Shown here: positions 1 to 64,000 of the stretch, one piece after another
Layout: every line of letters begins with the position of its first letter
How positions within the stretch are numbered: position 1 is the first letter of the stretch
Origin: Ectocarpus siliculosus
Lineage: Eukaryota > Sar > Phaeophyceae > Ectocarpales > Ectocarpaceae
Direction: 5' to 3'
Assembly (NCBI GenBank): GCA_000310025.1
Contig: FN649741.1
Location: 978,018-1,042,017, forward strand
Length of the DNA stretch: 64,000 bases
Program-made: the position numbers and the translations under genes
Notes under the pieces: model-generated
Told to the model about the DNA's origin: nothing
The model's input: the letters and a program-made list of their open reading frames with translations, nothing else
Databases searched by the model: none

Positions 1-1890
1 ACGATGAGATCACATTTCCGCAAAACTTCTGCTCGTTGCGATTCCGCGGAGATATTGCACATTGCGCCGGCGACATTTTGAACCGTTGTGTTGGGTGACG
101 TTGTGCACGACGTGGTCGTAAACTAAAAGCTGTTCGTTGGTAAGGTTAGGTAGGTGCTGAGCAGCGAAAACACGCATCTGTTCGACGTCGAACATATGTC
201 TAAACCGTAGGTACTCCGTGTCTAAATGAATGACTGTTGGAAGTCCGGCGATGGCGTTAGTACGTCCATGGTGCTGCAATCCAAGGTCGATTTCCCGAAG
301 CGCTGCGTTGCTCGCTTCGATGGAGGTCATGGACATACGTAAGTCTTGGGTGAAGTCTCGTTTAAAGTGCTCCCATAGAATTCGAGCAGGTGCACCGTCA
401 AGAATAAGGGTAACGAATAGTTGGCGCAGCTGCTTACCTGTATTGAATATTACAGCCTCTTCCAAACAAACCTTGTACTCTTCGTCATGTTTGACGATGC
501 CCATGGCTCTAGCAGCGTCTTGGAATGTTTCATGAACGATTTCGTTGTGAGTCCTGAGTAATTCAAACGATCTTGCCGGTTTGTGGTGCAGAAGTTGGCG
601 CAGATAGAAGACGTCCCCTTTATCTGGTGTAATAGCCGTAACACGCGCTACGTGCTTGTCTGAAGTGCGAGGTGTAACATAATAGCCGAATCTGTCGCGA
701 AAATGCGTTCGTTCCTGTTTTCCGTGACTTTCGATTTTTGTTGACAATGTACTTCTCGTTGTAGTCCAGGTACGTGAGGGAATCGAAGTCGGACTCGGTA
801 GGTCTTCCAAACTACAGCATGAGGTCGGATTTGGTCTGTTCGGCTTCCGACTTCTGTTCGTCCCTTGTAAGAGTTTGATCGACAATGACGTGTTGTTCAT
901 CGGGAAGGTGCAAGCGAAGGGACGTGACGGAAGGGTGGCGCTCCATGATGTGGAAACCAAGTAATCGCCACGCAGCCTCTGCCGCTGACACGTATCTTGC
1001 CGATCGGTAAGCTTCAATTTCGTCACCACCACAAACAATCTTGGCCTTGATAAAGTCGGCGCCTTTCGTGATGTACTTGTAAATATACTTGACTATGGCG
1101 TTGGCGGTGCAGACGTCAAAACACATGTGACAGTTGTATTTGGAAAGGAGCCAAATGTTGTACGGTGCTATCCATTGATTGGTGGCGAATGATTCGATAA
1201 ATTTGCCGTTCACTCTGTGTGTGTAGGGAAATATCTCTCCGGTATCTCTACGACGGTACTCGGCTCTACCGGTCTTGCCCACAGCGGCTACGTCACGCCA
1301 TGGTTGGGGATAGTTTTTGCCGCACATTTTCGATCTTCCTTCATGCACGGTGATGTGGGGTTGTGACTGCCACACTGTTTGTGTACCATGAGGTTCAGCA
1401 CTTGATCTCTTGATCTACCATTGTTGAGCTCTGGCGGCGGCACTTCCGCCCAACACCATTCGTCCATTTCTCCCATCTGGTCGGGCAAAGGTCCCTCAAA
1501 GCGCACTACTAAATGCATATGGGGCATGCCCCTCTTCTGGAACTCTACGCAGCTCATCTCAAAGTCAATCGGTCCAAAAATCTTGCCACTCCTGAGGTCT
1601 TTCATGAGTTCAGCCATTTTAATTTTAATTTTGAAGACACGGTCGCATAAGTCTGGCCTGTCGTACGCTGTTTGACCGGGTAACAGATTAGCTTGAATTA
1701 ATTGCTTCCCAGTTACCATTGCATGTCATGGTGAGCATGGCACTAGGGCGTCCCTTACGTGATACAATAGCTAAGGCGTCGGTTTTGTGTTTGCTTTCAT
1801 TTTGGCTGGATGCCCGTGAAAGGTTTTCGGGAGCGTTTTACCTATCTGAGCTTCCTGGGGCGCGTCCTCTAAAGTTTTGTACGTGGTGGC
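1..1890 (-). pseudogene. Decayed Helitron Rep/helicase, 3' part beyond window edge
   Basis: Translations of the minus strand match the Helitron replication initiator in order. About 1800-1705 reads DALAIVSRKGRPSAML then a TCNGNW core; about 1680-1390 carries LLPGQTAYDRPDL and the HUH motif GMPHMHLVVRF (about 1510-1535). About 1150-1040 carries YNCHMCFDVCTANAIVKYIY then KYITKG with the two spaced tyrosines; about 660-380 carries GDVFYLRQLLHHKP; about 150-70 carries NEQLLVYDHVV, the usual entry to the Pif1-type helicase. The frame is broken at about 1790, 1700, 1330 and 690, and an in-frame TAG lies at 812-814. The helicase Walker A motif is not visible before the edge. It would nick and roll-circle replicate Helitron DNA if intact; as it stands it cannot be expressed as one protein. 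Confidence 0.88.
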
Positions 1891-1936
1891 ACGTTTCTGG
1901 CCTTCAGCTGAGGAATGCATGTATGTGTGTGTTGTG

Positions 1937-2340
1937 AGCAGACAGAGTGCTGGTGCTGGTCTGCAGAGGGAATGAGGCAGAGAAAGCGAAGAGTCTGCAG
2001 AGGGAATGAGGCAGACGGAGCCGAGAGCAGACAGAGTGCTGGTGCTGGTCTGCAGAGGGAATGAGGCAGACGGAGCCGAGAGCAGACAGAGTGCTGGTGC
2101 TGGTCTGCAGAGGGAATGAGGCAGACGGAGAGCGAAGAGAAACCCGAGAGCAGACAGAGTGTTCCACACGTGATCGAGAAAAGAGTGCTGGTGCTGGTCT
2201 GCAGAGGGAATGAGGCAGACGGAGAGCGAAGAGTCTGCAGAGGGAATGAGGCAGACGGAGAGCGAAGAGAAACCCGAGAGCAGACAGAGTGCTCCACACG
2301 TGATCGAGAAAAGGCGGAGCGGCGGCGGAGCGGAAACATG
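1937..2340. repeat. Tandem repeat array, 35-95 bp spacings
   Basis: The core tctgcagagggaatgaggca recurs six times, starting at 1960, 1994, 2049, 2104, 2199 and 2234. Units are joined by gagcagacagagtgctggtg blocks. Two longer units also contain a ccacacgtgatcgagaaaa insert, so this is a higher-order array rather than a simple one. All minus-strand frames stay open through it, which is a by-product of the repeat and not evidence for a gene. It abuts the 5' side of the Helitron remnant. Confidence 0.9.
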
Positions 2341-4931
2341 CCCAGAAGCGGAAAGACAGAATGAACTCTAAATCCAAGTGAAAAATGGTGGGAGAAATGC
2401 TGGTCTGTCAGGGCTCGAGAAAACCGATCTTTGAACGGAGAGCGGCCCGCTGGAAATGCGAAATACTCGAAAGTTACGCCGAACACAAATGATAGAACTG
2501 TTAATGGTAGGGGGCGCGGGGGAGAGGATGTTTTCGCGGCGCCACACGCGCCCCAGCGCCTCCGCGGGCTGCGCTATACCCACCAGCCACTGGTGCTGTA
2601 CTGGTGTGTTGTTTTCTTCGCCACAGAAGTAAGAATAAAGAAAATAAGAGAATCAGCAGGATGCGACAGCCCAAAGGAATAAGAAATCCGAAATTGGGCC
2701 GACTTCGGCTGGTCCTGCCCAAAATAAGATATCGACGCTCGACCCGGTTTTGACGTTTTTTATCTCCTGGAACGTTCTGAATCAACCCGAATTGTGGGAA
2801 GAGGTTTGGGGAAGTGACAATAAAATCTCCCATCGTTCCCCTCGACCCTCGACTTTAGTAACTGCAGTAGTACAGTTTCACCACAGGAGAAGCATTTTCG
2901 GGCGAAATATCTCTTCGTCGACGCCACCAATGAGGACACTGGCTACTGTCAGAGACAGAGGCCGGTGCCTTGGCAGCATTATCCCACTGCCAGGGAAGGC
3001 TATTTCCTCTCGTGATATATATGTGAACGAGGAGAAGAGGGTAGAAAGAGAGAGTGGCCATAGCGAGCAGACCGAGAGGAGAGTCGAAGACTCCGCTTCC
3101 ACTTTCGGCAAGTGGCCAGGGACTTCGGAAGATATCCATCTCCGACGGTGCATTTCCTGTCACTCTCCTTGTGACAAAGACACCCCGAGGGATCCATATC
3201 TTCCTACACTTTGTATGTGCACACATGGTTGGTTATACTCCCGACAGGTGTCCTCCACAGAAACGCCAATTTTGCGACGCCGTGCAACTCTGATTATGCG
3301 ATGGGTGGGCGTGCTACTATGTACTCTGGTTTGGAGGTAGAAGGTTGTTGGCCATGGTTGTTTGGCGTTGGCAGAGGCTATGACATGACGTCATGCAAGA
3401 TATGGGGCTTTAACCCGAGGCATGTACCCTTCTGTTCTGTGTGCGTACGATCCGGTGGTGTGTGCTTGGGATCTTGTGGGTTGGCTCGGGAAAACGTTAG
3501 ACTAATTAATCAAGAGAAAGAGAACAACAACGGAAAGCAACAACAACCTGCATCTAACACCTGTGGTCGGACAAGAGAGTTCACACAGCAAAAAGAAAGG
3601 TGATTGATTCTGAAGGCAGGGAGGGGTCATGTCTCGTTACAACTACAATAGAGATGACGGGGGAGTGGTGTTTCGAAGCGGCACAAAGCGCCGAGAAACA
3701 AGCGTCCTTGGGCAGACGGCATATATATATATACGAAACCTCTATCAAGAGTGAAGTGAAGAAATCAGACAGTCGTGTTGTGAAATACTCTATGGCCAGA
3801 GCGGGAAAAGTATGCCGGGGATGAAGGCGAACACTAAAACACAGCAGTGATTTCTATTTTGTGCTTCGCAGCAGTTGTTTCTCGCCTCTGGGGAGGAAGC
3901 AGTCGAGACCGGCTCTAGCCAAACGCTCTCTGTCTTCAGTTGCCGCACGGAGGGACGAGGCTGTAAGACGGCACGAGGCTGCCTCCACCCCGAGGATGAC
4001 TTCTCTTGCTGCTTATTCCCGGGGGACGGCATGGATGGGCTGATGAGACTTTTTGACCCACCGCCCTTCCTTTCGACATCGCTCAAAACAGAATATTTTG
4101 TTAGTACGAGTATACTTGTTGTAGTGTAGCAACCGCGCCTGTGCATTTTCAGTGGATGAGGGACGCGTATTTTCCAGAACGTTCTTGTAAAATGCGGGCA
4201 ACACATGCCCCCCCCAAAGTGCGAAGAAGGTTATTATGTTCTAGAAGTTTAATTTTCGCATTATGATTGCAAGGAATTATTATTCTTGCTCTTATCGCAA
4301 CACAAGGTAAACAAGAAAGTACAAAAAATAAGAGCAACGAGTTTCTACTAGATATGTATCCACCGCGTGCACTGATACCACGCTGGTAGCAGCGTAATAG
4401 CTGTGTCGTCTCCGTACAGGATGGCGTGTATGTTGTAGTTCAAAAACGGAACACGGTTTAGACGGATAGAAGCAGCACCGTCGTACAAGGACTCCATGCA
4501 ATGTGTCTTCATTTAGGCTATATAATACCAGCGGGTCGACATCTCGCCGTCGGGCGCAAGAAATGAACAAAGCACTGTCCACACTACTATCTTTACTCGC
4601 ACCACAAACAATCTCTCCCAGTAGAGTGAGTGTGACCCGGTAAATTAAACTGTGGCTCCGCAATCCAAAGGCGTATGTATGTCTTTCACGTGCTTTCTTC
4701 CTCCAAGTGACTGACTGCAATAATGATAGAAGAAGCGCCCCCGGGCTGTGCTTTGCACTCCCTTCCCCGAGACTGGGGAGAACTACATAAGGTACACTTT
4801 TTTCTGCACTCTCTACACATACATACATATATACGACTCTCTATACACCACCGGCAACGACAGCGAGCGGCTGTGTACAAAAGCTAGTGTACAATCACGA
4901 GAACAAGCGGGATCAAAGATCCTCGGATGCA
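2341..4931. other. No gene recognised
   Basis: Only short overlapping reading frames on both strands, none with a family resemblance or a convincing splice pattern. A short AT dinucleotide run lies near 3720. It lies between the Helitron/tandem array and a small inverted-repeat element. Confidence 0.6.
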
Positions 4932-5243
4932 CTGTTGTTGTTGTTGTTGTTGTTGTTTGTTGTTGTTGTTGTTGTCTTCACATTAAAAACCGTTCCGTCC
5001 TCTCTGCCTAGTACCTTCTTCTGTCCGTACTAACTAGTCTAAACGATTGATTGACGTGATCGATTCCCGTGGTCACAGGCTAACTTACCCAAAAAAAGGT
5101 ATAGGAAAATAAAATGGACCCGAAGGGTCCGCAAGCCAAGAAAAGTCAACGACAGATAGTCTAGGCCACTCCACTCTCGCCTCTCTGCACTGGGTAGAGA
5201 GAGATCGGAACGGTTTTTAATGTGAAGACAACAACAACAACAA
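4932..5243. mobile_element. MITE-like element, TTG-repeat/cttcacatt ends, complete copy
   Basis: The left end is a (TTG)n run followed by cttcacattaaaaaccgttc (4974-4994). The right end is the inverted copy gaacggtttttaatgtgaag (5208-5227) followed by a (CAA)n run. The element is 312 bp with no coding capacity and has an internal cccgtggtcacaggc segment. The same end sequence recurs at about 31827-31950, 43299, 45119 and 51296-51410, so this is a dispersed non-autonomous family. Confidence 0.82.
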
Positions 5244-5664
5244 ACTCTATGCGAGGTAACCCTAGATCGGAAAAAGATAATAACCTAACCTTGCCTATGG
5301 TCCGTGTTGCCTATACATACGTGAGGGAGACAAAAAATACCCTCCGCATGTAACAGACACCCTTGTCTACCATATGTATCGTGAGAAATAGTGTTCTTCT
5401 CCCGTGCCCCTCGAACACACATAATAACAAGTAGATGATATGTGAAATGTCCAAGATAACAGAAGCCACAGCGTTCATGTTTTGTGCGGTATGCACCTCC
5501 ATCAACCCTGCTCGCCTGCTCACCGTGGTCGGTGCTGGTATTCAACAACAGAACCTTTACTACTACGGACTTTACCGCATCCATCATTGACTGGATCGTT
5601 CTAGATACGTTTCCTGAAATATTATTATTCAAAAGTTGAAGTACTTCTTCCTTTCTCTAATTAG
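5244..5664. other. Intergenic, nothing recognised
   Basis: Short AT-leaning stretch between the MITE and the LTR retrotransposon. No reading frame or repeat could be assigned. Its last four bases, ttag (5661-5664), are the left copy of the target-site duplication of the LTR element. Confidence 0.6.
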
Positions 5665-6526
5665 TGTCCCAGAGAAGGGCTAAACTACGCTACTATCATC
5701 ACCAGGCTATTAACTATCATTATCTATATTCTCTGCGAGTCGAATGCAGACACACGCCAAGCGTTCCGTGATCAACACAACAAGCGAGCAAGTAAGTAGC
5801 GACTCAGGTATGCGTGCATGCGGTTCCAACGTCTCCGACACTCCAGTATCCGGTCAGGCATGCGTGGTCAGGTGTGGTTATCGCTCACAGTTGCGATGAC
5901 AGTTCAGTAGTGCTCAGACGGGTTCGTTCACAAAGGTTTCGTGTTCACTTCCGGGCACTTCGGTCACTGACCGCTGGATGCAAGCCGTCAGTCGGAGGAA
6001 CTGTTTCATCATCGCGCGGGGATTCTTCTTTTTTTTTATCTTCACTTCAAATCAGCGCTCACAGCACTAGTGCCGTTTACTCCAACCCGTGGTCACACAG
6101 AAGAGCCCCTCTCTACCCTCCCCTCCTGCGGTACTTTGCCTTCGATTTTTAATGCGAGAAGAGTTCAGCACTCTCTTCCCTCTGTGTACACACGAACTAG
6201 CGCTATCCACTAGACCAGGAGCGGAAGCGAGAGAAAAACTCACTTCGCCGGGATTCGAACCCCTGACCTGACCTCTAGACTAGAAGGTTTCGCGGATACC
6301 AACTAGGAATGGAACTAGTCTAAAAGCAATTATTCCGTTGGTTCGTTGGTCCATTATTCACCCGACAGACGGTTACATCTGTCGGAACCCCCCCCCCTCC
6401 GGGCACTTATGGGTAATGTCCCCGTGCCCATCATAGGGACGTGTACTCCGGACACTTGTTCCTTGCGTCACAAGTGCACGTCATCACAGTAATATTTAGA
6501 ACCGGTGCATACGGCCGTCCAGAACA
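5665..6526 (-). repeat. 3' LTR (862 bp, carries a SINE insertion)
   Basis: Aligns by eye with 10735-11338 across its whole length, including the shared blocks cgccaagcgttccgtgatca, ggcatgcgtggtcaggtgtg and gttcacaaaggtttcgtgtt. The extra length is explained by an insertion at about 6022-6312. Being downstream of the coding order on the minus strand, it is the 3' LTR. Confidence 0.9.
6022..6312 (-). mobile_element. tRNA-derived SINE inside the 3' LTR
   Basis: Present in the left LTR and absent from the right one, so its edges are defined by comparison. On the minus strand it opens with a tRNA-like head: an A-box-like ctagttggta stretch, then the B-box match ggggttcgaatccc (about 6249-6262). 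It ends in an A-rich tail (gataaaaaaaaagaagaa, about 6040-6022). A second A-box-like segment, tggtctagtggatagcg, lies further in (about 6211-6227), suggesting a composite head. RNA polymerase III transcription is inferred from the boxes. Confidence 0.72.
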
Positions 6527-6670
6527 CCCCCCTAGCATAGATAGACCGTGGTACACGGCTATGCTAACAGGACGGCCGCACGGTGCCCACACGCGATTCC
6601 TACTTCCCTGCCCAGCTACCAGGTAAAGTCTGGGTCTCCCCCGGTGAGAAACGAAGACGACGCAGCACTC

Positions 6671-7432
6671 CTATTGTTCTACCACTGCCGGCACACCCCC
6701 CCAGGCTGCCAGACGACAGTCGGCAGGCTCACGACAGTGAGTGGTAGCAGTCCGTCGTCCAGGGTCAAGTAGGAAGGGACGGTCGGGCAGCGACGCCGAT
6801 GCCCATATCCATTTCCCGCTTCGTATGTTCCTCCCAATCTCCATCCGGGTAATGCACGCGCCAGTAAGGGTCGCACTAGTTGAAGACGGTGGCCTTGAAA
6901 ACCTTGAGGTGACCGTCGCTGTCGGCGAACTCAGGGCCGACCGGGATACCAACGAGGAAGAGCTGCAGTGCCTGTTCCCTGGACCCCACTTCGCGCTCGC
7001 CCCGAGGAGGCGGTCCGGCGGGTCGTCGGGCGGCGTCCTCGCCGTGGTACGATCGTACAGTGCGTGGAAGACGCCCAGCTGGAGCGACGAAAACCTGTCG
7101 CCGGCCTCGTCCTCAGTCAGCCAGGGTGGGAGAGCACCGTCCTGGTAGCGACCTCGGTACTCCCAAGTCCACGTCGGAGTGATGCCGGTACCGTGTATCA
7201 CCCGCCTGTCCACTAGCGTATACAGCGGCACGGCAACGACGGACATGTCGGCCAGGCCGAGGTCAGCCGACCACACCAAGTGGGCAAACTCATCCTCGAA
7301 CGGCGGCCGAAGGTCCTGCGGCCGTGCATGGTAGGGCTTGAGATCAGGCGCTTCAACCTTGCGTTGGTGGATCCGGCGGCCTTCGAGCTGAGCCGCGAAG
7401 CTCAGGCGGTCGTAGATGACCTCGGTGACCTT
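6671..7432 (-). pseudogene. C-terminal integrase/chromodomain-like region of the LTR element
   Basis: A reading frame at 7279-6671 continues the integrase product after a frame change near 7430. It contains the stretch TWTWEYRGRYQDGALPPWL, which resembles the WxY/W...E pattern of chromodomains found at the C-terminus of some Ty3/gypsy integrases. The match is short, so the chromodomain name is tentative. The downstream part becomes Ser/Arg-rich and is probably out of frame. Confidence 0.45.
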
Positions 7433-9285
7433 TCACGCGCCGGTGTAGTGGTCGTGTGTGAGCTCTGGGTGGTGATTGTCCCCGTGGAGCGTGGCGGCCG
7501 GTTCCTTGACCAGTACGTAGTTTCCAACGGCGGTTTTGGCCCCAGGTGACTCCCGTGTGACTCGGGCGTTGTGGCGTTCCCGATGGCGGTTCTGAGCCTC
7601 GTGCCGGTAGGTGAAGGTTTGCCGAGGCATGCGTTGTTGTTCGGCCACAGTCCGTTCGAGTCCCTTGCCAAAAGAGTTGTCGTCCAGGGCTTGGATGACG
7701 ACGTCGATGTGGGTGCATGGTTCCCGACCGAAGAGGATGCGCAAGGGGGACGCTCCGCCGGGAAGGGACGCGTCGGGCGTAACGCGGTGGATCCAGGTCG
7801 CCACGGGCACGAAATTGTGCCACCCCTTGGGCCACGCGGTGCACAGCTGGGACAGAGCCTCGTGCAGCCACCCCCCCAACCTCTGAATCGCCCCTTGGGC
7901 GCGGGGATGGTTGGCAGGGCCGTAGTTCAGCGGCACTTTCAGCCACCGGCAGAGGTGCTGCATCACCTCCGCAGTGAACTCGCTACCTGGGTCGCAGCGG
8001 ATGATGAGCGGTAGGCCGAAGATGAGTAAGAGACCCAAGAGTTTGCGACTCACCCCAATGACTTCCTTGGACGGGAGCGGGAAGGCCGTGAGGAACTTGG
8101 AAGCCCGGTCGACCGCCGCGAGTAGGTAACGGTTGCCCTTGTCAGAAGTTACCTTGAGGTCCTGGATGTCCATTTCGAGCACCTCCCACGGCCGGAGAAG
8201 CCTCGCCGGCATCTTGAGTAGTTGCGTACTCAGGCACGCTTCTGCCGACGGCACTTGTGGGACAGCGCATAGGCTCGGATGTCCTTATTGTGGGACGGCC
8301 AGTGGTATTTTTGCTCAACTAGGAGGAGGGTGGTGCGTGCCGCTCCAGGGTCGTACGTAGCATGGACCAGCGTCAACACGGCGGGCACCAACTCTTTGGG
8401 GACCGCGATTGTGTACGCACGGCCACGCGGAGCGTGCCACAGCCGGTGGTCGTCGGCCAGGACGTAGTCGTCGTCCTCTACTTGTCCCGTTTCCAGGTCG
8501 GATCGGAGGCGTTGAAATGTTGGGTCTCGTTGCTGAGCCTCCACAAGTCGAGCAGTGTCGCGTAAGGTGTCCTCCAGGTGGAGAGACCTCGTCGTGGCTC
8601 CGGTGTGTCCAGCGGAGTGTTGTCGTCCAAGAGAGTCTCCTGTGGCATCGCTGGTGCCGGGGGTAGCGTCGACGGCTTTGGCGCGGTGGTGCCGGGCCTG
8701 AGGTAGGTGCTGCGGCAGCCTTGGGGTGCTGATCCAAGGGTTCCTCTGCACCTGGCTCCACGGCGTGTGGGACCCATGGTGGTCGGCGTGCAGGCTCCTT
8801 CTCACGGGGGCGGCCGCGGCCGCGGCGTTCGCCAGTTCCCGCCGTCTCCCGGAGTGACGGTGCGGCGGCGGGTGTCGGCGTCGGCCACGCGCTCGGCGGG
8901 CCATACCCCTCATGACCCGAGGGATCACGACGAAGCGCGACTTGTCGACGGTCGCAGCGTCAACGGTGGCGATGTCGTCGGTGGAGCATGTCCATAGGCT
9001 AGCCAGCGCGATGGCCAACTCATCGTCCATGCTGCCCCGTTGGTCGGCGTTCCGGTTGACGATGCCGTGGATGCCCAGTGCGCTGAAGGCTTCCCGTAGC
9101 ATGGGGGGCATGGTGAACTCCTCAAGCGCCCGCGCAGCATCGATCGGTCGCACGCTTGGCGGAACGTCGAAGACCGTCTGGGACGTGGTGAGCTGCACAA
9201 ACTCCTCCTGTGACAGGTCCTGTGCCTCGGCGAAGGGTCCGTCGTCGGCAGGGTGGGACTGGTACTCCGCCGGTCGGCGACCCAT
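7433..9285 (-). pseudogene. Integrase (H2C2 zinc region plus rve core), catalytic Glu replaced
   Basis: The frame at 9285-8230 ends in the zinc-binding region (HATYDPGAARTTLLLVEQKY, then SHKC); the second His of the usual H2C2 set is not present. The frame at 8254-7433 carries the rve core: EMDIQDL, RCDPGSEF and GAIQRLGGWL. The first two acidic residues of the DDE triad are present. The third position, normally Glu in a GxxERxN-type motif, reads Gln. The two frames are offset by a frameshift near 8240. The product would integrate retrotransposon cDNA if intact; the substitutions and shift argue that it is dead. Confidence 0.85.
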
Positions 9286-10319
9286 GATGCTCCCATGCGT
9301 GATGGTGGCGATAGGTTGCGCGAAGCTGAAGACTCCTTGTCGCCTGGAGGGCGCTTAAGGAAGAAGTGGCCCTCGTGTCCCAGTAGCTCACCAACAGTCG
9401 GCTTCGTGGCCACTCTCTGCTGTGGACGTAGCTTCCAGGGGGCCAGCTTCGCCGCGTAGATCTCGGGGATGACGCCGGGGTGCGACTTAATGGCCACGAC
9501 GAAGACTCGGTGCTTCCCGGTGGGGACGCCAACATCCGTAGCATACAGAGTGTCATCCTCCACGGTTCACCGGCCCCGCTCCAAGCATGGTTGAAGGCGG
9601 TCGCGCCAGGCCGGGGTCCGCGAGAACCCCGCGGGGCACTGGAGTTGCGCACTCCATGAGCAGGAGTTGCGCTCGAGAAGCGGCGAAGGTCTAGGTGATT
9701 TCAGTCGCTTGGCGCGCGGCGGTCTCTCCCTGACTGTGAGCGTGGTATCGGCAGCAAGCATTGCCGACGACCTCCGGTCGCGCCTCCGCCAGTGTGTGCT
9801 TACGCCGCTCGCCTGAAAGGGGTGAGCGCGCAAGGTGGATTCCCTGGCTCCAGCTGTTGACACGAGCGCACTCCAACGTGATCCAATCCGGTTCGACTGC
9901 GGCCTTGATGTGTAGGAGGCCCAGGAGAGCCAACAATGCTCCACCAGCTCCGCAGCCGAGGATGACAACCCTTGACAATCTGGGAGCTAGGGCCGACCGC
10001 GTATCCTCGTAGTTTCGCAGTCGTTGCAGGTCACCGTCCTCCGGGGCCTCCGGCGTGAGCTAGCGTAGAAGACGGCCAGGCTCATCTCCGGCACATAGGA
10101 GGGTTCCGTGGGTCCTAGCGCGGCGAGAGAAACGCCGTCAAGCACCTGGGTCGTCATCTCGATCGGGTTGGATGTCTTCTACCGGTTCCAGCGGGGCCGG
10201 GTCTCCGTCTCTTTCCTCGGTGGGGGGCGCCAAGGTCCTGAGCGGCACACCATCCAGCACAGGTCCTGTGGGGCCTTGGTTCTCCACCGGGCTTGTGGTG
10301 TCGTCCGGGAACGCCGTTT

Positions 10320-10742
10320 TTACTGGTGGCTCCGGCGGTCCCTTGCAGCGGAGTCGCGATAGAGCGTCTGGGGCCGTGTATGATCCTCACCCTCACCCTT
10401 GCGCCATTGGAGGTCGATATCGTACTGCAATAGTCGCAGCGACCGCCGGTGCATCTTTGAGGACCGGTTCTGGCTCGTTAACAGCCGTGTCAGGGCAGCG
10501 CAATCGGTGATGAGGGTGAACCTCCGGTGCTGCAGGTAGGTGCGGAACTGCTCGATGCCGTACAGCACGTCAAGGACCTCACGGTCATTGGGGGAGAGCC
10601 TCTCCTCGGTCCGTGTGAACCGATGGCTGGCGTATCCCAGAGGGTCGTCGCGTCCGTCGACGGCCTGGGTGAGCACTGCCCCCGCTGCTCCTTCCAAGCA
10701 CTTGCCCGGAGTTCGATTCTCCCTACGCTTACCATGTTCCAT
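10320..10742 (-). pseudogene. RNase H fragment of Ty3/gypsy polyprotein
   Basis: The 140-residue frame has the order typical of gypsy RNase H: GAVLTQ, then PLGYASHRFTRTEERLSPND, REVLDVLYGIEQFRTYLQ, LITDCAALTRLL and LLQYDIDLQWRKGEG. The Glu and the central Asp of the active site are visible. The N-terminal Asp segment is lost at the LTR junction. No reverse transcriptase precedes it. It removes RNA from RNA-DNA hybrids in the intact family. Confidence 0.88.
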
Positions 10743-11338
10743 AGAAGGGCTAAACTACGCCTTCATCACCAGGCTATTAACTCTCACCTGGCGCAGATCA
10801 TTAGCTATTCTCTGCGAGTTCGATTGTAGACACACGCCAAGCGTTCCGTGATCAACACAACAAGGGGGCAAGTAGCGGTACTCTAAAAAGTATGCATGCG
10901 GTTCCAACTCCGCCGATACTCCATTATCCCGTCAGGCATGCGTGGTCAGGTGTGGTTATCGCCCACAGTTGCGATAACAGGTCAGTATGTAGTGCTCAGA
11001 TCGGGTTCGTTCACAAAGGTTTCGTGTTCACTTCCGGACGCTTCGGTCACTGACGGCTAGGTGCAACCCGTCAGTCGGAGGGACCGTTTCATCATCACGC
11101 GGGGAGTGGAATCAATAGCAATTATGGTTCCATTATTAACCCGACAGACGGCTACATCTATCTGTCGGAACCCCCCCTCCGGGTACTTATGGGTAATGTC
11201 CCAGTGCTGACCTATATCCTGGTTTCCACAGTGCCCATCATAGGGACGTGTACTACACCCGGACATACACTTGTTCCTTGCGTCACAAGTGCCCGTCATC
11301 ACACTATTTAGAACCGGTGCATACGGCCGTCCAGAACA
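10735..11338 (-). repeat. 5' LTR (604 bp)
   Basis: Starts tgttccatagaagggctaaa and ends ccgtccagaaca, an inverted 5-bp end pair. It is followed by ttag, the right copy of the target duplication. It lacks the SINE carried by its partner LTR, so the SINE arrived after this element inserted. Confidence 0.9.
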
Positions 11339-12305
11339 TTAGCATTATCTTTATATACCGCGTTTAGTGTGCCATGTCACGTATACTGATACCGGTATTG
11401 TTTTTTTGTGCTACTGAAATCGCTCATGATGTATGTGATATCGTGTACTGTGTACTATTCAACAGAATACCTATAACAGCAGTCTTTATCAGTTGATACT
11501 GATATTTCTAACAACAAGTCCAAAAACGGCCTTCTCACGAAACACCGAGAACGTCACATTCCACATACCTGTAGCAACAATTATATCGGCAACATCATGT
11601 GCGGTCGGCCAACAACGCCATAGACGGGGTTGGGAATGCCTAAGACATGCTGACGGGGATCGTTAGGCACCACCACCCGGCGATGCAGCTGCTATAGGTA
11701 GATCAGCTAGCGCCTTTGACAGGACACGGATGAGAAACAAGGTTCACTCGATTCCCGCGATCAGATGGCAACCAAGCCGCAGATCGAATGCGTCAAGTTA
11801 GCCAATCAAACCTAAAAGGGACGGGGGCGGAAACCCGAAGAGTAGGACGGATGCCCGGGTCACTTCGAATAAAAATATCGAAAACAATATTTGATGAGTA
11901 CGAGTAATAAGGGCGCCAATATTGTGGCCGACGTTCGGGGTGCCATGCACCAAGGTGACACACACGCAGTCGGCGCATGAAAGATCGATACTAAACCAAG
12001 CATTGAAACCGAGTTCGCCGAATTAGCGCCACTGGCGGGTTTAACGATCGATTTCCGACACCGCTGCATGTGATTCTTTGCCTCCCGGTCATTTTTTCAC
12101 CTACTACCCGAGCGTTTGAAGTCCTTCAAAGGCCCTCTCCATGATCGTGTCTCTACCCTCAGGTGCCTCGGCCTGCTGGTGTCCAAAATGGGCTCCTGGC
12201 TCTACATTCTTGGCCGGTGTGTGTATCCGGGCGGAAAAGGTGATTCATAAAGTCGTATCCTACGCATAGATCATCCGAATAGGCTAGATACACCAGTGTT
12301 GGCTT
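11339..12305. other. Intergenic, nothing recognised
   Basis: AT-richer stretch between the LTR element and the 3' end of the FKBP-like gene. Reading frames are short and none resembles a known family. Confidence 0.6.
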
Positions 12306-13139
12306 TTATGCATGGGTGTCTTGGTACCCCGTTCTCTCCGACAGCAAGCCCGGGTCCCCCACCGCCGACTCCTCATCGTCTGGTACCAGCGCTTTCACGG
12401 TGTTTCCCCCTCTCCTCAGCGATCTCAGCAAGGCCGTCAGGCGCCTCGCAGCCCCGTAAGACGACACCACACTCGAAAGGCGCGATCGGAGACGGAACAA
12501 CGCGTCGTCTATCCTGTCCCTGAGCGCTCGCCGGACCAGCAGCCACTTCGCGCTCCGGTGCCCGATGGCCGCCACCTGGACTGCGAACACCAGAGTGACG
12601 TAAGGCGGGATGTTTCTCGAGGCGTACACCTCCCCGAACCCGTAGTCCGACCGTACTTCCACTCGGGCCCTTTCACCGAGACTCATGTGGGACACCGCCA
12701 CGTCTAGCCCTCTCAACACGGACCCCCTGGTGTGGTATAGAAACCGACAGTCGACGGTTCCGCGGACGAAATTCGCCCCGCTCTGCTCGTCCGTCAACCC
12801 CAGCTGGTACCACTGCATCCGAGAGCCGGTCATCGCGACTCCCATCAGCGCCTTCATCCCCCGCTTCACGTTCAGCACTCGCTTGTGCAGGCTCAACAGT
12901 CTGTGTCGCTGCCCCCAAATTCGCTGAAGAATGTTGCGGGCCACCGGTGTGTCTGCCCGGATCTGAAGGCGAGGGATGACCTTGGTTTCCAGCCATACGG
13001 ATTTGCCGTCGTCCAAATACTCCACCAGAACACCTCGGCCCTCTTCCAAACGCTGGACGCTTGCTGCTCGTGGTCGAAAAGAAGTGCGCGGCAAGGGGAC
13101 ACACAAAATGTAGGGCAAGGAGGTAACTATCTCCGTCAA
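12306..13139 (-). CDS. FKBP-like domain protein, 277 aa
   Basis: Single open frame. Residues about 118-185 resemble the C-terminal half of FK506-binding-type peptidyl-prolyl isomerases: VLRGLDVAVSHMSLGE, then SDYGFGEVYA, then NIPPYVTLVFAVQVAAIG. The active-site Trp of the VIxGW motif is Leu here and the first beta strands are short, so isomerase activity is doubtful; FKBP8/FKBPL-type non-catalytic domains are a closer analogy. The N-terminal half (EYLDDGKSVWLETKV onward) and the Arg-rich C-terminal helix region are not recognised. The start at 13139 is chosen because only about 220 bp separate it from the stop of the upstream gene on the same strand. A small 5' exon cannot be excluded. Confidence 0.65.
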   Translation of the reverse strand: MTEIVTSLPYILCVPLPRTSFRPRAASVQRLEEGRGVLVEYLDDGKSVWLETKVIPRLQIRADTPVARNILQRIWGQRHRLLSLHKRVLNVKRGMKALMGVAMTGSRMQWYQLGLTDEQSGANFVRGTVDCRFLYHTRGSVLRGLDVAVSHMSLGERARVEVRSDYGFGEVYASRNIPPYVTLVFAVQVAAIGHRSAKWLLVRRALRDRIDDALFRLRSRLSSVVSSYGAARRLTALLRSLRRGGNTVKALVPDDEESAVGDPGLLSERTGYQDTHA

Positions 13140-13358
13140 CGCTTGTTTGCCTTTTGGGTTTCCGATTGGGACAGAAAATGAGTGTGTTTGAAAGAACGAA
13201 TCTAACGCTGTTCTGGCATACGGGAGTGTGTATAGAGAGGTGTCCGTATGACCGACGGCACTTTTTGACGACTGAAGAGAGTGGGCCCCCGATGTCTAGG
13301 CCAAAATCAGCACGAAAAACACTACTGGAAGACGAAGAGGGGGGAGGGTCGGCGTGAA

Positions 13359-16251
13359 TTAGATATGCAAAGTACTAAAGAAGGAAGACTTTAAGGGGTG
13401 GACCGGAATCACCATCTCACCGTCACGATAGCGAAAGGAGTCTCGGGTAGTCTTCTTCCCTTTTCTTGAAGCCCGCGGTTCGGCCTTGGGTGATGCTTCC
13501 TCGACTCGACTACCCCCTTCTTCGACACCAGCATTTGTTGTTTCTTTCGGCGCGTGATCTGCTGCCCCATTCTCCTTTGCCAACTGATCCTCCTCGTTCG
13601 TTTTAGACTCAAGAATTGTCTTGCGTTCGCGAGGTGCTCCCGGCGTCAGACTCTCGCTACCTATGGTGTTGCCAGCGTCGGTCTCATGCCCGACGGCATT
13701 GGAAACACCGACGGTGATCGTTGTTGCTATGTTGGTTGAAACGCCGCTTGTCTCGGCATCGCCCCTTGGCGCCACACTCACCGTATGGTCTGGCCCGGGA
13801 AGGAGGCCGCCAGCGTCGAGAGTGCTTTCGTTTTCGGTACGTACTTCAGTCTTCTCTCCGAGCTTTTCGACGTTGAGAGCATCGAAGCTTGCTTTGGTGT
13901 CATTCGAAGCCGGGTTGTCTTCGCCGCCGGACACTTGCGCATTCCGACATTCCGCATTCCGGCTTGCTCCCGGAACGATGCCACCGTCTACTTGTCGGTG
14001 TTCCCTCAGCGGCGGTTTTTCAATCTCCTCATTTTGTTTAGCTTCTTCGTGGTGTTTTTCTCCTTGGCGTCCTCCCTCCCTCGTGCAATCTTCATCGTCC
14101 ATGCCATCTTCCAAGACTGCTGCTTCTACTGCTGCTGTTGTTGTCGCTGCTGCCTCTTCTACTGCCCTTGCTCCCTCTTGGTTACCGTCAGCTTCAGCCC
14201 ATTGGTTCTTCTGCTCCTCCACGTTTGTTTGTGGTTCATCTTTGCATCTCGCAGCTTCCGCTCCCACGCTCAACACCTGGGCACGACCCTCCTCCACTTC
14301 TTTATTTTCTGCCGCCCCTTGACCCTCATGGAGTCGCCTCTGCGAATCTTTTTCCGCCTCAAGCGCTCCACCCTTCTTCTTTTTCTTGTGTCTTCTCTTC
14401 TTCTTAGTGGATGCCGTCTCCACAACCTCAACATCCTCGTGGACTGCTTCCGCGTCGTGCTGCTGGCTCTTGATGCGCGGGTCTTGGGGAACCCCGACGA
14501 TCATTTTCCCGAGCCCCGCTTCGTCAAGCTCGTTCTCCTGAAACATCTGTACGAATTCGAAAATCTTCTCCATGTCTGCCTCTCCCATCGCCTGTTCGCC
14601 GGCATCTGCCCCCTCATCACCGTCCTTGCTCTCCACCAACTGCTTGATTTGCGATCCGGTCAGCTCAATCTGGCCCAGCACGTCATTGCTTCCGAACTGA
14701 TCCCAGTCCAAACACACCACTCGCAGAGTGGACTTCTCGACAGAGTTGGGTCCATCTTTGTCGACTTTGAAGGCGAAGATCTCCAAATCCCATACGGGAT
14801 CCAGGGTATCGTTGATGTAGGCGGTTTTGCCGACCAGTTCGTCATTCCAAAACACCTGGTCACCGACAATGTACGTGTGATAGGATCAAGGCTTGGTGTG
14901 ACAGCGAAGAAATGCATCACGAAGGCGAGTCACGTGACGTTTTGCTATCCAAACCTTCTGTAACAGGTTATTACTAATTAGTAGGAGTTAAATACCTATT
15001 TCCGAAGGTCTTACGCAGAAGTAACCCAAGGGTTTGTCCGGTGTCACCGAGTCGTCGAGACCAAGGGGTTCGTGGATATCAGACACTGGGGTGAAATGCC
15101 ACCGAGAATGAACTCTCGGCAGGGTACTTCAAGAAATCTTGACTTCAGCATAGTGAAGTCATCTGATCTGACGCTAATGTTGAATGTTGGGAAAAGTACA
15201 ACAACAGCAGCGAAACACCCTACTTGTACCCCACTAGCCCGAAGCATTTAGTTCCGCCAGTCTGTGCACGATATTCTTGTTTCTTCTCCAATCGTCTCAC
15301 CTCGCAGTATGGGTCACTCAAGCTGAACGGGTCCGCCTTTGGGACATTTTCGGCTTCCATGATGTGGACGTAGAGCTTGCTCCCGAGAAGAGCAACACGA
15401 ATGCCGAGCTGTCCTCGACTCTGTTTTGGTTTCAAATCAAACGAGATGGCCTGATTCTCGTCTGCCTCACCGCTTCGTATTTGCCGCAAGATGGGAAGGA
15501 TTTCGGCATCGCTGAGGGAAATTTGTCCCAGAAAATCATTCTTCGACAGGCGATCCCAGTCATAGAGCTCTATTCGGAGCTTTGGCAAGAGCGCACCGGC
15601 GTTGAAGAGCGCTGAAGAGCCCTCGCCACCGTCCAGCGCTGCCAAAAACTCTGCAGCAAGGGGTAGCACGAACGTTTGATTCGCCCACTTCGGGTTGAGA
15701 GTCATGTGCTTTGTGGTTGTGGCACCGACGAAGTTGTTTTTCCAGTACACGGCGCAGTAGGGGTCACTGGCACCCATGATGTCTGCTGCGGCTATCCCTG
15801 TGCACCCGCGAAGCTGGAGGTGGATGCACGGGCCGGAACAACCACTCTGAAACGTGAGCGGCTGTTTCGCGAGAAACGTGTCCTCTACCGCCACGTCCGA
15901 CTCGTCCGTCGTCAAAATGTAGTCGAGGGTCACCCAGTCGTGCATCTTGGCAAACGTGACACCGTCGCCATCTGCAAGCGTTTGGACGGTGACAGGATCT
16001 CCTTGCACTATCGGGTGCGGCTTATGTCCTTCCTTCCCTTTCCTCTTCGTCAGGTGGTAGTCGAAGAAGCAGGGCTCGCAAAACGGTCGCGGATCACCAG
16101 TGTTTCCGCACTCGTAGCAGAGGAAAAACGCCGGGGTGCTGACTCCCCCCCGCAGGCATTGCTTGCACTGCATCGGAGAGTTGTCCTCATCGAACTCAAG
16201 CTGCTCCTCTAGAGATCGGTACCGCAGAGGATCTATCATGATGACAAACAA
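13359..16251 (-). CDS. Zinc-finger plus tandem C2-domain protein with acidic/basic tail, about 815 aa
   Basis: Two exons, 16251-15301 and 14855-13359, joined GAG|GTGAG to CAG|GTG in phase 0. Residues 29-82 hold a Cys/His-rich finger (CKQCLRG, CYECGNT, CEPCFFDYH) of B-box-like or ZZ-like type. The first C2 domain (about 143-270) contains ASDPYCAVYW and LYDWDRLSKNDFLGQI. The second (about 296-390) is split by the intron exactly inside the SDPYCE|VFWNDELVGKT calcium-loop segment and also keeps DWDQFGSNDVLGQI. Both C2 copies retain Asp residues used for Ca2+ binding. A long tail follows, rich in Glu, Lys and Ala, with a KKKRRHKKKKK basic patch. Ca2+-dependent membrane association is inferred. The gene starts 291 bp from the divergent plastid gene, so they may share a promoter. 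Confidence 0.88.
14856..15300 (-). other. Intron of the C2 gene
   Basis: 445 bp, GTGAG at the donor (15300) and a cag acceptor (14856). Removing it restores a continuous second C2 domain. No transposon is recognised within it. Confidence 0.85.
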
Positions 16252-16542
16252 AACTACGGAAGAATTCCTCGCAACCAGTGATGCCCCAAAGCTCTCCCAT
16301 TGGTATCAAGCTCCCGAGTGACGAATCTCTTGATGCAGCCCCATAAACAGGAGGTGTCTTCACGACCAACAACACGCGGCCTTACCAGCAGCAGACATTG
16401 TCGTATCCTCGTGTGAACAGATCTACGAAATCTACGGTTGGTTGCGAGCGGCGGAATTTCCCGAAACCTGTCCAATCTCGCCGCATTCCTTCGTGTACAA
16501 CGTACAACCCGTGCGTTGTCAACGAACACATGTGTCGGTAAC
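16252..16542. promoter_or_regulatory. Putative bidirectional promoter interval
   Basis: 291 bp between the ATG of the C2 gene (minus) and the ATG of the DUF2993 gene (plus). No TATA box stands out. Assignment rests only on the head-to-head spacing. Confidence 0.4.
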
Positions 16543-18792
16543 ATGAGGTCTACAGCGGTTGGAGCGGTGTTGTGGGTACTCCTACTCGAGGCCACAGTTA
16601 GAAAAACGTGTGCTTATGTCGCTCGTGCTCCGCTTCCACGGTTTAGTCGAAGAGCGCGGCCGGTTCAGTCCCTCGAGATGGGAGCTACTTCCGGCCTGAT
16701 CGAGGTACTGACTGAGGTGTATAGTACTGGCGGCTGCACAGGAGTCCATATGCATACGACACCAATAGTCTACACCCATAGCTTTTGCACTACATGTCAT
16801 GTGTTTTATGCCACAGAGGGGATGTTTCGATGGATCACATGATCGCACATACTCAGATCAGTTGGATCATAACGTTTTTTCCGCACAGACACTAATTACT
16901 GCCGCCGTTGCTGCTGCCGTTTGCGTCATCGCGCGGGCGGAAAGACCACGGCATGCCAGGTGATGCGACTTGTACTTCGCAATGGCAGAGAGACGCACGT
17001 GTCCTGTTCTGTGGATAGCGACGCATTGGATCTGCTGCAAGGAAGACTCAGAGGGGCGTCCGTTCGGGGACGAGGCTGGGCGAGCCGATTGGGCTTAACT
17101 GCAAGGTACAGAACTGTATTTCCGTTCTCGATTCAACGCATGCATCGGAGAGGAGCTACACAGCAGGAATCACAGGAGAGCTGTTTGATCTCTATCCCCA
17201 TCTCTCTATTCAGGGTGGCTAGCACAACGGCAGCAATGATGCTGCTGCGAAACGACTTCTTCAAAGTACATTGGCATCCTGTATCGTGGAACCAACTCTG
17301 CTCCTCCATTTCGTCGAGCCCTACACTACCCCTCTGGCATCCAGACTACTCTCTGTACAACCCACACGGCTGGCCTGGACAACGTAACATGCCGATTTCG
17401 TCCACAGTATGTAGAAACGTGACGTTATGTACAAGGTTTTTCTAAAAATGGAAGGGGAAGAGAGACCGCCAGAGAATAGTACGTTTATAGATATAGAGCC
17501 AAGTGTACATCAGCAGCTTTGAGAGCTATTGTAGTACAGTGTTATTGTATGTACAGTGTTATGGGTATTTGGAGCCTTAGACTAGGATATCATCTGGGCG
17601 ATAGGCTTCGGTACAACACTGAGCAAGGTAAACACGCTTGCACATCGCTTGCTACTGCTAGTAACCATTGTGCCGCTACGTGCCTAAAGTCGGAATACTA
17701 GGAATCTGGGCAGGTGGTCGGGATATTTCTGAAATGCATACCCGCCCAGATGATATCTTAGTCTAAGGCTCCAAATACCGTAACAAAAGTATCTACTCCC
17801 GAAAGGACGTGATGAAGTTCCTCTACAGGCTGGCGGCGTCTCTTGGAGTGCTTGTGCTGTCGCTGGCAGTGGTGGTGGGGCACCCCGTTGGCGACATCCC
17901 AATCCTATCCGTGGTCAACTTTTCCTGGTGCCAAACGATTTGTAACATGATTGGCTAGCGCCTTCCGAAGGGCTAGAGGGCCAAATAGCTCTCTTCTGCG
18001 CTTCGGTCCATACCCAACAAGAGCCATTTCGCTCCTGAGAGGGTGTGCACGCACCCAGCAACACGATACTCGCACGTTTAGCAGGAAGCATGCCTGCGGT
18101 AGTTTCTACTGGTGCGGGATGTGGATGTACGTGGGCACTGCACCCCAAGGGCTCTGTTAGCGATCCGAAGCCCTGTTCTCCCCAACCCCCAACACGGTTT
18201 GCTTGCGCGTCCCATCTCTTCCCTACCGACGCGCTTCGCTCGCAGAAGCATCGACGTGGACGTGGGCATAGTCCGCCTTGACGTAGGTGCGCTGTTCCGG
18301 CATCGCGTCCTCCAGTTCGAACAACCCCCCCCCTCTGGAAACGCCATCGTCGTGTTCAGCGCCGAAGACTTCGGCAACTTTCTAGCTCACCCGCTTATTC
18401 GTCGAACAGTTGTGGCCGGCCGAAGCTTCGTGTTTGATCGGCAGGGGGTGGTTGTTGACCCGAGAAAGCGCACGGTGGCGTTTGGCGGGGTGTGGGGCGC
18501 CGAGAAGCTGCGCATCGAACTTAGCCAGGCAGCCGCCCGTGCACCTTTAGTGTCGGAAGTTGTCCGGAGTGTCGATGATGGCGACCATGATAGCGGTCTT
18601 ACAGACGATGATGCCATTGCCTCTGACATGAGCGAATTCTTCAACAACCTTGAGGTAGACCTTGACGGCCCCAGGTTATCATTCTCTTCGTTGTCGTTTG
18701 AGGGTAGCGGGATTGAGGGTGGGAGAGTAAAGCTCGCCTTGGGAATTGTGGTGCGCAAGCTTCCAAGTATCCGAGCGGTAGCGTCCTTTTGA
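16543..18792 (+). CDS. Predicted plastid DUF2993 (LmeA-like) protein, about 288 aa
   Basis: Proposed exons 16543-16716 (or ending at 16704), 16960-17105 and 18246-18792, all phase-consistent. Exon 1 encodes a hydrophobic signal peptide (GAVLWVLLLEA) followed by TCAYVARAPLPRFSRRARP, a Ser/Arg-rich stretch like a heterokont plastid transit peptide. Exons 2-3 give ALDLLQGRLRGASVRGRGW, then SRLGLTAR, then DVDVGIVRLDVGALF and NAIVVFSAEDFGNFLAHPL, the order seen in DUF2993/LmeA-type proteins of cyanobacteria and plastids. A lipid or membrane-associated role in the plastid is inferred from the family only. The first intron join is the least certain: GAG|GTACTG and GAG|GTGTAT are both usable. Intron 2 holds a MITE. 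Confidence 0.68.
17555..17785. mobile_element. MITE with tgttatgggtatttgg ends
   Basis: Left end tgttatgggtatttggagcc (17555) is the inverted copy of the right end ggctccaaataccgtaaca (to 17785), and the pairing extends about 45 bp inwards (gatatcatctgggcg). 231 bp, non-coding. A partial second copy lies at about 29325-29462. It sits in the second intron of the DUF2993 gene. Confidence 0.82.
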
Positions 18793-19585
18793 TCATGTGT
18801 GGGTGGTGTGTAGTGTAGCTATGCGTATGTGTGACTCACCATCCTTCTTGCCCCTGTTCCCAATCCGAAAAGTGTCACCGCACTTACCTGTTTTTAATCC
18901 AGCAGCGACGGTGCTGTTGCCGAATACAGATTTTTTTTTTTCCCGATCGCGAGTATGTACCCAGCGCTTTTCGTACTTGCTTACGGTTTCAATGGCAATC
19001 CCGCCTCGGATTTTCCGATTATTGACTGCAGTACCAATAAATCACGAGGGGCAAAGCAACAACTTTGCGCCTATTAGTCCGCGTGCTCGACATGCAAGCA
19101 AACCTACCGGAACAAAGGTAACAACACCAAGTCAAGCAAGGCTGACGAAACCATGGGGAGGCCAATCTTACATACTTTGACGTACGCATATGTTCTTGCC
19201 GAATTGGCTTCTTGCTCGCTGAGCTTGTACAGCCCACGAGACAGTGAAACTTCCGTCCCATCCCCCGGAACACAATAAATATACCTTCTCTTCAACGATA
19301 TCCCCACTCTGTTGTAGGCGATGCTGCCACCGCATGATGTACGTCTGGGTGTTGGCAGGCATTGCTTGTCACAGCTCCCACTTCAGAAAGATTAATCTCA
19401 CAGAGCCGGAATTTAACGAGGCACGGAGGTGCCACCGACAAATGACACCCCGAAAAGACACGATGAAGTGTTTCAAGGGTCCACAAGCTCGACGATTCCC
19501 GAGCAAGCACATCCCTCTATCGGAACCGTCTCTGAGCAACAACGCACAGATTGACGTGTACGGTCTGCACACACACAGGCATTGT
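18793..19585. other. Convergent intergenic region, nothing recognised
   Basis: Separates the 3' ends of the DUF2993 gene (plus) and EXO1 (minus). No repeat or coding match seen. Confidence 0.6.
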
Positions 19586-22500
19586 TCAGCGCTTGGACAC
19601 CGCCGCCGCGCGGCCAAAGAACGACAGCATCGTCGCTCCTTTTCTAGGCGGCTCAGCCTTACCTCCCACCCCTAGCTTCGACTTCTTCCCTCGACCGCTT
19701 CCGCTTCCGCCACGCGAAAGCGGGCGCTTAGGGGCGGCGGGTGTGACCCCGGCGAACTCGGCCGCGGCAGACACGGTCCCGCTTGGGGCCGCCGCCGCCC
19801 GGCGCGCTCCACAATCTTTGTGATCTTCTCCCACCGCGTGCGCAGCGCCTCTAGTTGCGTTATCCTCTCCCCCTTCTTTCTGGGCACAAGCCGTCAGGCA
19901 TCCCTTGCTCAGCCGAGACCACGCGTCTGGATCTCCTCCCCCATACGCCGTGGGACGCAGGGCATCGTCATCACCTCGCAACCGGGTATCGGCAGCCGTA
20001 AGCGCATCGGGTGTGTGGAAACTAGCGGCCATCGCACCTGCTGCGGCCGAACCCCCCGGCTTTCTTGCGAACGGGTTGGGGGCTGCAGTGGGCGTCGAAG
20101 AGCTATCAGCAACCCTTCCGCGGCGCCCAGGCGTTGGTCCGGATCCGCAGGCGAGAACGATCTCCGAAACGTCTTGCAAGCCCGGCGCCGGATATTGCGT
20201 CTTCTGCTGCGAGAACAAGTTTTCCTTCTCCTCTTCCGCCCTCGATCTCGCTCGCTCAAACATGTCCTTGAGCAGTCCGCCACCGCCACTACCACCGCGC
20301 TTGCCTGCCGAAGCCTGGGGTTCGCGGCCCCTCCGATCCCGACCCTGTTTCTGCCCCTGCTGGGTAGACGGACGCGCCCCCCGCGACTCATTTCGCTGGT
20401 TTTTCGACCAACTCGGTGTGGTTGTCGGCAAGGTGGCGCTCCGCGGGCGGTCAGAGGGTGCGATGCTCCGCCGCTGGCCGCTACAGCTGGGACGGGGTTG
20501 ATGCGTTTCGGCACGCCGAACCCCCGCCGCCCCCGAAGCGGGAAACGTTTCGGCTGTGACGGCCTCTCCCGTGACCGGGTCTACGTTGCCGCGAGAGATG
20601 TTCACCATCATCTCGTCCTCGATGGGCTCCCTGGCAAGACGGACCGACACGTGGGNNNNNNNNNNNNNNNNNNNNNNNNNNNNNNNNNNNNNNNNNNNNN
20701 NNNNNNNNNNNNNNNNNNNNNNNNNNNNNNNNNNNNNNNNNNNNNNNNNNNNNNNAAGGATCTCGTCCATCTTGCCTATCTGAGCTTTACTCTTCCCAAT
20801 CAACTTCGCTATGTGTGCGTCCCATGAGCACTCCTTCGAAATCTCTACTCCCAGGTACGTATACTTGTCTACTACCGGTAGTTCTTCCTCCCCCCATTTC
20901 CATTTGAATTCTACGGGATTTTTCTTATCTTCGTTACAGACCACTACTGCGCATTTTCCTACGTTCGCCGACAGTCTCCATTTTCGGGTGTATCCTACCG
21001 CCGCATCTATTTGTTCTTGCAACCCTTCTGGTGTTTCGGATACCCCCACGAAATCATCTGCAAGCATCAGTCCGGACACACTCTTTCCCTCTACTTGGAC
21101 TCCCTGTCTTACTGCTTCAACCGCCCTTATCAAATCGTTGATGTAAATCTTAAAAAGAGTGGGTGACATCGTACAGCCCTGTGCGACTCCTTGGAGTATA
21201 TCCACGTACTTCGAAATTTCCCCATCCAACATCACCGCACTTCTTGTGCATTCTGTCATCTTTTTCAACATCCTCCACATTTTCCCCCGGATGCCGATGT
21301 CCCACATATTTTTCCACAATCCATTGCGCCATACGGTGTCGTAGGCTTTTTGTATATCGAGGAAGAAACAGTATGTCGTACGCCCGGCGTCTTTCCTACC
21401 TTGGATGATTTTACTCAACGTATATACATGGTCTACACAACTACGATCTGGTCTAAATCCAGCTTTGTCCTTCGCTGATCTTTTGTTTCCCCTCCAACAT
21501 GTCTCCCATTCTATTGTCTATCATCTTGCCAAACAGTTTCCCCACTGTGCTCAACAGGGTTATCCCTCTATAATTCCCCGGGTCAGCATTATCCCCCTTT
21601 TTGAACAGGTTCACGACTACTCCTTCTCTCCATCTCTTCGGCGCGTACTCGTGTTTCCATATCCAGTTGAATATCCGGACCAACATGTTAATCATCCCCT
21701 CCCCCCCCTGTTTCAAAAGCTCGTTCACAATTCCATCAGCCCCTGCCGCTTTTCTATTCTTGAGTTTCGCTACGCAGTCCTCTATCTCTTCTCGTGTGAA
21801 CTCTCCCTGCAACCCGTCTACATCACTACGTTCCCTCTGAGATCTTTCAACGTTTTCCTCTGCCCACGAGTTGATTTCCTTCTCAAACTCCGAGTCGAAG
21901 TTGTCGTTGGTGGTGGGTGTCCCAAGTTTGCGGTAGTGCTCTACTAGTACTTCCCTCTTTCCTTTAGAACTGCTTACCATCTTACCCTCGGCAGATCTTA
22001 GTGTCGTTATTTCCGTGTCTCCCCCTCTTTTCTTGCCCACTATCCCTTGAATTCCTACCCACATTTGCTTCATCCCCCCCTCAAAATCTTCGTTAGTCTT
22101 TTGGACTACTTCCTCCCACAGCCCTTTCTTCTTCTTCACGACCAACTCCTTCACCCTCTTTCTACTTTCAACATACTCCTTCCATCCTGCATCTGTTTTT
22201 CCCTGCCGCATATTTTGCGTGTGACTCTCTACGTACTCGAATTGCTTGCTTGATTTCTTCGTCCCACCACTTCACTGCTCTCTTACAAACTATCAACTTT
22301 CTACCTAGAACTCTACTTGCTGTTGTGTTTACCAGCTCTTCCCACCCTTCTATGATTCTAGACCCGGCCTGGTCCCGGCCTTCGGCATCCTTCGGTGTAC
22401 CCATTGCCTCTATCAACTCCGAGAGTTTCTTGTCGTTTATAGCCATCTCTTCTTGGAACTCTACTCTCGTTTCTTCTACTTCTAGCTTATCTATTCTCCA

Positions 22501-25500
22501 TCTGTACATTTTCCTGCGTCGCCTACTCTGTATGACTCTCTTCTGTTGTAGGGCTGTCCACACCAACGCGTGGTCTGTAGTGCCTACACCCGTTGTGCAT
22601 ACTCGTACTTCCGTCTCTTTCCCCCCATTCTCTACGACTATATAGTCAAGGATGGAGCGTTCTCCTTTTTTGAAACATTGCCTAGTCCATTCCGGTTCTG
22701 TCTTTCGTACTCTACCGTTCAACACCTTCATCTCGCTACTGTCAAGGAACCTCAGCATTTCTTCCCCGTTTTTGTTCGTGGCTCCCTCCCCGTATTGCCC
22801 TATGGTTCCGTGTGGGTTCGTGGTTCGCCCGATTCTTGAATTGAAGTCCCCAACTAGAACTACTTATCCCTTTCTCTTGAAGTTTTGTACATCCGCTGCT
22901 ACCTCCTCGAACCCTATCCTGATGTCTTTCACCATATTCTTCGACTCTGGTGGCATATATACGTTTCCTACGAACAAGTCCTTTCTTCCCCGTTCCCCTG
23001 GTACCCTTATCCACATGCTTTCGTTGAATTTGGTGTCGCTGATCACCTCAATTATGTCGCACATGTGCTCCTTGACAAAGAATCCAACTCCCCCCTCCCC
23101 TCTACTCTTGATTTTCTGTCCTCTCCTCATTTTACCTATCCATGTGTAGCTTCCCACTTCTTTTCCTATTTCTCCCCCGTCCTTCTCCCACGACTCTTGG
23201 ACTCCGACTATGTCCAGGTCTTTTTCGGCCGCTTGCTCGGCAATTTCGAGTCTTTTACGCTCATCTGTGGCAAATCCGCATACATTCCAAGACCCTATTC
23301 TGATTTCCTTACTCCTACTTTCTACTTTCCTGTGCCTTTCAGGATTCCTTTTGTCCCTCATTTGCCTTCCCTTCTGCCTTATCCTATCGCTGCCCCCCCC
23401 TTCTCCTACTTTGGCTTGCTTTCCCTTTTGACCCTTTCGGGCCTCCTGCCCTCCTTTGTTTTCAGCCAGCCTTGGGCTACGCCTTACTTCCTGGATCCTA
23501 TTTGCTATGCACACCCTCCAACCTAGTCTCCTCACCCACGCCGACATCTTCTCTACTTCTAGTCTTTCCCATTCTGCGCTTACTCTCCTTCCAAACGTGA
23601 TTCTAAAGTGGTTTCCTTCCCTTTCTACCCCCCCCCTTGCGAAGCAATATAATCCTACTTCTTCACATCTACTTTTGAACTCCAACCTTGTCATGTCGCT
23701 ATTGACCCCAAATATCAACACTACCAGTACTGCACCTTTCCATTCTCTCCTTCTCCACCCTTTGTGCCTCGTCGTCTCCCTCCCTATCTCTTTCGAGACT
23801 ATCTCGTTCTTTGTGTTTGAAGTGGGATGCTTTCAAATTACTGGGACTTCCCAATCCTAGTACTTGTTGAGGGTCTGGTGTCTTTCAATTCTTTTGCCGG
23901 CTCACCGACACTAAAAAGTGCCAACACGGGCTCATAGCCTGGAGCCAAGTTCAACACCCTTAGCACAAGTACCCCAAGTTTGTGCCAGGCGATCTGCATG
24001 GTAACCAATCCAAGCGTCCCACGACCGTTTCTTCTCTCAACTTGCCCCAGCTGCTGTACTGGGTACTTTCCTCCGGGGAGGTCATTTTCCCGATGTAAGG
24101 TTCAAGGGTGGCTTGCATAACAGAAGGTCGGAGGGGGGGGGGGGTACTCATACTCGTAGTCGTGCATGCCGTAGTCGTTAGACCATTGACCTCGCATCCC
24201 TACAAAGCCGGGACGGAGCACGCCGGGTTTTCACCGGACCAGGCTCTCACATCACCAAGCGCGAAGCGCCGTGAGGTATTCGGCGAGTCGCATGAAGGGT
24301 GAGCTGCATCCTGCTAAGGGTGTTCGGCATCTTGTGCTTACTTCCTTGCGTACGGATGACAGCTGCGTATGACTTAATTTATTTTCTGGTGCTTTCACTT
24401 CCAGAGACAGTTATAAGCACCGCGTAACTGCCTCGAGGATGCTTGACCATTTTAACACAACGTGGTGCGATCATCCCCCTTGCGCGGAGTGAGGGTTCTC
24501 GACCCCGCACAACATGATCTACTCGACCACCATTATGGTTACCGCAAAAAAACAAAGGGTAACCTGGTTGCCGAGTTCACGAGGTGAATTGGCTTGTTTA
24601 ACAACGTCGTTGCCAAGAGACGATAACCCAATCCCGATGGCAAACACCGAGGGGGGGGGCTTGTTTTACAACGTCGTTGCCGAGCGACGAAAACCCAACC
24701 CCGATGGCAAACACCGGGGGGAGGCGTGGGGGGGAGGGGGGGGTGATTTTCGACAATGCAAGGTGGATTAGGGTGTCCTGGCGACCGATCGAAAGAAAGG
24801 CGTTCAAAATAATACTGCTGAAGGACGGGAGCGGACGGCCAGAACGACAAAAAACCACAAGAATAACAACGTTTGCTAACAAATGCATCAGCTGCAGGGC
24901 ACGTACCCTAGGAAGGCCGTTCCACCGGCGGTCGATGGAAGGGCGGGGACGTCCGCGGTGCCCATAAGCTCCGGGGCAGCCTCACAAAAGTGCACGCACT
25001 TCTTGGTCCTAGGGTCGTAAACGCGGTGCCAGAAAAAGCTCATCTCGGCGAGATGCATTCGGTCTCGGTGGCCCGTGGGGATCTGTGAGCGACGCGAAAC
25101 CATCGGATTTTGCGGGAGCTTGCAGTGAGGAGGCACACGAAGCAGGTATCGCGCAAGCGTCCGCGACAACGCTGGGCGTAGTCAAACCAGGCATCACATA
25201 ACTCGATGCACATCCCGTGCGGATGCCAGTTTAGTCGTGCTCACACAACCTTGCACCAAAACGCTGGCTCTGGCGAAACCAGGCACCACGAAAATTCATA
25301 TATCCCTCGCAACCCCGAGGTGTTCCGTTCGTACCAGGTGTAACCGTTGGTTCGAGAGTTTTGGCATCTAACCCGTCTCTTCCGGAGTCATCAGATACTT
25401 CGGTGGACGTTCATCATACCCCAGAGAACACATTCGTCCCGCTTGCGTGTCAGCAAACAAGCCCGCCCACAGACGCAGCCGTTGAGGGGGCTCGACGCAG

Positions 25501-28500
25501 GCAGTCTCTACCGGTACATTTGAGACAGCGAATGAGTGGGAATTCATGTAAGTCACTTGCCGTTTTCCCCATTTTCTGTACGTGCATGAGGATGTGCGAA
25601 ACCCTCTTGTCGGCCGGAGTGCGCCTGAACTTGGTGACGATCGGCAGCGCCGTTAGCAGACCCAGGCCTCTGATGTTGTCCACGTAGTCGCACCCCGCCA
25701 GTGCCGCGAGCTGGACGAAGCTTCTCCCCCCTCCTTCGCCCGAAAAGATCGACAGCCCTCTCCCAAACTTCCCGATTACTCCTGTGCGAAAAAAAAAAAA
25801 AGTACGTGTCGCGCTAAGATGTCAACCCGCCAAACGCGGCTTCGGGATTGTTAGGGTCTGTTCCGTCAACAATCCGGACACTGTAGAAGCGGTGGAATAC
25901 CGTATATGACACAAGATAACACACCCCCTGGACCGATTTTCAAAGCTCGATTACTCCACGACGAAGAGGATGCATAAACGAAACAATACATTTTCGAAAA
26001 CCTCTCGACGAGACGGTTCCAACGCCGCCGTTTTCGGCGCTGTGACTCTTCCTGCTGTTGAGAAATCGAGCTTTGAAAATCGGCCCAGGGGGTGTGTTAT
26101 CTTGTGTCATATACGGTAGTCCAGTGTGAAGGAGGCCCGCCGTTGTTTTCTCCGACTGCCCGGCATCATTTCATCACAGCGCATGAAGCGCCCGCGACAC
26201 TCCCGTCCACTTGTCGGAAATCGCTGTCCATACAAAAGGCTGCTTCGGAGCAGGACACTTGGCGGGATGTGTACCGCTGACAAAAAACTGCTGTATTTGT
26301 CTTGTGCGGTTATGTCAGTCCCCACACATCTCGCAAAGGGTACTCAACCTTGACAATAGCTGAAAGCCGCTGCTGCATGCAATCATTCCTTTTACCGTAC
26401 AAACAACGTTACGCGGTAGGGACGGGCTGCACGTACCAGGGAGGCTTGACAGTTTCTCCGGATCAAAGCCAAGCTCCTTGCACGTGCCGAACTCGTCCAT
26501 CTTGTAGAGCACCGGGGCCGTAGACTTGACGGCGGCCATGTAGACCAGGATATCCGAGTCTTCGGTGATGACGGCGCTAGCCAGGCCGGACTTGACGAGG
26601 TAGGCCACCTGAGCGTCGGCCTCTGTGAAAAAAAAGAAGCCTACTTGGTTCCCGTAGTGCGGATCGTTTGCTACACACGGATGCGCCTGCTTTGTGCTCG
26701 GGCCGTTTGCTACAAACGGATGCGCAAACACAATAGAACGCATGCCAAACAACAATGACGAGCGGACCGTGTTGCGTGCGGTCTGACGAAGGGGTGAAAC
26801 TTGTTGTCTCAACAACGAAAGAAAAGTGAGAACAAAGAAAAAAGCACTGCCTAGGACGCGCTACATCTCAAGGCAATATCCTAGGCCTTAGCACACGCAA
26901 GGACACGGGCTAAACAAACACCGCGCGCTGGGACGGCATGGGCACAGGCAGCTCCAACGTGAAACACCAGAAGCAAAAAACGAAACGGCAGCAAGTTTCC
27001 CGCCTGCTTACCGTAGGGAGAAACCATACACTCCACGCCCTCTCGCTTCAAGGCTGACATGGCGTTCGTCACCATCTGCCTCGTCACATGTATGCTCTGC
27101 GGGCCAGCGTACCGGGACAGAGAGAAAAAAAAAAGCAACGATAGTGACGGAGGTATCCCCTTGTCCGAGGAACGGGCGCAAATTGGCCTCGATGGCACCT
27201 GCCATGTTTCAGAGCAAGACCTCCAAACACGATAACATGAGGTCGCCAAGGGGGCACTTCTGTATTTTAGTGCCTGGACGATATTTTCTCACGGGCGGCA
27301 CACGCTGACGTTGTTCGAATCTTCGTGAGTTTTCGCCGAAAGCTTGACACCAACTAACTCCTTAGTCGCCGGAAAGCCGGGGTTAATACAGGCTACGAAG
27401 CTTGGCACCTTTTGGAAGAAAGTCTGAGCCTTCTGGAGAAGGTCTTCCTTCTCAGGGCCGGCACTGCTTTCCTCCGCTTGCCGCCTGAAGTGTTTGGCCA
27501 TGGACAGGTTTTTCTCCCGCTCTTGCCGGCGTTGCTTGCCCGTGTCGTCCTGTCAAGAAACCAGAATGCTGGCGGGGATGACCGTGCTATTGCTGCTGCT
27601 GCTGCTGCTGCTGCCGAATCCCGTCTAGAAGGAACATTTGAAAAGAGCGTATCTCCCCACAGTTGCTACACACCAACTGTTGCGTGCCACCTTGCTGTGG
27701 CTTCACAACAGTAGCAGCTGGTCACGAGACGTATTGCTAGTAGAGGTATTGTGATCGCCACAGGAGCCACGTCCGTTTTCATGAATAGTTGACTACCGAT
27801 ATGAAGGGTCGTACGGTTTTGACAGGTTTGATCCCTGAGCCTGTCGTGCAGGTGTGCTTAGATCGCCAAGAACGAAATCAGCCCCCAAGACGACCGTCTG
27901 TAGTTCGTAAATGCTACAGCAGTACGCCTCCGGCAAGACGGCAAGCACAAACGAACGTGGCGCCAGCTGGAATGCCTGGCTGAGTGGAGGACATCCACGC
28001 ACGGAGAAACAAAAATATGTACCCGCCGCGAGTCCACGTTGTTCATGAGGCCAGCAGATAATTGTTAATTTGTCGAAGCTCAGAAAATCACTAGTGTATA
28101 TTGAGTTTCTCAGCCCAAAGTATGCTGGCACGGTAGTCGGACGATCAGAACTATGTACTTCATGGGTACCATGTAACATTCCACCAAACGTGTCAAGCCA
28201 TACAAGTTTACCTTCATAGGCGTGCGCCTCCCATCGAGCACTACCCATGGCTTGACCCCGTAGTGCCTGAGCATGCGTACCCGCTTCATCAAGTGGTCAA
28301 CCGGTCCTGTGCAAGCCTGCCCCAACGCCACCTGTTTCCCACGAGACCACGAACAAATCATGTTGGGTGGTGCTGGTGGGTGGTGCTGTCTTTGCCGTTC
28401 CGATATTTTCTGACTACTGGTACCTCTTAGCATACGTACTGGTTGAACTAATGATGCATGCGAAGCCTCTTTTTGAAAATTGCGGCTAGTCAGATTGCTT

Positions 28501-30318
28501 CAATTTACGACGAGGGTTGAGCGGGACTACTGTATGTAGTGTGCCGGGATGGTGCGGAAGATTTGAGTACGGAGGACGTGCCGTAGCAGGGTCCGTACTC
28601 TCATGCTCCAGGTGTCGAGCCGAAGCCGAGGCGGAAGACCAAGCGGCCTTATCCGCTTGGGACAGAGAACCCTGACGTCGATCTCGATCTCACGCTCCAT
28701 GCTGGCCATCAGTATCGCATCCATCCGCCGTGACGACTAAATGGGAATAATCTCTCCAACTTCTCCTTCGGGACCGTCGCCTGCAAAGACGGGGCGCACC
28801 GCGGAGCACACCTTCGCCGTTTCCGGCATTCCCCCAAAGCCCAAGCTGTCCACCGCCTGGTAGCGCTCCACGCCTCTTCAGGTCATTGCCAAAACGTACT
28901 CCATACGCTGTCTCAGCGAACCACACTTATTTATACGCCGGGTGCAACAAGCCGAAATGATCCCCCACCTCTCTGCCCCCTTTCCTGGGAAGAGACACCG
29001 ATTACTCGCACGTGTGGTTGTACGTCGACACAAACAACCAAAACGGCAACCACATTGAAGCAGCGACAGAAGTGAGTAATCGCTGTCTTTCCCCAGGAAA
29101 GGAGGCAGGGAGTTGCGAAGGATCATTTCGGCTTGTTGCATCCGGTGGTCTATGATAGGTGTGGTTCCCTGAGACAGCATATGGAGTACGTTTTGGCAAC
29201 GACCTGATGCAGGTTAGCGGCTCCGTTTCAGCAGTCGGGTTCCTTCCGTATCTTTCCTTCTCTCTCCGTCGCCTGCTATCGCTCACTCCCAATACTGAGC
29301 AAGAGGGAACGCGTAACTGCTGTTGCTGTTATCAATACTATTGTACCGCTACTTGCTATCCTCGGAATACTAGGAATCTAGATCCAGGCGGGTGGTCGGT
29401 GTATTTCTACCGATACACCCGCCCAGATGGTATCTTAGCCCAACAGTCCAAATACCATAACAAATTCATGTGGTCTTGGATCCTCGACAAAATCGCGACG
29501 GCCGCGAAATCGCCATGGTGTCTTCAAGGTGAAGCTACAGATAGTGAAAACCTGAAAAATTCAGGCGTTTTAGGAATTTCTAGGAAGATGTCTGCACTGT
29601 CGTCTGCACGAAGGGGGCACAGCACACATTGAATATTGATATCGTAGGTCTCGTAAGATACTACACCCCCCGCACCGATTTGTAAAGCTCGGCTCCTCCA
29701 CGACGAAGAAGACTCCATCATCAAATGAAATCTTGTCGGAATACTCTCGACGAGGCGGTTCCAAGGCGGCCATTGTGGCACAGCAGTCACTGTCTTTGTT
29801 GCAGAGTAATCAAGCTTTGGACATCGGTACAGCTGGGCCGGTGGTGTCTTGCGCAATTTATGGCAGGAGGTGGGTACACCTGTGGTACATGTAGGGTGCA
29901 GCAGAAATTCACGCGCTTGAAAATCCACTCAACAAGGGCGTTCAAGTCATGAACTGGCGCCGTCAACCTGCAGTGCCATCTACCAGGGCCGATTCCTATA
30001 CACACCAGGATTGTTGCGAGTTCAGCGAGAACGCCTTCATGAGTAAGATGCTCACGCGGACCGTTTTCGTATTCCGTTCATTCAAACAAAAGGTCGCAAA
30101 TTTGAATTTCCTGAATTTGAATCGAATTTTCGCCAAAAGCAACGGAAACACCCTGTTTTCCAGACAGTGATTACGAAGCGTACCTGCTCGCTGCAGCTGT
30201 AGCAACCCCGGAAGATGAAGGTATTCCCATCTAACGCAACCGTCTTGCCCCGGAAGCGTTCGACGTGGCTGTCTCCCAAGCACGGGCCGAGGTGCTTCAA
30301 CAATGTATTGACCCCCAT
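19586..30318 (-). CDS. EXO1: Exonuclease 1 (XPG/FEN family 5' nuclease), about 678 aa, eight exons
   Basis: Exons 30318-30184, 28331-28212, 27549-27409, 27096-27012, 26622-26437, 25730-25582, 25082-24907 and 20630-19586 join in phase to 2037 nt. The N-domain begins MGVNTLLKHLGPCL and carries Asp30 (VALDGNTF) and Asp78 (VVLDGRRTP). The I-domain carries SPYEADAQVAYL, TEDSDILVY and LAGCDYVDNIRGLGLL; HRVYDPRTKKCVHFC and FLG|EPIEDEMMVNISRGNVDP are diagnostic of EXO1 rather than FEN1 or XPG. The C-terminal 300 residues are disordered and end in ATMLSFFGRAAAV, a degenerate PCNA-interaction box lacking the Gln. The enzyme degrades 5' ends in mismatch repair and end resection. The last intron (24906-20631) holds a LINE and an assembly gap; the exon 8 acceptor is 26 nt from the gap. 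The exon 5/6 and 6/7 joins are the least certain. Confidence 0.9.
20656..20755. other. Assembly gap (100 N)
   Basis: Exactly 100 unknown bases, probably a placeholder. It falls in the last intron of EXO1 between exon 8 and the reverse-transcriptase part of the LINE, so the 3' end of the LINE is hidden. Confidence 0.98.
20756..21465 (-). pseudogene. LINE reverse transcriptase, palm/thumb part
   Basis: The frame runs from about 21465 (AGFRPDRSCVDHVYTLSK) through FFLDIQKAYDTVW (catalytic Asp), GVAQGCTMSPTLFKIYIND and LMLADDF (catalytic Asp pair) to the gap. A one-base shift near 21460 separates it from the fingers region. In an active LINE it copies RNA into DNA at the nicked target. Confidence 0.88.
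21453..22211 (-). pseudogene. LINE reverse transcriptase, fingers part
   Basis: Contains EEIEDCVAKLKNRKAAGADG, APKRWREGVVVNLFKKGDN and NYRGITLLSTVGKLFGK, the standard fingers motifs of non-LTR reverse transcriptases. A frameshift near 22205 joins it to the upstream linker. Confidence 0.87.
22168..23721 (-). pseudogene. LINE endonuclease (APE/EEP) and linker
   Basis: Residues from 23721 include IRIGSWNVCGFA (metal-binding Asn), VQESW (Glu) and, after the in-frame TAA at 22864-22866, VLVGDFNSRIG (Asp/Asn) and TTDHALVW (terminal Asp-His). All canonical endonuclease motifs are readable, so decay is recent. It nicks target DNA to prime reverse transcription in active elements. Confidence 0.86.
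24130..24275 (-). repeat. Dispersed repeat family A, copy 1
   Basis: Shares a near-identical block with 48990-49117 and 51052-51140, including cgtgcatgccgtagtcgtta, accattgac, cgcatccctac and ccgggacggagcacgccggg. Read on the minus strand it contains tggtctaacgactacggc, an A-box-like D-arm, next to a poly-C/G run, suggesting a tRNA-related short element. Lies in the last EXO1 intron. Confidence 0.75.
24592..24723. repeat. Two-copy tandem repeat, about 67 bp
   Basis: gcttgttta-acaacgtcgttgcc (24592) recurs as gcttgttttacaacgtcgttg (24660), each followed by gatggcaaacaccg and a G run. In the EXO1 intron. Confidence 0.85.
25898..26118. mobile_element. TACCGTA-ended MITE, copy in an EXO1 intron
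   Basis: Left end taccgtatatgacacaagat and right end atcttgtgtcatatacggta are inverted copies, and pairing extends about 60 bp through the caccccctgg and ggaccgattttcaaagctcga segments. 221 bp, non-coding. Related copies at 29640-29870, 30570-30650 and 47643-47865. Confidence 0.88.
27588..27612. repeat. (TGC)n microsatellite in an EXO1 intron
   Basis: About eight consecutive tgc/gct units just upstream (in gene order) of exon 3. Confidence 0.8.
28880..29206. mobile_element. Long-TIR MITE/hairpin in EXO1 intron 1
   Basis: The arms are about 110 bp: aggtcattgccaaaacgtac at the left pairs with gttttggcaacgacct at the right, and pairing continues through ccatacgctgtctcag and caacaagccgaaatgatcc. 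Both arms therefore read MWF(A/P)ETAYGVRFGNDL in opposite directions. 327 bp in all. Confidence 0.85.
29325..29462. mobile_element. Partial copy of the tgttat-ended MITE
   Basis: Matches 17650-17785 through tcggaatactaggaatct, the cccgcccagatg segment and the final ccaaatacc-taaca. The left terminal repeat is missing. In EXO1 intron 1. Confidence 0.72.
29640..29870. mobile_element. Diverged TACCGTA-type MITE copy
   Basis: Aligns with 25898-26118: the cgtaagata, caccccc, accgattt, aaagctcg, ctccacgacgaagaag and ctcgacgaggcggttccaa blocks match in order. Ends are eroded. In EXO1 intron 1. Confidence 0.75.
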
Positions 30319-31444
30319 CCGCTCTCCGTCGAAAACAGCGGCTGGTGCAACTGCTGTAGAATCCCTCCAACACCTCGGTTGCAACGCAAAAATAGCCTAC
30401 GCAATCAACACCGCGAACACATTGTACGTTCTCGGGGCGATTGGAGACTGTCTCTGCGTGCACAAGTCACTGCGCGCACGACACACTGGCAGCAGACAGC
30501 GCAGGACGGCTGACGGAGAACAACTTGCGACACGTGGGGGGCCGGATGCGGTCTTTTTTGGGGGGGTGCTACGTTGTACGACACAAGATAACACACCCCC
30601 ACGGGAGCGGTGTGAAGATCGATTACTCCACGACCAAGAGATCACATGACCACAACGATCCGACTGTAGCACTGGTTGTGTATGATACGCTCTGTTCCCA
30701 CCGCTCTAATCACCTCCTTCCTCGCCGATAGGCGCGAGGCGTCTGGTTGGGCAGGCTTCTCAGATCCAAATAAAATAACACAAAAAACGAAAGAATTTTT
30801 CCGTTTGTGTGCTGTCGTCGGATACATGCGGCGGCAGCATTTTTATTTCTTATGTTTTTTTTTCCACGAAACGCCACTTCCGTTGATCTTGTGTTTTCTT
30901 CTTGTTACCGCCACCAACTAGCTGCTGGGGTGCGCCAGAGTTAATACTGATGGCTTTTCTATGGTGATCGGCGAGACATTGAAGGTCGAAGAAAAATCAG
31001 TCTCACGTTCTGCACACAATTTCTGTCGCATCACATCACAATAACGAATAGATAATCGGTTTCTGGATACTCGCGAGTGAACCCCCAATTTGCAATTGGC
31101 GATTCGAATGGCCGTACGTCGATGAGAACCCGAAGTACTCGCAGGAAAACCTGCGCTTACATAGACACACAGATGAAATCGAGAGCAGCGGAACGTTCCA
31201 ACAATAATATTGCTGCACTGCGAATAATGTAGGCGAACTGGGTAGTTCGGCTTGAAACGAGACCAGCCCGTCCATGAAAGGGATCAATTCCTCTTGTAGT
31301 GCGCATAACATCTGCAAGTCCAACCGATGGTGATAAACTTCCCATTGCAACACCAGGAGAGCCTGTCAAGTTCCCAATAAATCGTGATTAGAATGTCCTC
31401 GCTCTGCTGTAACCGAACTCCAAACTAAAATATACAACGTCGGT
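30319..31444. other. Intergenic region with a partial MITE (30570-30650)
   Basis: Between the EXO1 start and the 3' end of the SAP-hydrolase gene, both on the minus strand. 30570-30650 matches one arm of the TACCGTA MITE (cgacacaagataacacaccc, then gattactccacgac). It must hold the EXO1 promoter; no core element is obvious. Confidence 0.65.
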
Positions 31445-34231
31445 CTATGAGGCCCCGCTTGTCGCCGGTAGGTCCCAGAACCCGAACTCTGACTCCTTCA
31501 CCCCCCCCGGCTCCGTCGGGAAGTGCTTCTGAAGGTATAGTTCCAACCAAGAGGTTGCCAACAACATGGCGTCTTCAGCGTTCTCCGTGTCCTTCTCCGT
31601 TGGCCGGTGCGCGAAGCCGTGCCCGGCCCCCGGGCAAAGCCTAACCTGGAAATCTGGCACCTGTGATGCACGGGGTGGGCGACGGTGGTAGGGTGTTGGT
31701 AGTGATAGGGGGAAAATGATCTATTAGGAACGCACAAAGTGTGGTGGTTGTCGGGAAGATCGCATATTCCTTCAATTGGACAGACAAACAACGAAACCTC
31801 TGGAGGACGGGATGGCTTGCAATATGGAGGTGTTGTTGTTGTCCTTCACATTGAAAACCGGTCCCCCTATCTCTGCTCAGCACCAACATCCGAGGTGGTC
31901 TAACTGACGTGTACGCCTTTCGCGGTCACAGGCGTGGGACAAGAACGCTGGAAATATTGTAGGCATTTGCCCTCGTATCGACGCATGCACACGCAAGGAA
32001 TCATCCTCCCTTGACTTCCCATCGGCAGTCGCAAACTAAATCCTGACAAAAAAGCCTCGAATGGGATAGTCCACACAGGCCGCGCACCGTTGTTTGCTCT
32101 TCCGAAGTTTGTGTTGCAGCTCGTACTCCAATTTCGGGGGGTTACTCTCGGCGTTCAACTCTGCGATCGGCCGCGCCTGTACTACGCTCGGTTTTCTTTG
32201 AACCAAGGGACACTGAGCTTAGAGCGACGTTTGTATGCATAAGAATGAACAGTAGTCTGGCTGGCGCATTCACTCGCCTTTTCGTTGTCCCGAAGCTGTT
32301 CGCGAAGAGCGCACGCATCTTCAACTGTGGCTCCGGGCAGAACATCGTGTTCGGCGAAGAACGCCGCGACAGGGCACGTCACTCGTGAAGCCACTTCGCT
32401 GACATCATATCTCGTTGGGTAGAAGACGACAACGTTATCCGGCTTGACGACACCTGCATGGGACCAGGCAAGAACAGAATAGGGCAAAAACATTTTAAGA
32501 CGAAAGAGACAACAAAATTTTAAGAGGCCGAACGGGTAGTCTTTCTTTGATTGCATGTATAATTTCCACAAATGATGAGGCCTCACAGCGGACCTGCATC
32601 ACATCAAACCGAAAGCCCGCGCCTCCTTACTCCACAGGTTGGCAGCAGCTTCAGCGCCGCTTGCTACAAGCAGTTGCACACCAGCTGCAAAAGCAGGGGT
32701 GGAAGAAGGGGCACCCCACTGGATATCACCTGCTGCCGCTTCCTCCAGCGCTCTCCCGCCTCCGTAGCAGAAACCCACCAGACCCAACGAGGTGGCCTTA
32801 TATTCTTTTCTCGCGAAGTCAACGCAAGCCCGGATATCATTGGCCACAGCAACCTGTTCGGCAATCGGCGCAGCGCTTGAATTAAATGTTCCGCATAGGC
32901 CAGACCCACCGAATTCAAAGGCTCAGGCTTGTAAATAGTACTTCAGTAGTGATGCTAAAAGCCACGGACTACGGTTCGTGGGTGAGCAGGATGCCTCCCC
33001 GCGCAAACAACGAAAACACGCGTGTACGTGAATGCGTCCATACGATGGTGCTGGCCACAGAGTATGGAGACATGCATCCGGCGATGCTGGGCATCTTCTG
33101 CAACTTCAACATCTGCAAAACTCAACACACACTCTTCCACTGGCCAACAAGCACAACCGGGCACAACAACAAGCCATCCTTTGCTAAGGCACACCGCACC
33201 GGATCGTGCGAAGACCTCCAATCCTCGTACTCCTCTTCCGGCTGCTCGTGGGTCCACGGTCGTCTCCGAAACATGTCCGGAACGACGACAATCGCGTCGC
33301 AAACTTCCGCGATCTCGTCCGCGGCGTTCCTCGTGAAGGAGTCGCCGTAGCCGAAGACATCGGTCAGGAGCACCACCACGTGCGTCTCGGCTCTGTCCGC
33401 GTGCGGGCCGTCCCAGGGACGGAGCGCCTTCTTCGTGCTCACCACGTACGCGTCGCTACGCGGCACGTCGGCCGGCTGGAGGCCCTCCTCCAGCTCGAAG
33501 GTTGTTTCCCGCCGCTCCAAGAGATCCATGATGATCGCTCGTTTTCTCATGTCCTCCGTTGGTTCGGGCAGCAGCAGCGGCGGGGTCGTCGTCGAAGCCC
33601 CGGCGGCGGGGCCGTCACCGGGCTTGGCCCCGTTGTTGGTGTTCGAACGACGAGGCGTTTTGGCAGCGGCCTTCCTAGAAGACGAAGACGATGAAGCGCT
33701 GGTTTGTCCCGTTTCAGTGCCTCGGGTCTTGCGACTCGCCGCCTGGTCTTTGGGAGGCAACCGCGCAGGGACCACGTCCGCGAGCTCGGCATCCCTGATC
33801 AGCTCCTTAGCGGCGGCCGCAGATCCGAGACGGGAAGAGGAGAACGTTCTTGCTGCTGGGATGCCCCCCAGCACCTCCTCCGCCGTCACCGCCACCGGCC
33901 TTGTTGGCCTTCGCTTCGTCTTCCTTTTCGTCTTTGGTTGTGGTGGCGGCAGGACGGTGTCTTCCTCCATCCACCGGGCGACTTCCTCGTCGGAAAGCAC
34001 GTCTTCGGGTGGTGGTGGTGGTGGTGGTGGTGGTGGTGGCGGCGTGAGAACGCCCGGTTCGGCAGCCAGAAGACGGACGAGGTCCGCCTTTCTCCCGGAG
34101 TGCTTCAGTCCACGCACCTTGAGCTCTTGCTTGAGCTTGACGACGGTCAGCGCTGAGAGAGGTAGATACATAGACAGCAGAGGTGGTGCATCGACCTTAG
34201 AACCAGCAGGAACATGGGGGAAACAGACCAA
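31445..34231 (-). CDS. SAP domain fused to dienelactone-hydrolase-like domain, about 555 aa
   Basis: Exons 34231-33200, 32853-32610, 32453-32278 and 31660-31445 are phase-consistent. Near the N-terminus LPLSALTVVKLKQELKVRGL and KHSGRKADLVRLLAA form a SAP DNA/RNA-binding motif, followed by a 12-Pro run and a basic linker. From about residue 290 the alpha/beta-hydrolase appears: VVVLLTDVFGYGDSFTRN, then GLVGFCYGGG with the nucleophilic Cys, then CPVAAFFAEHDVLPG with the Asp, then CPGAGHGFAHR with the His, a complete Cys-Asp-His triad. The last intron either has a GC donor (AAG|GCGAGT) or shifts to GCGA|GTGAAT with acceptor at 31653. The true start could be the second Met (34171) or lie in an earlier exon. 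Substrate unknown; SAP suggests a nuclear location. Confidence 0.82.
31827..31950. mobile_element. Partial copy of the cttcacatt-ended MITE
   Basis: tgttgttgttgtccttcacattgaaaaccggt and the later cgcggtcacaggcg segment follow the left half of the 4932-5243 element. No right end is found nearby. It lies in the last intron of the SAP-hydrolase gene. Confidence 0.72.
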
Positions 34232-35114
34232 CAGCTAAGCAGGAACCTCCGGTGTTCGCTGTGACCCCACGGGTGGGGTCGGTAAAGGGGAGGGCGGCAA
34301 AGTTCGTGACTACAAGCTACTGCCGTATCAGTGCGACACCGGCTCTATTTGCGTTACCGTGGACACCTCGATCGGATTGCAAGAGAAGAAGCACCTAACT
34401 CGGATCGATGGCAATTGGATTGGCGGGCACCCCACCTGATAAGCAGCGGCTTACCTTCCAGATCTTCGACGCTCTTGAAAAGAGGAGGCTCTCCCGTATC
34501 ATCGCTACGCTCGCGGACTGCGCTCCTAGCAGTTGCTGTTCGCCGATTGGCGTCGATTATCCGAACGGGGCGCCTCCTGAAGCTCGACGGGCAGAAGGCA
34601 TTGGTACCTGCGAACCAAGACCGTGTGAATCATTTTTAGTCTGCCGTCCCTATGTCATTTCGAGCTTGATCGATGTCAGCATAAAACCACGCACACAAGG
34701 GCGGTTACCACTGAAGTTCAAGGGAGGTTCGTGTCTCTCGTTTGCGGATCATGTGGGCCGTACGACGCAAGCGTTGGGGAAAAATGTCATCTCGCACCTA
34801 GCTGTACTCCTGACAGAATTGCACCACAGAGAATAATCAGCTCCAGTCTATGCCGTCTTGGTCGGCAGCAGTGCTGCATCGGTGTGCGTGGTGCCTCGAC
34901 TCTCAAGAGTTGGTCAGTGAAGACGATGTCGTGGCCAGGACACGGCGCAGTCAATGTCAGGGGGCTCCGTGTATGGTCCCTGCAACCCCCCGTCCTTCTT
35001 TGGAAACGGAGATTGAGGAGATCGAGATTTGTAGACGAGTGATGTTGTGCCGCTCTCTCTCCTGGTCGCCCAGCACTCTCCTCTCTCCTCTGCTGTGTCT
35101 CTCTGCCGCTCATC
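34232..35114. other. Divergent intergenic region
   Basis: Lies between the SAP-hydrolase gene (minus) and the six-repeat zinc protein (plus). Contains short frames with no family match; an additional 5' exon of the SAP gene could be here. No repeat recognised. Confidence 0.55.
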
Positions 35115-37843
35115 ATGTCTCGATTGCACAACCTCCTTCGAAAGAAAAAGAAACCGGACAAGTGCGGCTTCTGCCACGCTGTTATCGCGAAAGACGAGAC
35201 CCACTCCGGCGTATTCTACACAGTACCTGAGGAGGAGGGCGGCACAATTCACCAGGTTACAGGTTACATAAAGCTGTAGTTCGCGAAGACCCACAGATTT
35301 GTACTGTTTGATCTGCTGTAGTTGGTCATGCCCCCCGGGCTTACGGTACCTTCGTCCGGCGCTACTACCGCTACTGCTTTGGTTGATTTGATCAATAGAC
35401 TGCTGTTCGGTGCAGAGCTCTTATTTCTCATAAAGTGTACAGCAGTTCTTCGCCAGCGTCGCCGCAAAAGAGTCTACTGTACAGCCTAACCGTAAGATAG
35501 CGACCAGACTCGTTCACAACGGACATTTTCACTACGACCAGCCGTAGCTGCCTCACTCTCCCTCTCTCCCTCTCTCCCTCTCTCCCTGTCTGTTATGGTC
35601 CCCGCCATGCGTCGACTGGAGGCAGCACGTGATTTTCTTCGTTGACCAAGTGTGATACTCCTCGTCTGCCGCAACACATGTCTCTCTCGAACTCATCGCA
35701 GGAGTGTTGGGAGAAATACCACGAGAAATGTTCCGTCAAGTGTCTACACTGCGAAGGGCCCGTGGCGCATCTTCCCGGGCGCTTCAACGGCAAGTTCTAC
35801 CCTAGCACTGATCCTCCGGGGAAGATTCACAGGTGATGTGTGTCATGTCAAACACCCCAAAACACTTTGGTACCAAGCCCCGTTTCTACTGTAGTACCCG
35901 ATAAGAAGGTGCCAGCATTGAACAGTCGGTTTTGGTGACATGGATGCCGGGGTAACCCTGGTCTTACATCGTGTCGCTTTGGCAAAACGTATACAGGCCT
36001 TTACCCATGTTTTTGCCGGCATCCTGAGTACTTGTACCCAGAAGACAGCTTAATAGTCGCGCGTGTTCTCACGCGCGACTCTTAGTACTCACGGGACCAA
36101 GCAACGGCTCGGCTCTCAGTTCAGCGCTGATGTTCGCACTGGCTGCTCGAAAGTATCCCCCCACCGCACCACGACACATCTACTCCAGACAAGTTTTGGG
36201 CCACCAGCCACCCTTTTGAAGTCAGATTTCAGAGTACCCGGTAGGATGAAAGCGGGAGTCCGACGTAATGGTTATTCCCACTGCGGCCAATTTACTAGCC
36301 TTGCAATAACTACGACTAATGGTTGATTATTTACAACACACCAACAATATGTACCAAATATTGCGGCGTTTTGAAGCAAAATAGCAGCCGAGAGCGAGAA
36401 ACCCACCGCGGTTTACTTGCTGGAAAAGCGTAATGTTTAACAAGTGAACCTTGCTCAACTCCCAAACGAGCGGTTTTTTTCTTTTTTGTCCTACAGCGAG
36501 TGCTGGGAGGCCTACAAGGGCTCGAAACCAGCAGCGGAAAAGTGCGGAGAGTGCGGCGAGCCGCTGTCCTTCGTGGAGGGCAAGTTTAGCGGCAGCTACG
36601 TTACGCTTGGGGATGGAATAAAAGTGCACGGTGCGTTTGTAATGTCTTCCTTTCTTCCTTTCTTCACGGCGGGGATACGAGGTGTTCTCACGCCTGGCAC
36701 GGAACTGCTGTCTGTCGTGCTAGGCCATCACCTACCACGGTGTTAGCGGTGTTCTCGTAGTGGGTACATACCACGCTTTGCACGAGGGCAACGTTTGCAC
36801 TGTTGTCATACGTTGCTCTTTCCTGGCGACGACCGCGCAGGCCTTCGCCTTGCTCGTTCTCGACATCCCTGATCATCGCAAAACGCGTGTGTTTCTAACC
36901 TCGCCCTTGTTTCATTTTCCCTTTTGTTTTCGTATGTAGTCGAGTGCCGGTCGGCGTACCACCAGAAACACACGGAAAAATGCCTGCAGTGTAACGAGCC
37001 GGTGGCACCCGAGGCGGGTAAATTTTGCGGAGAGTTCTTCGAGGTGGAAGGCAAGGGGAGAGTCCACTCCGAGTGCATGGACGCGTACGAGGAAACCACT
37101 GCAGATAGGTGCCTGGTCTGCAAGAAGGCGGTGCGACGAATGGAAGGCTTCAGCGGGGACTTCATGATGATCGACGGTGGCAAAGTGCACAAGGTATATA
37201 GGCGGCGTGGAACGCAGCTCAAGAAGCTTTCATACCGTTAAAAGTGTTGACCATAATTTTTCGAGTTCGGTTTGTCGCAGAACCCCGTTTCCTACAGTAT
37301 TAGTGTTGGTGAAGATTGTAAATTTTCATTTCTCACCGCCCGGGCCACTAGCCTGCATATGTAGCATGTTTTGGCGTTACCCTTGGTTCAAGACTCTGGG
37401 CTAGAATGTTTTTTTAGACGGGCCGACAGCCGAGAAAACTCGAAATGGATGTCGGTGGGTATGGCACATTCGGCAGCAGGTTACCGTTACCATTTTTCGC
37501 GGAGTCGCAGCGACAGGGTGCAAACAAACGCGCCTGCTTACATGGCGGCTGTTGTAGCGAGCAGACAGGTACCCATGTGCATCGACCTCGGCTCTCTCCC
37601 ATCCATGTCACCTCTCTCTGGAATGCCCTTCAGGAGTGCGCGTCGGAGTACCAAGAGATGGTGGCGGACAAGTGCTTGCATTGCCAAAAGGGGGTACGGA
37701 AGGCTGGCGAGTTCAGCGGTTCTTTCTACCCCGTCGATCGCAAGCTGGGGGACGCCGAAGGGGAGGACAACGAATCAAAAGTGCACATGGAATGCTTTGA
37801 GGCTTACCAGGCGCAGCTAGCCGAAAAGGGCAAAGGAAGCTAA
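35115..37843 (+). CDS. Six-repeat CxxC...HxEC zinc-knuckle (half-LIM-like) protein, 289 aa
   Basis: Exons 35115-35255, 35702-35832, 36497-36630, 36940-37193 and 37634-37843, all GT-AG, total 870 nt. After a basic start (MSRLHNLLRKKKKPD) the protein is almost entirely six repeats of about 42-55 residues: CxxC at the front (CGFC, CLHC, CGEC, CLQC, CLVC, CLHC), a GxFxGxF-type centre, and a HxEC end (IHQEC, IHSEC, VHVEC, VHSEC, VHKEC, VHMEC) followed by xxxYxxxxxxKC. Four ligands per repeat fit one zinc ion, like a single LIM half-domain. Introns fall in the codon between the His and the Glu of the repeat, so most exons equal one repeat. It has no enzyme domain; a protein-binding scaffold role is inferred. 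The exact family is not recognised. Confidence 0.85.
35548..35590. repeat. (CTCTCTCC)n low-complexity tract in intron 1
   Basis: About four to five ctctctcc units in the first intron of the six-repeat zinc protein gene. Confidence 0.8.
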
Positions 37844-39595
37844 AGAAGCCGTTGGTGGTGGAGCGGAAGCTGGTGCAGCGACCGGCTCAGGGACCGAAAC
37901 GATACCTGAAGCACGCGTAGCGAACCCGGTGCAGTGACCGCTGACGATGCAGCAGTAGCTTAGTACTCCGGAGAATTACATTATGTAGACGCCGCTGCTG
38001 TTTTCTTGTGCCTCAGCCTTGGACAGTATCCCTGGGTCTTGAAGTCCAGGCGTATGCGTACGTGTCTCTTTTGGTAGATAGAGTTGTTCGTGGACAAAGC
38101 AAGGACTACACTAGGGAGGTGCCACACCACGAACAACGCCTTTCAGGGTCAGTGGCCAGGCGTCTACTGTACCGCGGCTAACAGAATGGCCAGCCAAATT
38201 TGTCAATGGTTAGATTGGCAGATCTACTGGTTTGGACGAAAAGGGCGGCAAAAATATCTTCTGCGTGACCCCCCTGATCAAGTAATAGAATAGGATTTAG
38301 TATATTACCCCCGGCCGCGTGCCTCCAGATTTGCCCCTAATGCAGTTTGGGGCTGTGCGGTCCTGGAATTTCTCACATGTACCCCCTTGTCGTTTTGTAG
38401 TATAGGATTGAGGTTATGAAGTGATTTGGACGAAGTGTTGCTGACTTGTAACGATTCAAAATTCTAAATAGCGCATTGCGGCATCATAATTCATGTTGGT
38501 GCTAACACTGGTTCCGAACGCCAGCGATTTTCACGAAGCGTCGCAGAACTCTGGCCTCTGTGAATGAAGACAAATGGGTAGGAGGTAGCCCAGTTCGCGT
38601 TGTTCCGCGCGCTAGTTGCGCCGCCGCCAACGACTCGCGTTTAAAAACGGCAGTTTGTGGCGATTTATACTACTGTAGGTGACCTTTGAACACCCGTGGC
38701 GTGCGATGCGATGTTGATCCGCATTCTAGGCATGGACACGGAGTTCCTTGCTTGTCCTTCTGTGGTGTGGCAACTTGTCGGATGGTCTCGTCACTTCTAC
38801 AGAGGGCGTCAGCTCTCGAAAGTTGATGCCTGCTAAGGAACGTGAACGACAGGCCTAGCAAATCGATCAGGACGGCGCGGAAACTTCGAGTAGAAAGCAA
38901 AATGACGGTGTAACCACCGCTTCAAGGTGTAGGTTACAATAGCCCGGGGGTAGCCCCGGTCTCATCTGAAGCCCTCTCGCTTGTTCCCCAGGTAGGGTAT
39001 GTATGTGTGGGGTTGAGGACGATGTAGTTGGGGGCGGTGATGAAGATGATGGATAAGTCCATCCATGGATGTGAAATGAAAGAAGCGAAGAAGGAGGAAG
39101 GAAAGAAACACAATTTCTCCCCGTTTTCGACTTAAAACCACCCAGGTGACAACTGTGGAGACTCTGCCGGTTTCGTGGTACGCCACGGTCTGTGCCTAGA
39201 GCATCAGTCCTGACTGACAGTGTGACCCGGGGTTGGATTGGCCTGAGCATCAGCAAAAATCGGTGATGCTTCTTGCAGGCACGTGAGAATACAGCGAGCG
39301 TCGGACAACGACAAACACTCTTTTATTCCAGTATGGTATGTCCACTGCAACCCTGAGCCCGTCCAGCTGTATCGTGACGAAAGGCGTATAACCTTTTCAC
39401 GTCCCATGTGAAGTCACACGTGGAGTTGGAAGGCCCATGCTTGAACACTACGTCCGACAGCCAAAGGGATCGAAACGCTCTTGCAACAGCAGCACTATCA
39501 CCAGGTAGCGTCGGTCTGGCTGCCCTCCTTTCCTCTACTTGAAATTCTCATGCACACGAAGGCGTTTTCGCGTTCGTCGTCTCCGACTGGCTAGC
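37844..39595. other. Convergent intergenic region, nothing recognised
   Basis: 1.75 kb between the 3' ends of the zinc-repeat gene and CSL4. Minus-strand frames near 38870-39400 are Ser/Pro/Thr-rich without a family match. No terminal repeats seen. Confidence 0.55.
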
Positions 39596-41482
39596 CTACA
39601 CCGGCTTGGCGCATTTTCTAGGCTCCTTTTCCTTGGTCGTCGGGCATTGCATTTCCTGGGGCGGTAGTGGAACAGCAAGCAAACACAACGGTTCGTAGCG
39701 CAAGATGGGGCGGGGCGGGGCGGGGTTGTTCTGTTGTGAAAATGGCGCTCACCGTTGTTTGGCAGCCGAGGGGCTACCTGCACTTAAGAAACCTCTCTCT
39801 CGCTGCCTGGTTGGTTGGTACTTCCATCGAGTCGACGCAAAAAGCAAAAAAGTATCACGCGCAGAATTGCTCTGCATCACGAAATCCATCTTTCTTGTAG
39901 CACTCACTGCAACGTCTTCCGTTCTAGGCCACCACGAACAACATGCAATTGTTCGCCTTAGGCGAGCCAGCCATATCCGCTATTTAGCAAGTGAGTTGGT
40001 CGGTAGGGTTATCCGAGCACACCTGCCAGCTGATGGGGATCATGATTGCCCCGGCCGCGGACTTTGCCCATCGAACTCCTAGCTCGTTCTCCGCCGTGCT
40101 CAAGAAGTACTGCGTAGAATCGCCCAAGGATATAACGCGCGCTCGTATGATGTCGCCGGGTCGCAGTGACTTCGCTACCTCCGCTTTGTCTACTTCTGTC
40201 GCACGGATATCCTGTTAAGCGATATGACACAGGGAAAAAATGCCATGGGTTTTGCGGGGTGTCGTCTGCGTGATGAGAGCGCTATGTACATGGCCGCACC
40301 TGGGGGTGCACAACAGGACCTGAGCCTGCTCTTGCGCAAACCGCAAAGTACCACCACCACCACGGCTTTGGATCGACTGGCAGGTGTTGCTGACGTCACG
40401 AACAGATCAGTTCGTCATGCAGTCGTGCAGGCGCGCGATCTTGCATTTCGCTAACGACTTGCATAGACCGGCTACAGCAGTTTTACGAAAGAGTGTTCGA
40501 TACGCAGCCCTATTGCAATCGAAATGTTTCCGTACATACCAGCTAGGTGCAGGTGTAGGGTCAATACGGCCAATACGACGTAAGGCTACTCGGGCCAGCC
40601 GTAGTTGAGCGTACCTCTTTCCGGACGATGCCTCGGTGGGGCTCTCGCAACACCGTCTCTCCCACGCAGATAATCTCCACCCACGCCTGCCTCGTGCTGA
40701 TGCGGGTCACCCTCCCCATCACAGTATCGCCCACTTGAATCACTTGATCGGCTGCTCTGGCCCGCTTCGGCTGGGACACCTGAGAACGCAAAGCCCCACA
40801 AGGAAAAAGATGTCAGGTTCATGGACATTTTTAAACTACATGTACATGTTTTCCGTCCGCTTGAATAATTCCGCTCAGAACGAAAACAACCACGGAGGAG
40901 GTAGGTCGACGTGGGGATGAGTGCGAGTCGTGTGCGCTTCTGGAAAAATTGACGTTTCAATCGGCTCTCGAGAGTGTCTCTTCAAGTTTTCGCTTGCCCA
41001 GACATCTCCGTAGAACCATGGACGGTCTGTGCGAATTTTGCAGAATTACATGTAGGTCACCCTCGTTACCACACCACCATCGCATGCGTTGTCCAAACGT
41101 TTAAATAGGAGAGTAGCTTGTATCCAAAATGAATACCATCGTACCTCCCGCGAATGCCACTGGCTGCAAGCAAACCGTACTAGGCAAACAGTCCCGCTTT
41201 TAACACCAGTCAGTAGCAGTTCCAACGGCAGCGCATGGCTGATACCAACCGCAGTGCTGACCATGGGGGCAACGGCCGTACCGTACCTCTCGGTCTGCAA
41301 ATAGTCTATTCCACCGCACTCACAATTAGGTATGGTTTGCCGTCCTCATCTGCCGCCGCCTGCTCCAACTTCGGTCCGACGACGCTGGCATAGATGTATG
41401 TCCCTCGCACATAGGTCCCTGGACCCGCCCGATACTCGCTTGCCCTCCCTAATCGCTTGCCGGGGCACACGACTTCCGTCAT
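39596..41482 (-). CDS. CSL4: Exosome complex component CSL4, 190 aa, complete
   Basis: Four exons, 41482-41324, 40779-40615, 40211-40023 and 39655-39596, join in phase 0 throughout (573 nt). The N-terminal domain reads CPGKRLGRASEYRAGPGTYV and GTYIYASVVGP. The S1 RNA-binding domain runs from QVGDTVMGRVTRISTRQAWV through ICVGETVLREPHRGIVRKE, ATEVDKAEVAKSLRPGDIIR and LSTAENELGVRWA. The C-terminal zinc-ribbon segment is SWQ|EMQCPTTKEKEPRKCAKP. Length is close to the human protein (195). CSL4 caps the RNA exosome core with RRP4 and RRP40 and helps feed RNA for 3'-5' decay in nucleus and cytoplasm. Only the C-terminal pair of zinc-ribbon cysteines is obvious. Compact introns carry no transposon. 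Confidence 0.95.
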
Positions 41483-42707
41483 AACGTTGAGCGTGGACCT
41501 CAGGGTCTCTCAGTACGCTGGATGTGGAATCCTTGCGTGCTGTGCAGGCAAGTGTGTCTGCCCGTGACTCAGGCAAAAACGCTTGAACTTTCCAAACACA
41601 CCAGCCAAACCCCGCCTTTAGTCGGCGTTAGATCTACCGCTATGCACGTTGGGTACACACGTAGCGCGTGGAGGTGTAGCGTGGGAGGTGTATCAGCAGC
41701 ACAGAGCACCAGCAGCAACTAGTGGGTCTTCGCAGATTGGGGAAAACGGGGGGGGTGGCATTCTTGCTTGCATCACCACACCCGCCGCCACCGCCGTCCA
41801 CTGCTACACGCCTTGGGCCTACGGCGGTCCCTGCGGAAAGCGGTCCGGGAAATTGCGAACAGGGGAAGCGAGAGGAGAGAAGGGACTGGGCCTGGGTGGT
41901 TGTTTGGATGGGCGACGACGACTCGAGGGTGGCCTATTTTAGGATGCAAGAAGGGGAGCCTATCATCGGGGAGGAGCAGGTGTGACCCGTAAAGATCAGA
42001 GAACGTATGCATACGCGTAGGATCGGTAAAACTCCCACTCCCGCATTTTCTTGTCGGTATGTATGTAGGTGTTTCGCCGACCACGATTGATGGGAGAGCG
42101 TGCCCTATCGATACGAAACTATTCAAGACGAAGGTTGCTGCAGAGTCGTGTGTGATGGTTGGTACGTGTCGTTGAGCTGGGCGGAGGTGTACTGGTCGGA
42201 CGCGGTACAGCAGACACGATGATTATGCATACCATGCGGGGTGTCGTGTGCCCCTGCGTACATACAAGCCGGGGGCGCGTGCCTCTTACCTGACTCACGC
42301 AGTGCTCAAGTGAGGCCCCAACACGACGTGGAAACAGCAGCGCACCGCAACAATGCCGTTTGTTTGTCCTTCTCACCACCAGCAGTCAAGTCCACAAAGG
42401 GTGTCGGAAGAGCCCGCCCGCGGCGCTGAAAGAGAATGTTGGTGTTGCTGCACTTGCAGCTCCTCCTCAGACTTCTTGATGACAATTGTACAGGCGGTGT
42501 GTCCTTTGGTCGTCGGTCCTTGCAACTAACTGGCTTGTAAACATCGGGCTGGTGTACGAGTGAGGAGTCCGTGCAAATTCCTGCGGTGACACCGTTTGGG
42601 AAGCCCTTCCATGAGCACACAGCAGCAGCAGGCAGGCACGAAACGTAACGAGGGAAAATCTTAGGATTGATCAACGGAAGAAAACAGCAGTTGCACAGAA
42701 GGAAACT
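41483..42707. other. Intergenic region upstream of CSL4, nothing recognised
   Basis: Contains the CSL4 promoter by position. G-rich tracts near 41745 and 41925 and short frames on both strands; no match recognised. Confidence 0.55.
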
Positions 42708-43660
42708 GCTGTTATTTACTCGGACTATGGTGCTATTTTTGTACAGACAGCACTTCAGACAGCAGTACGCTGTAGTCGACAAACATTCATTTTGGTGAAG
42801 TGCGGGACAAGGGGGGTGATGCCGCTGCTGTAGTCGAATTGTAGTGTGTGGGCGTGTAGTTCAGTTGTGAGCACGAAAACGTGCTGCAGGGATTGATTGT
42901 AGGTGTACCTCCTCGGGCTTGTGTACCCTTTTCTTGCTAATAGTGTGCGTGTTCTTTAGATCTTCTGATGACTCTTAGCATTATTTTATTTTTTCTTAAT
43001 ACAGTATGACACAACGAAACCATCTCTATCATAGAAAAGAGTCTGAGACAGATTAGCAATGGATTCATAGCGTCAGAAAGTACCTGTATGTCTACGATTT
43101 CCCAGACAGCATATAGGGACATCTCCCCTGCGGGTAACAGGCTCAACAAGACAGTTTGGTAGCTGTCTTGTGTGTCTCATATATGTTATGTTGGGAAGGT
43201 GCAGATGATATGTGTTAGGTACTGGTCGGGCGTTTTGTGTGTGGCACCCTTTTAGCCGTAGGGCATGCAATCTCCCTCAGTTTTCAAACGTATTTTCAAT
43301 TGTTGTTGTTGTTGTTGTTTTTCTTCACATTAAACTCGTGTCAGTTGCTAATCCCAAAATCTAGCAAAGACTCGGCCCGTGGTCACAAAAATGCTAAAGC
43401 CATCGGAAGATCTAAAGAACACGCACACTATTAGCAAGAAAAGGGTACACAAGCCCGAGGAGGTACACCTACAATCCCTGCAGCACGTTTTCGTGCTCAC
43501 AACTGAACTACACGCCCACACACTACAATTCGACTACAGCAGGCGGCATCACCCCCCTTGTCCCGCACTTCACCAAAATGAATGTTTTTCGACTACAGCG
43601 TACTGCTGTCTGAAGTGCTGTCTGTACAAAAATAGCACCATAGTCCGAGTAAATAACAGT
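42708..43660. repeat. Long inverted repeat, arms about 260 bp, loop about 430 bp
   Basis: Left arm 42708-42970 is the near-exact reverse complement of right arm 43402-43660: gttatttactcggactatgg against ccatagtccgagtaaataac, and ctaatagtgtgcgtgttctt against aagaacacgcacactattag. Both arms therefore read the same short peptides in opposite directions. A transcript across it would form a long hairpin. The loop (42971-43401) contains the left end of the cttcacatt-type element. Confidence 0.9.
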
Positions 43661-45119
43661 AGAGTTATTTAAAACTCGAAAAAATGCATGAAACCAGTGG
43701 AAGAGCCCGAAAAGTGGATGAATCGAGTTTTATATCGGAGGGGACTTTTGGGCCAAAATGCATGAATCGTGAGCAAGAATATGTTTGGGGCTCCAGAGCT
43801 CCAAGTATATATTTGTGTTCCGAGACGAACAGACTGCTCTCTCTATCTCCCTCTCTCCCTCTCCTCTCTCCTCGCTTTTGCAGCAAACATCACCGCCGTC
43901 ACAACAGCAAAGACACAGCGCACAGTCATAACAACGCCGCCACAACCGCCAGCCCCCAACCAAGCTTTCGGGCACTGACCGGACGATTTTTTGTTGTGCT
44001 GCATGCGTATCAACGCGTACGTGAGGTTGCTGCATGTTGCTGCATGCTGCTGCACCCTCTCTTTTGCCCTCTGCCCTCCTCTCTCGTCGTGCTCCTTTTC
44101 TTTCTCGCTTTCTCTGGTGCCGCCATCGCACGCAAGCACAGACGAACTAACGAACAGACACAGTTCCGCAAGGCTCGCCGCGTAGCTTATAGGCTGCCCC
44201 GTTAATTTTTTGTGGGGGGAGGGCGGCCCTTCCTAGTCGGCATGGCGGGGAGGCTGGAGGTTGTTGTTGCCGTTGATGCACAGGGTGTGCGTATATGCCC
44301 TATGGTCTGCCTGTCTTTTCTAACCCCTCTCTCGTTTTCTCTTTGGCACAAAAGAAAGAGAAGAAGGACCAACGGTTTGTTATCATCAACGTGCCCGAGT
44401 GCCAACATACAGAGTATCAGCTAGCGTGGGTTGGGGGCGCTCTTGGCAGAGACGAACGCGCCTTGTCCGCTGTTCGTTCACTACGTTAGGGTGTGCATGT
44501 TCGTATCACCTTGGAAAAAGGCACTCTAATTTCGCATGCTGCTTGTTTGGGGTTGATCAAATTTGGCTGCACCACAACGGCAGCCCACCTGCCAAACACC
44601 AGCTGTCCGAGGTTGTATTGGCGCAGGCCAACAGTCCTGTGTTTTTATCCTGTGAAGATCTATTCTCGAGTTTTATATCACGAGAGCTTTTCACCAAAAA
44701 TATACAAAGCAGCGAAAGGCCCAAAAAAGTCCGGCCGGTCCATGAATCGAGTTTTAAATAACTCTAATGTGGTACGCGTATGTACCGGGTATTTGGGTAG
44801 TATATGTGTGGATACATTTCGGAGTATGTGCGGACACACGGGCGTGGTCTCACCATTTTCTTACCTTTTTGTGTAATTTCGTGTAATTCCGTGCTGTTAA
44901 ATCTGCAAATGGCACGGGAGAACATTTTTTCTTCATTGTCTCCTGACGTGGTCGCCGATAGAGGCATGTGGTTGAGGTTTCATCACCGACATGTGGGTGG
45001 GTGTTAAATGTAGTGGGTATGGCTACCTATCTCGCCCGTATTTTTGTGGCCACGGGCCGAGTCTTTGCTAGATTTTGGGATTTTTAGCAACTGCCACGAG
45101 TTTAATGTGAAGAAAACAA
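43299..45119. mobile_element. 1.8-kb inverted-ended element of the cttcacatt family, with nested insert
   Basis: The left end is a (TTG)n run, cttcacattaaactcgtg, then ttgctaatcccaaaatctagc and gactcggcccgtgg. The right end is the inverted series ccacgggccgagtc, gctagattttgggatt and cacgagtttaatgtgaag (about 45052-45110). Terminal pairing is about 80 bp. The interior holds the right arm of the long inverted repeat and a second complete element (43661-44765), so it is composite and non-autonomous. Confidence 0.82.
43661..44765. mobile_element. Nested element with perfect 18-19 bp inverted ends
   Basis: Starts agagttatttaaaactcga (43661-43679) and ends tcgagttttaaataactct (44747-44765). Weaker subterminal pairing follows (ggcccaaaa, tcgagttttatat). 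It begins on the base after the right arm of the long inverted repeat ends. No transposase is recognised in its 1.1 kb, and the open frames are Ser/Arg-rich without a match. Confidence 0.82.
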
Positions 45120-46772
45120 TTCTACGAAGTATTCTAAGAGAAACAAACAGCAGTGGCACAGCAGGAAATCTCGACTACGTATAATACAAGTAGAATACCC
45201 CCCCCGGCTTAAAACACCCTCGAGCAGGGGTGCTGGCGCGGTACGCCGAAATGTGTCCCAACAAATTCGTCTCTCTCCCGTATGTACACCAAATTTGTTT
45301 TGGTATCCCTTGCACTGGTCAAGCTTTCGCACGATGGCCTATGAGATTGGGGACGAAATTAACCTTGTACGTACATACGTACCTATGCATACGCTATTTA
45401 GGGTAGGGGCCCAGGTGGTCTCGAAAGAACACTGCACGTACATCTTGCCAACGTGTCACTTGCAAACGTGAGCAGAGCAATGCCACATGCCACAAATAAT
45501 GAGATGAGTTGTGATACGGGAGCTAGTTACCGCAGGCAAAGTAGCAAGACATGGCATCAAAGTGTTCGCTTTTTCCGTTCTTGTTTATTCTAGCCTACAG
45601 TACCACCTACCGACCTATAAATTCTTGACTCCCCTCAACACTCTGATGGGCCCTATATTCATGTGCCGGTGGATCTGGGGGGCACATACCCGCACTACTG
45701 AGGGACAACCAGTAAGGTAGCACCTGTACAGCAGTAGTTTCCTCGTTCTACAAGCTGTTGGTGTAAGACTGTTCGACTTGATTACATTGTTGCACTTTCA
45801 CGCGGGGCTTTGAGCATATTCTGTTCCCGGCCTTTGTTTCCCCCCTGCCCTCCCCAACAATTCCCCGTCCTCTCGAGGACGCGTGTGGTCAATGGTCTAA
45901 CCGCTAAGGCATGCACAACATGAGTACGCCCTCCCCCCCGTCCATTCCAACAACGCAGTGAAAGTCAGCATCCCGCGAGGCTCCACAGGCGCTCCCGCTG
46001 TTCTCTCGAGAGCGTGTCCTCAACCTGCCAGCAGTACAGCACCCAGCTTAGATTCCTTGTTATCCTTGCCAAACACGAGAGGCGAAACTTCCACCTTAGC
46101 GTCAAGTCCGCATACCGCTTGGTTTTGTTAACGAACCATCCTGAGATATGAAATCTGCTGAGGAGTCTACAACAAATGTAGAACCTTAAGTGGAACCTTT
46201 TCATGGTTCTTCAGGAAGCTAGCTGCCCGTACGGCACGTTCGCTGAGATGGCAAACTAGAAGCACGGGAAACTCACCAAGGCGAGAGGGTGCATGCCACC
46301 CGAAACTCGCCACTGTCCCCCCGTCCCCCTCCCCTTGTTCTCTTTAAATGCACCCAACACGATAATGAAGCTACTTCCTTGAGAATGTGATGGGACGATT
46401 GTGGGTGGATGTTTGGCACAATCACTGCAGCCGTAGTGAGAAAACGACCCCCAAGAACAAGGGTGATTTGATCACGTCAACGAGAAATCCCCACGTAGAA
46501 TGTGGTGTAAGAGTAGTGAGCGCCCCAACTGCTGTAAAAAAAGTGGCATCTCTCTCAGGAGAAAGAACGGGCCCCCCGTAAGACCGGGCGGCGTAGTCTA
46601 CGAAAGCAAGCACAAGTGACTCCCCCCTCCCCCCCCCCCACACCTGGAAACCACGTATGATATCTCCATGTTTTATTGGTTTCTCGTGCGGTCCTACGGT
46701 GATGATTGTACAGCAGAGATCGATTGCGTTGAATCTGGCTTGCGGACGTTGTACTCCTTGCTCTTCTTCGCC
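45120..46772. other. Intergenic region with a family A fragment at 45888-45945
   Basis: 45888-45945 reads ggtcaatggtctaaccgcta then aggcatgcaca and a C run, matching the family A repeat in plus orientation. The rest has no gene or repeat I could assign. Confidence 0.6.
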
Positions 46773-47003
46773 TACCGTAAGGATGCGAGAGAACGCACGG
46801 GGGTGCGATCGATTTGTACAAGATGATTTCGTTGTTGAGTTTTTATCGCACGTGCGATATCACCGGTATGTGCGATATCACCCATCACCGAGGCGATAAT
46901 CGAATGAAATCATTTTGTTCTTGGTTTTTTATCGCACAGGAGTATCATATCAACGGTACGTGCGATCTCGCCGAACCGAGCTTGCTCTCGCATCCTTACG
47001 GTA
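46773..47003. mobile_element. TACCGTA-ended MITE of a second type
   Basis: Starts taccgtaaggatgcgaga and ends tctcgcatccttacggta, an 18-bp perfect inverted pair. Inside, a gttttttatcgcac...gtgcgat segment is repeated twice. 231 bp, non-coding, about 130 bp upstream of the first recognised NRAMP exon. Confidence 0.85.
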
Positions 47004-47135
47004 ATTTGAGCGGTCACTCCGCATGAATGCCCACGTGGGGCTGCATAAGCTCGTTCTCTCTGTACCTCTCTTATCTCTCGATCGATCGACAACCTAAACT
47101 CAACACCCGCCATCGCGTTGTCGCTGCTTCGACAG

Positions 47136-50100
47136 GGGAACAGCAGCGATCCCTACGACGCTGAGCACTGGCGGGAGGGCGATGCCGACGACAAAGCGAT
47201 AGCAGAGGATGACGAGGGGCTGCACATCTCGAACAAGGGGGACGTTCACTACGTGCCGGACGAGCCGGAGGGGAAGTGGCTCCACTGGCCAACGCTGGCT
47301 GCCTACGTCGGCCCGGGTTTCCTAGTATGCATCGCCTACCTGGACCCGGGGAACCTGGAGGCCGATCTCCAGGTACAGTCGTGGCTCCGATATAAGAGGG
47401 TACCACCTAAGAGGGGGCTTCGATACAAGAGGGTCGAAATCGGTTGTCGCCGACTCGACCCGCTGTAACTACAGTTGGTTACTGGTACCTCTTGTTCCGG
47501 TATAAGAGGAGGCTCCGATATAAGAGGGGTCTGTCGATGGTCTCTGTCACGCCACCCCTGTTATATCGAAGCCACGACTGAATGGCTATGTGAACCTATC
47601 AGCAGTGTGCATGCTGCCAGGTGGTTGCATCACTCGGACGCGTACGGTAGGTTGCATAAGATATCACCCCCCCTGGACCGATCTTCGAACATCAATGACT
47701 CGGCAGGAAAAGCAGCGACGGTCCCGAAAATGGCGGCGTTGGAATCGTCTCGTCGAGAGCTTTCCGAAACCGTATCCGTTGACTTCCGGCATCCTCTCTG
47801 TCGTGGAATACCATGAGCTTTGAAAATCGGTCCAGGGGGTGTGATATCTTGTGCAACCTACGGTAGTAAGTTGGGTTGAAGCCACGTGGGTCTATCTGCA
47901 GAGTGCACGCGTGCCTGCCTAGTGGTTGCGCCACTCGGAAGGCGGGTTGAAGTGTTCGTCCCACACCGAACGAAGGCGGGCGTAACGGTTTTTTGCTGGG
48001 ACGGGTGATATTTTCCCTTTGCGTTTCCAGGAGTGCGCCAGCGTAGCGGTCGCGACTGCGGCGCAAGGCCAGATACCGACCCTCGTTGTGACGCGGACCG
48101 CAGAGGCGGTGTATTGTTGTCTCCATCGCACGTGTTGGTGTGCCGGTGTAGCGCGATGCGATTGACAGGCTTGGGCCGCCATTCACCCACTACGTTCGCC
48201 TGGTCAGCGATCAGAGAGTGTATACTTGTACTGTAGAACGTGTTTTTTTAGAGAAGGGGGGGGTTGGCCCGTACTCTGGCGTCCTTGGTTTTCTTGGGGC
48301 GCACCCGCCAAACGCGCGTCATGACCCCCAAGTGCAAAGGTGTCATTAGCATGATCGTGCTTCTAATAAAAGCTGTGCGCTCCACATGTCCGTCACTACA
48401 TGTACTTGTGGCACTGCTCACAGGCTAGTTGATGCACGGCGGTAATTGGCGATCCAGCTGCGTGGATGGCGTGATGACTGCTGTGCCGGCTCGCGGACGA
48501 CTGATAAAGCGCCTCAACGTCGCTGGGTCTTCCGCTAGACGAAACCCCCTGTTGTGCATTGGTTGTGTGAATTGTTTCGTTTTTGAACCAGTGAGCACCA
48601 CGTCGGGACATCGGTATTTGGCTCCTCTCATGTGACTTGCCCGCCAACCTCCCTCACTCCTTCCCTGCCCCCCGACTTCCGTGCTCAGACGGGGGCGTAC
48701 ACGGGCTACCAGCTGCTGTGGGTGTTGCTGCTGGCGCACATCTTGGGCCTGGTGCTGCAGAGCTTGGCCGCCAGGATCGGGGTGGTGACAGGCACACACC
48801 TCGCGGACGTGTGCCGGACGCACTACGACCGGCCCGCCGCCTTGCTGCTCTGGGTCATGATGGAGGTGGCCATCATCGGCAGCGACATCCAGGAGGTGCT
48901 GGGGTCGGCCATCGGACTGCAGATTCTTTTCGGCATCCCTCTCTGGGTGGGCTGCCTCTTGACAGGTGAAATGTGGGTGGTGGCGGGGCGGGGTGTACTC
49001 ATAGTCGTGCATGCCGTAGTCGTTAGACCATTGACATCGCATCCCTACGAAACCGGGACGGAGCACGCCGGGTTTTCACCGGACCAGGCTCTCACATCAC
49101 CAAGCGCGAAGCGCTAGGGGAGGGCGAAAGCCCCCTGCTGAGGGGGGAAGGGGCATGCTTTCACGGATGCTGTATGTCATGGGATTACGGTTATTTGAGG
49201 CATTGGCGGCTTGGGGAGTTTGGAACCAGCATGTTAGCAAAATCTCTAGTCTTGTCTGTGGTGCAAGGTGCAATGGCCGTCTGAGGCCAATGCGATCGAC
49301 CATGGCGTGTACATCTTGTAGGCGTTCTGCTTGTACGGATGTTAGGACCTTTTGTTCCCATCTGAGGGAGGATGGCGAAAGCTATTCGATAACACGTGGG
49401 ATTGGTTTGTTACACAGAGAGCGTGGTGACCTTTTGTGTTCCCTGCCGTTATCGTTAGAGGCAACGCTCCTGCGCAATCCAGCATCCGAAACTCCCCTTT
49501 TAACAGCAGGATAAGTTGTCACAAGAGACGAAGAGGTACTTGTAACCACAGCGTTAAGACCTACACCCCCCCCGTGCACGCGTGCTGGTATTACCGCGAT
49601 GCGTTGTGATGTGGAAACTCACTTTGTTCCCCTGTGATCACCTCCCCCACCCTCTCTCCGTTGGGATTGTCCACGCTCCTGTGCCACTGCTGGACGCGGA
49701 ACGGGCCCTTTTTTTGCCTCCCTCGGAACGATTCGGCAGCGTTGGATACCTTTACGTTCCTCTTCATTCACGTCTTCGGTGTGCGGAAGGTAAGAGAGGC
49801 GTTTCGTTTTGCACGAAACGGCACAAGATTGTTTTTGTTCTTGGGACGCAACAATTAATACGGCCAACAGGCTTCGCCGAGCATATGTTATGGCGCTGGT
49901 TGCAGATACGCGGTGCCTCTCTATTTTGTACCTTGTGCTTCCTTGTGCTCTCTGCACAGCGCTCGTTCATCCTTCGGTAAGCTATTGTAGTCGAACGAAA
50001 ATGTAAAGCCGACAAGAGTCAGGCGTGCCGCGACGTTTAGGCTGACCTCGACAGACCGTGGAGCCCGATGTCACCTAGGTTCAGGTATTGACATGCAGAG

Positions 50101-53100
50101 GCGCATGCATTGCTCGAAAGAAGCATGGAGAGTGCGTTCGCTGCCACTGACCGAGGGGAAGGGGCCCCGCGGATACGTAAACGTCGCCACCTACCGTGCT
50201 GGGACACGTGCCGTGGCCCCGCCTTGTTTTAACCGGGAGTAAAGGGTCGCATAACCGGCCCGACACGTGTGTCTCCCACGCCTACTGTAACTTGGTCTTA
50301 TTCTTGCCGTTGCCGATGTTTCCGACTCTGCGGACTTGCTTTGCCTCGCCTCGGCCGCGCTTCTTCAATGTTCCTACCCCCCCCCCCCCAACCCCCCCCC
50401 CCTCTCCCCCCCCCCCCTACTTCGGGCCCCGGCGTCCACCCCCACCCCGGCCGTCTTCCGCCGCCTCCTCCTGGGCCCCCCCTCCCCCGGGGGCGTTGCG
50501 GAGGGGGTCTTCTTCCCGGGCGAGTTCTTCGCCCCGGGGCCCGGCTCGGGGCNNNNNNNNNNNNNNNNNNNNNNNNNNNNNNNNNNNNNNNNNNNNNNNN
50601 NNNNNNNNNNNNNNNNNNNNNNNNNNNNNNNNNNNNNNNNNNNNNNNNNNNNCCCCCCCCCCCCCCCCCCCCCCCCCCCGCAAATTAGCTCGAGGCGTTG
50701 TTTGTGGTCCTGGTGTCGATCATGACGGTGGCCTTCTTCATCGACTTCTTCATGAGCCCGCCGTCGCCGGCGGACGTTGCGGAGGGGTTCTCCTTCACGG
50801 CGGAGTCGTACGCGACGGTGCCGGCACTGGGGCTGATCGGGGCCGTCATCATGCCCCACAACATCTACCTGCACTCCGCCCTGGTGCTCTCGCGCGTGGT
50901 GGACAGGACGAGACCCAGGAAGCTGTGGGAGGTGGGCTGGATGGACCCCATGTTGACGGGTTTCGTAGCCGCTGCTGCTGTTGTGCGGCGGAGTTCGGAT
51001 AGGTCCATGTTGACGGTTTCGTCACGTCTGCTGTTGTACGGCGGAGGGGGGGATGGGGTGCACTCATGTAAGCGCATGCCGTAGTTGTGGGAATCATTGT
51101 CCTCGCATCCCTACAGTGCCGGGACGGAGCGAGTTTTCGTCGGCAGGGGCTGCGTTTCTCGAGGATTGACCAGGGAGGATCATTATATGGTTGTGTCTCG
51201 CGTGCTGGGTGGCGAAATGGTGTGGAGGAACGTTGTGTTTCAACTCCCCCGAAGCGATAATTCGGTTTTTGTTTGTTCGTTTCTAGAAATTGGGTAGTTT
51301 GCTTGTGACCACAGAAGGCGTCCGCGTGAGTTGGACCAGTACGGACATTAGAAGGTACTGAGCGGAGAACGGAACGGTTTTTTACATGTGAAGACAATAG
51401 GACAACATTATACGAGTCTGATCTCGCCCCCGTTCCCTCCCGCGGTCCCGCCCCTTCCGTCCCCTGCCTTTTCGTGGCGCCAAACACTCGCCTCTTGGGT
51501 GTTGGGCGACGACAATAGGCGACTAAGTACTACACCATCGACAGCGGGATCGCGCTGATGGTGGCGTTCATGATCAACCTTGCCGTGGTCTGCACGTTCG
51601 CCAAGCAGTTCTACGACGAGACGTGCGCCACCGCGTCTGAGCCGTCGGCCTGCTTCGTCGGGGACTCGATCGACCCCACGCAGCCGTCTTACGGCAGCTG
51701 CGACGCGGACGGCACGGGGCTTTGCCAAGAGATAGGGCTCTCGGCGGCGGCGGCCGCGCTGAGGGGAACGCTAGGGTCATCGGCGAAGTACGTGTGGGCC
51801 GTTGGTTTGCTGGTGAGGAGAGCAGCGATCGGCCGTGTTTGGATGGGTTTCTGTGGCCAGGGAGTGGACGCGTCGTTTTGTTTGTTTTTCCTACTAAATA
51901 AACAGTACCCGGTGTTGTTGGTACAGTTATCTTCAACGGTGGTTACTACAACGGTCATGTTTTTTTTGTGTGTTGTTCCCATGTGGTACGTGTTTGCATT
52001 TCTCGTTTTCTTCTAGCCTTGGTGAAAGGGTACCTTGAGGTTATTGTCTGTAACGATGCCGTTCTGTGATTTGCAAAAGCTGAGCTCAGCCGAGTGAATC
52101 CTGACACAAGAAGACATTTTTTTTTTTTTTTATGTTTCGGCCTCAATATTACAGGCGGCGGGCCAAAGCAGCACCATGACGGGGACGTACGCGGGGCAAT
52201 TCGTCATGGAGGGCTTCCTTCAGCTTAAGATTCCCAAGTGGCAAAGAGTTCTCGTGACGCGAATTATCGCTCTAGGCCCCGCCCTGGCGGTGACGGTGTT
52301 CATGGGCGGGGACATCCGGGCGACAGACCGCTTGAGCGCGTGGCTCAACGTGCTGCAGAGCTTGCAGCTACCGTTCGCCATCATCCCGCTCCTGACGTTC
52401 TGCAACAGGTGAGGAGGTGTCTGTCGCTGTGCTTTGCGGTGGTGGCGGCGGCGGCGGCGGTGTGTTGTAGGCTTGGGCGTCGACCAGTCAGGGGTTTGCT
52501 GCACCTTCCTTTTGGGTTGGCGGTGGCGGCATGGGGTCGTGCAGGTTGCTGATGTCGTGGTGTTGCCAAGAACGGGGTGTGACGCGTAGCCGGCGCCTCC
52601 TCTTGCGTACACCCTTTCCTACTACTAAAGACCCCGAAGAGTACCGCGATGCCATAGAGCGGGGTCGGGCAGAAGAGGCCTATAGGAGCTTTGCGATTGA
52701 AATGGTAGAGTGCAGCAAATCAAGGTTCGAGTGCCTCTTCGTGTGGTAAGATGGTTCACGGGGCTCGTGGGCAAAAGGCGTCGCCTCGATAAGCACCAAC
52801 ATGCAGAATTCGGCGTGTTTTGTCCCCTGAACAGCGTTGGATCGTTGGCTCTCGTGTAAGCGCACTCTATATGCCACGCCTTCGCATGACCGCAGGCAGT
52901 GCTGTACCTCCCTCACCCATCCCTGCTCGCTTTGCTCGCTCGCTCGCTCGCCCTTCTCCTCCCCCCCAAAGCCCGCACGTCATGGGCGAGTTCACTATCA
53001 CCAGTTCCATGACGGCCTTCGTGTGGATGGTGTCGATCGGCATTATCGGGATCAACATCTCCATCGTCTTGGGCTTCCTCTTCGACGAGGGCATCTCTTC

Positions 53101-53446
53101 GGAGGGAGCGGCCGCCCCCTGGCTCTACGCGTGCACGGCCATTGGGGCTTCCCTCTACCTGGGCTTCATCCTGTTCCTCATGCGGGAGGACCTGCAGAAG
53201 CTGAGGCGACGAGCCGAGTCGCTGTTCTGGGAGCTCGGCAGGCACGACCACGTGGGTTTCTACGCCTTGAACGATAACTGCCACCTCCGGGATGGTGGCG
53301 GTAGACCGCAGATGTTGCGGTCGACGTCGGATGACGGCAGCTTGAGTCCTCTGGAGCCGGGTGCGGGGTCCGAGGCGAGGCATGGGCAAATACAGGGGGC
53401 GGCGGTGGGGGATGAGCGTCGAGACGGCGACGATACGCGAGCATAA
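47136..53446 (+). CDS. NRAMP divalent metal transporter, at least 609 aa
   Basis: Seven exons recognised: 47136-47372, 48689-48965, 49740-49789, 50689-50931, 51519-51812, 52155-52408 and 52972-53446, joined in consistent phase. TM1 carries the metal-binding [14 protein letters not shown] and TM6 carries [14 protein letters not shown]. The family transport signature [20 protein letters not shown] is intact. The 50-nt third exon ([17 protein letters not shown]) is supported by phase on both sides. The C-terminus is a hydrophilic tail rich in Arg, Gly and Asp. NRAMP proteins import Fe2+, Mn2+ and related ions with protons across the plasma, vacuolar or endosomal membrane. No ATG lies in frame in the first exon, so a 5' exon with the start is unidentified; 47136 is a proposed acceptor. 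The intron 3 gap does not touch coding sequence. Confidence 0.93.
47376..47580. mobile_element. MITE abutting the NRAMP exon 1 splice donor
   Basis: Starts cagtcgtggctccgatataa and ends ttatatcgaagccacgactg, a 25-bp inverted pair with one or two mismatches. Internal ataagaggg motifs recur. It begins three bases after the exon end, so from the fourth intron base onward the donor context is transposon sequence. Confidence 0.82.
47643..47865. mobile_element. TACCGTA-ended MITE, copy in NRAMP intron 1
   Basis: Starts tacggtaggttgcataagat and ends atcttgtgcaacctacggta; the arms continue through ctggaccgat and aatcggtccag. About 223 bp. Same family as 25898-26118, with the middle tcgtctcgtcgagagc block conserved. 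Confidence 0.87.
48990..49117 (-). repeat. Dispersed repeat family A, copy 2 (NRAMP intron 2)
   Basis: Near-identical to 24130-24275 from gtcgtgcatgccgtagtcgt to tcaccaagcgcgaagcgc. Begins 24 bp after the exon 2 donor. Confidence 0.8.
50370..50679. other. C-rich low-complexity tract with assembly gap 50553-50652
   Basis: Poly-C runs on both sides of a 100-N gap in NRAMP intron 3, ending ten bases before exon 4. The tract probably caused the assembly break. Apparent Pro-rich frames across it are not coding. Confidence 0.9.
51052..51140 (-). repeat. Dispersed repeat family A, diverged copy 3 (NRAMP intron 4)
   Basis: Shares gcatgccgtagtt, cctcgcatccctaca and gccgggacggagc with the other copies. 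Confidence 0.65.
51296..51410. mobile_element. Partial copy of the cttcacatt-ended MITE, inverted
   Basis: tgtgaccaca, then gaacggaacggttttttaca and tgtgaagacaa match the right end of the 4932-5243 element. No left end is seen. In NRAMP intron 4. Confidence 0.7.
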
Positions 53447-56117
53447 CGAATGTGGTATGCATGGCCGTTTTTTGTGCGCTTGTGTCGGCTGACGACGCGA
53501 TGGGTTCTGGGGGCACGCGGTTGGGTCGCGCGGGTAGGTAAGTCGTGGTGGTGGTAGCGGTGGTGGTGCAAAATTTTACCGAGATGGTCGATGCCCAGCC
53601 TACTGAACGTTTTATATTATACGATAGATGTGTGCGCAAGTCTGTCTAGCGGGCGGCTTCGAGCACCTTTTGAGCTGCGTTCGAAAGTAGTGGTACCGTG
53701 TCTGCTCGCAACAGACCATGCGAAGGGCTGGCTGCACACGACGTGGCATTTTATTGAGATGCCGGCCAGCAGGAGGCTAGTAGCACGTGAAATCTTGGCC
53801 ACGTCACGTGGCGTTTTATTGAGATGCCGGCCAGCAGGAGGCTAGTAGCACGTGAAATCTTGGCCACGTCACGTGGCGTTTTATTGAGATGTCGGCCAAC
53901 GGGGCGCTATCACGCATCAAAGCTTTTGGACCACTTTGCTTGAGGATCAGGTCGCAGTTTACCTAACACACTTAACGTAGTCTCGTCACTGTTTTTTTAT
54001 CGTTTGGTGTCTTGTTTTTTGTTCCCCCTTTGTTGTTTCTCTTGTTAGTCGCTCTATTTTTTTTTGTCTTTTCTTTTTTTTCTTTTGCCGTCTTTTTTGT
54101 TCCGGGCCACCAGTGAAATTTGTCGCGTCTAACACCGTTCGGAATGCTTTCTGACCAGGGTCATGCCTTTTCCACGGTCGGTCTGCGCTCTTTTTTGTGT
54201 CCCAAAAAGTGTTGAATCAAATTTGCCCCTCGTTGTAGCAGCCTGGGGTGTTTTTGTACAACTCACCAGCAGTGCCACGCCGTTGGTATGCACCAGTGTA
54301 TTTGCCGGGATTTTGAGCTCTGGACCTCTGGCACCCCAGTGTTATGGAGGATGCCTTTAGACAACAATGGTGGACGACCCGTAGATTGTGTGTTCTGTGT
54401 GTGCACTGGCGTGCCGTCCGGTGTTCAGGCTACCTTGTGCGTCCACTCACCGTCGCCGCGTGTGCGGCAGCAACGAATATCGAACAACGGCCCTTAGCCC
54501 TTGTGGAGTCTCCCAGGATGGATACACTCACCAATTTTCTTGATATTTCGGAGGAGGCGTTTTTGGCGGGATGGATGCGTGTAATGTGTGTTGGGCTGCG
54601 TGTTGCTTGATGTTGTCGTCGACCGCGCTGCCCAGCGACGCACAAGAATGCATGTGGTGTGTTTTGGCTGTTTCCGCTCTTTCCTGGAGGTCATGCGCGT
54701 TCGTGAAATAGGCGTGCTGCAGGTGGGACGGAGCAGAAGAGTAAGGACTCCCTGTTACCTTTTTTTGTTGAGTGTGGGAGCGATATACGCATGCATGCTT
54801 GGGGGGTGGGGGTGGGGGTGGGGGAGCTGTTGGACACGGCAGGCAGTAACAGTTCCGTCCTGTTGCCTTTATTCGAGTGCCGGAGCGAGGCTGTTGATGA
54901 TGCATTCTGCTGTGTGTAGCGCTGGTCTGTGGTGTTGAAAAGGGATGTTCTTGTTGGCCGTGTCGGATTTATCATAAATGTCTCGATGAGATGGTAGCGA
55001 ATGCATCGACTCTCCAGCGTACATGCAGCACGTATAATTTTATGTGTTGTAAAAGTAAACATCTTTGGACTTCAAACAAAGAGTGGACGCACATATAGAC
55101 TAACTGAGAGCAAGGGATGATATTAGCACCGACCGGTGCTTCACAAACAGAACAGATGTAGATGTATTTTGTAGATGGCCACACAGCAGTGGGGTTGGAT
55201 AACCGTTGACAAACAGCCGTTGACAAAAATGTCACCCCTCTTCATGTTGAAAAGCGGGACATAGGGCCGCACGTGGTGGGAGCTCGATCAGACTCCATCG
55301 ATTTGTTTGTTTTTCGTTTGCAAATTTATAATGAGACAAGCCCTGCCGTGTAGGCCTTCGTGTTGTACGTAAACAGTACAAGTAGCCCTGCCGGGAAGTC
55401 CTTCGTGTTGTACGACAGTAGTACTGGCGGGCTCCCAGTGGTGGTACCAGTATGTGCCCGCCAGGAGATGGCGGCACACTATTCAGGGCGACCGGCACTA
55501 TTCAGAGGATGCCCCAACTGCAAGTTGGGATTTTTTATCCCACTTCAAAACCGAGACAAATACTGCTGTAGAACTTTCCATCCCACATGTCAAGCGATTA
55601 CCCTACCGTAACAAGGCAGCTACTGCTGTAACTTTTGCTGATAATAATGTGAAACCTTCGCCTCCACGATGCGGTTTTGTGGAGCCGGAATCGGCGATCG
55701 ATGTGCCTCCTGCTTCTTCCTGTGAGGACGCAATTCGCGCGCCCTCTTGCCCTCTCATCGACCGACAGACAGAGAGCAGAGAGCAGTGCACAGAACTCCG
55801 CCTTTTCTCCCCACCATGTCGGGCCGAACCTGCAAGAAACAATATATTGGACTTGCAGACTCTCATCTCCTGAAGTCAACGGTGACTTCCGATGAACATC
55901 ACGATGAACGCGAGGATGTAACCGAAACCCTCGAGTTTGGCCGTCGCTTTTGCCCGCCCTCTCTGGCAGTTTCGTTCAGCGTTTCAGCGCATGATGCCCA
56001 TCCCCGACAAAGATAAACAGTTAGCGTACAGTATACAAACCCGTAGGGGGCCCCGTAATTACCAGGCTTCGGCGTCCGGGCTTCTTGCTACTGCTGTAGC
56101 CAATCTTTACCGTGTTC
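53447..56117. other. Intergenic region with simple repeats
   Basis: Between NRAMP and RidA, same strand. Holds the 65-bp tandem repeat (53743-53900), a T-rich tract (about 53990-54100), a (GGGGGT)n tract near 54810-54832 and a two-copy 45-bp repeat at 55338/55384. No coding match recognised. Confidence 0.6.
53743..53900. repeat. 65-bp tandem repeat, about 2.4 copies, with CACGTG boxes
   Basis: gtggcattttattgagatgc at 53743 recurs at 53808 and 53873. Each unit contains gccggccagcaggaggctag and tagcacgtgaaatcttggcc. CACGTG is an E-box/G-box palindrome, present once per full unit. Just downstream of the NRAMP stop. Confidence 0.88.
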
Positions 56118-57378
56118 ATGTTGGACCGTGCCTTTGCCTTCGCCTTCTTGGTGCTTTCACTGTGCGTGGTGCCTCTTGACTCCTTCATCCTGCGCCAAGG
56201 CCCTCGGAACCGTCAAATCGGAGGTGCGAACACCCCATGTTTGAATATATCGTTGTTGCACACACATCGACCTTGCATCCCCCCCTCTGGTTGGTTACTA
56301 AGGTGCTGAGGTTGAACGGCGGTTGAGACACGGCACAAGGTCGGGTACCAATTACCGGCATTACCGTTACCGGCATTTACTGGTAACTACTCTGTGCAGT
56401 GTACATAGATGTTTGTGTTTTCCTCTCTACGACGACCGACGAAATTCTCATAAGGCACGACAGGCATCAATTACTTACGTGTACACGATAATTAATTGGT
56501 ACGAAGGAAGCACACATTTGCAATGCCATGGATGATGCCCTCGTGCTCTCTGTTGACAACAGGTATATATGCATATGCATATAGGTCTGGTTAGCACAGC
56601 AGGAACAAATATATTTCAGTTTGGTTCGGTGCCTCTGTCTGGGTCGGGGATCCAGATGCTTACTCGCTGCTGCTCGTGCAGATCAGATTGTATCAGTCAG
56701 GTTCGGTTCAGATGCGGTCGACTACACCGGACACACTTGGCACTGACTCGTCCTGCGGGCTCCCCTCGGCTGTCGCGCTGCACTCTGTACCGCGGAATGC
56801 TTACGCATGCGTACAACAACACCTCTCGCTCTCTCCTTTTTTCTTCTCCCTTCTTCTTCCGACAACGTGCGCCCAGCTTCTCCCCGATTATCACCTTCCT
56901 GTGCGGCCAGCCCCAACGTCTGCCCCTCGAGCTCAACGACGACGATGGCGACTGGCGCTGTAGGGGAAAGGCTCAAGCAGCTGGACATCACGCTGCCCGA
57001 GGTGGCCCCCGCAGGCAATGTGCTTTGATGGCTGTGTATCGGGCCGAAAGGCACAGCAGTGCTAAGCGGCAATGTGCTGTGGTGGTTATGTAACGGGCCG
57101 AGAGGCACGGCAGTGCTAAGCAGGAGGAAGAACGTTTCCCGAATGAACTTGCAAACTCCCTCCCGGCGTATGCACGAGGTGTAGTGCTGCGTATCTGCCT
57201 TGGGGGGCGAGATCGGCCTGCTTATTTTTGTCGTTGCTGTCGTGTTCGCGCGCGGGTGTTCTTCTTCTTGTTATTGCCTGATTCCTAGTAGCAGTAGCAG
57301 TAGCATCCCTAACAATCCCATTACGCTTACCTTTGTCGGCAGCCGCAGGCGCTAACAGCCCGTCGAGCTTAACTCTCG

Positions 57379-57413
<35 letters not shown>

Positions 57414-59439
57414 GCCGCCCTCTCTGGTGAGCAGGGAACTATGTCCTCCACCGGAGATCTGGCGACACGCTCTACATGTCGGGACATCTGCCCAAGGCGC
57501 CAGATGGCACCCTCACCACCGGAAAGGTTAGGCTTGCTGCTGGCTGACTCTCGAGAGCGCAACACGGCTACATATTTAGCTGCATGAAGCAGCCTTGTGT
57601 GTTGTGGTCGGCATGATGACGTACGTCTCCCGCTGAAACGACGTGTACCGAACGGAAGCTTTGCGAAACGTCGTTTGGAATGTCGTCGTGTCCCACTGAA
57701 CCGGCGCCGAAAGTAATTCCCAGAACGTCGCTCTCGGAGAATGTTTGGAATGTACCGTGGGTATTCCGCGTTCCACACAGGTGGTAGATCTGTTCGGTCG
57801 CATTGCCGCGTGCCACGAACGGTGTGCTCTGCGTGCTTTGCCACCTTGGGTTAGTTAGTTTCGTGGGAAGGGGTTTCCAAGTGTTGGAGGCATTGGTTTA
57901 CCCCAAAGAGGGCTGTCCTCGTTTGTCGTTGTTATTCCTCCCCAAAGACTGTTTGTTGGCCCGCAACCAAAGGACCGACCCAGGGATGGGTCCCCACGAG
58001 TCCACCGAGCTCTCGCGTACGGTTCGAGTGCGGCACACGCGTGAGTCTGATCCTGCCACTCCTGTATGCACATGCGCAGCATGTCAACCGAGGTCGAGTC
58101 ATTCTCGGAAACCTTGTGCCCCCCCCCCCCCACACGCACACAGCCGCGTGCCCCCTCGCCCTTCATTGCGAGCCCCCGACACTTGTGGTCTCTTGCTCAC
58201 AAATCTCATCTTGGCTCTCACGTACGCAGCAATTAAGCGTTACCATTGATCATCTCCTCCTCTTATCCCCACCAGTCGGTCGCACAATACCCCGTGTCAC
58301 CGTTGTGGTTGTGATTCTTTTTTTTTTTTGGTCGCTTCAGGTAGGTTCTGACTTAGAGATCGAGCAGGGGGCGGAGGCGGCAAGGCTAGTCGCTATCAAC
58401 CTCATCACCACCATGAAAGGTGGGTGGGAATGCACGGGGGCACCGTACGATAGATGAACACTAGCAACGAGGTGGGGTGTGGGCGTTGGGAATAACAGGA
58501 CGTACGTGAGTGGGGGCTTGGGTTGGTTGGCACTCGGTACGACCGACCTTGGCTGAAGACACAAAGGGGGGGCGCACGCACGCATCTCGATAGACATCAC
58601 CTTCTGGCGGGGACGAAGCTCTTTTAAGATCTTTGGACCTGAGACTAGGTTCATCACAGGCAAGGCCCGATTTTCCTCCGCTCTCACAGAAGATGGTTAC
58701 TTGCTACATCGCGGTGTTGTTGCTGTTGCTATCTCGCCTCTCTGAGTACCCTTATCCCGAGGCTATGATGCGCGGTCTTAGATCACTATTATTACTACGG
58801 CTCTTGGCAGTATCACGCGCTTAGATTTCACTATTGTTTTCTGTGCGTGTACAGCAGTATGGACGTATTTTTGTTGTTGTTTTCGGTGCAGGTGTCTCTC
58901 GAAGACTGCCTCGTCTCTCGACCCCGTCGGTACCCGTGTATCTTTCTTAGCACTTACAACCAGCAAGGACGTAGGACTGGCGTGCGGCCACCCACCAGAG
59001 AGTGTTCGCAAGTCCCCGCTGCTGAAGAACGCCTTGTTGAGCGAAAAACATGCGAAGACTCTCCCTCGCACATCTGGTGGTGGTGGTCGTCGTCTTCTAG
59101 CACCCAATTGACCCGAAAAGACTGAGGATTTGCTCCGTCAATCACCCCCCCCCCCCCATCCCCGGCCACACGCATCCGAACCCCCCTCCCCCGAAAACCC
59201 CACTCACCACAGCGGCGGCGGGAGATTTGGACAAGATTCGATTGGTCAAGATCACCGGGTTCGTCCGCTCGGCCGACGGTTTCACCGGGCAGTCGGCGGT
59301 CTTGAACGGGGCCAGCGATCTCTTGTTGGAGGTCTTCGGGCGGGAGAAGGGAGCGCACGCGCGTTCGGCCGTCGGGGTGAACGCCTTGCCACTGGGGGTC
59401 TGCGTAGAGATCGAGGCCATCGCGGAAGTGGTTTCGTGA
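56118..59439 (+). CDS. RidA/YjgF-family protein with predicted plastid leader, 213 aa
   Basis: Exons 56118-56223, 56877-57014, 57435-57526, 58341-58419 and 59213-59439, phase-consistent (642 nt). Exon 1 gives a signal peptide (AFAFAFLVLSLCVVPLDS) followed by Phe, as at heterokont plastid-protein cleavage sites, then a Ser/Pro-rich transit region. The RidA core follows: LKQLDITLPEVAPAGNY, LYMSGHLP, DLEIEQGAEAARLVAINLI, KITGFVRSADGFTGQSAVLN, LEVFGREKGAHARSAVGVNA and LPLGVCVEIEAIAEV, including the conserved Arg of HARSAVG. RidA hydrolyses reactive enamine/imine intermediates made by PLP enzymes such as threonine dehydratase. The exon 2 donor appears to be GC (GCAG|GCAATG). Alternative starts at 56807 or 56945 would give a protein without the signal peptide. 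Confidence 0.87.
57014..57121. repeat. 54-bp tandem duplication starting at the RidA exon 2 donor
   Basis: ggcaatgtgctttgatggct (57014) repeats as ggcaatgtgctgtggtggtt (57068), each ending agtgctaagc. The first copy begins on the last exon base. Confidence 0.88.
57377..57416. repeat. (GTT)n microsatellite in RidA intron 2
   Basis: About twelve gtt units upstream of the third exon. Confidence 0.85.
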
Positions 59440-59470
59440 GGTGGATGAGAATGTGTTGGGAGCGGCAGCG

Positions 59471-59471
<1 letters not shown>

Positions 59472-59535
<64 letters not shown>

Positions 59536-59553
59536 TGTTGCTGCTGCTGCGGT
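59472..59553. repeat. (CTG)n microsatellite 3' of RidA
   Basis: About 26 ctg/ttg units starting about 30 bp after the stop codon, probably inside the 3' UTR. The longest trinucleotide run in the window. Confidence 0.9.
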
Positions 59554-62535
59554 GCTGCTACCAAGCGACCACCATGGATGGATGTCGATGTGGGATGTGG
59601 GATTTTAGTAGAGCTGATAATGGTGGTGATAGTGGCGGCACCGTACAATGTGAAGTCACTGCTCTTTGAACGTTACTAGCCGTTCTGACTCAAATGGTCG
59701 TTTTCTGCACCGTTTGACGTACAGAAACGTCGCGATCCGGCCAGCACTCAACCAGCCGTTGGTCGACGAACATTCGTTGTCAAACATGTGTCGTGCCCAG
59801 CCCGTGTACTTGGAGCCGTTGTTATTTGTTGCTATCAGGAGTTATCCCTGGGACTTTTGTGTATATAATTAAACCATCGTCATTTTTTGGCGGTGGTAGG
59901 GTGGGAAGAGGCCGTGACACTTAATTCTCCTGGAAAAGTAATACCAGGTACATCGCAAGAACGCTTTTTTTCGGTTGTTTTCGCTCGTCGGGTGTTGATA
60001 TTGCCACGCGGATGCCTCCATTTTTCTAATCCAACTTGTCACTTCTAGCCGCCACGCCGACAGACGATTTTTTGGGGAGATTTCTTCTATGAATAGTTGG
60101 CCTGCAGCAGCAGAATCGAATTGTCCACACGAAACTGAGTTTCTACGATCGATGTGTATGGTGGCGCATGACGCAGAATGCATCCCGTACGCTACGAAAG
60201 AACATGGACGCCCCTTCGATTGGCATATTTTCTAGCTGCAGCAGGTCTCTTCTCGCCATATCACACTCTGTCACGACCCACGCCATCACTGCGCCCTTTT
60301 GTTTGGGGTCTTGGCGGAGTGTATCATCAGGCAGGCAGGGTGGGAGGGTGGAACGTTTTGTCGCTTTTGTCGGGGCGTAATGATCGGCCCCCTCAGCGCG
60401 ACGCCCACACAAATCCCACGCTCAAGAAGTTGCGATGTCAACATTTTGTTTGTTTGCTGTTTGTCTTCGAATGCTGCTGCTGCTGCTGCTGCTGCTACTA
60501 CTCTGTGCGAGTTTAACGAAACAAACGTGTTCAAAAATTTTGGTGTTTGCTTGTGTTATGCGTGTATGTCGTTCCATGTGTGTTTCTTGGTGTGTGCCAT
60601 GCTGTCCGGTGGTGCAGCAGTTGTTGCATGTTTTCCGCACACATCAACTGGGGGCACACAGGAAGAAGGCCACATAGAAGACTTTTCTCCCCTCAACATC
60701 CCTTAGCGAGACTTATTTTGTCTTCGTTGTCATCGCGAAGAATATTCGGCCGAACCTTTCCATCGTTGACCACAAACTGGATGTGTTTCGCACACACGAA
60801 TATATCGCTTTCCAATTTTTTGTTGGGGCATACACAGCAGTATCGTCAGAAAAAAGCGCAGGTTCGTGTGTTTGGCTGGGCCGAGATTCGAACCCATTCC
60901 CTATAAATATCATAGGGTTGCGACGTCACAAATCAATTCAACCACGTTCAAGCCACTGATGTTGGTTGTGGTGTGACCATGCTCCGTGGATACGGTAGGT
61001 GGGAAACACACGTACACCATTTCCTTTCTCTTTTCGTTCTCTTGTATTACTCCAAAATCTAACTCGTTCCCATCGCTCCTCCCACAACAAGGACGGTTCT
61101 TTACATAAGCTAACCCGACGGTTTCGCGTTCTACGCCGATGAGCTCGAATCCAGGGTCCCAAACGAACAAGGAATCGTTCAACAGTTTGTCTCCTTTGTT
61201 AGCTGTGATCGACCACGTTATATTTCCCCTCACAGCCGAGAGAAGCCCACCATAGAGTGAAAAAAAAAATTGAAAAAAAAAACTAGTCTAACATGAAACA
61301 GCAACGGGGAACATACAGCATATCATTCGCCACTTTCTTTGGCTGGCAAAGTGCGCGGTCGGTAGACAAAGATAAAAAAATTCGTTCAACACGCAGCAGC
61401 ACTCCTTCCCTCCCGCCCAAACACGAAACACAACAGTCCACCCACATTCCTTATCCGTCCACACCCCTCATACACCCATTTTCCCATCTATCCAGCCAGC
61501 AGGCAGCCCTCCCTCCGTTCGTGACGGTTGTTCCCCAAACCCTTCAAAAAATTCCTGCGTCGGAGGGTCTACGCAGATGGTAACTCGGGGGCCGCATGCG
61601 CAGGTACGTTATGCATGCGCTCGCGTAACATCCTATAGAGCGTTATTGAGAGAAATCGAGCTCTTGTGCACACGGCGGACAATCAATCAATCAATCCACA
61701 TATTGTACCTACAACCTTTTACGTTGTGCGCACAAGACAAAATATTGTTTTGGCCGTGAGATTTTCTGCCTGGAGGAGCTGGCTTGAATCTTGACGCGAT
61801 TTTGGGCCTCCCCCCGCACCCCCACCCCCACCCCCACCCCCACCCGCATTCGCCTCCTTTTGTTGCCCAAAAAAGCTCACCAAAGCGCATTTTTACGGCA
61901 GGTGAAAAAGAGAAAAAATATCTCCGTACGTGTGGTAGTGTACTGAACGTTCCCTTTAAATACGGCTTGGAGGAAAGGAAGAGCAGTACAACAAACCGCG
62001 AACAAAAGGAGTATCTAGAAGAGCACTAATACAATACCACCGAAAATCATCCATTTCGTGGTGTCAATTCATTTTCAAGACCAAAACAGGTACAGCATTG
62101 CCTACGCACGTATAGATAGCTCGCCAGAGACCCGTAAAACAATTCGGGAAAAGAAATTCGGACGTGGTACACGCGCTGACCCACCACAAAAAAACAGAGT
62201 ACGGTACCTGCACGCAGCATGTCAAAAACTTAAGTATTAATATTCACAAACCGCGATGTCTCCCAAAATTGACACCAACAGAGAAAAAATAAAGCTATTC
62301 GGGTGATACAAATACTGCTTTGCTCCTGCTGCTGCTGCTGCTGCCTCGTTTCGGGCGGAAACGTATGGTAGCAGCAGCGTACGTAGCCACAGCCACACCC
62401 AGAGACGGAGCAAAATCGGCCAAACTCTCCCGGGCTTGGCGGAGACAAACGAGGGAGAAGCACACGGTATTTAGCTTAAGCCGCAGCAGCGGTGCCAGAG
62501 CAACCACGCGCCGGCTCGAAGCGACCGACCGACCA

Positions 62536-62569
<34 letters not shown>

Positions 62570-62669
62570 GAAGGCTGCATGCCGGCAAGCGTAGACGCAC
62601 CATACACCATCCAAGAGTACAGGACACGCCGGCGGCCGCCTCAAGCAGCAGCTGGAAGAATCAATCGCC
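59554..62669. other. Intergenic region, no gene recognised
   Basis: Short frames only; 61233-60910 (minus, 107 aa) is the most protein-like but has no family match. Simple repeats: (CTG)n at about 60472-60498, (CCCCAC)n at about 61808-61850, (CTG)n at about 62322-62343 and (ATC)n at about 62538-62570. Confidence 0.55.
60878..60950 (-). repeat. Possible tRNA-like/SINE head
   Basis: Minus strand carries gggttcgaatctc, a B-box match, preceded by a stem-like ccctat...atagggaa and an A-box-like tggttgaattga. Stems are too imperfect for a functional tRNA. Confidence 0.4.
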
Positions 62670-64000
62670 CTAGTCGTTTTCAGCGGTCGTAGGCGACGGG
62701 GAGTTGGTGCTCCAGTTGAAGGAGGCCCCGGCGGAGATGTCCCGCGTGCTGCTGCCGTTGCCCTCGAAGGACGACCGCGCTTTCAGCATGTGCTGCTGCC
62801 GACTCCGGGGCGCAGCCGAGGGGCTGAGCACGGGAGACGTTTCGTCCCGGCCGCCGCCGCCGCCGCCGGGACGGTGACCGCCATCACCGGGTCTTGGAGC
62901 TCCTACCCCGGCGTGACGACCGCGGCCAGCAGCATCTCCGTCTTCCGACTCTCGCGACAAGGTCCGGCGGCTGCTCGACCGCCCCCCCCCGACGGTGCGG
63001 TCGCTCATTCCCAGTTCGCGGATGCCGTCCTTGAAGACGGACCGAAACGCCGAAGCCCCGTCCTTTTCATTGTCGAGACCATTGCTGCTGTTGCTGTTGC
63101 TGCTGCTGCTGCCTCCTCCTCCTTCTCTCTCTCCCTTCACCCCCGGTGAGGATGCTTCTACCCCCGTCACATCTTTGGTGCGATCATCGCCGGTGCCCTC
63201 GAACGCCCCCACGGCGCTGCCAGCGGTGGCAGCAGCAGGGCTGCAAGACACCAGAGAAGAAGAACAGCAGGGGCCGCCTTCCTCGCCTTCGCGTGCAGCG
63301 GCCGGAGTTCCACCACCAGTAGCCTCTGTTGCCGCCGCCGCCGGTGGTGCCGCCGGGTCTAGACGGCCACTATCTCGCCCCTCCCCGAGCAAGGACGAAC
63401 AAGAGGAGGAAGAGACGACCCCCGCCTCATCTCTATCCCTCCCCCCGCCGCTACCGCCGCCACCGCCGCCGCCGCCGCCGTCACCCGCCGAGGCAAAGCC
63501 TCCCATCCTCGCTCTCTCTCGGAGCAACAGCGCCGCCCGACCGCCCGGGGGACCTCCCTCGCCCTTCGCCATACGGCGGTGGACGGCGGCGGCAGAACCC
63601 TCGCCGCCTTCGCCGCCACCTGCACAAGGAGGGCTGGTCGCGCCGGCGCCGCGGGAGGGGGCGGGGCTACCGCCTCTACGGGGCCCCGCCGCTGCCGCCG
63701 CGTTGTCCGATTGGGCGGGGGTGGGAGCGCTGCTCACGCTCCTCGCGCTCCCGGTCGACTTTAACAACGACCGCTTGCCGCCGCCGCTTACGGCGGCGAC
63801 GTCGGACCTGGAGCTATGGCCCGTCGCTACCCTGGTCAACGACCCCCGCATGCCGATAGCTCGTTCGCTCGCCCCGGAGCACACCCCCAGGCGCCCCGCA
63901 CCACTACCACCACCACCGAGGGTGCTGTTGCTCCCGCCGGCGGCGTCCACCCCGCCTCTTGTGGAAGCTCCTTGATCGACAAAGCCAAACTGGCTAGAGC
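62670..64000 (-). CDS. Low-complexity Ser/Gly/Ala-rich protein, C-terminal part, runs off window
   Basis: One frame is open from the right edge to the stop at 62670, at least 440 codons. The sequence is Gly/Ser/Ala/Arg-rich with runs such as GGGGGGGGG and SSSSCSS, and RSSSRRTLSRESEDG near the C-terminus resembles phosphorylation-prone linker. No domain is recognised. High GC could keep frames open by chance, and the opposite strand is also open, so the strand choice rests on the absence of stops to the edge and the less hydrophobic, tail-like composition. It is likely the disordered tail of a regulatory protein whose domains lie beyond the window. Confidence 0.5.
   Translation of the reverse strand, partial: SSQFGFVDQGASTRGGVDAAGGSNSTLGGGGSGAGRLGVCSGASERAIGMRGSLTRVATGHSSRSDVAAVSGGGKRSLLKSTGSARSVSSAPTPAQSDNAAAAAGPRRGGSPAPSRGAGATSPPCAGGGEGGEGSAAAVHRRMAKGEGGPPGGRAALLLRERARMGGFASAGDGGGGGGGGGSGGGRDRDEAGVVSSSSCSSLLGEGRDSGRLDPAAPPAAAATEATGGGTPAAAREGEEGGPCCSSSLVSCSPAAATAGSAVGAFEGTGDDRTKDVTGVEASSPGVKGEREGGGGSSSSNSNSSNGLDNEKDGASAFRSVFKDGIRELGMSDRTVGGGRSSSRRTLSRESEDGDAAGRGRHAGVGAPRPGDGGHRPGGGGGGRDETSPVLSPSAAPRSRQQHMLKARSSFEGNGSSTRDISAGASFNWSTNSPSPTTAEND

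Follow-up and report, generated by a model that had tools for sequence, protein, structure and literature searches.

How can introns that occupy one and the same codon of a tandem repeat come to differ in phase? The question is raised by a predicted gene of the brown alga Ectocarpus siliculosus, which lies on the plus strand of the 64,000-nt stretch of contig FN649741.1 that we analysed as a whole (hereafter the window, whose coordinates are used throughout). The gene would encode six copies of a cysteine-rich unit, four of which are interrupted by an intron between the same two invariant residues.

A predicted gene of five exons

When five predicted exons are joined by reading frame and motif, they give a coding sequence of 870 nt and a protein of 289 amino acids with a mass of ~32-kDa. 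Nearly the whole of this protein is made up of six CxxC...HxEC units, as an earlier note on this DNA had claimed. Exon 1 (35115..35255) carries the start codon, a basic N-terminus (the first 16 amino acids have a net charge of +6) and repeat 1 as far as H-Q, and ends in phase 0. It is followed by intron 1 (35256..35701, 446 nt), which begins 3 nt past the His codon of repeat 1 and is in phase 0. Exon 2 (35702..35832, 131 nt) contains the Glu-Cys end of repeat 1 and then repeat 2 up to its His codon plus 2 nt, where intron 2 (35833..36496, 664 nt) interrupts the frame in phase 2. The remainder of repeat 2 and repeat 3 as far as the His codon plus 1 nt are encoded by exon 3 (36497..36630, 134 nt), and intron 3 (36631..36939, 309 nt) follows in phase 1. 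Exon 4 (36940..37193, 254 nt) comprises the end of repeat 3, all of repeat 4, whose HSEC is not interrupted by an intron, and repeat 5 to H-K. Intron 4 (37194..37633, 440 nt) is again in phase 0, 3 nt past the His codon of repeat 5. Finally, exon 5 (37634..37843, 210 nt) holds the end of repeat 5, repeat 6 with an uninterrupted HMEC, and the stop codon TAA. All of these features are on the plus strand, and all four introns are of the GT-AG type.

The introns thus fall at offsets of +3, +2, +1 and +3 nt past the His codon, which agrees with the earlier reading of four introns within the single codon between His and Glu in phases 0, 2, 1 and 0. In the gene model predicted from the letters, this combination of six units, a shared intron site and three phases is confirmed. 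The description of the gene as having one repeat per exon holds approximately. Exons 2 and 3 each consist of the tail of one repeat and the head of the next, but five exons hold six repeats, and exon 4 adds a whole one.

Upstream, at ~0.9 kb from the gene start, a divergent open frame with a SAP domain occupies 33125-34234 on the minus strand. The minus strand of the window also carries two C2-domain open frames (13362-14885 and 15223-16305), a LINE-like element with reverse transcriptase and endonuclease/exonuclease/phosphatase frames (19589-21517 and 22867-23832), and an integrase core domain frame that is probably part of a retroelement (7436-8284). On the plus strand, two frames (50689-51081 and 51519-52013) match consecutive segments of an Nramp-type metal transporter.

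Six homologous repeats

The six units conform to C-X2-C-Xn-H-X2-C, with n equal to 25, 25, 24, 24, 22 and 33 in repeats 1-6, and are separated by 11, 13, 11, 11 and 11 residues when counted from the last Cys of one to the first Cys of the next. All 24 putative ligand residues are present, and they account for 18 of the 20 cysteines of the protein. Although the repeats share only 30-51% pairwise identity, all six have C, C, G, H, E, C and Y at the corresponding positions, the Tyr being four residues past the last Cys in every unit. By contrast, the position x of HxEC is occupied by Q, S, V, S, K and M in the six repeats, which amounts to five different residues and 2.25 bits beside columns of zero entropy.

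In a leave-one-out test, a profile lacking one module was run against the six-frame translation of the window. Modules 1-6 were all recovered when left out (1.4e-3, 7.5e-12, 1.2e-8, 4.2e-11, 1.2e-10 and 6.6e-12, respectively), and the best off-gene stretch of each run reached 0.38, 0.96, 0.14, 0.29, 1.0 and 0.75. Even the weakest recovery, that of module 1, stands at 1.4e-3 versus 0.38 for the top off-gene stretch. Given that each left-out module was found, we conclude that the repeats are real and homologous.

A low-confidence structure model (mean pLDDT 63.8, pTM 0.44) places strands at residues 32-35 and 39-42 and a helix at residues 43-53; His 42 and Cys 45 lie where this helix begins. This model suggests a treble-clef layout, in which a knuckle and a hairpin are followed by a helix that carries the last ligands. 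The protein is probably composed of six single-zinc modules of the treble-clef type, both the zinc binding and the fold being predictions. By likeness to LIM-type arrays, its most likely function would be that of a zinc-stabilised, multi-module binding scaffold.

Relationship to known families

The earlier note had put no name to the family, and this doubt proved justified, as none of the families searched claims the protein. No Pfam or NCBIfam model scores above its cut-off, and no clear relative of the protein was found in the PDB. Seven families were listed for the protein in the Pfam search at E<=10, and neither the LIM family (PF00412) nor the EsV-1-7 repeat (PF19114) is among them.

A LIM domain consists of two zinc modules with a two-residue spacer between them, and its first module has the spacing C-X2-C-X16-23-H-X2-C. 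In the present gene, only repeat 5 falls within this range, the other five of the six repeats being longer. Moreover, a second C-X2-C does not follow two residues past the last ligand, the spacer here being 11-13 residues. The label 'half-LIM' that the earlier note had proposed is thus apt for the ligand pattern, but membership of the LIM family fails on both the spacers and the Pfam search. Placement in an ordinary LIM family with a fixed intron phase had been named as one outcome that would overturn the original reading, and the lack of any PF00412 match at E<=10 speaks against it.

The protein also has some likeness to DUF2175 (PF09943), a family that Pfam describes as archaeal and for which a literature search returned no paper. 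A weak match (E 0.26) spans the CxxC-to-HxEC part of repeat 5 (residues 192-225), but the score of 12 bits lies below the cut-off (25.1). The best single-repeat match to this family has an E value of 0.032, and an artificial two-repeat consensus gives 24.6 bits, which is also below the cut-off of 25.1. For the Double zinc ribbon (PF12773) the protein scores 20.6 bits versus a cut-off of 27.3. NinF was the one Pfam model to pass its cut-off with the artificial consensus (28 versus 27.5 bits), and its strongest stretch spanned 11 residues that surround CxxC; it was rejected, as this query is artificial and the Pfam list of the real protein does not include NinF. EsV-1-7 repeats are expanded in brown algae, and they are abundant in this genome, where 880 candidates were found and 150 scored, each of the matches listed being over the cut-off. 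We read this abundance as a mark of a brown-algal genome.

Search for relatives

Paralogues were sought throughout the 189 Mb of the genome (492 contigs) at E<=10. The protein query matched five places, all of which are exons of the gene itself. A two-repeat consensus matched four places, again all own exons; it missed exon 1 of the gene, and would likewise overlook any module that has diverged as far as repeat 1. At the DNA level, a pattern that encodes E-C-W-[ED]-x-[YF], with a few other residues admitted in the last place, occurs at 12 places versus 5 for a reversed control. Two of the 12 belong to this gene, and the other 10 loci lack the module (best value 0.58). PF00412 gave eight weak places across the genome, none over the cut-off, and PF09943 gave one place (E 0.13) with a lone CxxC-X18-HxxC motif.

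We then scanned 13 loci with the module profile, namely the eight PF00412 places, the PF09943 place, two viral loci and two matches of intron 1. The best value was 0.025, for a partial match in one locus (L011) that lacks the HxEC part. At locus L016 (G000:C22:2040506), a CxxC...HMGC stretch from position 1500 onward is followed ~0.8 kb further on by LSDGRMLCMAC. We take this locus to resemble a DA1-type LIM-like protein.

Outside the genome, IMG/VR viral contigs gave 6 and 44 pattern stretches and GTDB genomes gave 14, and no relative was confirmed among them or among phages and plasmids. Two further matches in viral contigs were discarded because their frames are interrupted by stops. These searches cover this genome and the viral, prokaryote, phage and plasmid collections, and say little about absence outside this genome.

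Intron positions and phases

To what extent do the three phases depend on how the splice sites were chosen? At each boundary, every GT or GC donor and every AG acceptor up to 45 nt away was tried. For introns 1-4, this gave 15, 6, 14 and 15 pairs that keep the frame open, of which exactly one per intron preserves both the frame and all six units. The phases are consequently independent of the choice among nearby sites. Alternative GT/GC-AG choices that would yield one common phase were ruled out within the same distance, since the set of six units is lost. The introns 1 and 4 both end in a tandem acceptor, CAG/GAG (35699-35704 and 37631-37636). Splicing at the second AG of this acceptor would remove the invariant Glu, which would leave H-X-C in place of H-X2-C.

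Four randomly placed introns coincided in a single codon column of the repeat in 11 of 2,000,000 trials. Copying of an exon between introns requires that the introns share a single phase, and phases of 0, 2, 1 and 0 therefore exclude duplication as the sole cause. On this point the earlier note was correct. The single phase of an exon-duplicated array is not found here, and a combination of duplication with sliding is still compatible with the data. The three internal exons all have lengths of the form 3n+2, such that skipping any one or two of them breaks the frame, which is restored only when all three are skipped together. Among the titles and abstracts listed in literature searches, we recognised no other tandem array whose introns occupy a single homologous codon in all three phases; this is a weak negative.

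The introns show nothing beyond short, chance-like matches to each other, and their common origin is accordingly not provable from their sequences. In DNA searches with whole introns, no full-length copy was found elsewhere in the genome. Introns 2-4 match only themselves, and intron 1 has two extra matches of 42 bases at 90% identity that cover its CTCTCCCT repeat. Because this search leaves out simple repeats and words that are very common, the rarity of the intron sequences is not demonstrable from it. Mobile introns are not supported by these matches, which occur only at the introns' own places apart from the CTCTCCCT repeat.

Origin of the phase pattern

The explanation that we consider somewhat likelier to be right than wrong is duplication of an exon that holds a shifted repeat, and subsequent sliding of the introns by 1-2 bases within the free codon of HxEC. 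The duplicated unit would have comprised the Glu-Cys helix of one module together with the knuckle and hairpin of the next, up to its His. The array would have grown by duplication of this exon under a single shared intron phase, and the introns would have moved by one or two bases only after the duplications. At least two slides would be needed, all of them inside codon x. Such slides could be tolerated because codon x is free while the His, Glu and Cys that flank it are fixed. The same constraint would confine the movement to this codon, as any bigger shift would strike a ligand or the Glu. Duplication before sliding is the likeliest order of events.

In favour of sliding is the observation that four of the four introns lie in the same codon column. 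A tentative alternative, and one that we regard as rather unlikely, is parallel gain, in which four introns entered an intronless tandem-repeat gene independently of one another, each at a preferred target around HxE. When x is Q or K, the H-x-E codons form a perfect MAG/G proto-splice site, and introns 1 and 4 occupy exactly such sites; the uninterrupted HxEC of repeats 4 and 6 would also suit such a gain. However, MAG/G is absent at introns 2 and 3, and 12 of the 14 MAG/G sites in the coding sequence are unused. Whole introns moreover match only their own places in the genome, apart from the two short matches of intron 1. With only two of four introns at MAG/G, most such sites empty, and neither resembling introns nor full-length copies, the evidence favours sliding over repeated insertion at a preferred position, and neither is proved. 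Dissimilar introns without full-length copies fit what is expected of old introns and not of recent insertions.

Less probable still, and in our estimation distinctly improbable, is a mixed history in which two or three introns descend from duplication of a phase-0 exon and the rest are either gains or introns whose two ends were altered by paired indels. Introns 1 and 4 have both phase 0 and MAG/G in common, as such a history would predict. Codon x also contributes the first 1 base of exon 3 and the first 2 bases of exon 4, with the end of the preceding exon balancing each. However, this history calls for more kinds of event and, without relatives, is indistinguishable from plain sliding.

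Splice scores bear on the gene model itself. With matrices trained on 146 candidate leucine-rich repeat (LRR) exons from this genome, introns 1-4 have donors that rank 11, 5, 2 and 23 among the 185 GT dinucleotides in the gene span, and acceptors that rank 4, 1, 9 and 7 among 172 AG. Donors 1 and 4 (4.19 and 1.59) fall short of the training set's tenth percentile (5.28), as do acceptors 3 and 4 (0.95 and 1.61, versus 4.56). These low scores are what a misread gene model or a pseudogene, with true splicing elsewhere and an unreal phase pattern, would lead one to expect, but we judge that reading very improbable given that all five exons are open with every putative ligand in place, that other frame-keeping pairs within 45 nt all give fewer than six units, and that third codon positions of the coding sequence have a G+C of 0.72 versus 0.49-0.53 in the introns.

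Possible consequences of the proposed duplication and sliding

It is possible, at somewhat less than an even chance, that this one gene records at least two phase-changing slides of 1-2 bases in a single neutral codon, which left behind a phase-locked array. In such an array, no single internal exon and no pair of them could be skipped, copied or lost in frame. Array length could hardly change by exon copying, and the number of repeats would be nearly frozen against change at the level of exons, unlike in the LRR arrays of this genome, whose exons keep to one phase. Sliding could have survived here simply because the codon concerned is free and its neighbours are fixed. With introns in all three phases at one homologous codon, the question of sliding becomes testable inside a single gene.

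Comparison with reported sliding and with LRR exon arrays

Intron sliding, above all in phase-changing steps, is disputed in the parts of the literature available to us (PMC7730772, PMC2891723). The accessible text of a survey of mammals regards it as very rare, if it exists at all, and states as background that proposed slides are nearly always of 1 bp (PMC7730772). In the corresponding text of a Drosophila study, 9 of 31 cases were judged likely to be sliding, with shifts of 3-15 nt that are all multiples of three (PMC2891723). A shift by a multiple of three, which keeps the phase, was one of that study's own criteria (PMC2891723). The process proposed here resembles the Drosophila cases, as that text presents them, in the short relocation of both splice sites, but differs in that the phases change, the shifts are of 1-2 nt, and the comparison is made between repeats and not between species (PMC2891723).

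LRR exon arrays of the same genome served as a control. In nine arrays that were hand-picked from a listing and are not a random sample, an exon of the form AG-72 nt-GT is present in 144 of 158 LRR cores. Of 162 candidate 72-nt LRR exons, 148 are flanked on both sides by phase 1, 13 by phase 0 and one by phase 2, in line with the single phase that exon copying requires; these are candidates and not proven exons, and selection for 72 nt forces equal phases before and after, which leaves only the value of the shared phase as informative. In the nine stretches concerned (L073-L081), candidate exons occur on both strands within the same few kilobases, being found in all 18 strand-by-stretch sets, and the strands alternate along the array listing. 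The COR-A domain has only one match in the genome (L029, G000:C17:274385-274576), versus many LRR exon arrays. Most of the arrays may belong to genes other than ROCO, unless the COR-A domain is concealed by introns.

Brown-algal ROCO genes are described, in the text available, as having 72-bp LRR exons of a single phase (PMC11378527). That paper names the exons phase 2, with nucleotides 3 to 71 forming whole codons, which corresponds to phase 1 as counted here (PMC11378527). The present gene shares with these arrays, which also occur in this genome, a tandem layout of approximately one repeat per exon in a brown alga (PMC11378527). The ROCO and LRR arrays keep one phase, in the text of that paper (PMC11378527) and in 148 of the 162 candidates here, and can have exons skipped or copied in frame, whereas the three internal exons of the present gene are all of length 3n+2.
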